Position numbers and translations under genes: made by a program
Part shown: positions 1-64,000 of the stretch, piece by piece
How positions within the stretch are numbered: the stretch's first letter is position 1
How the letters are laid out: each line of letters opens with the position of its first letter
Notes under the pieces: model-generated
What the model was told of the DNA's origin: nothing
What the model saw: the letters and a program-made list of their open reading frames with translations, nothing else
The model's database searches: none
Assembly: GCA_003220685.1 (NCBI GenBank)
Contig: QHTE01000061.1
Coordinates: forward strand, 62,001-126,000
Source: Candidatus Rokuibacteriota bacterium
GTDB taxonomy: Bacteria; Methylomirabilota; Methylomirabilia; Rokubacteriales; CSP1-6
Direction of reading: 5' to 3'
Length of the DNA: 64,000 nucleotides

Positions 1-1287
1 ACCCTGATCACGATCGCGCGCTTCGCCGGCCAGGATTACCTCGGCATGCTCGCCGGGCTGGGCGGCCCGGGCTCCACGCGGCTGCCGAAGCTCGCGAGAG
101 TCGTCGTGGTCGACGGCGAGCGCGGCGGCCCGCTGACGCCATTCGACACGCTCGGGGACCTCGGCGCGTCCGTCGGCGACGCCGAGCTCGACGCCGCCCA
201 GCGCGCGGTCAGGCGGGAGGACGTCGCCTACATCCTCTACACGTCCGGAACGACCTCGACGCCGAAAGGCGTCCAACTCGCGCACGGTGGGCTCGTCGAG
301 AACATGTGGAACATCGGCGAGCGCCAGCACCTGACCTCCGCCGATCGCCTGTGGATGGGCATCTCGCTCTTCTGGAGCTTCGGCTGCGCAAACGCCCTGC
401 TGGCGGTGATGACGCACGGAGGAACGATCGTACTCCAGGACGCGCTCGAGGCGGGCGCCGCGCTGGCGCTGATCGAGCGCGAGCGCTGCACCGTCTACTA
501 CGGCACGCCCAACATCGCGCTCGCGCTCACCGAGCATCCGGACCGCGCGCGTCGCGATCTCGCGTCGCTCCGCACCGGCGCCGCGATCGGTCCGCCGGCG
601 GCAATGCAGATGGTGATGGATCTCGGCGCGCGCGAGATCTGCAACGTCTACGGCCTCACCGAGACCTACGGCAACTGCAGCGTCACCGACGCTCACGATC
701 CCGCCGAGATCCGCCGGACGACGGTCGGCCGTCCGCTGCCGGGGATGGAGATACGCATCGTCGACCGCGAGACGCGCCGCCCGCTGCCGACGGGCCAGGT
801 TGGCGAGATTCTCGTTCGCGGCTACCTGACGCCGGGCTACTACAAGGACCCGGAGAAGAACGCCGCGGCCTTCGACGCCGACGGCTTCCTCGTCACCGGC
901 GACCTCGGGGCCGTCGGCGAGGACGGCCGGCTCAGCTTCCGCGGCCGCATCAAGGAGATGGTCAAGACCGGCGGCATCAACGTCGCGCCGCTGGAGGTCG
1001 AGGAAGTCCTGCTCGGCCACCCGGCCGTCGAGCAGGCGTATGTCGTCGGGCTGCCGGACGCGCGGAAAGAAGAGATCCTCGCCGCGGTCGTCGTGCTCCG
1101 CGACGGCCACGACGCCGGGCCCGAGGCGCTGCGCGCGTTCTGCAAGCAGGCGCTCGCGGCGTTCAAGGTGCCCCAGGAGTTCCGGCTGATGCGGCGCGAC
1201 GAGCTGCCGGTGACCGCCACCGGCAAGGTGCAGAAGTTCCGGCTCGCCGAGCTGCTCGGGCGGGCGCGCGGCGCCGCGAGCGCCTGA
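1..1287 (+). CDS. AMP-dependent acyl-CoA synthetase/ligase (5' truncated by window start)
   Basis: Frame is open from base 1. AMP-binding motif YILYTSGTTSTPKGVQL, then GLTETYG, VTGDLG, and C-terminal GKVQKFRLAELL. Confidence 0.93.
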   Translation, partial: TLITIARFAGQDYLGMLAGLGGPGSTRLPKLARVVVVDGERGGPLTPFDTLGDLGASVGDAELDAAQRAVRREDVAYILYTSGTTSTPKGVQLAHGGLVENMWNIGERQHLTSADRLWMGISLFWSFGCANALLAVMTHGGTIVLQDALEAGAALALIERERCTVYYGTPNIALALTEHPDRARRDLASLRTGAAIGPPAAMQMVMDLGAREICNVYGLTETYGNCSVTDAHDPAEIRRTTVGRPLPGMEIRIVDRETRRPLPTGQVGEILVRGYLTPGYYKDPEKNAAAFDADGFLVTGDLGAVGEDGRLSFRGRIKEMVKTGGINVAPLEVEEVLLGHPAVEQAYVVGLPDARKEEILAAVVVLRDGHDAGPEALRAFCKQALAAFKVPQEFRLMRRDELPVTATGKVQKFRLAELLGRARGAASA

Positions 1288-2498
1288 TGCGCCTGCTGCC
1301 GAACGACTGGCGGCGAAACGTCTGGGCCCTGACCCTCACCGTCTTCATCTCGTTCGTCGGCTTTCAGTTCTTCTCGCCGTTCCTGCCGCTCTACATCCGC
1401 GAGCTCGGCGTGACGGATCCGGCGAAGATCGCGCTGTGGTCGGGGCTCCAGGCCGCGGTCACGCCCGCGATGTCCGGTGTCCTGTCGCCGGTCTTCGGGC
1501 GCCTCGCCGATCGCTTCGGCCGCAAGGTGATGCTGATTCGCTCGCTGGTCGGCTTCGTCGTCATCGTCGCCGCGATGGGGCTGGTCACCTCGGTGCAGCA
1601 GCTCTTCCTCGCGCGCGTGATCATGGGGCTCTTCGCCGGCTTCACGCCGATGGTGATGGCGCTGGCCACGGTCTCGGCGCCCAAGGACAAGATGCCGGCG
1701 GCGATCGGCATGGTGCAGTCGGCTCAGCTCCTGAGCGTCGCGGTCGGCCCGGCGATCGGCGGCTACGTCGCCTCGCACTTCGGGATCCGCTACGCGTTCT
1801 TCGCGACGGCTGCTCTCTGCGCGCTGGCGCTCGTCGGGCTCATCGTGCTGTTCCAGGAGTTGTCGCCGCCCGCGGGCACCCTGCGCCACCCGGCGCCGAA
1901 GATGCCGCTCGGCGACGTGTTCAGATACCCTCACTTCGCCGTGGTGATGGCGCTGCTGTTCGTCGCGCAGTTCGTCGACCGCGGGCTGGCGCTCTTGGTC
2001 CCGCTCCAGGTCGCGCATCTTCCCGACATCGAGAAGATCGCGGCCGTCTCGGGCACGATCGTCTCGATCGGCGCGATCGCCGCGACGGCGTCGGCCAACG
2101 TCGCCGCGCGGCTCGCGCGCGAGGTGCCCGCCGCGCGGATCTTGTTGATCGGGCTCTTCGTCGGCGGCCCGCTCTGCGCGGCGATGGCGCTGCCGCGTGG
2201 CTGGCCCATGCTGCTCGTGCTGCGCCTGCTCACCGGGCTCTGCCTGGGCGCCGCGATCACCCTGACCTACTCGCTCGGCGCCACGATCGTGCCCGCGGAG
2301 CACCGCGGCGCGGCGTTCGGCTGGCTGGGCCTCGGCCTTCAGATCGGCACCGCGGCCAGCCCGCTCGCGAGCGGCGCCATCGCCGCGGTCAGCATTCCCG
2401 GCGCGTTCGTGTTCGACGGCGCGCTGGCCTGGGTCGCCGCCGCGCTGCTGCTCTTCGGCGGGCGCGGACTGCGCTCGCGCCCGGCTCACGGCGCCTGA
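1287..2498 (+). CDS. MFS transporter
   Basis: Overlaps the upstream stop (TGATG). Polytopic protein with MFS motif A-like GRLADRFGRKVMLI. Confidence 0.92.
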   Translation: MRLLPNDWRRNVWALTLTVFISFVGFQFFSPFLPLYIRELGVTDPAKIALWSGLQAAVTPAMSGVLSPVFGRLADRFGRKVMLIRSLVGFVVIVAAMGLVTSVQQLFLARVIMGLFAGFTPMVMALATVSAPKDKMPAAIGMVQSAQLLSVAVGPAIGGYVASHFGIRYAFFATAALCALALVGLIVLFQELSPPAGTLRHPAPKMPLGDVFRYPHFAVVMALLFVAQFVDRGLALLVPLQVAHLPDIEKIAAVSGTIVSIGAIAATASANVAARLAREVPAARILLIGLFVGGPLCAAMALPRGWPMLLVLRLLTGLCLGAAITLTYSLGATIVPAEHRGAAFGWLGLGLQIGTAASPLASGAIAAVSIPGAFVFDGALAWVAAALLLFGGRGLRSRPAHGA

Positions 2499-2579
2499 AA
2501 CGGAAGCCGGGTGGGCGAACGGCGTCGCGCGTGCTCCGCGGGCGACCCGATGACCTGGTCGCGCCGGTCGCCGGCCCGA

Positions 2580-3335
2580 TCACTCGTAGCGCGGCGGTCG
2601 CTTCTCGCGGAAGGCGGCGACGCCTTCCCGGAAGTGCGTGCTGGCCCGCACGCGGTCGCCCAGCTCCTGCTCGAGCGCCTCGCGCGAGAGCGCGTGGTCG
2701 GCGATCGTCGCGCTGATCTGGCGCTTCACCGCCTGCACCGCCGACGGGCTGTTGCCGGCGATCGTCTCGGCGGTCTCGAGGGCCCAGGCCATGAGGCCCT
2801 CGGCCGGCACGACGCGATTGACGAGCCCCAGGCGTGCGGCCTCGGCGGCGTCGACGAGCCGGCCGGTCAGCAGGAGGTCCATGGCGTGCACGTAGCCGAT
2901 CTGCTGCGGGAGCTTCACCGTCGCGCCGCCGAACGGATAGATGGACCAGCGCACCTCCGGCAGCCCGAAGCGCGCGTGAGGCGCGGCGGCGCGTACGTCG
3001 GTGGAGAGGAGCAGCTCGACGCCGCCGCCGACGCAGTCGCCGTTGACGGCCGCCACGATCGGCTTCGAGAACACGTGATGCTTCAATAGCGCGTGACTGA
3101 CGACGCGGGCCGTCTCCGGCGCCGCGGAGAGATCGCCGCTCATGTCGGCGCCCGCGCAGAACGCGCGCGCGCCGGCGCCGGTGAGGACAACGCACCGGCA
3201 GCTGCCGCGGTCGAGCTCGTCCCACAGCCGGGCGAGGTCGGCCATCATCTGGCGCGACATCGCGTTGAGCCGGGGCTGGTTGTCGAGAGTGACCACGACG
3301 ACGTGCCGGCCGTGCTCGCGAACGTGGATCTCCAC
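2580..3335 (-). CDS. Enoyl-CoA hydratase/isomerase family protein
   Basis: Crotonase motifs AFCAGADMS and KPIVAAVNGDCVGGGVELLLSTDVR. GTG start next to the upstream stop. Confidence 0.92.
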   Translation of the reverse strand: MEIHVREHGRHVVVVTLDNQPRLNAMSRQMMADLARLWDELDRGSCRCVVLTGAGARAFCAGADMSGDLSAAPETARVVSHALLKHHVFSKPIVAAVNGDCVGGGVELLLSTDVRAAAPHARFGLPEVRWSIYPFGGATVKLPQQIGYVHAMDLLLTGRLVDAAEAARLGLVNRVVPAEGLMAWALETAETIAGNSPSAVQAVKRQISATIADHALSREALEQELGDRVRASTHFREGVAAFREKRPPRYE

Positions 3336-3337
3336 GC

Positions 3338-4324
3338 TCAGTCGCCCCGCAGCCCCGGGACGACGACCACCTTGCCGTAGGCCCGGCGATCGGTCAGGAG
3401 CTTGATCGCCTCGACGCTCTTCTCGAGCGGAAGACGGTGCGAGATGCACGGCCGCAGCTTGCCTTCCTCGTACCAGCGCAACAGCTCGTCGACCGACGCG
3501 CGCAGCTTCTCCGGCGCGTGCCAGCGGAAGTAGCGGAGCGACGTGCCCATGGCGGCCCGGTTCTTCACCAGGAGCCGGTTCGCGGGAATCTGCTGTACGC
3601 CACCGACGAATCCGACGACCAGGATGCGGCCGCCCCAGCCGAGCGCCGAGAGCGCGGCGTCGAAGAGCCCGCCACCGACCGGATCGAAGCACACGTCGGC
3701 GCCCTTGCCGTCCGTCATCGTCAGCACCCGCGCGGTGAGCTTCTCGGTCGAGTAGTTGACGAGATCGTCGGCGCCGCGCTCGCGGGCCACCGCGAGCTTC
3801 TCGGCCGTGCTCGCCGCCGCGATCACGCGCGCCCCCATCGCTTTGCCGATCTCGACGGCCGTGAGGCCGACGCCGCCGGCGGCGCCCAGGACGAGCAGGG
3901 TCTCGCCGGGCTCGAGGCGGCCCTGCCAGCGAAGCGCGACGTGGCTCGAGATGTACGCGACGGGAAATGCACCGGCCTCTTCGAAGCTCATCCGGGCCGG
4001 GATCGCGAACGTCTCGGACTCCGGCGCCACCGCCATCTCGGCGAGGCCGCCGTAGGCGAGGATCGCCATCACCCGATCGCCGGGTCTGAGGCGCGTCACG
4101 CGTGCGCCGCACGCGGCCACGATGCCGGCGGTCTCGAGCCCCGGGCTGAACGGCAGATCCGGCTTCGTCTGGTAGCGGCCGGCCGTCATCAGGGCGTCGG
4201 CGTAGTTGACGGCGGTCGCCTTCACGGCGATCAAGACGTCGTCGGGGCCGGGAGTCGGCGCGGCGACCTCTTCCAGCTTGAGACCGTCGAGCTCTCCCCA
4301 CGCACGACAGATCACGGCACGCAC
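3338..4324 (-). CDS. Zinc-independent MDR-family alcohol dehydrogenase / NADPH:quinone oxidoreductase
   Basis: Motifs PGLETAGIV and LVLGAAGGVGLTAVEIGKAMGARVIAAAS. Confidence 0.92.
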   Translation of the reverse strand: MRAVICRAWGELDGLKLEEVAAPTPGPDDVLIAVKATAVNYADALMTAGRYQTKPDLPFSPGLETAGIVAACGARVTRLRPGDRVMAILAYGGLAEMAVAPESETFAIPARMSFEEAGAFPVAYISSHVALRWQGRLEPGETLLVLGAAGGVGLTAVEIGKAMGARVIAAASTAEKLAVARERGADDLVNYSTEKLTARVLTMTDGKGADVCFDPVGGGLFDAALSALGWGGRILVVGFVGGVQQIPANRLLVKNRAAMGTSLRYFRWHAPEKLRASVDELLRWYEEGKLRPCISHRLPLEKSVEAIKLLTDRRAYGKVVVVPGLRGD

Positions 4325-4337
4325 GATGGGCGATCCT

Positions 4338-5975
4338 CTATGGCAAGGCGTTGAGGTACTGCGGGGGACGGCGCGCTTTCGTCGCCTGCTCGAACGCGTA
4401 CGCGAGCTTGATGAGCGTCGGCTCGCTCCAGGCGCGGCCCATGAACGTGATGCCCACCGGGAGCCCGGACACGGCGCCCGCCGGGACGCTGACGAGCGGA
4501 TAGCCGACCAGCGCGGCGCTCTTGGCGCTGCTGCCGCGCAACTGGTCGCCGTTGACGAGATCGACCGGCCACGCCGGGGTGGTCGTGGGCGCGATCAGCG
4601 CGTCGAGCTGCTGCCCATCCATGACGGCGTCCAGGCCTTCCTTGCCCGCCAGACGGCGGCACTTGTCGAGCGCCTCGAGGTACTCCGCTTCCGTCAGCTC
4701 GCCCTTCGCCTGCGCGCGCTCGAGCAGCTCCTGGCCGAAGTACGGCAGGTTCTCGCGGGCGTTGCGCTTGTTGAACTGGATGACGTCGTCGAGCGTCCGC
4801 ACGTGCGCGCCCGGCGCCACGCTCGACAGATATGCGTTCACGCCGGCCTTGAACTCGTAGAGGAGCACGATCAGCTCGGCGGACGTGAGCGCGACACGAT
4901 CGAAGTTGGGGATCTTGACGGGGTCGACGATCACCGCGCCGCCGTTTCGCAGGGCGTCGATCGCCTGGTTGACGACCGCGTCGGCCTTCGGGCTGTAGCC
5001 GAAATATCCGTCGCGGGGCACGCCGATGCGGGCGCTGCGAAGCCCGTTGAGGTCGAGGTACTTGACGTAATCGCTCTGCCACTTGCCCGCGCTCGCCTGC
5101 GTCGCGGGATCGCGCGAGTCGACGCCGACGAGCGCCCCCAGGACCGCGGCCGCGTCCGCGACGGTCCGCCCGAACGGGCCCACGGTGTCCTGCGTCACCG
5201 AGATCGGGATCACGCCCGCGCGGCTCGTGAGCCCCACCGTCGGCTTGATGCCGACCACGCCGTTGACGCCGGCCGGGCAGATGATCGAGCCGTCGGTCTC
5301 GGTGCCGATCGACACCGTGACGAGGCTCGCCGCGACCGCGATCGCCGAGCCCGAGCTCGACCCGCACGGCGTGCGGTTGAGCACGTAGGGATTGCGCGCC
5401 TGGCCGCTCCGGGCGCTCCAGCCGCTCGAGTTGGGCGTCGACTTGAAGTACGCCCACTCGCTCATCGAGGCCTTGCCAAGGATGACCGCGCCCGCCTGGC
5501 GCAGCCGCCGCGCGATCGTCGAGTCCTCGCGCGGGCGCGCGCCGACGAGGGCCAGGGCGCCGGCGGTCGTCTCCATCTTGTCCGCGGTGGCGATATTGTC
5601 TTTTAACAGGATTGGGATGCCGTGGAGCGGGCCGCGGACACGTCCGGCGCGCCGATCCTCGTCGAGGCCGCGGGCGATCGCGACCGCGTCGGGATTGATC
5701 TCCTGGACCGAGCGCAAGGTGGGACCGCTGCGGTCGATCGCCTGGATCCGCGCGAGGTACAGCTGCACGAGCGTCTCGGCGTCGAGGCGCCCTGCGCTCA
5801 GCGCCGCCTGGAGCTCAGCGACGCCGGCCTCCTCGACGTTGACCCCGGCGCCCGGTATGCGGACCGTCGCGCAGGCCGCGAGCAGCGGGGCGACACTCAT
5901 CCCGGCCGCCGCCATCACGCTGGCTCGCACGAAATCCCGGCGCGTCGAGTCCGTGGTACCGCGAGCCTCATCCAT
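4338..5975 (-). CDS. Amidase (amidase signature family) with Tat/lipoprotein-type N-terminus
   Basis: Signature GSSSGSAIAVAASLVTVSIGTETDGSI. N-terminal TRRDFVRAS...LLAAC. Internal Met preferred as start over the ORF start at 6110. Confidence 0.9.
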   Translation of the reverse strand: MDEARGTTDSTRRDFVRASVMAAAGMSVAPLLAACATVRIPGAGVNVEEAGVAELQAALSAGRLDAETLVQLYLARIQAIDRSGPTLRSVQEINPDAVAIARGLDEDRRAGRVRGPLHGIPILLKDNIATADKMETTAGALALVGARPREDSTIARRLRQAGAVILGKASMSEWAYFKSTPNSSGWSARSGQARNPYVLNRTPCGSSSGSAIAVAASLVTVSIGTETDGSIICPAGVNGVVGIKPTVGLTSRAGVIPISVTQDTVGPFGRTVADAAAVLGALVGVDSRDPATQASAGKWQSDYVKYLDLNGLRSARIGVPRDGYFGYSPKADAVVNQAIDALRNGGAVIVDPVKIPNFDRVALTSAELIVLLYEFKAGVNAYLSSVAPGAHVRTLDDVIQFNKRNARENLPYFGQELLERAQAKGELTEAEYLEALDKCRRLAGKEGLDAVMDGQQLDALIAPTTTPAWPVDLVNGDQLRGSSAKSAALVGYPLVSVPAGAVSGLPVGITFMGRAWSEPTLIKLAYAFEQATKARRPPQYLNALP

Positions 5976-6116
5976 GATCAGTCCCCCAAGATGCGCGACG
6001 TGAGCCGCGAGGTCACGATGATAGCCATTCGTCGTCGCCCAGTCACCCCTCTCGTGTCGATCCAAGCCGGTGTACGGGCGCTGCCGGTGGCCGGCATCAC
6101 GGGACGACAACGTCTG

Positions 6117-7214
6117 TCATCGGCGAACGAGCCGTGTCACCACCAACGTCAGACACGAGGGATCCGCGTGCTCCGCGTCGTAGAACTCTTGCTCCCCGCA
6201 CGGCACGACTCCGGGATCGGACGCGTCGAGAAAACGAACACGGAGCCGGGCCGTCAGATCCCGCAGGAACGCCGCCGTGGTCTCGATGGCGTGGGCCTGC
6301 GCCGGGTCGGAATGCAGCAGCCGCCAGGCCAATGGATGGTAGGGCGCCATGAACGCGACAACCCGGACGCCCTGAGCGGCCATGTCGCGCCAGAGAACCT
6401 CCAGGCGGTGCGCGCGCTGCGTGTCCCAGCGAAAGCCGGCCAGATGGGTGTCGCCACCCTGGACATAGCGTTGCGCGGTGAGGCGGAGATCGGCGATCGT
6501 GGGCCGTCCGGCGGCGCGGATCACGCTTCCATCGGCGCGGATCGCGTTGCGTCCGCCGACCTCAGCCTCCGGCACGAGGTCCCGCCGCAGGGCCTCGGCG
6601 ACGCTTTCACCGAGGCGGCGCCGTCCCGTCAGGGGGCGCTCGAGATCGGCGAGGGAAGTAGTCAGCACCGTGAAGGAGAGCAGCTCCTTCAGGCGATACC
6701 AGTGGTACATGGCGTCGCCGAAGACGGGCGCCACACCGCGCCCTTCGTCATTTCGTTCGAGGAAGCGCGTGACGATGTCACCGAGCGCGAGCCACCGCAC
6801 CTGCTCGTGCGCGGCGTTGAACAGCCAGGCGTCGAGGGAAAAGATCGCGAAGTCGGGAATCTTCCCGCTGGCTCGCAGGAGTGCCCACACTGCGATGTAG
6901 TCCTCGATGCTCGCCGCCGACATGCCCGCGTTGTAGAACGTCCCGGCGCTCGCATCGATGGCCGCGCCCGACAGTTCGCGGATCCGGCTCGAGCCGAACG
7001 CCACGATGCGGGGAGGCGGGATCGCGGCGATGCGGACCTTCTGGAGCCGCCGTTCGTCGACATAGCCCGAGAACACCATGGCGAGGCCCGGGCGGAACTC
7101 GCCCGCGAGCCGCCGCGCGCGCGCTTCGTGACGCGCCAGATCCCACGCGGCGACGCCGTTGATCAGGAGCACGAGTCCCAGCAGCAGGGACACGGTGACG
7201 ACGTAGGGTCGCAC
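6117..7214 (-). CDS. SGNH-like (AlgX/AlgJ-type) glycan O-acetylation accessory protein
   Basis: N-terminal signal anchor, FGSSR motif, directly downstream of an MBOAT gene. Confidence 0.6.
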   Translation of the reverse strand: MRPYVVTVSLLLGLVLLINGVAAWDLARHEARARRLAGEFRPGLAMVFSGYVDERRLQKVRIAAIPPPRIVAFGSSRIRELSGAAIDASAGTFYNAGMSAASIEDYIAVWALLRASGKIPDFAIFSLDAWLFNAAHEQVRWLALGDIVTRFLERNDEGRGVAPVFGDAMYHWYRLKELLSFTVLTTSLADLERPLTGRRRLGESVAEALRRDLVPEAEVGGRNAIRADGSVIRAAGRPTIADLRLTAQRYVQGGDTHLAGFRWDTQRAHRLEVLWRDMAAQGVRVVAFMAPYHPLAWRLLHSDPAQAHAIETTAAFLRDLTARLRVRFLDASDPGVVPCGEQEFYDAEHADPSCLTLVVTRLVRR

Positions 7215-7218
7215 GTCG

Positions 7219-8607
7219 CTAGAACTGGAAGTAGAGGAACCGAGAGCCGTAGTTCATCAGGAGCAGCGCGGCGACCGTCGCGACGGCGAGCCCCGCCTGG
7301 GGAAGGGCGCGAAGGGAGCCCAGCGGGAGCTCCAGACTGTTCGGAGAGACCCGCACGATGGTGAAGCAGACGACGACCAGCGCGAGCAGCATACCGGTCT
7401 GCGACGACCACGTCCGCACGCCGTGAGCCCCCGCGAGCGCGGCGAACCATGCTGCCGCCCGACCGAAATCGCTCGACCGGAAGAAGACCCAGCCGAGCGT
7501 GACGAACAGGAATGTGAGGTTCCGTCGGACGGTCGTGCCGAGGCGGTCCCACCAGGGAAGCTCCCCGTGCACCAGCAGCAGCAGCCCATGCCACGCGCCC
7601 CAGGCCGCAAACGTCCAGCTCGCGCCGTGCCAGAGGCCGCCCAGCACCATCGTCGCCATGATGTTGAAGCGACGTCGAGCGGGCGGACACCGGTTGCCGC
7701 CTAGACTGATGTAGAGATAGTCACGCAGCCAGAAGGACAGGGTCATGTGCCAGCGCCGCCAGAAATCGCGTGGAGAGACGGCCTTGTACGGGCTATTGAA
7801 GTTCTGCGGCAGCTCGATGCCGAACAGCCGGCCGAGCCCGATCGCCATGTCGGAGTACCCGCTGAAGTCGAAGTAGATCTGGAACGCGTACCCCAGCAGC
7901 GCGAGCCACGCATGCACCAGGTCGAGCGGGGCCGTCGGCGCGAGCAAGGGATCGACCAGGTTGCCGAGGCGATCGGCGATCAGCACCTTCTTCGACAGTC
8001 CGACGCAGAAGAGGAAGGTGCCTTCCTGCCAGCGCGCGGCGATCCCCCTCTCGGCTATGCGCGCGAGCTGCGGGATCAGCTGGTGATGGCGCGTCAGCGG
8101 GCCCGCGACGAGATGCGGGAAGAAGCTGACGAAAGCCGCAAAGCGGATGAAGTTCCGCTCGGCGGGCGCAGCGCCCCGCCACACGTCGATGATGTACGAC
8201 AGCGTCTGGAACGTGTAGAAGCTGATTCCCGCGGGAAGGACGACCTCGAACCAGCCGAACGAGCCCCCGGCGAGACCGAGAGCCTCCGCCGCACGTTCCG
8301 CGGTGTGGACGAGGAGCCCGGAGTACTTGAAATAGGCCAGCATCCCGAGGTTCCCCGCGAGCGAGACCGCCAGCAGCCATCCGCGACCACGGCCCGCCGG
8401 CCGCGGCGCGATACCGAGCGCCACCAGGTAGTCGACGGCCGTGGTGACGAGCATCGGCACGATGAACCACCAGTGCCCGGCGAACGCATAGAATACGACA
8501 CTCGTCGCGGTGATCCAGCGGAGCAGCGGCTGACCGCGCAACCGGAGCGCTACGACGAGGACGACGGGCAAGAACAGCAAGAGGAACTCCAGGGACGTGA
8601 ACAGCAC
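7219..8607 (-). CDS. MBOAT family O-acyltransferase (AlgI-like)
   Basis: AlgI-type sequence: FYTFQTLSYIIDVWRG, FFPHLVAGPL, FWRRWHMTLSFWLRDYLYI, LGGLWHGASW. Confidence 0.93.
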   Translation of the reverse strand: MLFTSLEFLLLFLPVVLVVALRLRGQPLLRWITATSVVFYAFAGHWWFIVPMLVTTAVDYLVALGIAPRPAGRGRGWLLAVSLAGNLGMLAYFKYSGLLVHTAERAAEALGLAGGSFGWFEVVLPAGISFYTFQTLSYIIDVWRGAAPAERNFIRFAAFVSFFPHLVAGPLTRHHQLIPQLARIAERGIAARWQEGTFLFCVGLSKKVLIADRLGNLVDPLLAPTAPLDLVHAWLALLGYAFQIYFDFSGYSDMAIGLGRLFGIELPQNFNSPYKAVSPRDFWRRWHMTLSFWLRDYLYISLGGNRCPPARRRFNIMATMVLGGLWHGASWTFAAWGAWHGLLLLVHGELPWWDRLGTTVRRNLTFLFVTLGWVFFRSSDFGRAAAWFAALAGAHGVRTWSSQTGMLLALVVVCFTIVRVSPNSLELPLGSLRALPQAGLAVATVAALLLMNYGSRFLYFQF

Positions 8608-8766
8608 GGGTCATCATAGCACTGGCCATCGGCGATAATTTGTCATCGGTCCGGTATCATCTGCGCCAGCCTGTCCAGTCGCTGACCACCGATTCCAACC
8701 GGCCGGTTTCTGCTAAGTCCCCGAGAAATCGGAAAGGGCGCCCCCGCCCGCGTCCTGGCACCGCCC

Positions 8767-9201
8767 GTGCACCGCACGACGTCGACCACGGTAGATGACG
8801 AGATCGGCCGGGGTGATGACCTCAGGAGATGGAGCGTTCAATTGAAACAATCATTCGCAACTGCCGGTCTTGGCATTCTCTCGCTCATCGCGGCGATCGC
8901 CACATCCGCCGAGGCCCAATCGAAGCCAAAGACGGAATCCGAGGTTGTGTCGATGCCCTCGCCGAGCGCCTTCGAGTCGCTGTCGGCGGGCAACAAGCGG
9001 ATCGCGACCGCGCTTTTCGAAGCGCAAACGACCGCGAACGGGGCGACGCCGATGACGCTCGAGCAGATCGCGCAGGAGCGGCGGAGCGGCCGGAAATGGG
9101 GCGACGTCTTCCAGGCCATGAAGGCACAAGGCCTCATCCAGGCCGAGACGCTTGGTCAGGTCCTCGGCCGCTACGACCGCGCCCGTCACTCGCGTAGCTG
9201 A
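8767..9201 (+). CDS. Hypothetical secreted protein with signal peptide
   Basis: Hydrophobic signal ending ATSAEAQ, then a C-terminal WGDVFQAMKAQGLIQAETLGQVLGRY segment. True start may be an internal TTG near 8841. Confidence 0.6.
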   Translation: MHRTTSTTVDDEIGRGDDLRRWSVQLKQSFATAGLGILSLIAAIATSAEAQSKPKTESEVVSMPSPSAFESLSAGNKRIATALFEAQTTANGATPMTLEQIAQERRSGRKWGDVFQAMKAQGLIQAETLGQVLGRYDRARHSRS

Positions 9202-10409
9202 GGCGGGCTCGCGCGGAGATCACGCTCGACGACGAACGGTAGCGCCATCACGGCGAGCGCCGCCAGCAGCACCTCGGTGTCGCCGAAGTTGTATTCGAAG
9301 AGCCCCGCGACGAGAAATGCCGCGATGGCCGCCATCGAGCCCAGCACCAGCGCGCGGGCATCCTCGTCCGCCGGCGGGACGCGCCGGTACACCCGCCAGG
9401 CGGCTCCGAAAAATCCCACCCAGATCGCGATCCACGCCGCCAGACCGGGAAGCCCGCGCTCGACGACGATCTGAAGCGGCGTGTTGTGCAGATGGCTGGT
9501 CGAGTGCCGTAGGGCCTCCGGCGGCGCCACCGCCGGGTACACATTCTTGACCTGGCCAGGCCCGATCCCGGTGATCGGATGCGCGATCGCGAGACCGAGC
9601 CCAGCGGCGAGCATCGCCAGCCGGTCGCGCGTCGTGTCGTCGGCGAGGTCGCCCATGGTCTTCACCCGCTCGAGCACCCGCGGTTCGACGACGAGAGAGC
9701 CGGCGAGGATCACCAGCAGCGCGGCCAGCACCAGCCAGCGGCGGCGCAGCCCGAGCAGGCACGCCGCGCAGCCGGTGGCGAAGCCGAGCCACGCGCCACG
9801 CACCGACGTGAGCCCGAGGACCACGATCCCGGCCAGACAGGCCGGGATCGCCCAGGCGGCCCGTCGCCCACCCAGTGCGACCCGCGGCAGCGCGGCCACC
9901 AGCACGACGGCGAGGACGCCGGCGAGCGTCATGTAGATCGAGAAGAAGCCGCGGGCGCGGGCGCATTTCCTCATCAGCAACCGGACCGCCGCGCTGCTCG
10001 TCTCGACCGTCCCCTCCGGCGGACAGAAGCCGACCTGGACGATCGACAGGAGCGCCACCACCGCGACGGCAACCAGGAGACCGCTCGCGAAGCGGCCGGC
10101 CGACCGGGTGTCCGGCAGCGCGTTCAGCACGACGTAGAAGGCGCCGAGCGTGAGGAGACCTCGCGAGGCGAGGAGGCTTTGGCGGAGATGCCCGGAGGCA
10201 GCCACGGTGACGAGCGTCCACAGCGCGAAGGCGATCAGGGGCCCGATCAGCGGCCACGTGGCCCGCGGACGGGCGGCTCCCTCCGCCGCGGCGCGCCGGC
10301 CGGCGACGAGCACGACTGCGAGGACGACGAGCGTGGCTTCCGAGAGCGTGATCGACGCGGCCAGGCCGACCGTGAGCGCGCCGAGCAGCCAGTTCCGCGC
10401 CCGGCTCAA
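9186..10409 (-). CDS. O-antigen ligase / polymerase-like (WaaL/Wzy) membrane protein
   Basis: Polytopic protein with HPITGIGPGQVKNVYP and HLHNTPLQIVVERGLPGLAAW. TTG start overlaps the upstream stop. Confidence 0.88.
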   Translation of the reverse strand: MSRARNWLLGALTVGLAASITLSEATLVVLAVVLVAGRRAAAEGAARPRATWPLIGPLIAFALWTLVTVAASGHLRQSLLASRGLLTLGAFYVVLNALPDTRSAGRFASGLLVAVAVVALLSIVQVGFCPPEGTVETSSAAVRLLMRKCARARGFFSIYMTLAGVLAVVLVAALPRVALGGRRAAWAIPACLAGIVVLGLTSVRGAWLGFATGCAACLLGLRRRWLVLAALLVILAGSLVVEPRVLERVKTMGDLADDTTRDRLAMLAAGLGLAIAHPITGIGPGQVKNVYPAVAPPEALRHSTSHLHNTPLQIVVERGLPGLAAWIAIWVGFFGAAWRVYRRVPPADEDARALVLGSMAAIAAFLVAGLFEYNFGDTEVLLAALAVMALPFVVERDLRASPPQLRE

Positions 10410-11794
10410 TGCGCGTTGCGGTTGACGCGGAAGCCGTACCAGAGGGTTTGCAGGAGAATCTTCAGATCGAAGGCGAGGCTCCAGCGCTCGATGTAGTAGA
10501 GGTCGTGCTCGATCCGCTTCTCGATCGACGTGTTGCCCCGCCAGCCGTTGATCTGGGCCCAGCCCGTGATCCCCGCCTTCATCTTGTGTCGGAGCATGTA
10601 GCCGGGCACGCGACGCCGGAACTCCTCGACGAAGCTCGGGCGCTCGGGCCGCGGCCCCACCAGGCTCATCTCGCCGCGCAGCACGTTGAAGAGCTGCGGG
10701 AGCTCGTCGAGGCTGGTCCGTCGCAGGAAGACCCCGAGGGGGGTGCGGCGCGGATCGTCCGCGCGCGCCCACACCGGTCCGGTCGCGGCCTCGGCATTCA
10801 CCTGCATTGTGCGGAACTTCAGCATCCGGAAGCGCCGGCCGTCGACGCCCATGCGCTCCTGGCGATAGAGCACGGCCCCCGAAGACGTGAGCTTGAGCGC
10901 CACCGCGATCGCGAGCATCAGCGGCGCCGCGACCGCCAGCGCGAGCGCGCCGAAGACCAGGTCGAACACCCGCTTGACGACGCGGTTCCAGCCGTAGAGA
11001 CGCGATTCGCGCAGGTGGATGAACGGGATCGTCTCGAACTCCTCGATCCCGCCGCGGGCGGGGACGAGACCGAACACGTCCGGCACCAGGTGGATCGCGA
11101 TCGGGTCGTCGCCGATCCCGCCGAGGACCGTGGTGAGCCGCGCGGCGTCGGCGTGCGGCAGCGCGATGACCACGATGTCCACCTGCTGGCGGTCGAGCAC
11201 CGCGCGCACGTCCTCGATGCCGCCGAGCCACCGCACGTTGTCGGGGACCTCCTTCTTGTCGCTCAGCAGGCCGAGCACGAAGATGCCGACGTCGCGGCGC
11301 CGGTTGAGGACGCGGAGGACCTCGGCGGCCGGCTCCCCTCCCCCCACCACGATGGCGTAGCGCAGGTTGTATCCGTGCCGGCGAGCGAACCGGAGGACCT
11401 CGCGGAGGCCCGCGCGGGCGAGGCTCACCACGACGATCGACTGGGCCAAGAACAGGATGATGACGAGCCGCGAGTACTCGTACCCGCGGAACACGAAGGT
11501 CATGATCGAGACGAGGACCAGGGCGCCGAGCGTCGAGGCCTTGGCGACATCCCACCATTCCGACCGACGGGAGCCGAGGCGATTGGGCCGGTAGAGGTCG
11601 AAGGTGCGAAACGCGATGCCCCACACGAGCAGGATCGGCACCAGCTGCAGCGCGTAGTCGCGGAACGGCGGCACGTCGGTCACGGGCAGCAGATAGAAGC
11701 GGATCCCGTACGACCCGATCCAGCAGGCCGCGATCAGGAGCAGGTCCCCGGCGAGCGCCAGGTTCTCGACGAGTCGCGAGTGCGACTTCAGCAT
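10406..11794 (-). CDS. Undecaprenyl-phosphate glycosylphosphotransferase (WbaP/ExoY family)
   Basis: N-terminal TM bundle; C-terminal KRVFDLVFGALAL, RMGVDGRRFRMLKFRTM, RTSLDELPQLFNVLRGEMSLVGPRPE. Confidence 0.96.
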   Translation of the reverse strand: MLKSHSRLVENLALAGDLLLIAACWIGSYGIRFYLLPVTDVPPFRDYALQLVPILLVWGIAFRTFDLYRPNRLGSRRSEWWDVAKASTLGALVLVSIMTFVFRGYEYSRLVIILFLAQSIVVVSLARAGLREVLRFARRHGYNLRYAIVVGGGEPAAEVLRVLNRRRDVGIFVLGLLSDKKEVPDNVRWLGGIEDVRAVLDRQQVDIVVIALPHADAARLTTVLGGIGDDPIAIHLVPDVFGLVPARGGIEEFETIPFIHLRESRLYGWNRVVKRVFDLVFGALALAVAAPLMLAIAVALKLTSSGAVLYRQERMGVDGRRFRMLKFRTMQVNAEAATGPVWARADDPRRTPLGVFLRRTSLDELPQLFNVLRGEMSLVGPRPERPSFVEEFRRRVPGYMLRHKMKAGITGWAQINGWRGNTSIEKRIEHDLYYIERWSLAFDLKILLQTLWYGFRVNRNAH

Positions 11795-12927
11795 GCCGCC
11801 CTCGCGCGGAACTCACCCCAGCGCGCGGCGATGTAGTCGCCCAGCTTCTGCTTGAAGATCGGCCGGTCGAACGACTCGGCTCGCGCACGGAGCGCCTTGG
11901 CGTCGAACCGGTCGGCGGCGCGCTCGAACCGCTCGATCGCCTCGACCAGGGCGTCGACCGTTTGCTCCGCGAAGAACACGGCCGTCGGCGGCGCGTCGGC
12001 GACGTCCGACCCCACCATCGTCTCGAGCGCGCCGCCGCGCGCGAGCGCGAGGGTCGGGCGCCCGGCTGCGGCGGCCTCGAGCGGTGTGATCCCGAAGTCC
12101 TCGACCGCCGGGAAGATGAGCGCGCGGCAGCGCGCGTACAGGCGGGCGATCTCGGCGTCGGGCTGCCATCCGAGGAAGCTCACGGTCGGCCCGGCGAGCG
12201 CGCGCAGTCGCGCGTCCTCCGGGCCCGTGCCGACGATGACGAGCCGCCGGCCCAGCCGATTCGCCGCGCCGACGGCCAGGTCGATGCGCTTGTACGGCAC
12301 GAGCGCGCCCACCACCAGATAATAGTCGTCGGCGGCGTCCGCGATCTCGAAGCGCTGCACGTCGACCGGAGGATAGATTACGTCCGCCGAGCGGTCGTAG
12401 GCGCGCCGGATGCGATCACCGATGTGGCGCGAGATCGCGACGAACCGGTGCACGCCGGAGGTCCGTCGGTCCCAGCGCCTGAGCGCCGCCGCGATCGGCG
12501 GCCCGAGGACTCGGGCGGCCAGGCCGTGGCCGGGCCCGAAGTAGTCGCTCGACAGGTCCCACACGTAGCGCATCGGAGAAAAGCAATAGCACAGATGAAG
12601 GGCGCCGGGAGGCACACGCACCCCCTTCGCGACGCAGTGGCTCATGGAGACGATCACGTCGTAGCCGGAGAGATCGAACCGGCTGATCGCGAGCGGAAAC
12701 GTCGGCAGGTAGTAGCGGTACCGCGTCGAGGCCCGCGGCAGGCGCTGGACGAACGACGTGACGATGCGCCGGCGCTCGATCGGGGTGGTGACGCTGCCCG
12801 GCACGTGCAGGAGTGTGAAGAGCGGCGCGTCCGGAAAGAGCTCGCACAGGACCTCGAGGCAGCGCTCGCCGCCGCGCATCCCGGTCAGCCAGTCGTGAAC
12901 GAGGGCGACTCGCGCGCCCGGAATCAA
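11788..12927 (-). CDS. Glycosyltransferase family 4
   Basis: GT-B fold: VALVHDWLTGMRGGE, VGALVPYKRIDLAV, FPAVEDFGITPLEAAAAGRPTLALARGGALE. Start codon uncertain (TTG near 12927). Confidence 0.92.
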   Translation of the reverse strand: MIPGARVALVHDWLTGMRGGERCLEVLCELFPDAPLFTLLHVPGSVTTPIERRRIVTSFVQRLPRASTRYRYYLPTFPLAISRFDLSGYDVIVSMSHCVAKGVRVPPGALHLCYCFSPMRYVWDLSSDYFGPGHGLAARVLGPPIAAALRRWDRRTSGVHRFVAISRHIGDRIRRAYDRSADVIYPPVDVQRFEIADAADDYYLVVGALVPYKRIDLAVGAANRLGRRLVIVGTGPEDARLRALAGPTVSFLGWQPDAEIARLYARCRALIFPAVEDFGITPLEAAAAGRPTLALARGGALETMVGSDVADAPPTAVFFAEQTVDALVEAIERFERAADRFDAKALRARAESFDRPIFKQKLGDYIAARWGEFRARAAC

Positions 12928-12938
12928 GCCTGCGTCCG

Positions 12939-13907
12939 CTAGCGCGGGCGTGACCCCAACCGCCGGCGCCAATACTCGAGCAGGTCGGTGAGCGTCTGCT
13001 CGAGCGGGATCGTTGTGCGCCATCCGAGCGCGCTCTCGACCTTCTGCCGCGAGCCGCGCAAGGCCGGCACGTCGGACGGGCGCAGACGAGCGGGGTCCTG
13101 ACGGATCTCGATGTGCGGCACGGTCGACCTCTCGATCAGGAAATTCAGGAGGCGCTCGATCGACCACTCGAGGCCGGAGCACAGGTTGTAGACCTCGCCC
13201 GGCGTGCCGCGCTCGAGCAGGAGCCAATAGCCGCGCACGATGTCGCGCACGTCGGAGAAATCGCGGGTCGGCTTGAGATCGCCCACGTACACGATCGGCT
13301 CGCGCAGCCCCGCCTCCATCTCGGCGATCTGCTTTGCGAAGTTCGACTCGGAGAAGGCGTCGCCGCGACGGGGCCCGGTGTGGTTGAAGGCGCGCGAGCG
13401 CAGGACGTGCATCCCGTAGCTCTTGAAGTACTGCCAGCCCATCAGGTCCTGCGCCACCTTGCTCACGGCGTAGGGCGAGAGCGGCCGCAGCGGGTTCGTC
13501 TCGCGGATCGGCAGCTCGTCGGGCTCTACGAGGCCATATTCTTCGCTCGAGCCGATCACCAGGAACCGCGCCGATGAGCCGAGCTGGCGCATGGCTTCGA
13601 ACAGGTTCATCTGGCTGACGACGTTGGTGTAGAACGTCTCGATCGGGGTCTGCCACGATGCGTGGACGAAGCTCTGGGCCGCCAGGTGGATGATGTAGTC
13701 GGGCCGCGCCTGCTCGAGGACCGTCCGCACCGAGAGGATGTCGCGCAGGTCCGACTCGATGAGGGTCACGCGGTCGCGAAACCCCTCGATGAGCTCGGTT
13801 TTGCTTCGCCAGCGCACGGAGCCGAACACTTCTGCGCCGCGCTCGAGTGCCAGCTCTGCGAGATGGCTGCCGACGAAACCTGTGATACCCGTGATCAAAA
13901 TTCGCAT
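12939..13907 (-). CDS. NAD-dependent epimerase/dehydratase (GDP-4-keto-6-deoxymannose reductase/GDP-mannose dehydratase-like)
   Basis: MRILITGITGFVGSHL, IGSSEEYG and YAVSK motifs. Confidence 0.88.
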   Translation of the reverse strand: MRILITGITGFVGSHLAELALERGAEVFGSVRWRSKTELIEGFRDRVTLIESDLRDILSVRTVLEQARPDYIIHLAAQSFVHASWQTPIETFYTNVVSQMNLFEAMRQLGSSARFLVIGSSEEYGLVEPDELPIRETNPLRPLSPYAVSKVAQDLMGWQYFKSYGMHVLRSRAFNHTGPRRGDAFSESNFAKQIAEMEAGLREPIVYVGDLKPTRDFSDVRDIVRGYWLLLERGTPGEVYNLCSGLEWSIERLLNFLIERSTVPHIEIRQDPARLRPSDVPALRGSRQKVESALGWRTTIPLEQTLTDLLEYWRRRLGSRPR

Positions 13908-13920
13908 CCCGGCCATAGTA

Positions 13921-14736
13921 CTACACCCCGTACGGCGAACCTTCCATACCCCGGGGCCCACGAAGCGCGCGCCGCCAGGCGGCGGGTAGGGCCAACGCCG
14001 TGACGGGCCGGAGCGCGAAGACGACGCACCACCAGGGATAGGCATGGCTCCGCACGGCTCGCCACCGCACCCTCGCCTCGGCCAGAAGCCGCTCGTTGTT
14101 GCGAACGGCCGAAATGCGTCCGGGAGGGAGCCGACGGATCACGAGAAGCTCGGGCAGATTGGCCAGCCGCGAGACGTGAGCCATCCGCATCCAGAGATCG
14201 TAATCCTGGGCGACCGGAAACGACGGATCGTAGGCGCCGACCCCGTCGAGCACGGTGCGCCGCATCATCATCGAGGAATGCACGAACGGGTTTGCCCGGA
14301 TGAGCGCCCGGCGGAGCGCCGCGTCGTCCACGGGCGGACGCAGGATCGCGACCTCGCGGCCGGACGGATCGACCTCGCGGGCTCCCGTCCCCAGAAGCCC
14401 GACGCCCGGATGGGCATCGAGGTACTGGCGCTGGCGCGCGAGCCGTTCGGGCAGCGCCACGTCATCGGCGTCGAGCCGGGCGACCAGAGGGGCGCGCGCC
14501 AGGTCGAGCGCGCGATTCAGCGCCCGCGTCAGCCCCTGCCGCGCACGCCGCTCGATCCGCAGCCGCGGGTCTCGAATCGACGCGAGCACTTCTGGCGTCG
14601 CGTCGGTCGAGCCGTCGTCGATGACGATGACCTCGAGGTCGGCGAGCGTCTGGCCGAGCAGGGACTCGACGGCGGCGCCCACCCACGGCGCTCCGTCGAA
14701 GACCGCCATCGCCACGGATACGGCCGGCGTCTTCAC
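13921..14736 (-). CDS. Glycosyltransferase family 2
   Basis: GT-A motifs VSVAMAVFDGAPWVGAAVESLLGQTLADLEVIVIDDGSTDAT and RLDADD. Confidence 0.95.
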   Translation of the reverse strand: MKTPAVSVAMAVFDGAPWVGAAVESLLGQTLADLEVIVIDDGSTDATPEVLASIRDPRLRIERRARQGLTRALNRALDLARAPLVARLDADDVALPERLARQRQYLDAHPGVGLLGTGAREVDPSGREVAILRPPVDDAALRRALIRANPFVHSSMMMRRTVLDGVGAYDPSFPVAQDYDLWMRMAHVSRLANLPELLVIRRLPPGRISAVRNNERLLAEARVRWRAVRSHAYPWWCVVFALRPVTALALPAAWRRALRGPRGMEGSPYGV

Positions 14737-15623
14737 GCGTCGCGGCGCGCCGTCAGCGCCAGGACGGCGCCGATGTGGCGGACAAGCGGAACGCGTCCGA
14801 GGATTCGCTCGACCCGGAAGCGAACATCCGGCGACGGAATCAGCCGGCGCGAGTAGGGAATCCAGTAGGTCTCGATGCGCACGGTCCCGAATCCCCCATG
14901 TCGACAGAGCGCGCGGAGCTCGCCCCGCGTCAAGAAGTCGTGGGTCGCCCAGTTCCGCTCGTCCTCGCGGTGCTCCCTGGCCCGATAGGTGCGGCGGTAT
15001 TTCCTCGCGAGCCGACCCACCCGCCGGAGGTTGTGGTGCGGCTCGACCAGATAGAGGCGCCCGCCGGGGCGGACGACTCTCCCGAGCTCGGCGAATACCT
15101 CCGGTCGCCGATGGAAGTGGTGGAGGCTCTGGATGAGGAAGGCCGAGTCGATCGACCCGGCGGGTACGTGGGCGCCGAGATCGAACGCCGTCGCGCCGAC
15201 GACCTCGACGTTATCGAGGCGGGCGGCGGCGCACCGCTCGCGGGCGACCTTCTGCAGATCGGCCACCGGCTCGATCGCGATCACGGAGCGCGCTCGGCGC
15301 GCGATCAACGCCGTGAAATAGCCACTCCCCGCGCCGAGCTCCAGCGCCCGACCGTAGACGTCGCCGTCCCCTCCGGGCCTCGACCCGGCCCAGACCTCCG
15401 CGACCAGAGCACGCGCCGGGTACTCGTGCTGGCCATCGTCCTCGTAGCGGTGGAGCCGATCGTACTGCGCCGCGCGTTCGCCCGAAAAGGCGTGCTCGTT
15501 GAACCCGCTGTTGATCCGATCGAGCTTGGCGCGCGATTCTCGTGAGAGCAGCGCCATTTTCAACCGGTGCGGCAGCACCAGGTACAGCAGATAGTTGCGG
15601 CCGCCGATCTCGATCAGCGCCAC
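14733..15623 (-). CDS. Class I SAM-dependent methyltransferase
   Basis: ALELGAGSGYFTALIARRA; GTG start overlaps the upstream gene. Confidence 0.88.
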   Translation of the reverse strand: MALIEIGGRNYLLYLVLPHRLKMALLSRESRAKLDRINSGFNEHAFSGERAAQYDRLHRYEDDGQHEYPARALVAEVWAGSRPGGDGDVYGRALELGAGSGYFTALIARRARSVIAIEPVADLQKVARERCAAARLDNVEVVGATAFDLGAHVPAGSIDSAFLIQSLHHFHRRPEVFAELGRVVRPGGRLYLVEPHHNLRRVGRLARKYRRTYRAREHREDERNWATHDFLTRGELRALCRHGGFGTVRIETYWIPYSRRLIPSPDVRFRVERILGRVPLVRHIGAVLALTARRDA

Positions 15624-16576
15624 GGTCTCGGCTCCGACGCGACGCTCTTGAGAAGCAGCATGTTCAGATAGGGCAAGCAGACCGACGGCGGCTGTCCGAC
15701 CGCGCGAGCGGCGGCGCACAGCACGGCGAAGACGGGCAGGAGCGCGCGGCGCGTCGACGAGCGCGCCGTGTCGTTGAAGAACCGCCAGCCGTAGCCCGCT
15801 TCCTCGGTGACGTCCGTGAGTCCTCGCCAGCCGGACGACGGCAGGCACTCGGCGAGCGTCGCGTTGCGCCAACCCGTGCCGTCGGCGACGAAGTCGGCGT
15901 ACGGCACGGCGCCGAATCGCCGCGGCCGGAGCGCCCGAGCGTAGCGGTGCGCCAGCCCGGGTGGAAGCCACTGGACGAGGGGCAGGCCGACCGAGTGCGT
16001 CTCGAGCGGGAACCAGCGGTTGGGTGTGTCCAGGATGGCGATGTGTCCGCCGGGCGCCAGCACGCGATAGTACTCGTCCACCTGCGAGCGCCGCGCGGGC
16101 GGCAGGTGCTCCACGACACCGATCGCGAGCACCGCGTCGAACGCGCCGTCCTCGTACGGCAGGCGCCTGGTCTGGTCGTTCGTGAAGAGCGCGACCTCCC
16201 GGACCTTCGCGAGCCGCATCTCGTCGACCTTGGCCCGCGCGATCTCGACGAAGGCCGCGTCGGTATCGAAGGCGTGGATCGTGTCGACCTCCGGCTGATC
16301 GCACAGGTATTCCGTCATGTGGCCGAACGAGCAGCCGACCTCCAGCACCTTCAGCTTTCCGAGTCCCTGCGCACGCAGGTATCGAAAGAATGGACCCAGA
16401 TAATGCGCCCCGCGCGTCTCCTTGTACGACAGGTACGGCGGCGTGCGCCCGAGACCTTTCCGCGCGATCAGCATCCGGATCACGCGCTCGCTGTAGCGCG
16501 TGGCGTATTCGCGGCTCCCGACGCTCAGGAGCCTCGTGTCCCCGCGATCGGTGAGACGATACGGCGCGTCGCTCAT
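15614..16576 (-). CDS. Class I SAM-dependent methyltransferase
   Basis: LKVLEVGCSFGHMTEYL, FDAVLAIGVVEHLPP, VLAPGGHIAI. Confidence 0.9.
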   Translation of the reverse strand: MSDAPYRLTDRGDTRLLSVGSREYATRYSERVIRMLIARKGLGRTPPYLSYKETRGAHYLGPFFRYLRAQGLGKLKVLEVGCSFGHMTEYLCDQPEVDTIHAFDTDAAFVEIARAKVDEMRLAKVREVALFTNDQTRRLPYEDGAFDAVLAIGVVEHLPPARRSQVDEYYRVLAPGGHIAILDTPNRWFPLETHSVGLPLVQWLPPGLAHRYARALRPRRFGAVPYADFVADGTGWRNATLAECLPSSGWRGLTDVTEEAGYGWRFFNDTARSSTRRALLPVFAVLCAAARAVGQPPSVCLPYLNMLLLKSVASEPRPWR

Positions 16577-17688
16577 CCGCGCGCCCCCACCGTTCGGAGC
16601 AGCGCGATCTCCCGCTCGACGCAGGCGGCCAGATCGTAGCGCTCGATCGCCGTCTTGCGCGCAGCCCGGCCGAGGGCGGCGGCGAGCGTCGGGTCGGTCA
16701 AGACTCGATGGAGGCATGCCGTCAGCGCTTCCGGCCGCCGTGGATCGAACAGGAGTCCGGTGGCCCCATCGGTGACGAGCGAGCGGTTGCCCGCGCAGTC
16801 CGAGGCGACACAGGGCAGCCCGGAGCTCATCGCCTCCAGCAGGGCCTTGGGATGCCCTTCGGTGAAGGACGCGAGCACGAACGCGTCCGCCGAAGCGTAG
16901 AGCTCGGGCAGCCGGCGCTGGTCGACCACGCCCCGAAAGTCGGCGCTGACGCTCTCGGCCTCCGCCTGGCGGCGCAGCGATCCTTCGAGGGGACCGCCGC
17001 CGACGATCACGAGCCGCGGGCGCCTTCCCGGGAGCCGCGCCGCCGCCGTGATCAAGGTCGCCAGATTTTTCTCGGGCGCCAGCCGTCCGACGTAGAGCAC
17101 GCGTCGGCCGCCGTCCGGGTTCGCGGCGGGAGCGCCCGGCGCGAACAGGCGCGTGTCCACACCGTTCGGGATCAGCTCGACGCGGCGGGCTCGCGCTGCG
17201 GCGCGCGCCCGCAGCTCTTCGGTGGTCGCGATCACGGCGGCCGCGCGCCTGAGGCCCACCCGCTCGACGACCGCCTTGACCAGGCGCTTGGGCCCGGGGC
17301 GCGAGAGGCTGCCGTACCAGAATCCGTAGGTCGTCACGTAGGGCACGCCGAAGCGGGCGTTCGCGAGGATCGCGGGGATCACGCCGGTCACCTGGAAGAC
17401 GCGCAGCACGGCGCAGGCCCGAAACGACGCGGCGTGCACCCACGGCATGGAGACAGCGCGTCGCGTGCGGCTCGTCGGCCGCCCCGGCGTCAGCATCTCG
17501 ACCGCATCCAGCAGAGTCCGGTCGTCGGTGAACTCCGCGAGCGACTCGGGCAGGTAGCTGAAGTAGAGCACGCGCCGGAACGCGCGGACGTACGGCCGGA
17601 GGTAGCCGTCGACGAGCCGCGGCGCCTGGCCCGTCGACGCCAGCTCGCGAATCCCGCCGCCGAGCGAGGGCAGGAGGCCGACGGTCAT
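16573..17688 (-). CDS. Glycosyltransferase family 4
   Basis: VLYVGRLAPEKNLATLI, SFTEGHPKALLEAMSSGLPCVASDCAGN. Internal Met used as start. Confidence 0.93.
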   Translation of the reverse strand: MTVGLLPSLGGGIRELASTGQAPRLVDGYLRPYVRAFRRVLYFSYLPESLAEFTDDRTLLDAVEMLTPGRPTSRTRRAVSMPWVHAASFRACAVLRVFQVTGVIPAILANARFGVPYVTTYGFWYGSLSRPGPKRLVKAVVERVGLRRAAAVIATTEELRARAAARARRVELIPNGVDTRLFAPGAPAANPDGGRRVLYVGRLAPEKNLATLITAAARLPGRRPRLVIVGGGPLEGSLRRQAEAESVSADFRGVVDQRRLPELYASADAFVLASFTEGHPKALLEAMSSGLPCVASDCAGNRSLVTDGATGLLFDPRRPEALTACLHRVLTDPTLAAALGRAARKTAIERYDLAACVEREIALLRTVGARG

Positions 17689-17762
17689 CTCAGCACCACT
17701 TCCAGAGCCGCTGGAAATCCCGTGCGCAGGTCGCCACCAGGACGAGATATCGAGCGGCGCGC

Positions 17763-18482
17763 TCATGACCACTCGATACCACGCCGGTGGCCATATACAA
17801 AGAGCGTCTGGCCGAATCTCCGTAGCAGCCACTGCGGTACGCGTCGTCCGACCAGGTGGTGCAGCCCGGCATACCGCGCGTGCGACAGTCGCAGCGCCTT
17901 CGGACCGAGTAGGAACGCGCCGGTCACCGTCCAGACGAACTCGTGGCCCGGCAAGAGACTCGGCAGGTCTTCGGTGTTGTACATCCAGTGTGGGACATTC
18001 GAGACCCCCAACAGACCCAGCCGTCGCAGAAGGGTGTTCAGCTGCCGTCGGGTCGTCACGCTGAAATAGACATCATGTCGCGCCACGCGCGTCAATTCTC
18101 GAATCGCTGCGGCTGGTTGCTCGAAGTGCATGAACGACTGATGGCACGCGACGAGGTCGAAGGCACGATTCGCAAACGGCAACTCGTACACCGAGGCGAC
18201 GAGAGTCAGAGCGCGCGGCACGCCCTCTCGCGCCTGGAGAACCATGTCTCGATTGACGTCGAGGCCCACGAGGCGGAGATCTGGTCGGTGTAGCGCGATC
18301 GCCTTGAGGAGGCGCCCGCGACCGCACGGCACGTCGAGGACCGAGCGATGCGCTGGACGCAACGCCCGGAGGGCATACGCGATGTCGGCGGTGACGTCGG
18401 GCACGGTGGACCAGGCCTGCCAATAGTCGGTGTTGCGAAAGAAGGCCTCGGCCCGATCACGACGAGATGTCGGCGGCGTCAT
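17763..18482 (-). CDS. Class I SAM-dependent methyltransferase
   Basis: SVLDVPCGRGRLLKAI, FDLVACHQSFMHF. Confidence 0.88.
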   Translation of the reverse strand: MTPPTSRRDRAEAFFRNTDYWQAWSTVPDVTADIAYALRALRPAHRSVLDVPCGRGRLLKAIALHRPDLRLVGLDVNRDMVLQAREGVPRALTLVASVYELPFANRAFDLVACHQSFMHFEQPAAAIRELTRVARHDVYFSVTTRRQLNTLLRRLGLLGVSNVPHWMYNTEDLPSLLPGHEFVWTVTGAFLLGPKALRLSHARYAGLHHLVGRRVPQWLLRRFGQTLFVYGHRRGIEWS

Positions 18483-19660
18483 CGGCGAGCTCGGTTTGAC
18501 GGCTCGACGGTCCTGACCGCGAACGCTCGATCGCCGAGGCGCCAGCGTTTCACGATCTCCTCGTACAGGCGTCGAACCGCACTGACCGCCCGGTCCCAGC
18601 GAAATGCCGCGTCGACCCGGAGCCTATTCGCGCCGCCGCCGGCGGCGCGATGTTCCGGCGACGCGAGATAGACGCTCAAAGCCTCTACGAACTCCCTGAC
18701 GGAGCCGGGCGCGCAGACGATGCTACCGGGACCGTCGCCGACCAGCTCTGGCAAGGCTCCCAGACGAGGCACGACCACGGGCAGCCCCGAGGACATCGCC
18801 TCGGCCACCGAGAACCCGAAGCCTTCAAGTGACGACGGGGATACGAACACGTCGGCTAGGTTGTAGACGCCCGGCTTCTCCTCTTCGGTAACGCGGCCCG
18901 CAAAGAGGACATGGGCGTCGATTCCCAGCGTGCGTGCCCGCCGGCGCAGGCTCGACTCCAGTGGTCCCGCGCCGGCCACGAGCAGCGTCGCCGCCGGGAC
19001 CTCGCCCAGTACCTCCCTCCACACGTCGAGGAGGAACGGTAGATTCTTCCGGACTTTGAGGCCCCCAAGAAAGAGTGCGACAGGGCCATCGCCGAGGCCC
19101 AGACGCCTCGCGAGCGCCGGATCGCGAGGCGCCGGCCTGAACCGCTCGTCGACCCCATTGTGGATCACCGAGACGTGGTCGACACGTACGCCCAACTCGC
19201 TTGCCAGCTGTCGGCGTGAGAACTCGCTCACCGTGATTACGTGATCGCACGCGTCGATGACACGCTTCTCGATCACTGCGTTGAGCGGTCCCGGATCCAG
19301 ATGGTGATGATGGGCCACGATCGGGACCGCAAGCCGGTACCGGGCGCGCGCCCAGAGCGCAGCCGGGCCGATGTATCGGAGCGAGTGGACGCGGAGCAGA
19401 TCGAACCCAACGGTCGCGGCGACTCGCCGGATCGCAGGCGGTACGACGAACGGCGCGACGTACCAACGCAATCCGCGGCCGATGGCGAAGCGGTGCACAG
19501 TCCAGTTCGCGGCCGCCGATGGGTGCGGCTTGCCCCGCGCGAGGATCAGCTCGATCTGGACCCCAGCTTGTCCCAGTCTGGTCAGCAGTTCGCGCTCGTA
19601 GGTTTCTCCACCCGACATCGTCTCGGGCGCCACGCCGCAGTGAGGTGTGCAGATGCGCAT
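18479..19660 (-). CDS. Glycosyltransferase family 4
   Basis: GGETYERELL, VALFLGGLKVRKNLPFLLD, SSLEGFGFSVAEAMSSGLPVVVPRLGALPE. Confidence 0.94.
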   Translation of the reverse strand: MRICTPHCGVAPETMSGGETYERELLTRLGQAGVQIELILARGKPHPSAAANWTVHRFAIGRGLRWYVAPFVVPPAIRRVAATVGFDLLRVHSLRYIGPAALWARARYRLAVPIVAHHHHLDPGPLNAVIEKRVIDACDHVITVSEFSRRQLASELGVRVDHVSVIHNGVDERFRPAPRDPALARRLGLGDGPVALFLGGLKVRKNLPFLLDVWREVLGEVPAATLLVAGAGPLESSLRRRARTLGIDAHVLFAGRVTEEEKPGVYNLADVFVSPSSLEGFGFSVAEAMSSGLPVVVPRLGALPELVGDGPGSIVCAPGSVREFVEALSVYLASPEHRAAGGGANRLRVDAAFRWDRAVSAVRRLYEEIVKRWRLGDRAFAVRTVEPSNRARR

Positions 19661-19666
19661 CGGCCG

Positions 19667-20320
19667 TTAGCGGCTGGCGACGATGAAGTAGCCGCCAACG
19701 TACGAAGCGAACTCTGGCCGCCGCGCGTACGGGGTCCGGTCGAGACACACGAGCAAGTCGAGCAGCGGAAAGAATAGATAACCGGCGTGGCGCAGGCCAG
19801 CCGGGGCGCGTTGGACGAGGAGCCTGAGCATACCGGCCAAGTGCGTGAAGTATCCTCCCTGAGGCGTCACAGTGTTGGCGGTGAGACCGCTTTCGGCGAT
19901 CAGGCGGCGCCACATGAGGTCGGTGTAGCGCACGTAGTCATTGGGATCGCCATGCAAATGCTCGAGGAATGGCGCGGTCGCCACGAGGCGGCCGCCCGGT
20001 CGCAGTACACGATGGCACTCACGCAACGCCGAGGCGGTGTCGGGCACGTGCTCGAGCACCTCGGTGATCTTGATGGCATCGAACGTCGCGTCCTTGAACG
20101 GGAGCGCCTGGACATCCGCGCGCACGTGCGGCCTCCCTGCCGCCGATGTATCCGCAACGACCCAGCGCGCATTCGGCGGTGCTCGAAAACTGCCACGCCG
20201 GCGCCCGCCACCGACGTCGAGCACCCGGCCGGTGAAGAGCGCCTTCGCCGTCTCGAGGTCCGCATCGATCAGTCGGCGACGGTACGAGGTCCCAAGGTAG
20301 AGTGCGAGTCGCGGCATCAC
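19667..20320 (-). CDS. Class I SAM-dependent methyltransferase
   Basis: GRVLDVGGGRRRGSF, FDAIKITEVLEHVPDTASALRECHRVLRPGGRLV. Confidence 0.9.
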   Translation of the reverse strand: MMPRLALYLGTSYRRRLIDADLETAKALFTGRVLDVGGGRRRGSFRAPPNARWVVADTSAAGRPHVRADVQALPFKDATFDAIKITEVLEHVPDTASALRECHRVLRPGGRLVATAPFLEHLHGDPNDYVRYTDLMWRRLIAESGLTANTVTPQGGYFTHLAGMLRLLVQRAPAGLRHAGYLFFPLLDLLVCLDRTPYARRPEFASYVGGYFIVASR

Positions 20321-21624
20321 ACCGGTCTCGGATTCACCGCCGCATATGCATCGAGCAGCCAGGTGATGATTTTGTCTTCGCTGAAGACCGATGCCAGGCG
20401 AACTCTGGCCGCGGCGCCCATCCGCTCACGGCGCGCCGGATCACGGAGGAGCGTAATGATGGCCGCCGCAAGTGCCTCCGGATCCCTTTTGGGCACGAGA
20501 AGCCCGGTAACACGGTCCTCGACCGCTTCGGGGGAGCCGCCGACAGCTGTGGCCACGACTGGACGACCGAAATGCATGGCCTCGATTAGAACCCTACTCA
20601 ACGGCTCGGGCCACACCGACGGCGATACGACGATGTCGGCAGCACCGTACAACGGAAAGAGCTGCTGATGTGGGAGAACACCCACTGCGTGTATATCGTC
20701 ACGCGACGGCAGCTCGAGGTCCCCCTTACCCGCGAATGCGAAGCGCACGCCCGGCACCGCCGCCCGGATCGTGTCGAGCGCCGCCAAGAGCACGGCGGTG
20801 CCCTTGCCGAGCGAGCGCTTGCCCACATACAGGACAAGCGGCCCGTCGCCGATGCTGAGCTCGAGCCGAACGCGCCGCACGTCCTCGATGCTCGGCATTC
20901 CCGCCGTCGGCGGCAGCGTGTAGACCACGCTGCGCCGCACCGGGACTCTGCGCGACGGATAGACTTCGAGGATTCCTCGGCTCACGGCGACGACGCCGTC
21001 GAGACGGCCCAGAGCTCCGCGACGACCAACGTGGCCGAGCCAGGCGATCAGCGACGAGACCCAGAGCCGGGCGCGCCGCGCGCGTCCGGCGCGACGATGG
21101 TAGTGGTCGAGCTGGAAGGGAATGCACTTTCTCACGTATTGGGCGGTCGAGCAATCGAAGGTCGTCCACGGCTCGATGAGCGCACACGAGCCGAGTGGGC
21201 ACGCGAGCCCCAGGTCGCGGATTGTCGCGAGAACGGGCCGTCTCAGGACGCGCGCCGCGAGCCAGGCAGCGACGAGCGAGCGCTTCGTCTGGGCATGGAT
21301 CACACGCGCGTCTTTGCTGTAGGCGACTCGCGCGATCCAGATAGCGAAGTAGAGCGTCCACATCGGGTGCCGGTGAGCGCGCCAGCCAGCTTCGTCTCGC
21401 GCGCCCGCGAGCTTGAACCAGAACGGCACGCGGACGACATCGACGCCCGCCTCCGAACTCTGGCGAGGCGCCGAGCCGTAGTTGGGGGTCACGACCACGA
21501 CGCGGTGGCCTCGACGCACGAGCGCGGCCGCCCACGCAGCGTTGGTCCATTCGGCGCCGCCGGGCGCAAACGGTGGATAGTATTCGCTAACGAACAAGAT
21601 GGGCCGGTCATCTACACTCGTCAT
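20317..21624 (-). CDS. Glycosyltransferase family 4
   Basis: VSEYYPPFAPGGAEWTNAAWAAALVRRGHRVVVVTPNYG, VLYVGKRSLGKGTAVLLAAL. Confidence 0.93.
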   Translation of the reverse strand: MTSVDDRPILFVSEYYPPFAPGGAEWTNAAWAAALVRRGHRVVVVTPNYGSAPRQSSEAGVDVVRVPFWFKLAGARDEAGWRAHRHPMWTLYFAIWIARVAYSKDARVIHAQTKRSLVAAWLAARVLRRPVLATIRDLGLACPLGSCALIEPWTTFDCSTAQYVRKCIPFQLDHYHRRAGRARRARLWVSSLIAWLGHVGRRGALGRLDGVVAVSRGILEVYPSRRVPVRRSVVYTLPPTAGMPSIEDVRRVRLELSIGDGPLVLYVGKRSLGKGTAVLLAALDTIRAAVPGVRFAFAGKGDLELPSRDDIHAVGVLPHQQLFPLYGAADIVVSPSVWPEPLSRVLIEAMHFGRPVVATAVGGSPEAVEDRVTGLLVPKRDPEALAAAIITLLRDPARRERMGAAARVRLASVFSEDKIITWLLDAYAAVNPRPV

Positions 21625-21880
21625 GGCTTGCGAGCGAGGAGCTCGATATATGGCGCGACCCGGGAGAATCGATAATAGGCGCCGGTCAGGAGGCGGAGGC
21701 GGCCCAGCGTCTCGCGCGGCCGCGCATCGTGGAAAAAGGTCAGTGTGGTCACGCAGGCAGCCGCGAACGCACGAACGATCGTACCGCGGGTCAGCCGCCG
21801 GAGCGTGGAGAGATACGCGACCGGGCGCCCGCGGAGCCGCAGGTACAGAGCCGCGTGAGCCGCATTCGCTCCTGACGCTC

Positions 21881-21909
21881 TTGACACCTTCTCGACTGGC
21901 CGATAGGCT
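21881..21909 (+). promoter_or_regulatory. Putative sigma70-type promoter (TTGACA-17-TAGGCT) for 21918-23385
   Basis: Perfect -35 at 21881-21886, 17 bp spacer, TAnnnT -10 at 21904-21909, ATG at 21918. Confidence 0.5.
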
Positions 21910-21917
21910 CGACACGA

Positions 21918-22685
21918 ATGACGCGCCTCCTTCGCCGTGTCGCGCGAGGCCTTCTCGGTGTCGAACGGCCGTTGGTGTACTACCTCCCCTGGCTGGAGCG
22001 CCCCGGGCTCGAGTGCGTGCTCATCCTCAGCAATGTCGAGGCGCGCTTCAAACCCGAGTACAAGTACGGGCCGTTCAAGCTCCGGGTGACCCAGTACGAC
22101 GCCACTGGGCTCAAACGGGCCGAGCACCGCGTAGAACTTTCGGACAGCACGGACGTTGTCGAGTTGCCGCTCTCGTCTACCGGCGCAATATGCGGTTATG
22201 TGACCGTGGCCGGCGACTGCACCCACTCCGACCTCTATGTGACGCTCTCCGATGGCGTCACATACGCCGCCACCCACGGTAGGCAGGAGTTCGTCGAGCA
22301 CTATCCCTTTTGGAGTCGCGCTGTGCTGGCGGTAGCTGGACGCGTTCTGAGCGGCCTCGCGCGCACTGTACCCGCATTCGTGCGATACCAGTACGCGTAC
22401 GTCGGAGCCGGGAGCCGGTCCGATCTCCTGCTGCTGAACCTGTCCAATGTCACCAACCGTGTCCGCGTCATCGCGCTGCCGGCCGGGGCCGGCTCCAACG
22501 TGATGATCCGCATTCCTCCGATGGGGTCGCACTTGCTCAACGTGGCGAATATGGTGCCATCGCCCGCGCAGGGCACGCGCGTCGTGCCGTTGCGCCTCGA
22601 AGGTAACGCCTGGTTCAATCTCTACGTGGTCGGCGCCGTACATAGCGAACGCTCCGCGCAGCTGTCGCTCATGCATGTCAAGTAG
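21918..22685 (+). CDS. Uncharacterised beta-rich protein (255 aa), no recognised family
   Basis: Own promoter-like sequence; clean ORF on the strand opposite its neighbours. Repeating hydrophobic strand pattern (LECVLILSNVEARF..., SDLLLLNLSNVTNRVRVIALP). Confidence 0.7.
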   Translation: MTRLLRRVARGLLGVERPLVYYLPWLERPGLECVLILSNVEARFKPEYKYGPFKLRVTQYDATGLKRAEHRVELSDSTDVVELPLSSTGAICGYVTVAGDCTHSDLYVTLSDGVTYAATHGRQEFVEHYPFWSRAVLAVAGRVLSGLARTVPAFVRYQYAYVGAGSRSDLLLLNLSNVTNRVRVIALPAGAGSNVMIRIPPMGSHLLNVANMVPSPAQGTRVVPLRLEGNAWFNLYVVGAVHSERSAQLSLMHVK

Positions 22686-23385
22686 GCTATCGGCGCTCCT
22701 CTCCGCGACGTTCGCCGAGCCCGGTTACGAGCACCTCGTTGAGCTCATCCATCAACGCGACGCCGCCGGGCGACGCCGCCTCGAGACCCTCGACGTTGAA
22801 TTCTATGACGCAGGCGGCCACCTGCTCGCGGCCCAATCGGCGGATCCTGGCCTGGAGATTCTGGATCTTGGTGAGATGATCGAGAAGGTTGCCCAGTCTC
22901 GCGACCGGGTCCTCGTCCTCTTCGACGCTCGCTATAGCGAGCGCGTGTTCCCCTATCGACCTCACCACTACGCATATCTGTATCGGCCAACGTTCGATGA
23001 CCCCCCTTTGTACTACGCGATCAACGCGACGCTCGGCGGTGTGCCGGATCGAATCGGTGCCTCGCGCCTCAACAATTTCGAGACCTACCTCTTCCGGACA
23101 CGCGGCTTCGCCGAGCGATACTCCCTGTTGCTCGGCAGCGCGGCGCGCTTCACCGACGTCGAGGCGCGCGTCACGTGCTACTACGCGAGTGCCACGACCA
23201 CTACCACGGTGACGCTCGCGCCCAGGCACCACGCCGAGATCGTGCTGCCGCTCGAGCACGACGGCGAGCCGCTCGCGCGCGTCGACCTGAAGTCGATGTT
23301 CCGCCTGGCGTCCTACGTCGTCGGACGTCGCGCGAGCACGGGCAGTCTCGTGCTGTTCGATCACCTCTTCACCTACTTCAAGTGA
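22675..23385 (+). CDS. Uncharacterised beta-rich protein (236 aa), no recognised family
   Basis: Overlaps the upstream ORF (coupled). Similar strand pattern (YSLLLGSAARFTDVEARVTCYYASATTTTTVTLAPRHHAEIVLPL). Confidence 0.7.
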   Translation: MSSRLSALLSATFAEPGYEHLVELIHQRDAAGRRRLETLDVEFYDAGGHLLAAQSADPGLEILDLGEMIEKVAQSRDRVLVLFDARYSERVFPYRPHHYAYLYRPTFDDPPLYYAINATLGGVPDRIGASRLNNFETYLFRTRGFAERYSLLLGSAARFTDVEARVTCYYASATTTTTVTLAPRHHAEIVLPLEHDGEPLARVDLKSMFRLASYVVGRRASTGSLVLFDHLFTYFK

Positions 23386-24533
23386 GTCAGGAATCGGACG
23401 ACGCGGGCGCGCTGGGCTTGGGTGATGCCGACGGAGCAGGGTAACGACAGTCCGCGCGCGTGCAGCCGGTCGGCGACCTCGACGCGATAGGCCTGACAGT
23501 CCCGGTACGGGGGCTGACGGTGGACCGGATAGAACAAGGGGCGACACTGGATGCCCGCCGCCGCCGCGGCGTCGATGACCCGGCGCGCGCTTCCCCAGAC
23601 CGCCGGGTCGAGCTGGATCGAGTACATCCAGAAGTTCGAGTGCGCCCACGGCTGCTCGCCGCAGGGCTCGGCGCCGGTGAGACCGGCGAGCGCCTCGGTG
23701 TAGGCGCGGGCGGTCGCGCGCTTGGACTCGACGAAGTGGTCGAGCTGCTCGAGCTGGGCGACCCCGAGTGCCGCCTGGATGTTCGTCATGCGGTAGTTGA
23801 ATCCGACCGCGTCGTGAATCCACTCCTTGGCGTCGCCCCGCGCCTGTGTCGTGATCGAGCGCAGCCGGCGCGCCGTCCGCTCGTCGTTGGTCACCACCAT
23901 GCCGCCGCCGCCCGTGGTGATGATCTTGTTGCCATTGAACGACAGACAGCCCGTCTGGCCGGCGACACCGACGCGCCGGCCTTTGTAGCGAGCCCCCAGC
24001 GATTCGGTGGCGTCCTCGACCAGCGCGAGCGCATGACGCGAGGCCAGGTCGAGCAGCGGATCGAGATCCGCCGGGTGGCCGTAGAGATGCACGGGAAGGA
24101 TCGCCTTGACCCGTCGGCCACTCGCGCGATTCACCAGCGAGCCCGACCGTCGCTCGCACTCGCGCGCGAGGAACTCGGCGGTCTTCGCCGGATCGATGTT
24201 CCAGGTCTTGGGGTCGGAATCCATGAACACGGGCCACGCCCCGCAGTAGCGGATCGCGTTCGCGGTGGCCACGAAGGTCAAGCTCGGGACGAGCACCTCG
24301 TCGTCCGGGCCGACGTCGGCGGCCACCAGCGCTGCGTGGAGCGCGGCCGTGCCGGTCACGACCGCGATCCCGTGCCGCGCGTCCACGTAGGCCGCCATCT
24401 CGCGCTCGAACCGGTCCACGAAGGGGCCGATCGACGACACCCAGTTGGTGTCGAGGCACTCCTTCACGTACTGCCATTCCTTGCCCGCCAGGTGCGGGAC
24501 GGCGTTGGGAACGGGATCGTCCGAATCGATCAT
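23373..24533 (-). CDS. DegT/DnrJ/EryC1/StrS aminotransferase, LegC-like
   Basis: VPHLAGKEWQYVKECLDTNWVSSIGPFVDRFE N-terminus typical of LegC-type enzymes; VEDATESLGARYKGRRVG, SFNGNKIITTGGGG (PLP Lys). Confidence 0.9.
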   Translation of the reverse strand: MIDSDDPVPNAVPHLAGKEWQYVKECLDTNWVSSIGPFVDRFEREMAAYVDARHGIAVVTGTAALHAALVAADVGPDDEVLVPSLTFVATANAIRYCGAWPVFMDSDPKTWNIDPAKTAEFLARECERRSGSLVNRASGRRVKAILPVHLYGHPADLDPLLDLASRHALALVEDATESLGARYKGRRVGVAGQTGCLSFNGNKIITTGGGGMVVTNDERTARRLRSITTQARGDAKEWIHDAVGFNYRMTNIQAALGVAQLEQLDHFVESKRATARAYTEALAGLTGAEPCGEQPWAHSNFWMYSIQLDPAVWGSARRVIDAAAAAGIQCRPLFYPVHRQPPYRDCQAYRVEVADRLHARGLSLPCSVGITQAQRARVVRFLTHLK

Positions 24534-25525
24534 CGCGCGGACCTGCCCGCGGCGGAGTGGTCGCGGTACCAGGCGAAGGTCTGGCGTACGCCGCTGGCGA
24601 GATCGATCTTGGGCGCGAACCCGGTGAGCGCCCGGAGCCGGCCGATGTCCGGACAGCGCCTCGACGGGGATCCCGCCGGAGCCGGCCGGCGCTCGATTGC
24701 GGGCGCGAACTCGGCGAGGCGCAGCACGATGTCGACCAGGCGGTCGATCGAGACTTCCTCCGCGTCGTTGCCGATGTTCACGATCTGGCCGGCGGCTTTC
24801 GGGGTCGCCATGAGTCGCGTCATCGCCTCGACGGCATCGGTGACATAGCAGAACGCGCGGCGTTGCTCGAGGCCGTAGACCTTGAAGGGATCCTCCCGGG
24901 CCAGGGCGCGTACGCTGAGCTCGGGAACGACGTGATCGAAGCCCATCCGGGGCCCGTAGACGTTGTGGAATCGTCCGACGATGTAGGGCACGCGGCGGGC
25001 TCGGGCCCCGTGAATCACCGCGGCCTCGCCGAGGATCTTGCTAGCGGCGTAAGCGAATCGCGGATTCTCGATGGCGCCGATCGACAGCGGCACATCCTCG
25101 GGCGTCGGGACCGGAAGGGTGCCGTTCACCGCGCCGGCGTACGCCTCGCTCGTGGAGGCGAAGAAGACGGTGCCGGCCTGCGGCGTCAGCCAGTCGACCA
25201 GATTCAGCACGGCGCGCGTGTTCACGTCGATGACGCGACTCGGATCGGTCACCACGTTGCGGACGCCGACGACGGCCGCCAGCATGTAGACCTGGTCCCA
25301 GGCGGCCGCGAGGTCCGTCCACGCCGTCGGGTCGGTGAGATCCGCGCGCCGGAGCTCGAGGCCCGGGCGTTCGAGCAGGGCGGACAGATCGTCGTCGATC
25401 CGGCCGCGCGACAGGTTGTCGACGAGCGTGATCGCCCGTGCGCCCTCGTCGGCGAGGCGACACGCGAGGTGATAGCCGATGAATCCGGCTCCGCCGAGGA
25501 TGAGCACCCGGCCGGCGGCCGTCAC
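24530..25525 (-). CDS. NAD-dependent epimerase/dehydratase (extended SDR; UXS- or LegB-like role possible)
   Basis: VLILGGAGFIGYHL, FASTSEAYAG, YAASKILGE, VGRFHNVYGPRMGFDHVVPE. Confidence 0.9.
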   Translation of the reverse strand: MTAAGRVLILGGAGFIGYHLACRLADEGARAITLVDNLSRGRIDDDLSALLERPGLELRRADLTDPTAWTDLAAAWDQVYMLAAVVGVRNVVTDPSRVIDVNTRAVLNLVDWLTPQAGTVFFASTSEAYAGAVNGTLPVPTPEDVPLSIGAIENPRFAYAASKILGEAAVIHGARARRVPYIVGRFHNVYGPRMGFDHVVPELSVRALAREDPFKVYGLEQRRAFCYVTDAVEAMTRLMATPKAAGQIVNIGNDAEEVSIDRLVDIVLRLAEFAPAIERRPAPAGSPSRRCPDIGRLRALTGFAPKIDLASGVRQTFAWYRDHSAAGRSAR

Positions 25526-25528
25526 GCC

Positions 25529-26824
25529 TCAGCCCAGTCCGATCGAGGCATAGCGGATCCCCTCGACGCGGCGGACCGCGGCGATCGGGAGCACACGCCA
25601 GCAGTCGTAGACGAGCGCCGGGCGCCGCATGCGCGGCAGCACCGACGCGACGTCGAGTCGCGCATAGTCCGGATGGTCGGTGACGACGAGCGCCCCGTCG
25701 CTGCCCTCGAAGGCCTCTTCGAGCGAGCAGGGCCGCACCCCGAGCCGGCTGACGACGTCGGGAGCCACCAGGAAGTCATGACCGATCAGTGTCAGCTTCG
25801 CCTGCCGCAGGACGTCGAGCATCGACACGACTGCCGAGCCTCGCATGTCGTCGGTCGGCGGCCAGCCCTTGTAGGCAAACCCCAGCAGCGCCACGCGGGC
25901 GCCGTCGACCCGGCCACGCGTCTGGCCCAGCAGCTCGACGAATCGCCGAGCGACGTGACCGGGCAGGTGCTCGTTGAGCCGGCGGGCGTTGCCGATCAGC
26001 CACGGCTCGTGGCCGACGGTCTCGGCGCTCGCCAGCAGGATATACGGATCTTTCGACAGGCAGCCGCCCCCGACGAAGCCCGGGCGCGCGAGATCGGGTC
26101 GCGGATAGTCGAGATTCGCGGCGCGGATCAGCTCCATCGGATCGAGCGAGAGCCGCTCCGCCAGCAGCGCGACCTCGTTGCCGAACGAATAAATGAGGTC
26201 GGTGTGACAGTTGTTGATGAGCTTGACGGCCTCGGCCGCCTCGAGCGACGAGACGCGTACGAGTCGCGGCGCCAGCTGCGAGAACAGCGCCTCGGCCATC
26301 TCGCCGCTCGCGTCGTCCAGCCCCCCGATCACCTGAGGCAGCTCCTCGAGCTCGCGCAGCGCCTGTCCCTGGATCGTCCGCTCGGGGCACATCGCGACCC
26401 GCGCGCGTCCCCACACCGCGAGAAGCTCGGGGAGGACCACCGTCCGGCTCGCGCCGATCGGGACAGTGCTGCGCACGACGACGAGCGTGTCCGGGCCGAC
26501 GGCGCGGGCGACCGCGTGCGCGGCGCTGCGCAGCCCCTCGAGATTCGGGCGCCGTGTCGCCGGGTCGACCGGTGTCGACACGCACAGCACGACGGCGTCG
26601 AGCGGCGTGTCGGGCAGAACGCCGCTCACATGGAGCCGCTCGTTCAGATGCTGGCGCAGCCCCTCGGCGATGCCCGGCTCGAAGAGGTGCGGCCGCCCCG
26701 CGGCGAGCGCCGCGATGACCTCCGGCGCCCGGTCGCAGCCGAACACCGTGCAGCCCTTCCGGGCCAGCGCGACCGCGAGCGTGATCCCGACGTAGCCGAG
26801 GCCGACGATGCCGACCCGCTTCAT
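25529..26824 (-). CDS. Nucleotide sugar dehydrogenase (UDP-glucose/GDP-mannose dehydrogenase family)
   Basis: RVGIVGLGYVGITLAVALARKG, RSTVPIGAS, FVGGGCLSKDPYILL, LGFAYKGWPPTDDMRGS. The position of the usual catalytic Cys is GGCLSKDP. Confidence 0.93.
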   Translation of the reverse strand: MKRVGIVGLGYVGITLAVALARKGCTVFGCDRAPEVIAALAAGRPHLFEPGIAEGLRQHLNERLHVSGVLPDTPLDAVVLCVSTPVDPATRRPNLEGLRSAAHAVARAVGPDTLVVVRSTVPIGASRTVVLPELLAVWGRARVAMCPERTIQGQALRELEELPQVIGGLDDASGEMAEALFSQLAPRLVRVSSLEAAEAVKLINNCHTDLIYSFGNEVALLAERLSLDPMELIRAANLDYPRPDLARPGFVGGGCLSKDPYILLASAETVGHEPWLIGNARRLNEHLPGHVARRFVELLGQTRGRVDGARVALLGFAYKGWPPTDDMRGSAVVSMLDVLRQAKLTLIGHDFLVAPDVVSRLGVRPCSLEEAFEGSDGALVVTDHPDYARLDVASVLPRMRRPALVYDCWRVLPIAAVRRVEGIRYASIGLG

Positions 26825-27891
26825 TCGAGGAGCCCTTCCGCGACGTCGCGATTGGCCTTCTCGAGGTCCGGGTGGCGACCGATGTCGAGCCAGTATTCGC
26901 GGATCGGGAACGCCACGACTCGGCTAACCCACTCGGCTTGCTGCTGATACTTGAGGAGTTTAGTGATCACGTCCGGCATGTCGATCGCGCCGGTCAGCGG
27001 GACAGCGAGCTCGATCGCGCGCGGCGACACGACGTAGATCCCGGCGTTGATCATGAAGTCGAACCGCGGCTTCTCGTTCACGCCAGCGAGGCGCTCGCCG
27101 TCCACTTCGAGGATGCCGTAGGGCATATCCACGGTGTACGGAACGGTGCCGACGGTCATAACGGCGTGGTGCCGCTCGTGGAACGCCAGCATCTCTCGGA
27201 AATCACACTTCGTGAGGATGTCGGCGTTGACGAGCAAGAACGGGCGATCGAAATAGCTTCGAAGCTCGATCAGGGAACCGGCGGTACCGCGCGGCTCGTC
27301 CTCAGGGCGATACGCGATGTCCACGCCGAACCGGCTGCCATCACCAAAGTACTGCTCAATCATATGGTTCAGGTAGTGCACAGTGATGACGATCTGGCGG
27401 AAGCCGGCGCTCCGCAATCGCTCGATCATGATCTCGAGCACGGGTTTGCCCCCGATTCTTAGCAGCGGCTTGGGTGTGTTATCCGTAAGCGGGCTGAGTC
27501 GGCTTCCCCGTCCGCCGGCCATGATCACCGCCGCGTTCGGCAGCGGCGGCGGCTCCAGCAGCCGGTCGAAGAACAGCACGTCGACGACGCGCCGGCCGTC
27601 GTCGACGACCGGCAGCTGGCGGATCGAGTGGCTTCGCATCAGCGCGAGCGCCGCCGGCGTCGAGATCCCGGCCCGCGCGACCAGGGGCGAGCGGTTCATC
27701 GCGCCGTCCACCGGCGCGTCGAGGGCCACCCCGCGAAGGATCGCCTTGCGGAGGTCGCCGTCGGTCGCGATGCCGAGGAGGCGGCGCTCGCTGTCGACGA
27801 CGAGCGCGACCCCCTTGCCCGTCTTGTTGATCCGCTCGAGCGCCTCGCGGACCGTCGCGCCTTCGCCGACGACCAGGTCTTCTGCGTTCAT
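26821..27891 (-). CDS. CBS-domain sugar-phosphate nucleotidyltransferase (PtmE-like)
   Basis: Two N-terminal CBS segments (GKGVALVVDSERRLLGIATDGDLR; SIRQLPVVDDGRRVVDVLFFD), then AAVIMAGGRGSRLSPLTDNTPKPLLRIGGKPVLE. Confidence 0.92.
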   Translation of the reverse strand: MNAEDLVVGEGATVREALERINKTGKGVALVVDSERRLLGIATDGDLRKAILRGVALDAPVDGAMNRSPLVARAGISTPAALALMRSHSIRQLPVVDDGRRVVDVLFFDRLLEPPPLPNAAVIMAGGRGSRLSPLTDNTPKPLLRIGGKPVLEIMIERLRSAGFRQIVITVHYLNHMIEQYFGDGSRFGVDIAYRPEDEPRGTAGSLIELRSYFDRPFLLVNADILTKCDFREMLAFHERHHAVMTVGTVPYTVDMPYGILEVDGERLAGVNEKPRFDFMINAGIYVVSPRAIELAVPLTGAIDMPDVITKLLKYQQQAEWVSRVVAFPIREYWLDIGRHPDLEKANRDVAEGLLE

Positions 27892-29051
27892 GCGACCTCG
27901 CGTTTTCGGGTGAGCGTCGGACCGAGCTCTACGGCCCGGAGCACGCGCACGATGCGCTCCGCCGCGTGCCCGTCTCCGTACGGGTTCGTCATGCCGGAGA
28001 GCCCCTCGCGGAAGCCCGGGGCCAGCACGGCCTCGATGCCGGCGAGGATCTCGTCGCGCTCCGGGCCGACGTCGATGACGTTGCCGGCACGCAGCCGACC
28101 CGCCTGCCGCGCGCCCACGTTGACGACGGGAAGCTCGAACGAGGGCGCCTCGATGAGCCCGCTCGACGAGTTGCCGACCATCGCGTCGGCCTCGCCCAGG
28201 AGCGAGAGATACACGTCGTCGCCGAGGGTCTGCGCCAGCCGGACGCATGGGTGCCGCCCGGCGAACTCCTGGAGGCGGGCGATCACGGCCCGACCGGCGG
28301 TATCGGCGTTGGGATAGGTCACGACGAACGTCGCGTCGATCTTCTCGAGGGCGGCGAGCAGCTCGTCGGTGTGCCGCGCCGTGTCCTGATACTCGAGCGT
28401 GGCGGGATGGTAGGTGACGATCAGCCAGCGATCGCCGGGGGCCAGATCGAGACGACGCGCAAGCTCGGCCCGAGTGAGCCGCGGCGTCGTCCGGATGCGA
28501 TCGAGCCCGGGCGCTCCGACGTTGTGGATCCGCCACGGCTCCTCGCCCATGGCGGCGACCCGCCGGGCGTGGGGCTCCGCGGACACGAAGTGCAGATGCG
28601 CGCACTTCGTGATCGCGTGGCGAATCTGGTTGTCGATGGCCCCTTCCGTCACCTCGCCGCCGTGCAGGTGTGCGACCGGCAGGACGAAGGGGAGCGCGGC
28701 GGCCGCCGCCGACAGCATCTCGAAGCGATCGCCCAGCACGACGACCAGGTCGGGACGGTGGCGCGCGTAGGCGCGTCCGAACCCCGCGACGCCACGGCCC
28801 ATCGACGCCGCGATCGCCTCCGGCGCATCCGACGGCTCGAGCATCTCGATCCGCTCGGCGATCGGCCATCCCTCGGCCTCGATCAGCTCGACGCTTCGAC
28901 CGAACGCGTCCGACAGGTGCATTCCGCCCACGAAGAGGAGCAGGCGCACGTCCGGGGCCGCTCGCAGCTCGCGCAGGACCGGGCCGAGGTGTCCCCAGTC
29001 CGAGCGGGCCACGGAGACCACCGCGATCGTCCGAGGCTCGACGGCACTCAC
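27888..29051 (-). CDS. UDP-N-acetylglucosamine 2-epimerase (hydrolysing), NeuC/LegG-like
   Basis: ARSDWGHLGPVLREL, VVLGDRFEMLSAAAAA, VAHLHGGEVTEGAIDNQIRHAITKCAHLHF, VGNSSSGLIEAPSFELPVVNVG. Confidence 0.94.
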   Translation of the reverse strand: MSAVEPRTIAVVSVARSDWGHLGPVLRELRAAPDVRLLLFVGGMHLSDAFGRSVELIEAEGWPIAERIEMLEPSDAPEAIAASMGRGVAGFGRAYARHRPDLVVVLGDRFEMLSAAAAALPFVLPVAHLHGGEVTEGAIDNQIRHAITKCAHLHFVSAEPHARRVAAMGEEPWRIHNVGAPGLDRIRTTPRLTRAELARRLDLAPGDRWLIVTYHPATLEYQDTARHTDELLAALEKIDATFVVTYPNADTAGRAVIARLQEFAGRHPCVRLAQTLGDDVYLSLLGEADAMVGNSSSGLIEAPSFELPVVNVGARQAGRLRAGNVIDVGPERDEILAGIEAVLAPGFREGLSGMTNPYGDGHAAERIVRVLRAVELGPTLTRKREVA

Positions 29052-30109
29052 TCCAGAGCCGTCCAGTCGATGACGTCGTCGGCTGCGAGATCCCTCCGGA
29101 CGCGACGGCCGAGGGCCCGCTCCAGATCGGCGGGCGACACGCCCGTGCCCGGGCGCTTGACCGCGACCGCGTCCTTCACGAGCTCTTCGCCGGCCCGGAT
29201 CGGGCGGGCCGCGACGAGGCTCTTGCGCGCGACCCGCCGCGTATCCAGCTCCGAGGGCATCGGGCGCTTCTCGCCGTCGCCGAGCGCCGCCTCGACGTTG
29301 CGGATGCCGCGGACCAGCGCGCCCATCTCGCCGGGCTCGAGCGAGGCGCGATGATCGGGGCCGGGCAAGGTCTTGTCGAGCGTGAGGTGTTTCTCCACGA
29401 TCACCGCGCCGCGCGCCACCGCGGCGAACGCGATCTCCAGGCCGAGCGTATGGTCCGAGAGGCCGACCGGGCAGCCGAATCGATCGCGCAGCGCGTCCAT
29501 CGCTCTCAGGTTCACGTCGCCCACGGGCGCCGGATACGCGCTGACGCAGTGCAGGATTGCGACCGGGACGCGCGAGGTGACGCGAATCGCCGTCAGGGCC
29601 GCCGCGACTTCGTCGAGGGTAGACATGCCCGTCGACACGATGACCGGTTTGCCCTTCGTCGCGATGTGGCGCAGCAGCGGAAGATTCGTGATCTCGCCCG
29701 AGGGCACTTTGAGCAGGGGCACGCCCAGGACGCCGAGCGTATCCACGCTCGCCTCGTCGAATGGCGTCGAGAAGAAGACGATCCGGCGCGCGGCAGCATG
29801 CGCCTGGAGGGATTTGAGCGTCTCGACGGAGAGCTCGAGACGCTCGAGCATCTGGCTCTGGCTCTCGCCGGCACCCGTCGTCTCGACCTGATACGCCGCC
29901 TTCGGCGCGGTCCGGCTCGTGAGCGCGGAGGTGCGAAACGTCTGGAACTTCACGGCGTCGGCGCCGCCGTCGGCGGCGGCGTCGATCAGCGCCCGCGCCA
30001 GCGCAGGATCACCATTGTGGTTCACGCCGGCCTCGGCGATCACGAACACCGGCTGACCGGCCGCGATCGTTCGGCCGGCGACGCTGAACGGGGCCGCCGG
30101 AGCGGTCAT
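29048..30109 (-). CDS. N-acetylneuraminate/nonulosonate synthase (NeuB/LegI-like) with C-terminal SAF domain
   Basis: FVIAEAGVNHNGD, DAVKFQTF, KVPSGEITNLPLL, STGMSTLDEV, LSDHTLG, EKHLTLD, KSLVAARPIRAGE. Confidence 0.96.
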   Translation of the reverse strand: MTAPAAPFSVAGRTIAAGQPVFVIAEAGVNHNGDPALARALIDAAADGGADAVKFQTFRTSALTSRTAPKAAYQVETTGAGESQSQMLERLELSVETLKSLQAHAAARRIVFFSTPFDEASVDTLGVLGVPLLKVPSGEITNLPLLRHIATKGKPVIVSTGMSTLDEVAAALTAIRVTSRVPVAILHCVSAYPAPVGDVNLRAMDALRDRFGCPVGLSDHTLGLEIAFAAVARGAVIVEKHLTLDKTLPGPDHRASLEPGEMGALVRGIRNVEAALGDGEKRPMPSELDTRRVARKSLVAARPIRAGEELVKDAVAVKRPGTGVSPADLERALGRRVRRDLAADDVIDWTALE

Positions 30110-32016
30110 CGCGCGCCGTCTCTCGCGAGCTCGGTGACGAGCGCCTCGAGTCGTTCGCCGAGGGCGCCGTCGACCGGGTGCACGTAGCTCGCGGCGAAGG
30201 CGCGCCCCCGCTCGGCGAGCTCGGTGCGCGCCTCGGGATCGTCGAGGAGCCGCCGCAGGGTTCGCGTGAGCCCCTCGACGTCGCCCGCGTCCACGCGCTC
30301 GACGGCGCGGGCGCTGACGTAGGGCGGCATGCCCGGCCCCTCGAAATCCTTGCCCGGCGCCTGCACGGCGACGACTGGACAGCCCAGGGCCATCGCCTCG
30401 ATTCCCGCCATCGACGTCACCATGAGCGCGACGTCGGCGGCGCCGAAGAGACGCTGGATATCGTAGTCCCCCCGTGTGAGCGTGATTCCCAGCCAGCCCA
30501 AGCTCTCGAGATCCTTTCGCAGAACGTCCAGGTCCTCGTGGTTCGGGTGCGGCTTGATGACGACGTTGAGTCCACCCAGCGCCCGCGTCGCGTCACGCAC
30601 GGTGCGATAGAACGCCTGCTTCTCGCCGTGCGAGAAGAGGAGCGACACGTACTTCGAGACCATCACGACCAGCGGGCGCTTGGGATCGAGATCGAGCTCC
30701 GCGAAGACCTTAGCGCGCAGGGTCTCGGGCGCGGTCCGTCGGACCTCGTCGGAGCGCGGGTCCCCGAGCACCACGAGGCGTGCGGGTGCGACCCCCTGCT
30801 TGATCAGCAAGTTGCGGACGTGATCTCCAAGGACCAGCACCCGATCGGCAACGTCGAACAGGTTTGCACGGTCTCGACCGAGGACGGCCCCGCTCCAGTA
30901 GAGGAGCGTTGGGATCCCGCGGCGGCGCGCCGCGAGGGCCAGCGCCCGGTCCACCATGCGGCGATCGCTTGTGATCACGACGGCGCCGGGCTGGTGGGCG
31001 TCGAGCGCACGGAAGGCGCCCTCGAGGTAGAGCCGCGCCATGGCGAGGCTCCACCGGAGCGTGTCGCGGCGATAGGACTCGACCAGGGAGTTCAGCGAGG
31101 TGGGAGCGGTCGTAGGGCCGAGCAGCCTTCGACTGAGCGGGCGCATGCTTCGCACCGCGCGGCGCGCTGCCTCGCGCGGCAAATAGTCCATCGCGTACGC
31201 TCCGGGGATTCCGCTCTCCTCGAGTGTCCTGAGCGGCTTCTCGATCTTATCGTTGTCTCGGGTCGCCGCGATCAACCGACAGGCGAGCCCGAGACCCCGA
31301 ACCGCGCTCGCCAGCAGATTGACCATCGTGAAGTGGCGGGCGTGCGAGACGCTGAAGAGATAGCGTGCGGCTGACGGCGTCGACGGCCGCCGCTTGTCGT
31401 CTTCGACCAGAGCACGAAGAGCAAGCCGGTCGTGCCGGGAGCGCAGCCATCCACGGACCCACGCGGCCAGTCTCGACGCGTGGGCGAAGCGCACTGCGAT
31501 ACTGGTCGGGATGCCGCGATCCTCCGCGAGGACGCGCGCCGTGCGCTCACGCAGCGATTGTCCCGTGACGAGAACGACTCGATCGGGCTTCACCTCGTCG
31601 AGCACGCGCTCGAGGAGGCCCACATTCACCATGACGTCCACCTGGAGCAGCACGGCCCGGCTCACGCTCAGAACGTCGGGCAGCCAGACGCCGTCGACCG
31701 TCAGCGCCGGCTCGTCCTCGCGCGACGGCCACCACGACTCGATCAGCCGATGGGTCCGCTGGGACAGGGCTGGCAGGTCGGCCTTCAGCGTCTCCTCGTC
31801 GTAATAGCGCAGCGCCATGCCGGCCGGCAGATCGCGAGTGTCGACGAACCCGCGGGCGGTGAGCAGGGTCACGCCGTGACCGCCGACACGGGAGCACACC
31901 CGCGCAACCAGGCGCCGGTAGCGCGCGACATAGGCGCGATCGAGCCGGCGCACCCACCGCCGTCTGAACTCGCCTAGACTGCGCGGCGCCTCGGTGACGA
32001 TCAGCACCCCGCTCAT
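30106..32016 (-). CDS. Large GT-B-like glycosyltransferase / capsule-type transferase (candidate nonulosonyltransferase)
   Basis: C-terminal half: LVVLGDPRSDEV, VVMVSKYVSLLF, VVIKPHPNHEDLDVL, MVTSMAGIEAMALGCPVVAV. Located between NeuB- and NeuD-like genes. Confidence 0.65.
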   Translation of the reverse strand: MSGVLIVTEAPRSLGEFRRRWVRRLDRAYVARYRRLVARVCSRVGGHGVTLLTARGFVDTRDLPAGMALRYYDEETLKADLPALSQRTHRLIESWWPSREDEPALTVDGVWLPDVLSVSRAVLLQVDVMVNVGLLERVLDEVKPDRVVLVTGQSLRERTARVLAEDRGIPTSIAVRFAHASRLAAWVRGWLRSRHDRLALRALVEDDKRRPSTPSAARYLFSVSHARHFTMVNLLASAVRGLGLACRLIAATRDNDKIEKPLRTLEESGIPGAYAMDYLPREAARRAVRSMRPLSRRLLGPTTAPTSLNSLVESYRRDTLRWSLAMARLYLEGAFRALDAHQPGAVVITSDRRMVDRALALAARRRGIPTLLYWSGAVLGRDRANLFDVADRVLVLGDHVRNLLIKQGVAPARLVVLGDPRSDEVRRTAPETLRAKVFAELDLDPKRPLVVMVSKYVSLLFSHGEKQAFYRTVRDATRALGGLNVVIKPHPNHEDLDVLRKDLESLGWLGITLTRGDYDIQRLFGAADVALMVTSMAGIEAMALGCPVVAVQAPGKDFEGPGMPPYVSARAVERVDAGDVEGLTRTLRRLLDDPEARTELAERGRAFAASYVHPVDGALGERLEALVTELARDGAR

Positions 32017-32651
32017 GACAGACCTGCTGGGGCGCCGGAGCCCGCGACGCGCCCCCCCGCAGGAACGTCCCTCGCGACTCGCGCGCCAGCCGACACGACG
32101 GCCTCCTTGCCGATGACGACGCCGGGGACGACGATCGCGCCCGCGCCGACGAACGCACCGGCCTCGACGCACACGTCGCCACAGAGGATCACGCCGGGCG
32201 CGAGATAGGCGTGGTCGCCGATGCGGCAGCCGTGCTCGATCACGCTTCCGCTGTAGATCACCGCGTTCTCGCCCACGGACGCTTCGGCGCCGACGACGGC
32301 GTGCGGGAAGAGCGCGCTCCCGAGGCCGATCGTCGCCGAAGGCGAGATCACGGCGCTCGGATGCACCAGCTTTGGAGTCGGCACCCCGAGTTCACGGAGA
32401 CGTGCGAACAGCTCGGGGCGCCTGGCCAGCGCGGTATTCCCCACCCCGACGATCGCCTCGTCGAAGCGCCGCTCGGCGCAAAGCCGCACCAGGTCATCGT
32501 CGGAGCCGATGACGCCGGCGGTTGCCGGCGCGCCGCGCGCGCCGAGGAAGCCGGCGATGCTCCGGCCGCACGCTACGGCCAGATCCGCGACCGCCCGAGC
32601 GTGTCCGCCGGCGCCGAGGACGAGGAGGCGTCGGCCGGTGCCACCGCTCAC
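32013..32651 (-). CDS. NeuD/PglD-like sugar O-/N-acetyltransferase (LbH)
   Basis: RLLVLGAGGHARAVADLA, then left-handed beta-helix hexapeptides (GLGSALFPHAVVGAEASVGENAVIYSGSVIEHGCRIGDHAYLAPG). Confidence 0.92.
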   Translation of the reverse strand: MSGGTGRRLLVLGAGGHARAVADLAVACGRSIAGFLGARGAPATAGVIGSDDDLVRLCAERRFDEAIVGVGNTALARRPELFARLRELGVPTPKLVHPSAVISPSATIGLGSALFPHAVVGAEASVGENAVIYSGSVIEHGCRIGDHAYLAPGVILCGDVCVEAGAFVGAGAIVVPGVVIGKEAVVSAGARVARDVPAGGRVAGSGAPAGLS

Positions 32652-33373
32652 TGGCGCGATCCCGAGATGGGCGCTCGCCCCTGCCCCAAGATCAGCTCGG
32701 CGAGCAGGAAGTCCCACTCCGTGTCTATGTTGACCGCGGCCTCGAATCCCTGGACGATGGCGCGGTTGTCGGCCCCGAGAACGCGCCCCTCGGTCATCAA
32801 GACGTCGCGCCGTGTGACGTACACGGCGCCCGACGGCTGATAGACGGTCGGCGCGTCCTGCCGCCGGACGTACTTGTGGCCATCGGGGAAGAGCGCGACG
32901 GTGCGGTCGCCGTCGAGCGTCTTCATGAAGAATGGATGGTAGCTGGCCTCGGTCACGGTCTGCGCGGAGTCCGCCCCCGTATCGACCACCTTCGCCACGG
33001 TCCGGTCGATGTCGGCGCCGATTCGGAACGGCGAGGTCGGCTGCAGGGTAACGATCAGGTCGGGCCGCGCGCCGGCCGTCGTCTCGAGCCAGCGCACCGC
33101 GTGCTGGAGCACGGGGATCATGCCCGCCTCGTCGCTCGCCAGCTCGGCTGGACGCTGGAACGGCACCTCGGCGCCGTGCCGGCGCGCCTCGTCGGCCAGC
33201 GCCGCGCTGTCGGTCGAGACGATGAACCGCGTCAGCCGCGCCGACTCGCGCGCCGAGGCCACGGCATGACCGATCAGCGAGAGCTTCCCGAGGACGCGCA
33301 GGTTCTTGCCGGGCAGCCCCTTGGAGCCGCCGCGCGCCGGAATGACCCCGAAGACGTAGGGCGCGCCCGTCAC
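32648..33373 (-). CDS. Acylneuraminate/nonulosonate cytidylyltransferase (NeuA/LegF-like)
   Basis: VFGVIPARGGSKGLPGKNLRVLG, FIVSTDS, TLQPTSPFR, VNIDTEWDFLLAE. Confidence 0.94.
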   Translation of the reverse strand: MTGAPYVFGVIPARGGSKGLPGKNLRVLGKLSLIGHAVASARESARLTRFIVSTDSAALADEARRHGAEVPFQRPAELASDEAGMIPVLQHAVRWLETTAGARPDLIVTLQPTSPFRIGADIDRTVAKVVDTGADSAQTVTEASYHPFFMKTLDGDRTVALFPDGHKYVRRQDAPTVYQPSGAVYVTRRDVLMTEGRVLGADNRAIVQGFEAAVNIDTEWDFLLAELILGQGRAPISGSRQ

Positions 33374-33377
33374 GGCG

Positions 33378-34361
33378 TCAGACTCGGACCCAGCGGCGCT
33401 CGGACGCGGCGCGTCGGGCCGCGTCGATGACCCGCATGGTCCTGAGGCCGTCCCAGCCGTCGCACGCGGGAGTCGCCTCGCCCCGAACGCACGCCAGGAA
33501 ATGCCGCGCCTCCTCGACGTACATATCGTTGAGCTGCCCACCGAATGGATAGATCTCCCAGCGATTCGCCTTCGGATCGAACACGCGGATCTCGTTCTCG
33601 AACCGCCGCCACTGGATCACGCCGTCTTCGCCCATGATCTCGAGGTGGCTGTGGACGTTCCAGGCGAAGAGATTCATGTGGATGTTGCCGATCGCACCCG
33701 AGGCGAAGCGCACGGTGAGGTCGGCGAGATCGTCGGTGGAGATCTCGAGACTCGACACCCGATCGACCACGGCGCTCACCTCGACCACTTCGCCGAGGAG
33801 CCAGCGCATGTAGTCGATCGCGTGGCTCTCGTCGAGGAGACATCCACCGCCCTGCTTGACGTCGGCCATGTAGAAGCGCCGGTAGTCGGCGCCGGGATAG
33901 CGGGTCGACAGATGGTAGGCGTACTCGGTCCGACCGGCGCGCACCGCACCGATCCGTCCCTCTCGCAAGAGCCGCTCGGCGAGCTGCATCGGCGGCCAGT
34001 ACCGCCAGTTGTACGCGGTGAGCACCTTGAGCCCGCGCGCGTCGCAGGCGCGGAGGAGATCGTCGAGTCCCTCCGACAATCCGGCGAGCGGCTTCTCGAT
34101 CATGAGGTGCGCGCCGCGTGCCGCCGCCAGCCGCGCGATCTCGAGGTGCGAGGAGGGCGGCGTGCAGACGACGACGCCGGCCGCGCCGTCCAGCGCCGCC
34201 TCGAGGGTCGGCGTGATACGCGCGTACGGAAACTGCGCTCCAGCCGCGTTACGTTGTGTCTCGGTGGCGTCGTACGCCTGCAGCGCCTCGACACCGATCG
34301 TGTGGAAGTTGCCGAGATGCCGCCGGCCGATCGATCCGAGTCCGATCACGGCGATCTTCAT
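33378..34361 (-). CDS. Gfo/Idh/MocA family oxidoreductase
   Basis: MKIAVIGLGSIGRRHLGNF, VVVCTPPSSHLEIA, HLMIEKPLA. Confidence 0.94.
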   Translation of the reverse strand: MKIAVIGLGSIGRRHLGNFHTIGVEALQAYDATETQRNAAGAQFPYARITPTLEAALDGAAGVVVCTPPSSHLEIARLAAARGAHLMIEKPLAGLSEGLDDLLRACDARGLKVLTAYNWRYWPPMQLAERLLREGRIGAVRAGRTEYAYHLSTRYPGADYRRFYMADVKQGGGCLLDESHAIDYMRWLLGEVVEVSAVVDRVSSLEISTDDLADLTVRFASGAIGNIHMNLFAWNVHSHLEIMGEDGVIQWRRFENEIRVFDPKANRWEIYPFGGQLNDMYVEEARHFLACVRGEATPACDGWDGLRTMRVIDAARRAASERRWVRV

Positions 34362-35848
34362 GCGGGCAGTACTTCCTCCTTGTCGGCCGCGCGATGGAGT
34401 CGGTTCCACTCGATCTCGTAGGCCGCGATGCGCCGCAGGTCGCGCTGCACCATCAGCTGGCGTAGACCGTAGAGCTCGACCGCGTTGAACTTCTTCGAGA
34501 TGATGGCGGTCACCCGCGTGGCGTCTCCCAGATCCAGCAGGAAGGCCTCGAGATCTCCCCCGTATTGCCCGAGGATCCGGCTCTTGTAGGTCTGGTACCA
34601 CTCGGTCCCCGGGTAGGGTGTGGCGAAGAATGGCAAGGCGTTCAGCCCGAGCCGGTTCCAGGCGTGCACGTTGTCGCGGATCGAGTCGAAGTCCTCGTCG
34701 GGAAAGCCGATCATCTGATTCGGGATCGGCCGGATCCCTGCCTCCATCGTCCAGCGGAGCGAGCGCTCGTTGGTCTCGACGGTCGCGCCCTTCCCGATCG
34801 TCTTGAGCACCCGCGGTGAGAAGCTCTCGTAGCCGTAGAGCAAGTGGGAGCAGCTCACCAAGGTCGCGTGACTCGTGCCGCCCCAGTGCACGCCGGCGCA
34901 GCGCTCGGGATCGTGCGGAACGCCCTCGCGCACGCACTGGGGCTGGAGCCCCTCCTCGATCCAGAGGCGCGCGATCTCCGTCAGCCATTTCTTCCCCGAG
35001 GACTGGTGCATGGTCATCAGGTTCTCGTCGAGAAACCCGATGAAGTCGACGCCGAACCGCTCCCTGACGTGCTTGACGAGGTCCACCACGTACCGGGGAC
35101 TGTGGTAGCGGATCAACCGCTTGTACGTGAACGTCACGTCCCGCTGCCCGTCGCGGTCGACCGTGTGCTCCAGGTCGCCCGCGATGCCAAGGTGGAAGCA
35201 GAAGCGGCAGATCAGCGAGCAGCCGTAGCTCGCGTTGACGTCGAGCCGCCGGCGGGCCAGCATGCCTTCCTCGGAGAAGAGCGCCATGCTGTTCTTGAAG
35301 TACACGTCGAGCGGGAACAGGTCCCATGCTGGATACGGCAGCCGGTCGAGATCCTGCATGAGCGGCCGCTCCGGGTTGAGGTGGGAGCGACCACTCCCGT
35401 CACGCCAGACGAGCCCCGGCACCTGCGCCCAGTCCCGGCTGCCTGCGTCCAGCCGGCCGAGCAGCTCGGGAAACGACACGAAGGCCTCGCCGACCACCCC
35501 GACGTCGATCTGTGGGAGGAGCCGCATGATGTCGTGGGGCATGCTGGTGAGAAACCCGCCGCCGGCGACCACCAGCGCTTGCGGCGCGACCTCTTTGGCC
35601 ATCTGCACGACGTGCCTGATCGAGCGGTACGCCGTCGTGATCCCACCGATGCCGATCACGTCCCAGCGGTCGGCTTTCAAGATCTGGGCGAGGACCGCGT
35701 CGGGAGCGCGCCAGGCGTTGGCATCGTAGACCTGGACCAGGTGGCCCTCGCGCATCGCGATCGACGCGAGCAGCGCCATGCCGTACGGGACGTGGCGCGG
35801 GTCGTCCTCCTCCCGGATGATCGGATTGACGAACAGTACCTTAGCCAT
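34358..35848 (-). CDS. B12-binding domain radical SAM protein
   Basis: N-terminal Rossmann-type VLFVNPIIREED...; VVGEAFVSFPELL; NASYGCSLICRFC (CxxxCxxC). Confidence 0.92.
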   Translation of the reverse strand: MAKVLFVNPIIREEDDPRHVPYGMALLASIAMREGHLVQVYDANAWRAPDAVLAQILKADRWDVIGIGGITTAYRSIRHVVQMAKEVAPQALVVAGGGFLTSMPHDIMRLLPQIDVGVVGEAFVSFPELLGRLDAGSRDWAQVPGLVWRDGSGRSHLNPERPLMQDLDRLPYPAWDLFPLDVYFKNSMALFSEEGMLARRRLDVNASYGCSLICRFCFHLGIAGDLEHTVDRDGQRDVTFTYKRLIRYHSPRYVVDLVKHVRERFGVDFIGFLDENLMTMHQSSGKKWLTEIARLWIEEGLQPQCVREGVPHDPERCAGVHWGGTSHATLVSCSHLLYGYESFSPRVLKTIGKGATVETNERSLRWTMEAGIRPIPNQMIGFPDEDFDSIRDNVHAWNRLGLNALPFFATPYPGTEWYQTYKSRILGQYGGDLEAFLLDLGDATRVTAIISKKFNAVELYGLRQLMVQRDLRRIAAYEIEWNRLHRAADKEEVLPA

Positions 35849-36830
35849 TCGATCCCCCGAGGACCGTGGTGGTCCAGGCCACCGGCGTGGCGGCCGCCGA
35901 CGTCGGCAGGTCGTTGGTGTCGAGCCGCGGCAACTCCAGCGGACGGCGGAGGTCGCGGGCGACGTCCACGCGTGTCGTGAGCCCGAGGGCGCAGCCGCGC
36001 TCCATCACGAGCTCGAGCGTCGTCGCGTCGTAGCCGCCGAACGGGTAGCACATGACCCAGTCCACCGGTGGCCGGCCGTGGATCCGGGCCAGGAAGGCGA
36101 GCGTGGCGTCGATCTCCGCGGCCTGCGCCGGACGCGCCAGGGAATCGAGCCACACGTGCGCGGCGCCATGGGCGCCCACGTCCATACCGAGTCGCGCCAT
36201 GCAGCGGAGCTGCTCGGTGTCCATGTAGAGCTCGTGGGCTAAGGTCGCCTCGTCCACACCCACGTACTCCTCGAGCAGACGCTGCGCCAGCGCCGACCGC
36301 GTGGCTTCGGGCAGACCGCGCTGGAGCACGCGCTTGACGAAGATGACCTCGGGCCCATCGAAGCGTGACGCCACCGCGTGCCGGCGCCAGAGCGCTTCGC
36401 CTGATGGCATCGCGTCGTCGTCCCGACGCGCATCGATGAGATCGAGGAGTCGCCGGGCAAGCTTGCCGGTGTCGTCGCACGCGGCAAGGATCAGCTGGAT
36501 CTTGTGGGTATCGAGCAGTCGCCGCCCCTCGATCGCGGCGGCCGGCGGATAGAACCCCGCGGTGAAGCCGCGGGCCACGAGCCGCGGCAGCACCGTCCGG
36601 AAATGGTCGAGGAAGCCGTCGTCGAAGGTCAGCAGGCATGCGTTCGGAGGTAAGCGATACTCCCCGCGGGAGGCGGCGACGACCTCGCGCACCGAGCACA
36701 CGCGGTAGTGCCGCGCGACGTAGTCGAGCTGGCCCTCGAAGGCGTCGACCGTCAGCGCCTTGAGGCCTGGATAGCGGCTTCGCGCCAGGTCGCGGACGTA
36801 GTGATACATGACGATCGTGAGCGCGCTCAT
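35841..36830 (-). CDS. Polysaccharide deacetylase (NodB homology)
   Basis: LLTFDDGFLDHFRTVLPRL and VGAHGAAHVWL motifs. Confidence 0.88.
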   Translation of the reverse strand: MSALTIVMYHYVRDLARSRYPGLKALTVDAFEGQLDYVARHYRVCSVREVVAASRGEYRLPPNACLLTFDDGFLDHFRTVLPRLVARGFTAGFYPPAAAIEGRRLLDTHKIQLILAACDDTGKLARRLLDLIDARRDDDAMPSGEALWRRHAVASRFDGPEVIFVKRVLQRGLPEATRSALAQRLLEEYVGVDEATLAHELYMDTEQLRCMARLGMDVGAHGAAHVWLDSLARPAQAAEIDATLAFLARIHGRPPVDWVMCYPFGGYDATTLELVMERGCALGLTTRVDVARDLRRPLELPRLDTNDLPTSAAATPVAWTTTVLGGSNG

Positions 36831-37768
36831 CGCGTGAACACTGCCAGGAACGCCGAGCTCCAGGCGAGGCTCACGGGCGCCGATTCGAGCGGCTCGAGCG
36901 CGGCCGCGAATCGATTGTAGAAGCGCGGGGCGACCGCCTCGAGCGCGGGCGAGAGCACGTGGGGGTGCACGCCGAAGAAGCGTGGATGCCTGAACCCCGC
37001 CGCCGCGGCCGCGGCGGCGAATCCAGCCGGCGAGTGTTGCCGGCGCCGCTGACCGAAGACGGGCGACGACCGGGCGACCCGGGCGCCCTCGCTCGCGGCG
37101 TCCTTCGCCAGCGCCCGCTCGAGTCCGGGCAGCGCCTCGCGCAAGCGCGCCACGACCTCTCCGAGCAGCGGCACGACGGCGCGGTCGGGCCGGAGCGTGG
37201 CCAGCTCCTCCAGCAGTCCGGTCGCGCTTCCGGTCTCGATCTCCTCGCGAGTGTAGTCGTTGCCGCTCGTGGCGTTGAAGAGCCGGTTGCGGCACGACAC
37301 CACGAGCACGCCGCCCCCGCGGAGGAGCCGGGCCGTTTCGGCGAGGAACGGTTCGTCGGCGGCGAGATATTCGACCAGCCCGATCGCCGTCACCGCGTCG
37401 GCGGAACCCGTCCGCAACCCGGTCTCGAGTACATCGGCGACGCGGAACGAGACCCGATCGCGGGCATCCGGCACCAGCGCGGCCCGGCGAGCCTCGGCCT
37501 CGGCGATCATTCCTTCGGCAAGGTCGACCCCGGTCGCGCGGAACCCCAGGTCCACCGCGTGCAGCGCGAGGTTGCCGCCGCCGCACCCCAGGTCCACCAG
37601 GTGGCCTTGCGCCGTCCCCAGACGATCCACCACTCCCTCGAGCGCGAGCCGGGTCCGCTGCGCGCCCACGGGATACGCCGCGGTCTCCTCCACGTCGTCG
37701 TACGCGCGGGCGAGCCACTGGCGTGCGGAGTCCGAGAAGTACCGGCGCACGTACTCACGCGAGGTCAC
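36827..37768 (-). CDS. Class I SAM-dependent methyltransferase
   Basis: HLVDLGCGGGNLALHAVDLGFRATGVDLAEGMI; GTG start overlaps the upstream stop. Confidence 0.9.
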   Translation of the reverse strand: MTSREYVRRYFSDSARQWLARAYDDVEETAAYPVGAQRTRLALEGVVDRLGTAQGHLVDLGCGGGNLALHAVDLGFRATGVDLAEGMIAEAEARRAALVPDARDRVSFRVADVLETGLRTGSADAVTAIGLVEYLAADEPFLAETARLLRGGGVLVVSCRNRLFNATSGNDYTREEIETGSATGLLEELATLRPDRAVVPLLGEVVARLREALPGLERALAKDAASEGARVARSSPVFGQRRRQHSPAGFAAAAAAAGFRHPRFFGVHPHVLSPALEAVAPRFYNRFAAALEPLESAPVSLAWSSAFLAVFTR

Positions 37769-38769
37769 GCGCCGCGTTCCTCGACGAAGGCTTCGAGCGC
37801 GACCATCGGCACGCCGTCGCCGAAGAGCACGCCGCCTTCCGTACAATTGAAGGTGCGGCAATCGGCCTCGCGCGCCATCCCGAGGAACACGTCCCGGAAC
37901 CAGTAATAGGCAGGATCGGTGAACCAGGTCTCCCCCAGGAATGGATTCTCGACGTGGATGAACGCCTCGGTGAACCGGTCGCCGAACATGTCGCGGAGCT
38001 CGGGGTAGTACTGGGTCCGGGTGAAGGAGGTTCCCGGCGCATACCCGAAGTCGAGGCCGACAAGGCCGATCCGCGTCTTACCGAGCACCGCGTGGCTCAC
38101 GACCCACGCGGCGGTGCCCACGTTGCCGCCGCCGTTCAGGCACGGCAGCCCGTTCTCGGCATGGAGCCGGCGGGAGAGACTGTCCGGCTGGTCGTAGTCG
38201 TCGTACATCGGATTCCACCAGTAGAGGCGCATCCCGGCCTTCTCGCACCGGTCTACCACCGCCGGCGACGCGCAGGTCGCGATCGCGACCCGCATGTGCG
38301 GACCGTACCGGTCGACCAGCTGCAGGAGCTCCCGGTTCGCCGCGAGCTCGTCCTCGGCGTGTGCCGGATCCATCTCCTGGCGGCGGAAGTAGTCGTCGGC
38401 GGACGGCGCAGTCAACCCCGGGTCGCCGAACCAGCGGACGATCCGCTCGGGGTGGGGGTCGACCGTCACGATCAGGTGAGGCACGATCCCCTGACGCAGG
38501 CACGCGCCGAGCGCGCCATCGACCGCCACGACGGCGCCGCTATAGCCGGTCGCGGCGAGGCGCTCGAGACTGCGTCGCCGGTGGAGGCTCGGCCCGGCGC
38601 CGATCACGATGGCCGTGTCGCCCTTGCCGAGAGGCGGCTGGGCGAGCTCGAGCAGCGACTGTCCGATTCGCGGCCGGTTGGTCGAGGCGTTCTCCGCCCC
38701 GACCGCCGCCACTCGCTCGAACGTCGCGTCACCGAGCCGGCGTGCGATCCGCCGTCCGAGGTCCGTCAT
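37765..38769 (-). CDS. DUF115 / MptE-like protein related to Maf (motility accessory factor)
   Basis: TAIVIGAGPSLHRRRSLERLAATGYSGAVVAVDGALGACLRQGIVPHLIVTVDPHP; NGGGNVGTAAWVVSHAVLGKTRIGLVGLDFGY. Confidence 0.85.
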   Translation of the reverse strand: MTDLGRRIARRLGDATFERVAAVGAENASTNRPRIGQSLLELAQPPLGKGDTAIVIGAGPSLHRRRSLERLAATGYSGAVVAVDGALGACLRQGIVPHLIVTVDPHPERIVRWFGDPGLTAPSADDYFRRQEMDPAHAEDELAANRELLQLVDRYGPHMRVAIATCASPAVVDRCEKAGMRLYWWNPMYDDYDQPDSLSRRLHAENGLPCLNGGGNVGTAAWVVSHAVLGKTRIGLVGLDFGYAPGTSFTRTQYYPELRDMFGDRFTEAFIHVENPFLGETWFTDPAYYWFRDVFLGMAREADCRTFNCTEGGVLFGDGVPMVALEAFVEERGA

Positions 38770-38935
38770 TCCCGTCGCCGGTCCACAGGAAGCCTTTCTT
38801 GCTCACGAAACAGATCGACCCGCCGAGACGGGCGAGCGCCTTCTTCTCGAACTCGTCGGTCGTGTCGGTCACCGTCTCGGCCGGCTCCTCGATCTTCGCG
38901 TCGAGCTTGTAGTTGCCCTTCAGATAGTCGTTCAT
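38729..38935 (-). CDS. Small hypothetical protein (68 aa)
   Basis: ATG start 8 bp after the ABC transporter, overlaps the start of the DUF115 gene. MNDYLKGNYKLDAKIEEPAETVTDTTDEFEKKALARLGGSICFVSKKGF... Confidence 0.55.
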   Translation of the reverse strand: MNDYLKGNYKLDAKIEEPAETVTDTTDEFEKKALARLGGSICFVSKKGFLWTGDGNDGPRTADRTPAR

Positions 38936-38943
38936 CGCGTCTC

Positions 38944-40800
38944 CTATGGATGTTCCGCCGCCGCCATCTCGGTGAACTGAAGCCGGTAGAGTCTCGCGTA
39001 GGTGTCGCTGCGCTCGAGCAGCTCCGCGTGCCGGCCGACCGCCTCGACCCGTTTGTCGTTCAGGACCACGATCCGGTCGGCGTGCAGCACGGTGGAGAGA
39101 CGGTGGGCGATCACGATCGACGTCGCGTCCCGAATGACCCGGTCGATCGCCTGCTGCACGAGGCGCTCGGACTCGCTGTCGAGCGCGCTCGTGGCTTCGT
39201 CGAGCACGAGGATCGCCGGACGCCGCAAGATCGCGCGCGCGATCGCCACGCGCTGGCGCTGGCCGGCCGAGAGCCGGATGCCCCGATCGCCGACCACGGT
39301 GGCGTAGCCCTCGGGCAGCTCGCGGATGAATCCGTCCGCGTTGGCGATCCGGGCCGCGCGCTCGATCTCGGCGTCGGCCACGCCCTCGCGACTGTAGGCG
39401 ATGTTCTCCCGGATGGTCGCATTGAACAGCAGCGCCTCTTGCGAGACAACGCCGAAGAGGCGCCGGTAGCTCTCCTGCCGGAAGCTTCGCAGCTCGCGCC
39501 CGTCGATCGTGATGGCGCCGGCGAGCGGGTCGTAAAAGCGGAGCAGCAGGTCCGCGAGCGTGGACTTGCCGGCTCCGCTCGGGCCGACGATCGCCACCAG
39601 TTCGCCCTTCTTCACGTCGAACGAGACGTGCTCGAGCACCCGCTCGCCGCCGTAGTCGAAGCTCACGTCGCGCACCGAGATACGATCCACGAAGGCATCG
39701 ATCTCCTCCGGTCCGTCCTGGACGGCCGGCGCCACGGCGAACAGCTCGCTGACGCGGTCCGCGGCGGCGAGAATCGGCTGGAGCTGGGTGTAGGTGCCGC
39801 CGAGCACGCCCAGCTGCGCCATGACGGCCCGGCCGACGTACAGGAACAGGAAGAACGTCGGCGCCGCCAGCCGTCCGGCCATGAGCTCCCAGGCGGCCAG
39901 CGCGAGCACGCTCGCCTCGACGAGGTAGTTCACGGCCGACCGCGCCGGCTCGTCGGCGTGCTTGTAGAGGCCGAAGCGGAAGTGCACGCTCCGCACGCGC
40001 TCCAGCACCGTGGCCAGGCGCGCCTGCTCGAACGCCTCGGCGCCGAAGGACTTGATGATCCGGATACTGAGGAACGTCTCCTGGAACCGGCTCGCCAGCT
40101 CGGCGAAGACCGAGAACTGGGCGCTCGCGAGCCGGCGGATCGAGCGGCGGATCGCGTGCGTTACGCCCCAGTGGAGGGCGGCGGCGGCCACTGCGGCCAC
40201 CACGAGCAGGGGGCTCGTGCGCACGAGCAGGTAGCTGTAGAAGAGGATCAGCAGCGGCGCCGTCACCGCCGAGCTGACGACCATCTCCAGGCCGCTGGTG
40301 GCGGAGCGCGTGTCGCTCTCGAGCCGCGAGACGAGCTCGCCCGTGCGCTGGCGGTTGAAGAACGACATCGAAAGCCCCATGAGGTGCTTGAAGAGATCGC
40401 GCTGGATCCCCGTGGTGGCGCGGATGCGGATCCACTGCGCCAGGAGGAAGTTCGCGAACTCGATGCACGCCTTTAGCAATCCGACCGCCACGTAGACGAC
40501 GCACAGGACGATGATCGCGGCGAAGGGGCGCGTGACGGCCGAGATGCCGAACCACTGGAAGAACGCCGCGCCGAGGTTCTGCAGGCTGAGGGCTCCTAAG
40601 CCGATTCGTCCCGCGCTCGCCGTGGCGGGGTGGCCGAGCGCGAGATCGAGGATCGGGGCCATCAGCACGGGAAGCAGCGCTCCCAGCAGGGTCGCGAGGA
40701 GGCCGCTGGCGAGCAGCAGGGCGACCGCCGACCAGTACGGCGCGACGTGCCTGCGCAGGAGCCAGGCCATCTGGCCGAGTCCCCGCGGCGGGGGGATCAT
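38944..40800 (-). CDS. ABC transporter, MsbA-like fused permease/ATPase
   Basis: TM region plus Walker A GPSGAGKST, signature LSAGQRQRVAIARAI, Walker B ILVLDEATSALD. Confidence 0.96.
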   Translation of the reverse strand: MIPPPRGLGQMAWLLRRHVAPYWSAVALLLASGLLATLLGALLPVLMAPILDLALGHPATASAGRIGLGALSLQNLGAAFFQWFGISAVTRPFAAIIVLCVVYVAVGLLKACIEFANFLLAQWIRIRATTGIQRDLFKHLMGLSMSFFNRQRTGELVSRLESDTRSATSGLEMVVSSAVTAPLLILFYSYLLVRTSPLLVVAAVAAAALHWGVTHAIRRSIRRLASAQFSVFAELASRFQETFLSIRIIKSFGAEAFEQARLATVLERVRSVHFRFGLYKHADEPARSAVNYLVEASVLALAAWELMAGRLAAPTFFLFLYVGRAVMAQLGVLGGTYTQLQPILAAADRVSELFAVAPAVQDGPEEIDAFVDRISVRDVSFDYGGERVLEHVSFDVKKGELVAIVGPSGAGKSTLADLLLRFYDPLAGAITIDGRELRSFRQESYRRLFGVVSQEALLFNATIRENIAYSREGVADAEIERAARIANADGFIRELPEGYATVVGDRGIRLSAGQRQRVAIARAILRRPAILVLDEATSALDSESERLVQQAIDRVIRDATSIVIAHRLSTVLHADRIVVLNDKRVEAVGRHAELLERSDTYARLYRLQFTEMAAAEHP

Positions 40801-41420
40801 CGGCTGCTCCTGCCCACGGGCGCCATACGGCGAATGGTGACGAGCTTCGCGGCGGGCACACCCAGCGCGGTCAGCTCGGCCACCACCGGCTCGGGGCGCT
40901 CGAAAGTGGCCACGATGACCCGGTCGATCTCCTCCTCGGCCAGCTCGGCGGCGGGCCGGACGCGGTAGCCGAGGAAGTCGCCGCCGGCGGCTGACGCGAA
41001 CACCGCGACGGGCTCGAGGCCGAACTCCCTGAGCGTCAGATACGCGAGCTCGGCCGCGTCGCCGACGCCGTAGAGCGCGATCCGCTTGGCGCCGGCCGGC
41101 GCCAGCTCGGCGAGCGCCTGCCGCAGCGTCTCTCGCGTGCGGCGATAGAGATTGAGCGCGTAGCTCATGTGCTCGTACGTGAGCCGTGTCTTCTCGGCGA
41201 TGCCCTTGGGCGTCAGCAGGTAGCGGAGCCGCTTGCGCGTGGCCGGCTTTCGGGGGAACTCGACGATCTTGAGGTAACCCTTGCGGCTCAGGCGCTTCAG
41301 GTACAGGTTCGTGAGCCCTAGCGCCACGCCGAGCCGCTGGGCCAGGGCCCGCTGGGTGAGGGTCCCCCCCTCGTCCACGGCGGTCAGGATCTCGAGATCG
41401 CGAGCCTGGCTGGGCTTCAT
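40797..41420 (-). CDS. Winged-helix (MarR/EPS-associated type) regulator fused to a Rossmann-like C-terminal domain
   Basis: TQRALAQRLGVALGLTNLYLKRLSRKGYLKI...RYLLTPKGIAEKTRLTYE, then KRIALYGVGDAAELAYLTLREFGLEPVAVFAS. Confidence 0.88.
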   Translation of the reverse strand: MKPSQARDLEILTAVDEGGTLTQRALAQRLGVALGLTNLYLKRLSRKGYLKIVEFPRKPATRKRLRYLLTPKGIAEKTRLTYEHMSYALNLYRRTRETLRQALAELAPAGAKRIALYGVGDAAELAYLTLREFGLEPVAVFASAAGGDFLGYRVRPAAELAEEEIDRVIVATFERPEPVVAELTALGVPAAKLVTIRRMAPVGRSSR

Positions 41421-41427
41421 CGACAGC

Positions 41428-41442
41428 GTTCAATAATTGAAC
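41428..41442. promoter_or_regulatory. Putative operator: perfect palindrome GTTCAA-TAA-TTGAAC
   Basis: 15 bp inverted repeat 8 bp upstream of the winged-helix gene start, AT-rich in a GC-rich context, overlapping its putative -10 box. Confidence 0.6.
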
Positions 41443-41462
41443 ATATCGGGTCTGCCTGTCAA
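41433..41462 (-). promoter_or_regulatory. Putative promoter of the winged-helix gene/operon (TTGACA-18-AATTAT)
   Basis: On the minus strand, TTGACA at 41457-41462, 18 bp spacer, AATTAT (4/6 to TATAAT) at 41433-41438. Confidence 0.5.
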
Positions 41463-41530
41463 CCTCTGCGGCCGGCCGGCCGGCGCGATGTTCCCGGGGG
41501 CCGCGGACGGCGGCGGGCCTGCCAATGAAG

Positions 41531-41560
41531 TTGACCGGGCTCGCGCCGCTACGCTACACT
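41531..41560 (+). promoter_or_regulatory. Putative promoter for the radical SAM gene (TTGACC-18-TACACT)
   Basis: -35 at 41531-41536, -10 at 41555-41560; followed by AAAGGAGAG upstream of the ATG at 41620. Confidence 0.45.
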
Positions 41561-41619
41561 CGCAGTCGCGGAATCCGCAGCGACGATCGCTCCAACGGAC
41601 ATCTCCGAAAGGAGAGCGA

Positions 41620-43323
41620 ATGCCCCCGGCCAAGCGTGTCACGTTCATCTATCGCAACTACGAGGGCCTCGGCATCGGCTACCTCGCCTCGTATGTGCGC
41701 TCGCTCGGCCATCAGGTTCAGCTCGCTCTCTACCCCGACCCCTGGTCCGACACCTACGTGAAGCAGAAGGACAAGGACAGCCCGATGGTGGGCCGCCTGC
41801 AGACCCGCGTGGATCGCCAGCTCCTCCGTGGGATCGTCGAGTTCGCGCCGGATCTGATCTGCTTCTCGACCGTCACCGACGACTACCAGTGGTGCCTGCG
41901 CACCGCGGGCACACTCAAGGCCGCGACGGGCGCGGTTACGATCTTCGGCGGGGTCCACGTCTCGAGCGTCCCGGAGCGCGTCGTCGTCCAACCCCACGTC
42001 GACCTGATCGGCCTCGGCGAGGGGGAGCGCGCACTCGGAGCCCTGCTCGAGCAGCTCGACGACTGGAAGGCGGGCGCGGACATCCGGATCCCGGGGATCT
42101 GGTACGAGCGCGACGGTGAGATTCGTCAAAACGGCCGGGGCGAGGCGATCCAGGATCTGGACAGCCTGCCGTTCCCGGCGAAGGATCTTTTCTACGCCGA
42201 GCTGCCCGGGCTCGCGCGCACCTACACCGCGACCACGACGCGCGGCTGCCCGTACAAGTGCACGTATTGCTACAACGCGGTGATGCTGCCGATCTATCGG
42301 CAGCAGGGCAAGTGGCTGCGCCAGCGCTCGGTCGACAACGTGATCGACGAGCTCGCGTGGGCCAAGCGAAGCTTCCACCCCCGGCACTTCCTGTTCATGG
42401 ACGACGTGTTCGCCAGCAACAAGAAGTGGGTCGAGCAGTTCACCGAGCGCTACAAGCGCGAGATCGACGTGCCCTTCGCGCTCATCACCGAGGCCGTGGT
42501 CCTGAACAAGGAGGACACGGTCCGGTGCCTGAAGGAAGCGGGCCTGGTCAACGTCCAGGTGGGCGTGCAGACGCTCAACGAAGACTCCAAGAAGAAGATC
42601 GATCGGCCGGAGTCGCGTCAGCAGCTCGAGAACGCGTTCACGCTGATGAACAAGTACGGCATCCACTACCAGGTCGATCACATGCTGGGAATCCCCGAGG
42701 AGACCGACGAGGACCAGCGGATCGCCCTCGAGTTCTACAATGAGTATCGGCCCGACATCGTGTCGGTTTTCTGGCTGAAGTACTACCCGAAGCTTCCGAT
42801 CATCGACCTGGCCCTCGAGCACGGCATCCTCAAGACCGAGGAGCTCGACGACATCGAGGAGGGACGCAACGAGGCGTCGTATCTCTTCGGCGGCAACGCG
42901 CCCGAGTTCAAGAAGTGGCTCGGCTACAACATGCTCTTCGGCTGGGTGAATTTCCTGCCCCGATCGGTCGTGCGCTGGTTCCTCCAGAAGGACCGATCGC
43001 GTCTGATCGCGTTCGAGTCGTTTTTCTTCGCGGCCTCGCTGCCGCGACTGCTCTCGACGGCGTTCCGGCGCCCCGACTTTCGCGGGCGCGACCACATCCG
43101 GCGGACCGTGGGACAGCTGCGCTACATCGGACGGCTGGTGATGCGCGACTGGCTCGATCGCCGTGATCGGAGCGGCAGCGTCACACCGGCGCCGCGGACG
43201 GTCGTCCCGAGCGCGACGCGGCCCACGCTGCCGGGGGGCGCCACACCGAGTGTGCCGGCGGTCGACTCGCCGACCATCGTCGGGCGCCGGTCGGGCGGCA
43301 AGATCGCCGCGGTCGGACGCTGA
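41620..43323 (+). CDS. B12-binding domain radical SAM protein
   Basis: GGVHVSSVPERVV, LGEGERALGALLE, TTRGCPYKCTYCYNAV (CxxxCxxC), DDVFASNKKW; strong RBS. Confidence 0.94.
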   Translation: MPPAKRVTFIYRNYEGLGIGYLASYVRSLGHQVQLALYPDPWSDTYVKQKDKDSPMVGRLQTRVDRQLLRGIVEFAPDLICFSTVTDDYQWCLRTAGTLKAATGAVTIFGGVHVSSVPERVVVQPHVDLIGLGEGERALGALLEQLDDWKAGADIRIPGIWYERDGEIRQNGRGEAIQDLDSLPFPAKDLFYAELPGLARTYTATTTRGCPYKCTYCYNAVMLPIYRQQGKWLRQRSVDNVIDELAWAKRSFHPRHFLFMDDVFASNKKWVEQFTERYKREIDVPFALITEAVVLNKEDTVRCLKEAGLVNVQVGVQTLNEDSKKKIDRPESRQQLENAFTLMNKYGIHYQVDHMLGIPEETDEDQRIALEFYNEYRPDIVSVFWLKYYPKLPIIDLALEHGILKTEELDDIEEGRNEASYLFGGNAPEFKKWLGYNMLFGWVNFLPRSVVRWFLQKDRSRLIAFESFFFAASLPRLLSTAFRRPDFRGRDHIRRTVGQLRYIGRLVMRDWLDRRDRSGSVTPAPRTVVPSATRPTLPGGATPSVPAVDSPTIVGRRSGGKIAAVGR

Positions 43324-43366
43324 TCGGCTCGCGCGCGGGCCGTCGCCGCTAGCCCGCGCCCCCGCT

Positions 43367-44203
43367 TCAGACCAGACGTCTTCGCGCGCAGAGAAGGTCG
43401 ACGTACCCGCGAATCCCAAGATGTCGCTCGGGACGATTCGCGTCAAAGGGCTCGATCGACGCCCCCTCGCCGAGGGCGTGGACGACGAAGCCGTTCGCGC
43501 GAAGAAACTCGAGGACCTTGTCCGGAGCCAACCCGAGCTCGCGGATCGCGGCGGGCGCATACTCGAGGGCCAGGCACACGTCCGCGCTGGCGCGCACCGT
43601 GGCCGCCATCCCCTCGCAGACGGCGGGCTCGTAGCCCTCCACGTCGATCTTGATAAAGCGCACCGCGGATTCGATGCCGCGCTCGCGGGTGAATGAGTCG
43701 ATGCTCACCTGGCGGACCGTGTCGGTGGTCGCGACCCCGCGCCCGGAGCGAAAGGCGTCGGTGCTGATGCGGTGGCCCGCGTGGTGGCGCTGGTCGCGCC
43801 ACAACCCGATCGTGCCGTCGGTCGCGCCGACCGCCGCGTGGATCGCCTCGGACCGCTCGGCGAACCCGAGCCGGCGGAGCGCTCGCACGAGCCGCTCGTA
43901 GTTGCGGAGCTCCGGCTCGAAGGCGAACACCTTGAAGCTGGGGCCGAGCGCGCGCGCGAACACGGCGGCGGTGTACCCGACGTTGGCCCCGACGTCGAGG
44001 ATGTGGCCGCCGCGGAACAGATCCGGACGCCGGCGCGTCAGGGTCGCGAACGGGTCTCCCAGGCGCTTGTACGCGAAGTACGTCCGGACGAAGAGGTCGG
44101 AGACCACCGGATTGTCGAGAAAGCCCAGGCGATTCACCACGCCGTAGGCGCCGTGGAGGCGATCGACGACGAAGAACCGCCAGTTCATTTCACGCCCGGG
44201 CAC
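43367..44203 (-). CDS. FkbM family methyltransferase
   Basis: GGHILDVGANVGYTAAVFARALGPSFKVFAFEPELRNYERL, VRFIKIDVEGYEPAVCEGM. Confidence 0.93.
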   Translation of the reverse strand: MPGREMNWRFFVVDRLHGAYGVVNRLGFLDNPVVSDLFVRTYFAYKRLGDPFATLTRRRPDLFRGGHILDVGANVGYTAAVFARALGPSFKVFAFEPELRNYERLVRALRRLGFAERSEAIHAAVGATDGTIGLWRDQRHHAGHRISTDAFRSGRGVATTDTVRQVSIDSFTRERGIESAVRFIKIDVEGYEPAVCEGMAATVRASADVCLALEYAPAAIRELGLAPDKVLEFLRANGFVVHALGEGASIEPFDANRPERHLGIRGYVDLLCARRRLV

Positions 44204-44213
44204 TTTGGGGCGG

Positions 44214-45917
44214 TCAAGCCGGTGGCCGTCGGGCCAGCTCCCAGAACGGCTCGAGTCGCTCGCCGAAGAGATAGAGCGGCGCCTTGCCCTCTTCCCAGTA
44301 CGAGAACACCTGGCGCGTCGCGTACGTCTTTCGCAGCCCCTCGAAGAACACCTCGAAGTCTCGCGCGGTCAGCGGCTGCGATCCGCGGGTCGGCGCCTGG
44401 TTGATGCCGATCAACGAGTACGGGCTCGGCACGAAATTGTAGACGAACACGCGCTGCCGGCTGTCGAGCCGCTCGTGAATCGCCTCCGTGATGGCGCTGA
44501 ACGCTTCGTCGCTCGTCGTCCTGATCAACGCGTCCTTCACGTGGATGTGCTCGCCGACGCGGTCGAAGACGGAGTCGATGCCCGATTCGGTCGAGATGAA
44601 GAGGTCGCTCTGTCGGAAGTCGCGAGCCTGACGTTGGATCAGGCGCTCCTTCAGCTGACCATACTGATACCAGGGGCGGATGCCGCCCCACACGTTGAGC
44701 GCGAAGACCACGAGCACCAGAGCGAGCGCGCGCCACGCGGCACCGCGCGGCGATCGGGTCGCGGCGGTGTCCTCCGCCGACAGGGCGATGGCCCCGAGCA
44801 TCAGCAGAAGGATGAGCGGCGGGAGCGTCACGACCTGGTACTTGGTGACCGAGGGCCAGAATCTCGCGTGGAAGATCGCGTAGGTCACCAGCCACACTCC
44901 CCCGCTGATTGCCGTGGCGAGGCGGGCGCCGCGGATGAGGCGACGGGCCCCCCAGAGATCCGAGGCCAGCAGGATCATGAGAAGGCCGGCGAGCGCCGTC
45001 AACGCGACCAGCGACGCGACCTTCCGGTGGGCAAGCGACACCAGGCCTCGCGCCGAGTCGAACACGACCTGGGTTCCGGCCACGAAGGCGGTCAGCTGCC
45101 CTTTGACGACCCGCGGGATGTCGAAGCGTGTCGCGTGCTCGAACGCCTGGTAGTCCTGTGCTCTTCCGAGCGAGTATGAGAGCCATCCGCCGAAGTAGTA
45201 CCAGCAGTACCAACCAAACGTACCGACCCCGAACCAGACAGCCAAGAGCGCGAGCCCTGCCCCGACGAGGACAGTCCCGAAGACTCCCGCCAATCCATAG
45301 ATCAACGCATCGCGCGCGCCATCCCGCCACGGGCGGCCGATGGCGAGGAGCGCGACCGCCGCGAAGCCGAACAGGAAGTTCTCTTGACGGAACGCCACGG
45401 CGAGTGCATTGAGCAAGCCCATCAGCGCAACGAATCTCCAGTGAAATTCCCTGTTGTCGACACGCGCGCTGACGAGCAGATAGAAGATCACCAGTAAGAT
45501 CACGAGCGAGAGGTGCTGGCGCTCGCCGTTGGCGAAGTGCCAGTAGCCGAACGACACGGCCAGGAGCCCCGACCCGACGGTGCTGGCGAGCCAGCCTCCG
45601 AGGAGGCGGAGCACGCGGTAGAACACGACGACGCCGGCGCCGCCCACCAGGGCGTTGACCGCCTGGATCACCGCGAGCGTCGAGATCGGGACGCGCAGCA
45701 CATCGAGCACGCGCCGCAGCAGGTACATCAAAAGCTGAGTCCCGGTTGATGTCGGATGGAACAGGAACCCGTAGTCCGGCTTGTCGATGCTGATGACGTA
45801 TAACCCGCCGTCCGGGGGAGGAACCGACGAGAACGTGAGGCCGTACAGCAGAACGACTCCGACGAAGAGCGCGATCTCGGTCAGATAGCGCCGCTCCGCG
45901 ACGGGGGGAGCATCCAC
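44214..45917 (-). CDS. Polytopic membrane protein, GT-C-like glycosyltransferase candidate
   Basis: Multiple TM segments; N-terminal luminal-type loop SSVPPPDGGLYVISIDKPDYGFLFHPTSTGTQLL; C-terminal soluble domain. Confidence 0.65.
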   Translation of the reverse strand: MDAPPVAERRYLTEIALFVGVVLLYGLTFSSVPPPDGGLYVISIDKPDYGFLFHPTSTGTQLLMYLLRRVLDVLRVPISTLAVIQAVNALVGGAGVVVFYRVLRLLGGWLASTVGSGLLAVSFGYWHFANGERQHLSLVILLVIFYLLVSARVDNREFHWRFVALMGLLNALAVAFRQENFLFGFAAVALLAIGRPWRDGARDALIYGLAGVFGTVLVGAGLALLAVWFGVGTFGWYCWYYFGGWLSYSLGRAQDYQAFEHATRFDIPRVVKGQLTAFVAGTQVVFDSARGLVSLAHRKVASLVALTALAGLLMILLASDLWGARRLIRGARLATAISGGVWLVTYAIFHARFWPSVTKYQVVTLPPLILLLMLGAIALSAEDTAATRSPRGAAWRALALVLVVFALNVWGGIRPWYQYGQLKERLIQRQARDFRQSDLFISTESGIDSVFDRVGEHIHVKDALIRTTSDEAFSAITEAIHERLDSRQRVFVYNFVPSPYSLIGINQAPTRGSQPLTARDFEVFFEGLRKTYATRQVFSYWEEGKAPLYLFGERLEPFWELARRPPA

Positions 45918-45918
45918 G

Positions 45919-46512
45919 TCAGTCCGCGGGAGTCAGCCGCTTGGAGTTTGGTCCGAAGTGCCTGAGGTAGTCCTGCTTGTGGAGAATGAACTGGTGATCG
46001 GCCAGGTAGATCGAGTTGTTCTCCCGCCCGAACAGGCGCGCCCGCCGCTCGATCATGTCGATGTCCTGCTGGTCCTTCTCGATCTTCAGCCGCTCGATGG
46101 CCTTGCGGATCCAACGGCGGAAGGGATAGAGCCAGAAGGGCATGTCGAGCTCCATCTCGAGCGTGCTGAGCGTCGAGTTCCGCTCGGGAATCTCGGTGTA
46201 GACCAGGCGCGTGGTGGTCTGCATCACGTGATGGATGCTCGGAATCCACCACGGGTGGGGCTTGATGTCGTAGTTCCGGAGCTCGGCTGGCGGGATGTAC
46301 TCGGTCATGCATGTCTGGCCGAGCCGGAAGCCGAGCAGCGACCAGGTCTCGCGGATGAAGATCTTCCGGGCCGCCAGGTCGTGCCAGAGCACCTCGTACG
46401 TGTCCGAGTACTTCTTGTGCAGGAACACGTAGTGCTCGGCGTCCAGGTAGACGGCCACCGCGATCGCCAGCGGCGTGTCGATCTCGTACTCGAGCGCGAA
46501 CCGGTACTTCAC
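45919..46512 (-). CDS. SRPBCC-like protein resembling the catalytic domain of Rieske oxygenases
   Basis: VYLDAEHYVFLH (DxxHxxxxH; H27/H32) and KDQQDIDMIERR (candidate third ligand D150). Overlaps the Rieske gene by 4 nt. Confidence 0.7.
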   Translation of the reverse strand: MKYRFALEYEIDTPLAIAVAVYLDAEHYVFLHKKYSDTYEVLWHDLAARKIFIRETWSLLGFRLGQTCMTEYIPPAELRNYDIKPHPWWIPSIHHVMQTTTRLVYTEIPERNSTLSTLEMELDMPFWLYPFRRWIRKAIERLKIEKDQQDIDMIERRARLFGRENNSIYLADHQFILHKQDYLRHFGPNSKRLTPAD

Positions 46513-46928
46513 TCTCGGCCTCGCGTCCGGCTGACGTACGCCCGGTCACCGATCACGGTGTAGGCCAGCAGGGTCAGCGCGTACCGCGGCGCCCGCTCCG
46601 GCCTGAAGCACTCGGTCGGCTCACGCAGCGAGGCCATGATCCGCTCGTTCGGATTGTCCCGGAGCGCCCCCGTCGCCACGTCGAAGAGATAGCCGTGCCA
46701 CGGGCACTCGAGCGTGCCGTCTTTCCGACAGTAGGTCGCCTGGCTCAGCGGGCCGCCCATGTGGGGACACGCCTCGCGCAGCACATAGAGCTTGTCGCCG
46801 TCCGGGATCACGACGACCTCGACGCCCTCGCCCACGTCCCTCACCTGCACGACTCCGCGGTGCAGGTCACGCAGCTCGATCGGGCGCGGATAGAAGGCGT
46901 CGGCGGGGCCGGGCGGCGACTGGGTCAC
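46509..46928 (-). CDS. Rieske [2Fe-2S] domain protein
   Basis: EACPHMGGPLSQATYCRKDGTLECPWHGYLFDVATG (CxH...CxxH). Confidence 0.94.
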   Translation of the reverse strand: MTQSPPGPADAFYPRPIELRDLHRGVVQVRDVGEGVEVVVIPDGDKLYVLREACPHMGGPLSQATYCRKDGTLECPWHGYLFDVATGALRDNPNERIMASLREPTECFRPERAPRYALTLLAYTVIGDRAYVSRTRGRE

Positions 46929-46935
46929 GCTGGCC

Positions 46936-47679
46936 TCAGCACTCCGCGTGGATGAGCATGGAGCCCGAGATCGCGCGCAGCAGCGGCACCCGCTCGAGCC
47001 GCTCGGTGATCGGCTCCATCAGCGGCAGGAGCGACGCCGGGATCGCCGGATGGAGAAAGTCGAAGTACGTCACTGCGAAGCGCCGGAAGCCGATACGCCG
47101 CAACACGCGCGTGATCGCCCGCCGGGTGAACGCCATCTCGTCCGGCGAGCCGCCGTAGTGGACCTTGAGCGGCTCGCACTTGAACATGAGCAGCACCTGA
47201 GGATTCGTGAGATTCGGCTCCGAAAACACGAGGCGCCCCCCGCGACGGAGGACGCGACGGGCTTCCTGGAGGGCCACCTCGACGTCGAGGTGGTGGAGGA
47301 TCGAGCAGCCGTAGACCACGTCGAAGGATCCGTCGCGGAACGGAAGGGCTTCGGCGTTGCCGCGGACGAACCGGGCCATGGCACCGACCTTCGCGCGGGC
47401 CTTGGCCAGGAGATCCCCCGAGAGATCGAGCGCGACTACCCGGGCGCCCGACGGGGCCACACGCCGCGTGAACTCCCCGGTGCCGCACCCGAGCTCCAGC
47501 GCGCGCGTGCCGGGCGCGATGCGACCCGTCGCGACGAACAGGCGCCCGCGGCGATCGGCGCGAGCGCGGCCGACCGGCGAGTTCCAGCCGAGGATGGTCT
47601 CGGTATCCCGCGCGGCGACGCCGTCGAAATGCTCGAGCTCTCGGCCGAGACGATCCTCGGCCGGTGCAGCCATCGCCAT
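46936..47679 (-). CDS. Class I SAM-dependent methyltransferase
   Basis: ALELGCGTGEFTRRVAPSGARVVALDLSGDLL, FDVVYGCSILHHLD. Confidence 0.93.
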   Translation of the reverse strand: MAMAAPAEDRLGRELEHFDGVAARDTETILGWNSPVGRARADRRGRLFVATGRIAPGTRALELGCGTGEFTRRVAPSGARVVALDLSGDLLAKARAKVGAMARFVRGNAEALPFRDGSFDVVYGCSILHHLDVEVALQEARRVLRRGGRLVFSEPNLTNPQVLLMFKCEPLKVHYGGSPDEMAFTRRAITRVLRRIGFRRFAVTYFDFLHPAIPASLLPLMEPITERLERVPLLRAISGSMLIHAEC

Positions 47680-47683
47680 GTCC

Positions 47684-48376
47684 TCAGAAGCCGCCGTCTC
47701 GCCGCAGCTTCGCCCGGGTCATGCACCAGAGCATCTTCAGGCCGTCGCGAAACGCGTTCACCTTCGACTTGCCGGCCGTGCGGGCCTTCTCGGCCGACGG
47801 GATCTCGGCGAACTTGAACCCGGCGCGCTGGGCCTTGATCAGGAACTCGAGGATGTACTCGAAGCCCGGCGACGTGGCCGTGATCGCCTGGGCGACCTCG
47901 CGCCGGACCGCCGCGTAGAAGAAGAGCGCGTCGGAGATCTCGACGTGATACATCGCGCGGAACAGGAGCGTGAACGCCTTGTTCCCGACGTAGCGGATGA
48001 CCGTGTCGTCGTCGCTGCCGGACTCCGGCAGGTAGCGGGAGCCGAGCGCGAGATCGGCGCCCTCCCGCACGCGCTGGACGAGATGACGGACGTCGTCCAG
48101 CTCGTACGACCCGTCCGCGTCGGCCAGCACGATGATGTCGCCCGTCACGTGGCGAAAGCCGGTGGCGATCGCGTCGCCGTAGCCGCGACCCGGCTGCTGG
48201 ACCACCGCGCATCCGAGGCGGGCGACCAGCTCGGGGGTTCCGTCGGTCGAGTGCCCGTCCACGACCAGCACCTCGTCGACGACGTCCCGAGGAACCTCCT
48301 TCAGCACGGCCTCGATCGAGCCCACCTCGTTCAGGGTCGGGATGATCAGAGAGACCTTCTCGCCGAGCTCGTTCAC
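47684..48376 (-). CDS. Glycosyltransferase family 2 (polyprenol-phosphate mannosyltransferase-like)
   Basis: VSLIIPTLNEVGSIEAVLKEVPRDVVDEVLVVDGHSTDGT, VLADADGSYE. Confidence 0.93.
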   Translation of the reverse strand: MNELGEKVSLIIPTLNEVGSIEAVLKEVPRDVVDEVLVVDGHSTDGTPELVARLGCAVVQQPGRGYGDAIATGFRHVTGDIIVLADADGSYELDDVRHLVQRVREGADLALGSRYLPESGSDDDTVIRYVGNKAFTLLFRAMYHVEISDALFFYAAVRREVAQAITATSPGFEYILEFLIKAQRAGFKFAEIPSAEKARTAGKSKVNAFRDGLKMLWCMTRAKLRRDGGF

Positions 48377-48921
48377 TTGTCCGCCTCCACGTTCAGGCTG
48401 ATGAGGACGCCGCGCTCCTTGTCCATGTGGGGGATGTACGCCTGCGAGAAGTCGTCGTGGTCCTTATGGATCGTCTGGCGCCAGTCGTAGCGCCTCGCGC
48501 CGCGGAAGCCGGCCGATTCGAGGGTCGAACGCAGGCTGTCGAAGTCGTACACCGTGCGGTGGTAGAGGACCCGCGGTCCGCTCGCGGTCGGGATCTCGAT
48601 GCGCCCGTAGAGGGGCCCGTGGACGAGCGCGAGGTTGCGCGTCTCTCGGTAGACCTCGGTCATCGCGTCGAAATCCGGCACCGCCAGGCGCAGCACGCCG
48701 CCGTGCTTGAGGACGCGATGCCACTCGCGCAGGACGTCGACCACCTCGATGCGGTCGAAGTACTCGATCACGTGGCAGGCGTAGATCAGGTCCGCCGTCT
48801 CGTCCTTGAACATCGGCAGGGTGCGGAGATCGCTCTGGTGATCGACGTGAGGCAGGTCGGCGAGGTCGACGTGGACGAACCCCGGTAGATATCGCCGGCC
48901 GCAGCCCAGATGCAGCTTCAC
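48373..48921 (-). CDS. SAM-dependent methyltransferase-like protein
   Basis: VKLHLGCGRRYLPGFVHVDL, ADLIYACHVIEYFD, VLKHGGVLRLAVPD. GTG start. Confidence 0.88.
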   Translation of the reverse strand: MKLHLGCGRRYLPGFVHVDLADLPHVDHQSDLRTLPMFKDETADLIYACHVIEYFDRIEVVDVLREWHRVLKHGGVLRLAVPDFDAMTEVYRETRNLALVHGPLYGRIEIPTASGPRVLYHRTVYDFDSLRSTLESAGFRGARRYDWRQTIHKDHDDFSQAYIPHMDKERGVLISLNVEADK

Positions 48922-50036
48922 GCGGACGTCCTGGGGCCGCCGCGGTAGAACGCGCGGATCTCGTCGCAGATGCGGCGGACTGTCCGGTCTTCCAGGAAGG
49001 ACGACGACGGAAGCCAGAGACCCTGGCGCGAGGCGCGCTCGGTCTCGGGAAAGCTCCCGGGCTCGCGATAGGGCGCCTGGGTGTGGATCGGCGGATAGAA
49101 CGGGCGCGACCCGATCCCGCGCTCGTGCAGGAATTGTCGCAGCGTCGCCGGATCCGGGACCAGCACGTCGATGAACCACGGCGAGGTCTCGCTCAGGTTC
49201 GTCTCGACGAAGGTGACCTCGGGAACGTTCGCGAGCTCGGATCGGTACAGCGCGAACAGTTCCTTCTTGCGCTGGACGCGCCAGTCGAGCTTCGTCATCT
49301 GCGCCAGGCCGATGACGGCCTGGAGGTCCGTGAACTTGAAGTTGTACCCGAGCGCGATGTGCTCGTCGACGCCGTCCCGCAGTCGGCCGAAGTCCTTGAT
49401 CTTGCGTATGGCCGCGATCAGCGCGTCATCGTCGGTCACGAGCGCGCCGCCCTGGCCCGTCGTGATCACCTTGGGGCTGCTGAAGGAGAAGCTGCCGACG
49501 GCGCCGAACGTGCCGAGGTGCTTGCCCCGCCACCGCGAGCCGAGCGCCTGCGCCGCGTCCTCGACCAGGAGCACGCCGCGGTCCCGAGCGAGCGCGACCG
49601 CGCGATCCATGTCGGGCGCGCGACCGTTGAAGCTGACCAGCATGATCGCCTTCGTGCGCGGCGTGATGCGGCGCTCGGCCTCGGCGAGGTCGAGACAGAG
49701 GGTCGCGCGATCGATGTCCACGAAGCGCGGGGTCGCGCCGGTCAGGAGCACGGCATTGGCCGAGGCGATCATCGTGAGATCCGGCACGATGACCTCGTCG
49801 CCGACGCCGACGCCCAGCGCCGCCAGCGCCGCGAACAGGCTGACGGTGCCGTTCATGACCACCGAGACGTGCCGCGCGCCGATGTAAGCGGCCAGCGCCT
49901 GCTCGAACTCCCGGGTGCGGCGGAACTCGGTCAGCCATCCGCCCGAGTCGAGATAGTCGACGACGGCCTTCTTCTCTTCCTCGCCGAGCCACGGTTGCAT
50001 CTGCACGACGTAGTCCGAGCCGGAGCCGGTCGTCAC
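48918..50036 (-). CDS. DegT/DnrJ/EryC1/StrS aminotransferase (perosamine synthase-like)
   Basis: QPWLGEEEKKAVVDYLDSGGWLT, VEDAAQALGSRWRGKHLGTFG, SFSFSSPKVITTGQGG. Confidence 0.93.
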   Translation of the reverse strand: MTTGSGSDYVVQMQPWLGEEEKKAVVDYLDSGGWLTEFRRTREFEQALAAYIGARHVSVVMNGTVSLFAALAALGVGVGDEVIVPDLTMIASANAVLLTGATPRFVDIDRATLCLDLAEAERRITPRTKAIMLVSFNGRAPDMDRAVALARDRGVLLVEDAAQALGSRWRGKHLGTFGAVGSFSFSSPKVITTGQGGALVTDDDALIAAIRKIKDFGRLRDGVDEHIALGYNFKFTDLQAVIGLAQMTKLDWRVQRKKELFALYRSELANVPEVTFVETNLSETSPWFIDVLVPDPATLRQFLHERGIGSRPFYPPIHTQAPYREPGSFPETERASRQGLWLPSSSFLEDRTVRRICDEIRAFYRGGPRTSA

Positions 50037-50968
50037 CGGTCACGCTCCGTCTGCTTGTACCACTCGATCGTCTGCCTGAGTCCGTCCTCGAGGGTGAAGC
50101 GCGGCTTGAGCCCGATCAGCCGGTCCGCGCGCTCGGTGCTCGCGGCCCGCCGCGGGTCGCCCCCGCTCTTGCTGGCGTCGAACGTGATCCGGCCCTTGAA
50201 GTCCGTGAGCCGCGCGATGAGCGACACCAGGTCACGGATGCTGATCTCGCGCCCGGACGCGAGGTTGACGCACTCGAAGCCCTGGAGCTTTTCTGCGGCC
50301 AGCACGATCCCCTCGGCGAGATCTTCCACGTAGAGGAAATCGCGCGTGGGCGAGCCGTCGCCCCACACCACCAGCTCCGGATCGACGAAGCACTTGCGGA
50401 TGGTCGCCGGGATCACGTGCGAGATCTCAGGATCGAACCGATCGCGCGGGCCGTAGGCGTTGGCCGGGAGCAGCACCGACACGCGCATGCCGTACTCGCG
50501 ATGGTACATCTCGGCCATCGCCACGAGGTCGAGCTTGGAGACGCCGATCCCGAGGTGCGTCCCGGCGATGCGGCCGGTGTACAGCATCTCCTCGCGCAGC
50601 GGCGAGGGCGCGGTGGCCGGATACGCGAGGAGGTTACCGACGGCGATGAACTGCTCGACGCCTTCCTGGCGGGCCGCCTCCAGCATGTGGAGGTTGATGA
50701 GCGAGCAGTTGTAGTACTGGCTGGCCGGATGGCTGCGGCTGAAGGCGATGCCGCCGGTCTGGGCGGCCAGGTGGAGGACGACCCGGCAGCCGCGCACCGC
50801 GCGCTTCGCATTCTCGAGGACCCGGAGATCGCAGTCGCGGCTGCGCGGCACGACGATGGCCGCCGGATCGACGCCGCGCGTCTCGATGAGCTGCTCGACG
50901 ACGAAGGAGCCGATGAATCCGGCGCCCCCTGTGAGCAGGATCTTCTTGCCGCTGAACAACCCCGCCAC
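50033..50968 (-). CDS. NAD-dependent epimerase/reductase (GDP-L-fucose synthase-like)
   Basis: KILLTGGAGFIGSFVVEQL, HLAAQTGGIAFSRSHPASQYY, LPANAYGPRDRFD, GDGSPTRDFLYVEDLAEG. Confidence 0.9.
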   Translation of the reverse strand: MAGLFSGKKILLTGGAGFIGSFVVEQLIETRGVDPAAIVVPRSRDCDLRVLENAKRAVRGCRVVLHLAAQTGGIAFSRSHPASQYYNCSLINLHMLEAARQEGVEQFIAVGNLLAYPATAPSPLREEMLYTGRIAGTHLGIGVSKLDLVAMAEMYHREYGMRVSVLLPANAYGPRDRFDPEISHVIPATIRKCFVDPELVVWGDGSPTRDFLYVEDLAEGIVLAAEKLQGFECVNLASGREISIRDLVSLIARLTDFKGRITFDASKSGGDPRRAASTERADRLIGLKPRFTLEDGLRQTIEWYKQTERDR

Positions 50969-50977
50969 GCCGGCTGT

Positions 50978-52048
50978 CTACCAGTCTATCCGGGTCGCCC
51001 AGCTCTCACGATTCTGCGCGTACCACTTGATCGTTTCCCGCACGCCCTCTTCGCGAGAGAACTCGGGCGTCCAGCCGGTCAGCTTGTTGAACTTGCTGAA
51101 GTCCACCCGGAGCTCTTCCACTTCGCTCTTCCCGAGCCGGGCACGCCCCTCGGTGTCGGCCTCGAGCTCTTTCTTGCCCCAGTACCCGAGCTCCTCGCCG
51201 GTTCGCACGATCAGGTTGTACCAGTCGAGGATCGAGATGGTCTGGCCGTAGCCGTACACGTAGACGTCGCCGGGCAGCCCGAAGAGCGCCGCGTAGATGT
51301 GACCGCGGACGCCGTCCTTCACGAAGCAGAAGTCGCGCTTCGAGCGCACGTAGCCGAGCTTGACCGTGTCGCGCCGCAGCGCCTGCGTGATGATGGTGCT
51401 GGTGATGAACCGCGGGCTCTGCCGCGGCCCGTAGTTGTTGAACATCCGCGTGACGACCGTGGGCACTCCGTAGGCAGCGTGGAAGTTACGGGTCAGGAAG
51501 TCCGCCGCGAGCTTGGAGGTCGCGTAGACGCTTTGGGGATTGACCGGTGACCGCTCGTCGAGGATCAGTCCGCCGTTGTCGTCGAAGCGATACTGGTCGC
51601 GGACCTCTTCGCGGATGTTGCCGTACTCCTCGGAGGATCCGGCGGTGTCCACCTTGAACACGTCGAGGTCCAGATCGACGATCGACTGCAGCAGGTTCAC
51701 CACGCCGAGCACGTTCGCGCTGAGCGTCTCGTAGGAGCGCGTCCAGCACTCGCCCACGTGGGCCTGCGCGCCGAGGTGGAAAATGATCGGCTTGTCGCCG
51801 AAACCTTTCAGAGCCTTGAGGGTCTGGAGGATCGCCTGCTTGTCGGTGAGGTCGGCGCGGTGAATCGTGGCCTTGTTCTGGACGTGTCCGGTGTTGTGGA
51901 GCATGCCGGACGAGGTCGGCCGCACGAGGGCGTGCACGTTCGCCTCGTACTGCAAGAGGCCCTCGACGAGGTGGGATCCGACGAAGCCGTCGGCGCCCGT
52001 CACGAGGACTGTCCGTCCCTTCAACAGGCCTGCCACCCGTACTTCCAT
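50978..52048 (-). CDS. NAD-dependent sugar dehydratase (GDP-mannose 4,6-dehydratase-like)
   Basis: GRTVLVTGADGFVGSHLVEGLL, AGSSEEYGN, YATSKLAADFL, MFNNYGPRQSPRF. Confidence 0.9.
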   Translation of the reverse strand: MEVRVAGLLKGRTVLVTGADGFVGSHLVEGLLQYEANVHALVRPTSSGMLHNTGHVQNKATIHRADLTDKQAILQTLKALKGFGDKPIIFHLGAQAHVGECWTRSYETLSANVLGVVNLLQSIVDLDLDVFKVDTAGSSEEYGNIREEVRDQYRFDDNGGLILDERSPVNPQSVYATSKLAADFLTRNFHAAYGVPTVVTRMFNNYGPRQSPRFITSTIITQALRRDTVKLGYVRSKRDFCFVKDGVRGHIYAALFGLPGDVYVYGYGQTISILDWYNLIVRTGEELGYWGKKELEADTEGRARLGKSEVEELRVDFSKFNKLTGWTPEFSREEGVRETIKWYAQNRESWATRIDW

Positions 52049-52236
52049 GCCCGTGTGTTCTCCTCCCCCGCGCTCCGTGAGCGGCGTCACGACGTCGTCG
52101 GGACGCGCTCGCCCGAACGCGAGCATACTAACCTATTCTTCACGGTGGAAGCCTCGTAAAAGGGCGGCGGAGCTGGCCGAACCGCTCGGGCTACGTCCGC
52201 GTCGTGAGGGTCGTTGGGCGTGACGGGTGCGCCGTG

Positions 52237-52665
52237 CTACTCGCCGATCACCTGGATGCTGATCTCCCGCTTCCGGGGGCCGTCGAGCTCGGCGAAGATG
52301 ACCGACTGGAAGCGGCCGAGCGTCAGCTCGCCGTTGTTCACGCCGACCGCGACGTTGCGGCCGAGCAGCGCCGCCCGGAGGTGCGAGTGCGCGTTGCCGC
52401 GCTCGCAGTCGGACACCCGCGGGTCGTCGTGGCGATAGCCGTCGCGCTCGGGCACGAGCCGCTCGATCAGCGAGCGGAGATCGTCGATCAGCGCACTCTG
52501 GAACTCGTTGACGAACAGCGCGCACGTCGTGTGCAGCGTGTTGACCAGCGCGATGCCGGTCGTGACCGCCAGCTGCTGGACCGCGTCGCGCACGAGCTTG
52601 GTGATGTCCGAGATCTCGGTCCGCTCGTCCGTCGACAGCGTGAAGGACGTGTTGTAAACCTTCAT
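52237..52665 (-). CDS. yjbQ: YjbQ/UPF0047 family protein (secondary thiamine-phosphate synthase-like)
   Basis: ALVNTLHTTCALFVNEFQSALIDDL, GNAHSHLRAALLG, LTLGRFQSVIFAELDGPRKREISIQV. Confidence 0.95.
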   Translation of the reverse strand: MKVYNTSFTLSTDERTEISDITKLVRDAVQQLAVTTGIALVNTLHTTCALFVNEFQSALIDDLRSLIERLVPERDGYRHDDPRVSDCERGNAHSHLRAALLGRNVAVGVNNGELTLGRFQSVIFAELDGPRKREISIQVIGE

Positions 52666-52848
52666 CGTCGTGCTCTCTCCGCGGCGCACCGCTTGGATTC
52701 CCTCGACCATTCCCAGCAAGGCAGCGCCAAAAAGATCAACCGTCACGATACCGACATAAACGACCGGATGTCAATTTCTTTGGGCCGCGCGGCGCGGAAC
52801 TGCGCGACTTCTCGACTCGATTTCCATCGCCTGGGGCGGCGCTCGGCC

Positions 52849-53667
52849 TCACGCCGTCTTCGGATCGAGCAGGTCACGGAGCCCGTCGCCCAGCAGGTTG
52901 AGCCCGAGCACCGTCAGGGCGATCGCGCCGCCCGGGAACACGGCGAACCACGCGTTCATCGACAGGAAGCTCTGGGCCTCTCGCAGCATGAGTCCCCACG
53001 AGGGATGCGGCGGCTGCGTTCCGAGCCCGAGATACGCGAGGCCGGCCTCGGCCAGAATCGCGATCGGAAAGCTGGTCGTCGCCTGGACGATGAGCGGCGC
53101 GAGCGTGTTCGGCAAGATGTGCCGCGCGATCAGCCGCCGGTCGCGCGCGCCGAGCGCTCGGGCGGCGACGACGAACTCGCGCGCGCGCAGCTCGAGGAAG
53201 CCCGCGCGGGTCAGCCGCGCGAACGCCGGCACGAACGCGATACCGATGGCGACCATGCTGATCACGATGCCGGGCGCGAACACCGCGGCGAACAGGAGCG
53301 CGGACAGAATCGCCGGGAAGCCCTGGATCGCGTCGACCAGGCGCATGAGCGCCTCGTCGATCCAGCCGCCGACGTAGCCGCTCGAGATGCCGATCACGAT
53401 CCCGACCGCGGCGCCGATCCCGACCGCGATCACACCCACGGCGATGGAGATGACGGCGCCGCGCATCACGCGCGAGAGCACGTCGCGGCCGTACTGGTCG
53501 GTGCCGAAGAGATGCGCGTCGGACGGGCCCTGCAGCCGCCCGGTGATCGACATCGCGAGCGGGTCCTGCGGCGTGTAGACCAGGCTCAGCGCAGCGGTCG
53601 CGATCAGCAGCGCGGTGATCGCGACGCCGAGCGTGAACGTCAGGTGCCGGAACGGCCGCCGTCGCAT
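52849..53667 (-). CDS. Peptide-type ABC transporter permease (DppC-like)
   Basis: GTDQYGRDVLSRVMRGAVISI, EFVVAARALGARDRRLIARHILPNTLAPLIVQ. Confidence 0.95.
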   Translation of the reverse strand: MRRRPFRHLTFTLGVAITALLIATAALSLVYTPQDPLAMSITGRLQGPSDAHLFGTDQYGRDVLSRVMRGAVISIAVGVIAVGIGAAVGIVIGISSGYVGGWIDEALMRLVDAIQGFPAILSALLFAAVFAPGIVISMVAIGIAFVPAFARLTRAGFLELRAREFVVAARALGARDRRLIARHILPNTLAPLIVQATTSFPIAILAEAGLAYLGLGTQPPHPSWGLMLREAQSFLSMNAWFAVFPGGAIALTVLGLNLLGDGLRDLLDPKTA

Positions 53668-53735
53668 CGACCGCGGCCTATCCGGGACGACGTCGAGTCG
53701 CGAGCCCCACGAGGCCCGGGCGAGGCGGCGACGTC

Positions 53736-54680
53736 CTATTCATAGCGGATGCGGGGGTCGAGGACGACGTAGAGCAGATCGACCGCGAAGTTGATCAGCA
53801 CGATCGTCGAGGCGACGAAGAGTGTGACGCCCTGCACGACCGGCAGGTCGCGCGCGGTGATCGCGCCGAGCGCCAGGCGCCCGAGCCCCGGCAGCGCGAA
53901 CACCGACTCGAGGATGATCGCCCCGGCCATGAGCTGGCCGAGCTGGAGACCGGCGACGGTCAGGATCGGGATCATGGCGTTGCGCAAGGTGTGCTTGGCG
54001 AGCACCGAGAGCTCGCTCACGCCCTTGGCGCGCGCGGTGCGCACGTAGTCCTCGCGCATCACGTCGAGGACCGACGAGCGCGTGGCGCGGACGAGCACGG
54101 CGGTCTGGAACAGTCCGAGCGCGATCGCGGGCAAGAGCAGCGAGCGCACGCCGGGCCAGAGCCCGCTCGACCAGCCGGCGAAGCCGCCCGACTGCACCCA
54201 GCCCAGCTGCACGGAGAACAGCAAGATCAGCAAGAGGCCGGCCCAGAAGCCGGGGATCGCGATCCCGATCTGCGAGACCACCATCGCCACGTAGTCGCCG
54301 GCGCGCCGGTGGCGGCGCGCGGCGTAGAGGCCCAGGGGCAGCGCCGCCGCGGCCATGAGTGCCGCCGCCATCACGGTGAGCGGCAGGGTCACCGGCAGCC
54401 GGCTCAGGATCAGGCGCCCGACCGGCACGTCGTACTGCAGCGACACGCCGAGATCGCCCCGGACCGCGCGCCCGAGCCACTCCGCGTACTGAACGAGGAT
54501 GGGGCGGTTGAGCCCGAGCGATTCGCGCAGCCGCGCCGCCGCCTCGGGACTTCCCTCGGGACCGATGATCACCAGCGCGGGGTCGCCCGGCAGGACGCGG
54601 ACCACGACGAACACGAGGCCCGAGACGAAGAAGAGGGTCGCGACGAACGCCGCGACCCTCCTGGCGACGTACCGCCGCAC
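53736..54680 (-). CDS. Peptide-type ABC transporter permease (DppB-like)
   Basis: RRVAAFVATLFFVSGLVFVVVRVLPGDPA, DYVRTARAKGVSELSVLAKHTLRNAMIPI. Confidence 0.95.
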   Translation of the reverse strand: MRRYVARRVAAFVATLFFVSGLVFVVVRVLPGDPALVIIGPEGSPEAAARLRESLGLNRPILVQYAEWLGRAVRGDLGVSLQYDVPVGRLILSRLPVTLPLTVMAAALMAAAALPLGLYAARRHRRAGDYVAMVVSQIGIAIPGFWAGLLLILLFSVQLGWVQSGGFAGWSSGLWPGVRSLLLPAIALGLFQTAVLVRATRSSVLDVMREDYVRTARAKGVSELSVLAKHTLRNAMIPILTVAGLQLGQLMAGAIILESVFALPGLGRLALGAITARDLPVVQGVTLFVASTIVLINFAVDLLYVVLDPRIRYE

Positions 54681-54699
54681 GCCTACGCGGGAGTCCGGG

Positions 54700-56184
54700 C
54701 TACTTGACCCACGCGACCTCGGAGAGATCGAACACCGGCGCGGGCAGATCCTTCCAGAGCCCCTGCACGCCCTTCTTGGTCACGGCGAGCCGGGGGTGGA
54801 TGTAGAGCCAGACGACCGGCGCGTCTTCGACGAGCTTCTTCTGGATCTTCACGTACAGCTCCCGGCGCGCCTTGTCGTCGACCGTGGTCTCGGACTCCTG
54901 GAAGAGCTTCTGGAACTCGGGGCTATCGTAGCGGAAGTAATACTTCGGGTTGGCGTAGTTGGCGACGTCCCACGCCTCGGCGTGGCCGATGATCGTCAGG
55001 TCGTAGTCGGCGTCCTTCCACACCCGCGCGAGCCACTGGCCCCACTCGATCTGCTCGATCTTGATCTTCACGCCGACCTTCGCGAGCTGGTCGGCCAGGA
55101 CCTCGCCGGTGCGTACGGTGTAATAGTACTGCGGCGCCACCTTCAGCACCGCGTCGAACCCGTTCGGATATCCGGCCTCGGCCAGGAGCTTCTTGGCCTT
55201 CGCGGGGTCGTACGGCATCGCGCCGGACATGTCGACGAAGTACGGATTGAGCGGATCGACGTTGGTCCCGAGCACGTGGCCCAGACCGAACATCGCGCCC
55301 TTCACCACCTCGGGCTTGTTGATCCCGTACGTGACGGCGCGGCGGACCCGCACGTCGGTGAAGGGCTTGCGCGAGTTGTTCATCGACATGATGACGTCGT
55401 TCGTCGTCTCGCCGACGATGACCTGGAAGCGCGGGTCCTTCTGGAGGTCCGGGATGTGCTCGGGGCCCAGGCCGAACATGGCGGCGTCGACGTCGCCCGC
55501 CTTGAGCGCGGCCAGCGCCGCGTTCGGGTCCGGGATGAACCGGTACGTCACGCGGTCGATCTTGGGCAGTCCCTTGACGTGGTAGTCGGGATTCTTCACG
55601 AGCACGATCCGGTCGCCGCGCACCCACTCGCCGAGCCTGTAGGGTCCGGTGCCGATCGGCTCGCTCTTCAGCGTGTCCACCGCCTCGCGCGGATAGATGA
55701 CCGAGCCCTGGCGCGCCATGTTGAGGAGGAAATTGGCGGTGGTGGTCTTCAGCGCGAATGTGATCGTGTAGTCGTCCTTGACGATGATGTCGGCGATCGC
55801 TTCGTACTGCTTCGCCGCCGGGTGCTTGGTCTCGGGGTTCAACGCCCGGTCGAAGACGAACTTCACGTCGGTGGCCCTCAGCTCGCGGCCGTTGTGGAAG
55901 CGGACGCCGCGCTTGAGGAAGAACGTGTAGTTCTTGTTGTCCGACGTGTTCCAGCGCTCGGCGAGCCACGGCACGAGCTTGCCGTGACGATCGACCTTCA
56001 CCAGCGCCTCCTGCACGTTGTAGAAGACGACCGCCGCGGTGGCGGAGGCCGGAGTCGCGGTCAGATCGAGCCCCGGCGGCTCGGTGGCCACCTGCACCAC
56101 GAGGTTTTGCGCGTCGGCCGCGGCGGGCGACGCGAGCGGCACGAGCGCGAGCGCGACGAGCAGGAGCCTGGCGAGGTGCCGCAT
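54700..56184 (-). CDS. ABC transporter substrate-binding protein, peptide/nickel family (SBP_bac_5)
   Basis: Signal peptide; NYTFFLKRGVRFHNGRELRATDVKFVFDRALNP; VRRAVTYGINKPEVVKG. Confidence 0.95.
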   Translation of the reverse strand: MRHLARLLLVALALVPLASPAAADAQNLVVQVATEPPGLDLTATPASATAAVVFYNVQEALVKVDRHGKLVPWLAERWNTSDNKNYTFFLKRGVRFHNGRELRATDVKFVFDRALNPETKHPAAKQYEAIADIIVKDDYTITFALKTTTANFLLNMARQGSVIYPREAVDTLKSEPIGTGPYRLGEWVRGDRIVLVKNPDYHVKGLPKIDRVTYRFIPDPNAALAALKAGDVDAAMFGLGPEHIPDLQKDPRFQVIVGETTNDVIMSMNNSRKPFTDVRVRRAVTYGINKPEVVKGAMFGLGHVLGTNVDPLNPYFVDMSGAMPYDPAKAKKLLAEAGYPNGFDAVLKVAPQYYYTVRTGEVLADQLAKVGVKIKIEQIEWGQWLARVWKDADYDLTIIGHAEAWDVANYANPKYYFRYDSPEFQKLFQESETTVDDKARRELYVKIQKKLVEDAPVVWLYIHPRLAVTKKGVQGLWKDLPAPVFDLSEVAWVK

Positions 56185-56196
56185 CGAGCGATCCTC

Positions 56197-57165
56197 CTAG
56201 CGCTTGGACGACGACTTCGTGGACGACGACCGGAAGTACTCGACCGTCCGCCGGAACCCCTCGTCGAAGTCGACCAGCGGCGAGTAGCCGAGGAGCCGCT
56301 TGGCCTTCGAGACGTCGGCGAGCGTGTGCGGGACGTCGCCCGCGCGCGACGGGGTGTGACGCCGCTCGAGCCGCCGGCCCAGGATCGCCTCGAGCCGCAC
56401 GATGATCTCGAGCAGGCTCACGCGGCCGCCGCAGCCGACGTTGAAGACCTCGCCCGGCGCCCCGGACGAGGTGGCGGCGAGCAGATTGGCCTCGACGACG
56501 TTGTCGATGTAGGTGAAGTCTCGCGACTGCGAGCCGTCGCCGTGCACCTCGAGCGGCTGACCGCGCAGGCCCCACTGGATGAAGCGCGCGATGACCGCCG
56601 CGTACTGCGACTTCGGGTCCTGCCGCGGCCCGAAAACGTTGAAGTAGCGGAGGCCGACCGTCTCGACGCCGTAGAGGCGGGTCCACGCCGCGGCGTACTG
56701 CTCGCCGGCCGCCTTCGACACGGCGTAGGGCGACACCGGCGCCGGCGGCTGGTCCTCGCGCTTGGGCAGCTCCGGACGGTCGCCGTACACCGACGACGAC
56801 GACGCGTAGACGACCCGCGGCACCTTGCAGCGCCGCGCGGCCTCGAGCACGTGCAGGGTGCCGGTGACGTTGTTGTCGTTCGCGCCGAGCGGATCTTTGA
56901 CCGAGCGCGGCACCGAGCGCATCGCCGCCTGGTGATAGATCACGCGCGCGCCCCGCGCCGCCCGCTGGAGCGCCGAAAGATTCCGGATGTCCGCGCGGAT
57001 CACCTCGAGCTGACGACGGAACTTGGGCGTGAACGGGAGATTGGTCCGGGCACCGGTCGAGAAGTTGTCGATGATGCGAACGCGACCGCCGTTGGCGAGG
57101 AGCCGCTCGACGAGATGCGAGCCGATGAAGCCGGCGCCACCCGTCACGAGCGCGAGATCGCTCAC
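56197..57165 (-). CDS. NAD-dependent epimerase (UDP-glucose/UDP-glucuronate 4-epimerase-like)
   Basis: ALVTGGAGFIGSHLVERLL, ASSSSVYGD, YAVSKAAGE, LRYFNVFGPRQDP. Confidence 0.93.
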   Translation of the reverse strand: MSDLALVTGGAGFIGSHLVERLLANGGRVRIIDNFSTGARTNLPFTPKFRRQLEVIRADIRNLSALQRAARGARVIYHQAAMRSVPRSVKDPLGANDNNVTGTLHVLEAARRCKVPRVVYASSSSVYGDRPELPKREDQPPAPVSPYAVSKAAGEQYAAAWTRLYGVETVGLRYFNVFGPRQDPKSQYAAVIARFIQWGLRGQPLEVHGDGSQSRDFTYIDNVVEANLLAATSSGAPGEVFNVGCGGRVSLLEIIVRLEAILGRRLERRHTPSRAGDVPHTLADVSKAKRLLGYSPLVDFDEGFRRTVEYFRSSSTKSSSKR

Positions 57166-57214
57166 GCGGTGATTGTAACATCGCCGGCTCGCCCGACCGC
57201 GCGCTCCGCGCGCC

Positions 57215-57244
57215 TTGACACTCTGAAAAGCGCGGCGGTACCGT
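57215..57244 (+). promoter_or_regulatory. Putative promoter (TTGACA-18-TACCGT) for the BFD-like gene
   Basis: Perfect -35 at 57215-57220, TAnnnT at 57239-57244, ATG at 57256. Confidence 0.45.
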
Positions 57245-57255
57245 GGGTCGGCCCG

Positions 57256-57468
57256 ATGAGCACTCGTGAGCCGCTCGATTCGATGCTGCTCTGCTACTGC
57301 ACCAACCTGACCATCGGCGAGCTCCGCGAGGCATGCCTCGCCGGGAAGTGGCCGCTGGCGGAGAAGGAGCGGACCGGCAAGCTCTGTACCGGCTGCGTCG
57401 GCGACCTCCTCTACTGTCTCCGGCGCTTCGGCGTGGCGCCGACCTTGCGCCTCACGCTCGACGACTAG
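57256..57468 (+). CDS. BFD-like [2Fe-2S] mini-ferredoxin (70 aa)
   Basis: LLCYCTNLTIGELREA...TGKLCTGCVGDLLYCL; four Cys spaced CxC...CxxC. Confidence 0.75.
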   Translation: MSTREPLDSMLLCYCTNLTIGELREACLAGKWPLAEKERTGKLCTGCVGDLLYCLRRFGVAPTLRLTLDD

Positions 57469-58582
57469 CCCCTCGAGACGCCGCCGCGGCCCGGTAGACC
57501 GCGGCCGTCTGCGCGACCATCGAGTGCAAGGTGAAGTCGCGGACCACGCGCGCGCGACCCGCCCGCCCCATTCGGCGGCGCCGTTCGGGATCGCCGAGCA
57601 GCGACTCGATGGCGTCGGCGAGCGCCGCCGCGCCCCCGTCGGGCGCCACGAGCAATCCCGTCGTTTCGTGCTCGACGACGTCGCGGTGGCCGGGCACGTC
57701 GGTGGCGACCACGGCGAGGCCGGATGCCATGGCCTCCAGCGGGGCCAGCGGAAGCCCCTCCTTTGACGAAGCGGTCACATAGAGGTCGAAGCTCGCGTAG
57801 ACGCTCGCCTCCCATCCGACCGCCCCGGGACTGACGACGCGCACGCCCAGCTCGGCCGCCAGTCGGTCGATCCGGGCTTTCTCCGGCCCCTCGCCGACCA
57901 GCAGGAGCACCGCCTTCGGGCGCCGCTTCGCCACGAGCGCGAGCGCGTTCACGAGGGCGTCGTGTCGCTTGACGGGATCGAACCGCGCCACGCAGCCGAG
58001 CACGTGATCGTCAGCGGAGAGCCCGAGGCTTTCGCGTTTCGAGACGGGGCGCGCGCCCAGCTCGTCGACGTCGATGCCGTTCACCACCACCGCGCTGCGC
58101 CCGGGGCGGGCCAAACCCAGGCGCAGGGCTTCGGCGTTCTGCGTCTTCGAGACGTTGATCACGGTGTGGGTGATCCGCGCCAGCGCCCGCTCGACCGCCA
58201 GATAGATGGACTGGCCCGCGAGCGAATAGCTCTCGTAGTGGATGCCGTGAAACGTGTGGACGGACGGCACGCCGGCCAGCCTCGCCCCCAGCCGGCCATA
58301 GAGGCCCGCGCCCTTGCCGTGGCTGTGGACCACGTCGGCGCGCGTCTCGCGCACGAGGCGCACGACGCGCCGGAGCGTCGAAGGGAACGCGCCGAGCGAG
58401 TCCACGGCGATCCCGGCGAGCTCGACGCCCACCGTCCTGAGGTCCTCGGCGCACCGCGCGTCCCATGGACCGGCGACCGACGCCTGGAACTCGCTCGCCG
58501 GAAGGTGACGTACGAGATGCAGGACCTGCCGGGGGCCGCCGCCGAGCGCCGTGCTCGTCAAGAGCTGCAGGACGCGAATCAC
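57452..58582 (-). CDS. Glycosyltransferase family 4
   Basis: LTSTALGGGPRQVLHLVRHL, VHTFHGIHYESY, LLLVGEGPEKARIDRL, EGLPLAPLEAMASGLAVVATDVPGHRDVV. Confidence 0.95.
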   Translation of the reverse strand: MIRVLQLLTSTALGGGPRQVLHLVRHLPASEFQASVAGPWDARCAEDLRTVGVELAGIAVDSLGAFPSTLRRVVRLVRETRADVVHSHGKGAGLYGRLGARLAGVPSVHTFHGIHYESYSLAGQSIYLAVERALARITHTVINVSKTQNAEALRLGLARPGRSAVVVNGIDVDELGARPVSKRESLGLSADDHVLGCVARFDPVKRHDALVNALALVAKRRPKAVLLLVGEGPEKARIDRLAAELGVRVVSPGAVGWEASVYASFDLYVTASSKEGLPLAPLEAMASGLAVVATDVPGHRDVVEHETTGLLVAPDGGAAALADAIESLLGDPERRRRMGRAGRARVVRDFTLHSMVAQTAAVYRAAAASRGASRRA

Positions 58583-58797
58583 GCGCGCTCCTTTCGTCGC
58601 CGTTCGCACTCGCGATCCGAGTCCATATAGTAACGTCGCGCGCGCGCTCGCGGCCGGTCAATCGAGCGATGGAGGTCATCGCAAAACATGGTTGACGTCC
58701 ACGCCCCGACGGTCGATCATCCCTGCGATTCGCGATGAGCCCGATCGACCGCACGCTCGACGGATCCGTCGCCCTCTGAGCCTCGAGGAGAGCACCG

Positions 58798-59427
58798 ATG
58801 GCGTCCCCCGCGTTCGTCGCCGCCGATTTCAAGATCTTCGACGTGATGGGCTTCGGGCCGCGCATGGGCGAGATCCGCGCCCGCGTCCGTCCCAAGCTCG
58901 GCGCGTTCGGCGAGAGCCTGTCCTCCTCGGTCGGTCGCTCGGTCGGCAGCCAGGTCTTCGCGCACGTCGCCAAGCACGCGCGGCGTACCGTCAACCCGCC
59001 CCACGATACGTGGGTCGCGTTCGGACCCGACGCGCGCGGCTACAAGAAGCACAGCCACTTCAAGATCGCCGTGTCGCGCAACTGCGTGCGCTTCCTGTTC
59101 GAGGTCGGCCCGGAGCACGCCGACAAGCGGCGCTGGGCGAGCACGTGGAAGAAGAACGCGCCCAAGGTCGGACCGGTCCTTCGGCGGGGGAAGCACCTCG
59201 CGTGGTTCAAGAACGAGCACGACGAGGAGCCGACCTCTCCGCTCTCCGACTTCACGCCCGAGAAGCTCGGCGAGCTGGCCGACGAGCTGACCCGCACGCG
59301 CGTCGGCCAGTTCGTCGTGGGGCGCGCCGTGCCGGCGGAGGAGGCGGCGCGCTGGACGGAGGCGCAGTACCGCTTCGCCGCGCTCGAGACCTTCCGCACC
59401 CTGGCGCCCCTCTACCGGCTGCGGTAG
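58798..59427 (+). CDS. DUF1054 (UPF0637, YktB-like) protein
   Basis: FVAADFKIFDVMGFGPRMGEIRARVRPKL, VAKHARRTVNPPHDTWVAFGPDARGYKKHSHFKIAV. Confidence 0.88.
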   Translation: MASPAFVAADFKIFDVMGFGPRMGEIRARVRPKLGAFGESLSSSVGRSVGSQVFAHVAKHARRTVNPPHDTWVAFGPDARGYKKHSHFKIAVSRNCVRFLFEVGPEHADKRRWASTWKKNAPKVGPVLRRGKHLAWFKNEHDEEPTSPLSDFTPEKLGELADELTRTRVGQFVVGRAVPAEEAARWTEAQYRFAALETFRTLAPLYRLR

Positions 59428-59429
59428 GC

Positions 59430-60074
59430 GTGGAAACCCGCGCCGTCATCTTCGACATGGACGGCGTGCTGATCGATTCCGGCGTGCATCACCGAGCGGC
59501 CTGGCGCGCGCTGCTCGACGAGCTGGGCGTGGCTCCCGCCGCGGCCGACACCTGGCGGCTCACGATCGGCCGCCCGAGCGTCGAGGCCGTGCCGCTGCTT
59601 CTGGGCCGCGCGACGTCGTGGGCCGAGGCGCAGCGCCTGGCCGCGCGCAAGCAGGAGCACTACCGGCGCCTCGCCGCCGGCGGGCCGGCCCTCGTCCGCG
59701 GCGTCGTCGAGTTCGTGGCCGACCTCGTCGAGCGCCGGGTGCCGCGCGCGGTCGCCACCTCGGCCTCGCGGCACGACGTCGACGGGCTCCTGACCCGGGC
59801 CGGCCTGCGCGACCGCTTCGAGGTCGTCGCCGCCGCCGAGGACGTGAGCCGGGGCAAGCCCGATCCCGAGGTCTATCTGCTCGCGGCCCGACGCCTCGGT
59901 GTCGCGCCCGCGCAGTGCCTGGTCTTCGAGGATGCGGTGGTCGGCGTGCAGGCCGCGCGAAGCGCCGGCATGCGGGCCATTGGCGTGAGCACCGCCCACA
60001 CCGAGACCGAGCTTCGCGCCGCCGGCGCCGAGCGCGCCGTCGAGGACTTCGAGGGAGTGACATGGCCAGCGTGA
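59430..60074 (+). CDS. HAD-superfamily phosphatase / beta-phosphoglucomutase-like
   Basis: AVIFDMDGVLIDSGVHHRAAW, GKPDPEVYLLAARRLGV, VFEDAVVGVQAARSAGM. Confidence 0.94.
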   Translation: METRAVIFDMDGVLIDSGVHHRAAWRALLDELGVAPAAADTWRLTIGRPSVEAVPLLLGRATSWAEAQRLAARKQEHYRRLAAGGPALVRGVVEFVADLVERRVPRAVATSASRHDVDGLLTRAGLRDRFEVVAAAEDVSRGKPDPEVYLLAARRLGVAPAQCLVFEDAVVGVQAARSAGMRAIGVSTAHTETELRAAGAERAVEDFEGVTWPA

Positions 60075-60670
60075 GCACGTCCGAATTCTGGACCGATCTG
60101 TACGCGCGCGGAGGCGACGGGTGGGAGATCCGCGAGCCAGCGCCGCCGCTCGTCGAGTTCATGGACCGCACGCCGCTGGAACCGGGACGCGTCGCCGTGC
60201 CGGGCTGCGGCCGCGGCCACGACGTGCGCTTCCTGGCCCGCCACGGCTTCACCGCGGTCGGCATCGACTTTTCGCCCACCGCCATCGCCGAGGCCCGCGC
60301 GCTCGCGAAGACCGACAACGTCGCCGCCGAGTTCGTCGAGCGCGATCTGTTCACGCTCGGCGGCGACTACGCGCGCGCCTTCGACGGCGTCTGGGAGTAC
60401 TCGTGCTTCTGCGCCATCGACCCCGGGCGGCGCGCGGAGTACGTGCGGACGATGGGCGCGATCCTCAAGCCGGGTGGCTGGCTGCTCGCGTGCTTCTTTC
60501 CGCTGCGACGGCGCGCCGCCGGCCCGCCGTTCCCGGTCTCCGAGCGCGAGGTGCGCCGGATGTTCGCGCCCGGATTCCGGATCGAGCGCGCCTACCCGCC
60601 GCGCTCCGTGAGGGCGCGCCAGGGGCAGGAGTGGATGGTCCTGCTGCGCCGGGTCAACGCGCCCGCGTGA
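60062..60670 (+). CDS. Thiopurine S-methyltransferase-like SAM methyltransferase
   Basis: WTDLYARGGDGWEI, VAVPGCGRGHDVRFLARHGFTAVGIDFSPTAI, EYSCFCAIDP. Confidence 0.9.
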   Translation: MASVSTSEFWTDLYARGGDGWEIREPAPPLVEFMDRTPLEPGRVAVPGCGRGHDVRFLARHGFTAVGIDFSPTAIAEARALAKTDNVAAEFVERDLFTLGGDYARAFDGVWEYSCFCAIDPGRRAEYVRTMGAILKPGGWLLACFFPLRRRAAGPPFPVSEREVRRMFAPGFRIERAYPPRSVRARQGQEWMVLLRRVNAPA

Positions 60671-60718
60671 GTCGTCGGCCGCCTGTGCTACCGTACGACC
60701 GACACGGGTGCCCGAGCA

Positions 60719-61609
60719 ATGGCTGACAAAGAGCCCTCCAGAGCGGCGCTGGAGCTGGCCGCGCAGGTCGAGCGAGACGGCGGGCGGGTCCTGGCCACGT
60801 ACCAGGAGCCCGTCGGCGATCACTGGCAGATTTTCTGTCTGCTGCCGCGCGCCCGGTGCGAGGCGAGCCCATACCAGCGCGACCTCTCGCCGACTCACGT
60901 CAAGCGGCTCACCGAGTCGATCAAGCGCCTCGACCGCTTCGTGGACCCGATCGTCGCGATCTCGCCGCGGCCGGGCGTCTACTGGACGCCGAACGGCAAT
61001 CACCGCCGCGCCGTCCTCGACAAGCTGAAGACCGATTTCGTTCCGGTCATCCTGGTCGTCGAGCCGGAGATGCTCTTCGAGGTGCTCCCCCTCAACGTGG
61101 AGAAAGCCCACAACCTGAAGGAGAAGTCGCTCGAGGTCATCCGAATGTACCGCGCGCTCGTGAAGGATGAGCCGGACACCACCGAGGAGAAGTGGGCCTC
61201 GCAGTTCGAGTCGCCGCACTTCATCACGCTCGGCCTCCTCTACGAGGAGAACAAGCGGTTCGCAGGCGGCGCCTTCGCGCCGATCCTCCGGCGGGTCGAC
61301 AAGTTCCTGAAGCAGACCTTGCCGAAGGGCATCGACTCGAGGGCGGAGCGCGCCGACATGGTCCGCGCCGCCGACGCCGCGCTCGCGGTGGCCGTCGCCA
61401 AGATCAAGAAGCGAGGGATCAACCACCCCTACGTGAAGAATTACCTCCTGGCGCGCACGACCCCGCTCACGCGCGCGCGGAAGACGCTGCCGTCGTTCGA
61501 GCAGACCTTCAAGAAGCTCTGCGAGAACCTCGAGGAGTTCGACGTGAGCAAGGTCCGCTACGACGAGATCCAACGCTCCGCGATCATGTCCGCCCCGACC
61601 TCGGACTAG
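60719..61609 (+). CDS. Orphan ParB N-terminal-domain-like protein
   Basis: SPYQRDLSPTHVKRLTESIKRLDRFVDPIVAI...YWTPNGNHRRAVLDKLKTDFVPVIL resembles ParB/Srx-type boxes. Confidence 0.75.
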   Translation: MADKEPSRAALELAAQVERDGGRVLATYQEPVGDHWQIFCLLPRARCEASPYQRDLSPTHVKRLTESIKRLDRFVDPIVAISPRPGVYWTPNGNHRRAVLDKLKTDFVPVILVVEPEMLFEVLPLNVEKAHNLKEKSLEVIRMYRALVKDEPDTTEEKWASQFESPHFITLGLLYEENKRFAGGAFAPILRRVDKFLKQTLPKGIDSRAERADMVRAADAALAVAVAKIKKRGINHPYVKNYLLARTTPLTRARKTLPSFEQTFKKLCENLEEFDVSKVRYDEIQRSAIMSAPTSD

Positions 61610-61612
61610 CTC

Positions 61613-62317
61613 ATGACCGCTCTCGCCGGCCGCGTCGCGGTCGTCACCGGCGGCACCGGAGCGCTCGGACAGGCGGTCACCCTGCGGCTCCTCACCGACG
61701 GCGCGATCGTCGCCGTGCCGTACGCGGTCGAGGACGAGCGGAAGCGGCTGATCGAGCGGGTCGCCGCCGCCGACCACCAGCGGCTCATCTTGAAGGCGGC
61801 GGACGTGATCGACGTCAGGGCGATGGCCGCGTTCGCCGACGGTGTCGTCGCCGCCCGGGGCAAGATCGACATCCTGGTGGCCGGCGTCGGCGGCTTTGCC
61901 GGAGGCTCGCTCCTCGAGACGGATCTCGAGACCTGGACGCGCATGCTCGATCTCAACCTGACCAGCGTCTTCAGCGCCGCGAAGGCCGTGGTCCCTGCGA
62001 TGATGCGGGCTCGCTATGGCCGGGTCGTCGTCGTGGCCTCCCGCGCCGTGGTGCCCCCTGCCGGCGGGTGCATCGCCTACACCGTCGCCAAGGCCGGAGC
62101 GATCGCGTTCACGCAGGCGCTTTCGCAGGAAACGCATGCCCACGGGATCACCGTCAACGCGGTGCTGCCGAGCACCATGGACACCCCGGCGAACCGCGCG
62201 GCGATGCCGGACAGCGACCGCAAGGGATGGGTGCCGGTGGAGGCCGTCGCCGATGCGATCGCCGTGCTGGCGCGCGAGACATCCGCCCACGTCACGGGGA
62301 CCCTGCTGGCGATCTGA
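61613..62317 (+). CDS. SDR family oxidoreductase
   Basis: RVAVVTGGTGALGQAVTLRLL, VAGVGGFAGG, YTVAKAGAIAFTQALSQE. Confidence 0.94.
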   Translation: MTALAGRVAVVTGGTGALGQAVTLRLLTDGAIVAVPYAVEDERKRLIERVAAADHQRLILKAADVIDVRAMAAFADGVVAARGKIDILVAGVGGFAGGSLLETDLETWTRMLDLNLTSVFSAAKAVVPAMMRARYGRVVVVASRAVVPPAGGCIAYTVAKAGAIAFTQALSQETHAHGITVNAVLPSTMDTPANRAAMPDSDRKGWVPVEAVADAIAVLARETSAHVTGTLLAI

Positions 62318-62457
62318 AGGGCCCGGCGTCGGGGGGCCTGGAGCGTCCGGAAAACCCCGCCCGGGAGGGGCTCCCTCGCCGTAAACGATCGGATACCGCA
62401 TCCGTCCAATCAATCAGTGGTTTTGTGCGGTCAGATTCCGAGCCACGGGAGGGACCG

Positions 62458-62958
62458 ATGAAGCCCCTGACGACGATGGCGACGGCAGCGGTAATTCTGG
62501 CGCTGGGCTACGGCGCCGCAGACGCCCAGAACGGGCGCGCGATCAGACAGGACCAGCAGGATGTTCGCCAGGACCGCCGAGAGCTCCACCGGGACACTCG
62601 CGATATCCGCCAGGACCGGCGCGAGCTGGCGGGCGATCGGCGCGAGCTCAGCCAGGACATCAAGGCCGGGCGCGCCGACGAGGTGAAGCAGGACCGCGCG
62701 GAGATCCGCGGCGACCGGCGCGATCTCAACCGCGATCGGCGCGACCTCCGCAACGATCAGGCCGTCAGGCGGGGCCACCAGGACGTTCGCCAGGATCGAC
62801 GCGAGCTCGCGCGCGACAACCGCGATATCCGCCAGGACCGGCGCGAGCTCGCGGGCGACCGCCGGGAGCTGCGTGAGGACCTCCGCGATCGGCGCGACGA
62901 CCGCCGCGACCTTCGCCAGGATCAACGCGAGCTGGCGCGCGACGAGAGGAGTCGGTAG
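62458..62958 (+). CDS. Secreted Arg/Asp-rich repeat protein
   Basis: Signal peptide MKPLTTMATAAVILALGYGAADAQ, then repeated RQDRRELARD/RDIRQDRRELAGDRREL units; GGGAGGG RBS upstream. Confidence 0.8.
   Translation: MKPLTTMATAAVILALGYGAADAQNGRAIRQDQQDVRQDRRELHRDTRDIRQDRRELAGDRRELSQDIKAGRADEVKQDRAEIRGDRRDLNRDRRDLRNDQAVRRGHQDVRQDRRELARDNRDIRQDRRELAGDRRELREDLRDRRDDRRDLRQDQRELARDERSR
62560..62658 (+). repeat. Direct repeat copy 1 (about 99 bp) inside the Arg/Asp-rich gene
   Basis: Matches 62782-62880 at a 222 bp offset; includes identical 29-mer CGCGATATCCGCCAGGACCGGCGCGAGCT. Confidence 0.85.
62782..62880 (+). repeat. Direct repeat copy 2 (about 99 bp) inside the Arg/Asp-rich gene
   Basis: See copy 1 at 62560-62658. 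Confidence 0.85.
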
Positions 62959-63025
62959 CAGCCGGCAACACTTGCCGCCGGACCGTCAGGAGTGACAAGG
63001 TGAAGGGTGAAGGGACACCAGGCGA

Positions 63026-63589
63026 GTGGAGCCCGCGGACGAAGCGCTCTGTGAGCGCGTGGCCAGGCGAGACGAGGCGGCGTTCGACCTCCTCGTGTCG
63101 CGCTATCAGGAGCGAGCGTATCGTCTCGCCTGGTCGATCCTCCGGAACGCCGAGGACGCGCGCGACGTCTCGCAGGAGGCCTTCATCCGGCTGCACGAGA
63201 TGGCGGGGAGCTTTCGTGGACGGTCGAAGTTCTCGACGTGGTTCTATCGGATCCTGGTCAACCTCTGTCTGGACCACAAGCGCAAGCACAAGTGGTGGAA
63301 GCTGTGGGTCCGGGACGACGACGACGATCGGGCCGAGACGATCCTCGACCGGCAACCGGCGCCGGTCAACGATCCGGTGGACAAGCTGAGCCGGGACGAG
63401 ACTTTGAAGGCGCTGGGGTCCGCCGTAGATCGGCTGGCCCCGCGCCAGCGGGCGGCGGTACTGCTCAGGGTTCAGGAGGACATGGCGACATACGATATCG
63501 CCCGGGTGCTCAAGTGCTCCGAGGCGACCGTGCGCGTCCACCTGCACCGCGCGCTCGCGACCCTGAAGAAGACGGTGGAGAAGCGCTGA
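63026..63589 (+). CDS. RNA polymerase ECF-type sigma-70 factor
   Basis: DEAAFDLLVSRYQERAYRLAWSILRNAEDARDVSQEAFIRLHEMAGSFRGRSKFSTWFYRILVNLCLD; region 4 LPPRQRAAVLLRVQEDMATYDIARVLKCSEATVRVHLHRAL (first residues read LAPRQR). Confidence 0.95.
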   Translation: MEPADEALCERVARRDEAAFDLLVSRYQERAYRLAWSILRNAEDARDVSQEAFIRLHEMAGSFRGRSKFSTWFYRILVNLCLDHKRKHKWWKLWVRDDDDDRAETILDRQPAPVNDPVDKLSRDETLKALGSAVDRLAPRQRAAVLLRVQEDMATYDIARVLKCSEATVRVHLHRALATLKKTVEKR

Positions 63590-63590
63590 C

Positions 63591-64000
63591 ATGGCGAGGC
63601 ATCCGGACGACGACCTGGTTCCCTACCTCCGAGGCGAGCTTTCCCCGGCAGAGCGCGAGCGTGTCGCGCGGCATCTCGAGGAATGTCCGGACTGCCGGCA
63701 GGACACCGAGCTGCTCCGCGACCTTCTGGGCAATCTCGCTCACGCGATCGGGCAGCCGCCCGCGGTGAGCTGGGCCCGCTATCGCGCCGAGCTACGCGAC
63801 AAGCTCGACGCTCGACGCCAGCGGATCGGCTGGTGGCGGCGTCCGATGCCGCTCGCGCTCTCGGCGAGCCTCGCCGGCGTCCTGCTGCTGCTCGCGGTGT
63901 GGGGCGGCCGCGAGCTCTCGAGGAGTGGCGACCCGATCGGTCCGGACGAAGTGGTCATGGGCCAGGAGTTCGGCCTGCTCCAGGACCTTCGCACCGTCGA
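63591..64000 (+). CDS. Zinc-finger anti-sigma factor (3' truncated by window end)
   Basis: Translated by eye (absent from the ORF track because it has no stop): MARHPDDDLVPYLRGELSPAERERVARHLEECPDCRQDTELL...; HxxxCxxC motif and one TM segment. Confidence 0.88.
   Translation, partial: MARHPDDDLVPYLRGELSPAERERVARHLEECPDCRQDTELLRDLLGNLAHAIGQPPAVSWARYRAELRDKLDARRQRIGWWRRPMPLALSASLAGVLLLLAVWGGRELSRSGDPIGPDEVVMGQEFGLLQDLRTV

Follow-up and report, generated by a model that had tools for sequence, protein, structure and literature searches.

Rieske oxygenases are normally defined by the presence of both metal domains in one alpha-subunit chain, while Rieske ferredoxins pass electrons to separate enzymes and NirD-type Rieske domains belong to nitrite reductase. 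In CntA, E205 is the bridge and H208, H213 and D323 form the iron triad; the Rieske cluster of one subunit hands its electrons to the iron of the adjacent subunit over 12 A, the two centres within one subunit being 44 A apart (PMC7948474). The working pair of centres in CntA is thus already on two chains, which means that a covalent linkage of the two domains is not chemically necessary. The CAO of Micromonas, made of two polypeptide chains, converts chlorophyllide a in purified form with VanB and NADPH (PMC9615114; the two-polypeptide MpCAO of Micromonas pusilla is credited there to Kunugi et al. 2013). Since this two-chain enzyme is active, the one-chain layout is not universal among Rieske oxygenases. 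A search of the open-access literature, whose limited coverage makes it no proof of absence, found no other split Rieske oxygenase in bacteria.

Two further groups, both with one chain, are relevant for comparison. The first is DUF5914 (PF19299), the CrtV type of carotenoid clusters, an assignment which we infer from the position of DUF5914 genes after the phytoene synthase gene. The second is the VanA-type monooxygenases (PF19112, VanA_C), which have a larger catalytic domain than the protein described below.

Results and Discussion

The window (the whole stretch of 64,000 nucleotides analysed) carries two overlapping genes on its minus strand, p1 (46509-46928) and p2 (45919-46512). With a probability that we estimate at roughly 0.6, p1 and p2 together form a two-chain Rieske-type oxygenase in which p2 would be an iron chain of the Rieske-oxygenase type paired with p1. 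The product of p1 is a Rieske [2Fe-2S] protein of 139 aa, which matches PF00355 (Rieske) in Pfam with E=6.5e-14 and carries the cluster ligands C54-P-H56 and C75-P-W-H78, i.e. C-x-H ... C-x2-H. p2 encodes a 197-aa protein of the SRPBCC superfamily with D24-x2-H27-x4-H32 and, further on, D150-x4-E155, and is the proposed mononuclear-iron chain. The start codon of p2 is the GTG in ...GAGTGA, which runs into the stop codon of p1, and the stop/start overlap of the two genes is the 4-nt GTGA at 46509-46512 (minus strand). H32 and D150 are 118 residues apart, compared with 110 in CntA. The residue numbering of D24, H27, H32, D150 and E155 was verified, and in all these respects (CPH...CPWH as Rieske ligands in 46509-46928, an overlap of 4 nt, the exact positions of D24, H27, H32 and D150, a spacing that fits oxygenases) the preliminary description was accurate.

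A scan covering 85,462 species genomes yielded a sole close relative of p2, situated at a locus (L002) on a 3,046-base contig, QHVJ01000507.1, from a soil MAG labelled Acidobacteria. No p2 was found in the 95 genomes of the window's own phylum besides the source genome, plasmid records and viral contigs contained no relative of it, and no close copy was found in other genomes of the order to which the MAG with L002 belongs. The gene order of L002 is that of the window (end of a DegT gene, methyltransferase, GT2, methyltransferase, Rieske gene, p2), the same 4-nt overlap between the Rieske gene and p2 is kept, and identity to the window is 76-77% for p2 and 66% for p1. D24, H27 and H32 are all conserved in L002 and lie in the longest block invariant between the two proteins, residues 16-42 of p2. 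The known p1/p2 pairs number only two, and the contig of the second ends before the position of D150. Occurrence of an identical gene order in an Acidobacteria-labelled MAG is a consequence either of horizontal transfer or of a binning error, the latter being possible because the contig is short.

This second locus also bears on whether the pair is a single alpha-subunit gene that has been broken or mis-assembled, by a fission artefact or a recent frameshift. The same motif does occur in fused Rieske-DUF5914 proteins, but the MAG with L002, an independent one, repeats the overlap and the two-gene layout with identities of 66-77%, and the Rieske domain of p1 does not group with those of DUF5914 or other oxygenases. 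Since L002 has the same layout we reject such an artefact, which we consider extremely improbable.

Among the matches within the phylum, p1 is nearest to NirD-fused, ferredoxin-type and DUF2231-like membrane-linked Rieske domains and not to oxygenases. In a tree of 44 Rieske domains, the sampling of which was enriched for the best matches of p1 itself, it clusters with NirD and ferredoxin Rieske domains, its nearest relatives by this tree (support 95/83), and is placed apart from the Rieske domains of DUF5914, VanA and phthalate-type oxygenases. Trees in which p1 is forced to the oxygenase side are worse by 3.4-12 log units, a difference that does not lead to their rejection (p-AU 0.17-0.35). 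From its relatives, which are donors to separate enzymes or part of nitrite reductase, p1 differs by a long branch and by N- and C-terminal extensions of its own. To judge from this placement, recruitment of a ferredoxin-like Rieske protein would be at least as likely an origin of the pair as gene fission of an alpha subunit. The window's genome has 22 Rieske matches, many of them in long oxygenase-like ORFs, and the iron motif of one locus in it (L005), DIDTCHTVFLH, is close to LDAEHYVFLH of p2.

No family for p2 was found in Pfam or NCBIfam and no meaningful match among PDB sequences; comparison with oxygenase families and structures (Pfam, NCBIfam, PDB, profile comparison) likewise gave no significant direct match. 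The sole PDB match, 9b9g (E 0.029), covers 25 residues of a phosphatase chain and was dismissed as chance. Direct alignments (hhalign) of p2 with DUF5914 or VanA are not significant, and these weak alignments superpose DxxHxxxxH exactly. AlphaFold models of p2 alone and with L002 reached a pLDDT of 34 and 45, respectively, too low to use.

The motif itself was compared with chance by 200,000 shuffles of p2. DxxHxxxxH occurred in 2.2% of the shuffled sequences, together with an Asp 100-130 residues further on in 0.8%, and with a distal D-x4-E in the same range in 0.1%. Position-specific matrices trained only on Rieske oxygenases (n=8 for the first motif, n=7 for the second) have their best scores in p2 at D24 and D150, with a combined shuffle p of 0.0003 (0.03% of shuffles). 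Taken alone, the distal motif of p2 does not reach significance (p 0.20), and it is the first motif and the spacing that carry the signal; the distal sequence, DIDMIERR, resembles DREMLERQ of VanA and DLAYAERR of DUF5914. Four ordinary SRPBCC controls, scored with the same matrices, gave p values of 0.02-0.6 and best scores at other positions. The ordinary SRPBCC proteins of the phylum (L034, L035, L037, L039, L042 and L044 were kept as controls) have neither His at the positions of H27 and H32. D24 is the least specific residue and weak evidence alone, since ordinary SRPBCC proteins also have an Asp there.

The nearest non-orthologous relatives of p2 are two stand-alone proteins, about 25% identical to it, from two genomes of the same class as the window. 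L025 (1477-1932, plus strand; 151 aa, motif YFDLEHIAHVH) was found over the phylum by a two-sequence profile at a loose threshold, and L032 (1501-1965, plus strand), which is 66% identical to it, by a search with L025. Both are shorter than p2 (151-155 aa), have no Rieske domain in the chain and keep the D, H, H and D of the oxygenase-type iron motif. D24, E26, H27 and H32 are among the 23 invariant columns of an alignment of p2, L002, L025 and L032, and D150 aligns on the Asp of EEDLEV/DEDLAV in L025/L032. None of 3,000 shuffles of L025 and L032 scores as well as the real sequences with the oxygenase-trained matrices. In L025 and L032 the motif is kept and the flanks examined contain no Rieske gene, so that the motif is independent of a Rieske neighbor. 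An ORF resembling pterin-4a-carbinolamine dehydratase adjoins L025, as read by eye. A truncated L025-type copy in the window's own genome (L033, 1507-1764, plus strand, contig C25), which the search with L025 also brought out, looks like a gene remnant, with the C-terminal half alone readable and without the His motif. The weak matches L024 and L026-L030 were inspected and dropped, being without matching context.

VanA_C is the best Pfam match of L025 and L032 (E 0.0077 and 0.017), at 16.8 and 15.7 bits, respectively, which is below the curated gathering score of 23.5 bits; p2 has no match. L032 also weakly matches DUF5914 (E 0.12, 12.5 bits against a gathering score of 27 bits), a family for which p2 again has no match and whose cut-off is passed by no genome of the phylum searched. 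DUF5914 is the nearest fused family to p2 by profile search, sharing with it a short catalytic domain and DxxHxxxxH with a distal D-x4-E-R; it differs in having one chain and a carotenoid context, in giving no significant direct match to p2, and in that other Rieske domains are closer to p1 than its own. When p2, L002, L025 and L032 were combined in one profile and run on 396 Acidobacteria genomes, the best match beyond L002 (L048, E 0.008 per genome) was a 310-aa chain in which DUF5914 (E 1.2e-65) comes after a Rieske domain, with LDPWHGVHFH aligned on the p2 motif. A second fused Rieske-DUF5914 match, L097, from the order of G095, has E 0.029 per genome. In hhalign comparisons p2/L002 matches the L025 group with E 7.8e-4, and the L025 group matches DUF5914 with E 4.5e-5 in an alignment of 128 columns that spans both motifs, the distal Asp included. 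Remote homologues would in this way tie p2 to the catalytic domains of Rieske oxygenases through intermediates, L025/L032 and then DUF5914, and L025/L032 may possibly be Rieske-free members of the same catalytic-domain family.

These comparisons allow a different explanation, in which p2 is an ordinary iron-free SRPBCC protein, START-like and ligand-binding or cyclase-like, and p1 an ordinary Rieske ferredoxin that shares the operon by chance. The only Pfam match of the p2 from L002 is Polyketide_cyc2 (PF10604, E 0.061), L025-type proteins align with ordinary SRPBCC proteins too (hhalign E 8.1e-7), and p1 itself falls with ferredoxin/NirD Rieske domains. It follows from the second of these points that membership in the superfamily alone is no proof of an iron site and that the specific residues matter. 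There, however, the ordinary proteins of the phylum fail the motif test, which p2, L025 and L032 pass with H27, H32 and D150 all kept; moreover, this explanation gives no reason why p2 should be so closely and consistently paired with a Rieske gene. We consider it rather unlikely.

It is also conceivable that p2 is a true non-heme iron protein, descended from Rieske oxygenases, that needs no Rieske subunit of its own, p1 being a general electron donor, perhaps to some other enzyme that the cluster encodes. This is in accordance with the ferredoxin-like character of p1 and with L025/L032, which have the same motif and stand alone. On the other hand, p1 and p2 overlap and stay paired at both known loci, and the cluster genes that were scanned include no other oxygenase requiring a Rieske donor, which makes this second explanation quite improbable in our view.

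The two-chain oxygenase remains our preferred reading, and the surroundings of p1 and p2 bear on what it would act on. In the window as in L002, the immediate upstream neighbor of p1 is a class I methyltransferase gene (Methyltransf_11, 46936-47679), followed by a GT2 family glycosyltransferase (47684-48376) and a second class I methyltransferase (48373-48915, ORF open to 49179), both with an equivalent position in L002, and by a DegT/DnrJ/EryC1/StrS sugar aminotransferase (48918-50036), the C-terminal end of which opens the L002 contig. Directly downstream of p2 lies the gene for a 567-aa hydrophobic protein (44214-45917) with no Pfam match, which by eye resembles a GT-C-type membrane glycosyltransferase, and then an FkbM-family methyltransferase (43367-44203); all of these are on the minus strand. 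The genes around the pair include, besides these, NDP-sugar epimerases/dehydratases, other methyltransferases and an ABC transporter, and further cluster genes encode radical SAM-B12 proteins (34358-35848, minus; 41437-43323, plus), an MptE-like protein, NeuB (29048-30109) and a NeuA-like cytidylyltransferase (32648-33541). The methyltransferase and glycosyltransferase flanks mentioned in the preliminary description are, as far as gene content tells, part of a glycan cluster with a nonulosonic-acid-type branch, and the upstream methyltransferase is conserved with the pair in L002. The region 28000-52200 of the window reads as one large glycan cluster, with an ABC exporter and the MptE-like protein among its products. 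The nearby genes that were examined did not include one for a reductase. At 57271-57468 (plus strand) the end of an ORF has the look of a BFD-type [2Fe-2S] protein, small and rich in cysteine (CYCTNLTIGEL...CTGCVGDLL), with no Pfam match.

The pair would most likely act on a sugar or a lipid-linked intermediate belonging to the glycan cluster around it. DUF5914 oxygenases, too, are known from clusters with a methyltransferase gene, and for the Rieske oxygenase CrtaV and the methyltransferase CrtaT of a Streptomyces carotenoid cluster hydroxylation and then methylation was proposed (PMC5993118). Our best guess for the window is a similar sequence of hydroxylation and methylation on a glycan intermediate, the product possibly being methylated by the neighboring methyltransferase.

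Iron binding, complex formation, activity, electron path and substrate are what we infer for the pair, in the following form. p2 would be the catalytic chain, of the helix-grip (SRPBCC) type, and hold one O2-activating iron by H27, H32 and D150, and p1 would carry the Rieske cluster and feed electrons to that iron from the adjacent chain. D24 could bridge the p1-p2 interface, as the corresponding residue does between neighboring subunits of one-chain Rieske oxygenases. The 4-nt overlap might bring about translational coupling and so help equal production of both proteins, and a reductase would have to be encoded elsewhere. The inter-subunit electron step, together with the precedent of the active two-chain Micromonas CAO, makes a two-chain oxygenase a plausible mechanism. 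MpCAO resembles the pair in having the Rieske cluster and the mononuclear-iron site (in p2 a proposed one) on two chains; it differs in being eukaryotic, from a green alga, and in acting on chlorophyllide, and we assume independent descent.

Conclusions

The pair is likely an unusual variant of Rieske oxygenase, with a published eukaryotic precedent for its two-chain layout. From the preliminary description, which had proposed a split Rieske oxygenase, the pairing stands as conserved and the motif as being in register with oxygenase catalytic domains, but the splitting of an alpha subunit is unsupported, p1 being in the ferredoxin/NirD group with the alternative not rejected. Conservation of H27, H32 and D150 is complete in L025/L032 and extends to both His in L002, as far as that contig reaches. 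The search of p2 against oxygenase models, proposed at the same time, gave nothing significant directly, the chain to DUF5914 running through L025/L032, and the fused homologues that were sought turned up at the level of remote homology. A further reading, which we hold to be less likely than not, is that the two chains are separately derived, a ferredoxin-type Rieske protein having been recruited to a Rieske-free iron domain, and act on a glycan or lipid-linked sugar.

A two-gene bacterial form with a ferredoxin-like Rieske protein would, if true, mean that a catalytic iron domain can get its electrons in trans, offer a small system for the inter-subunit electron step, and put Rieske oxygenase chemistry in glycan assembly. 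If the recruitment reading is true, L025 and L032 would show that the iron domain exists on its own, as a module open to pairing with a donor in trans, and such stand-alone relatives suggest that more Rieske-free members may hide among unannotated proteins.
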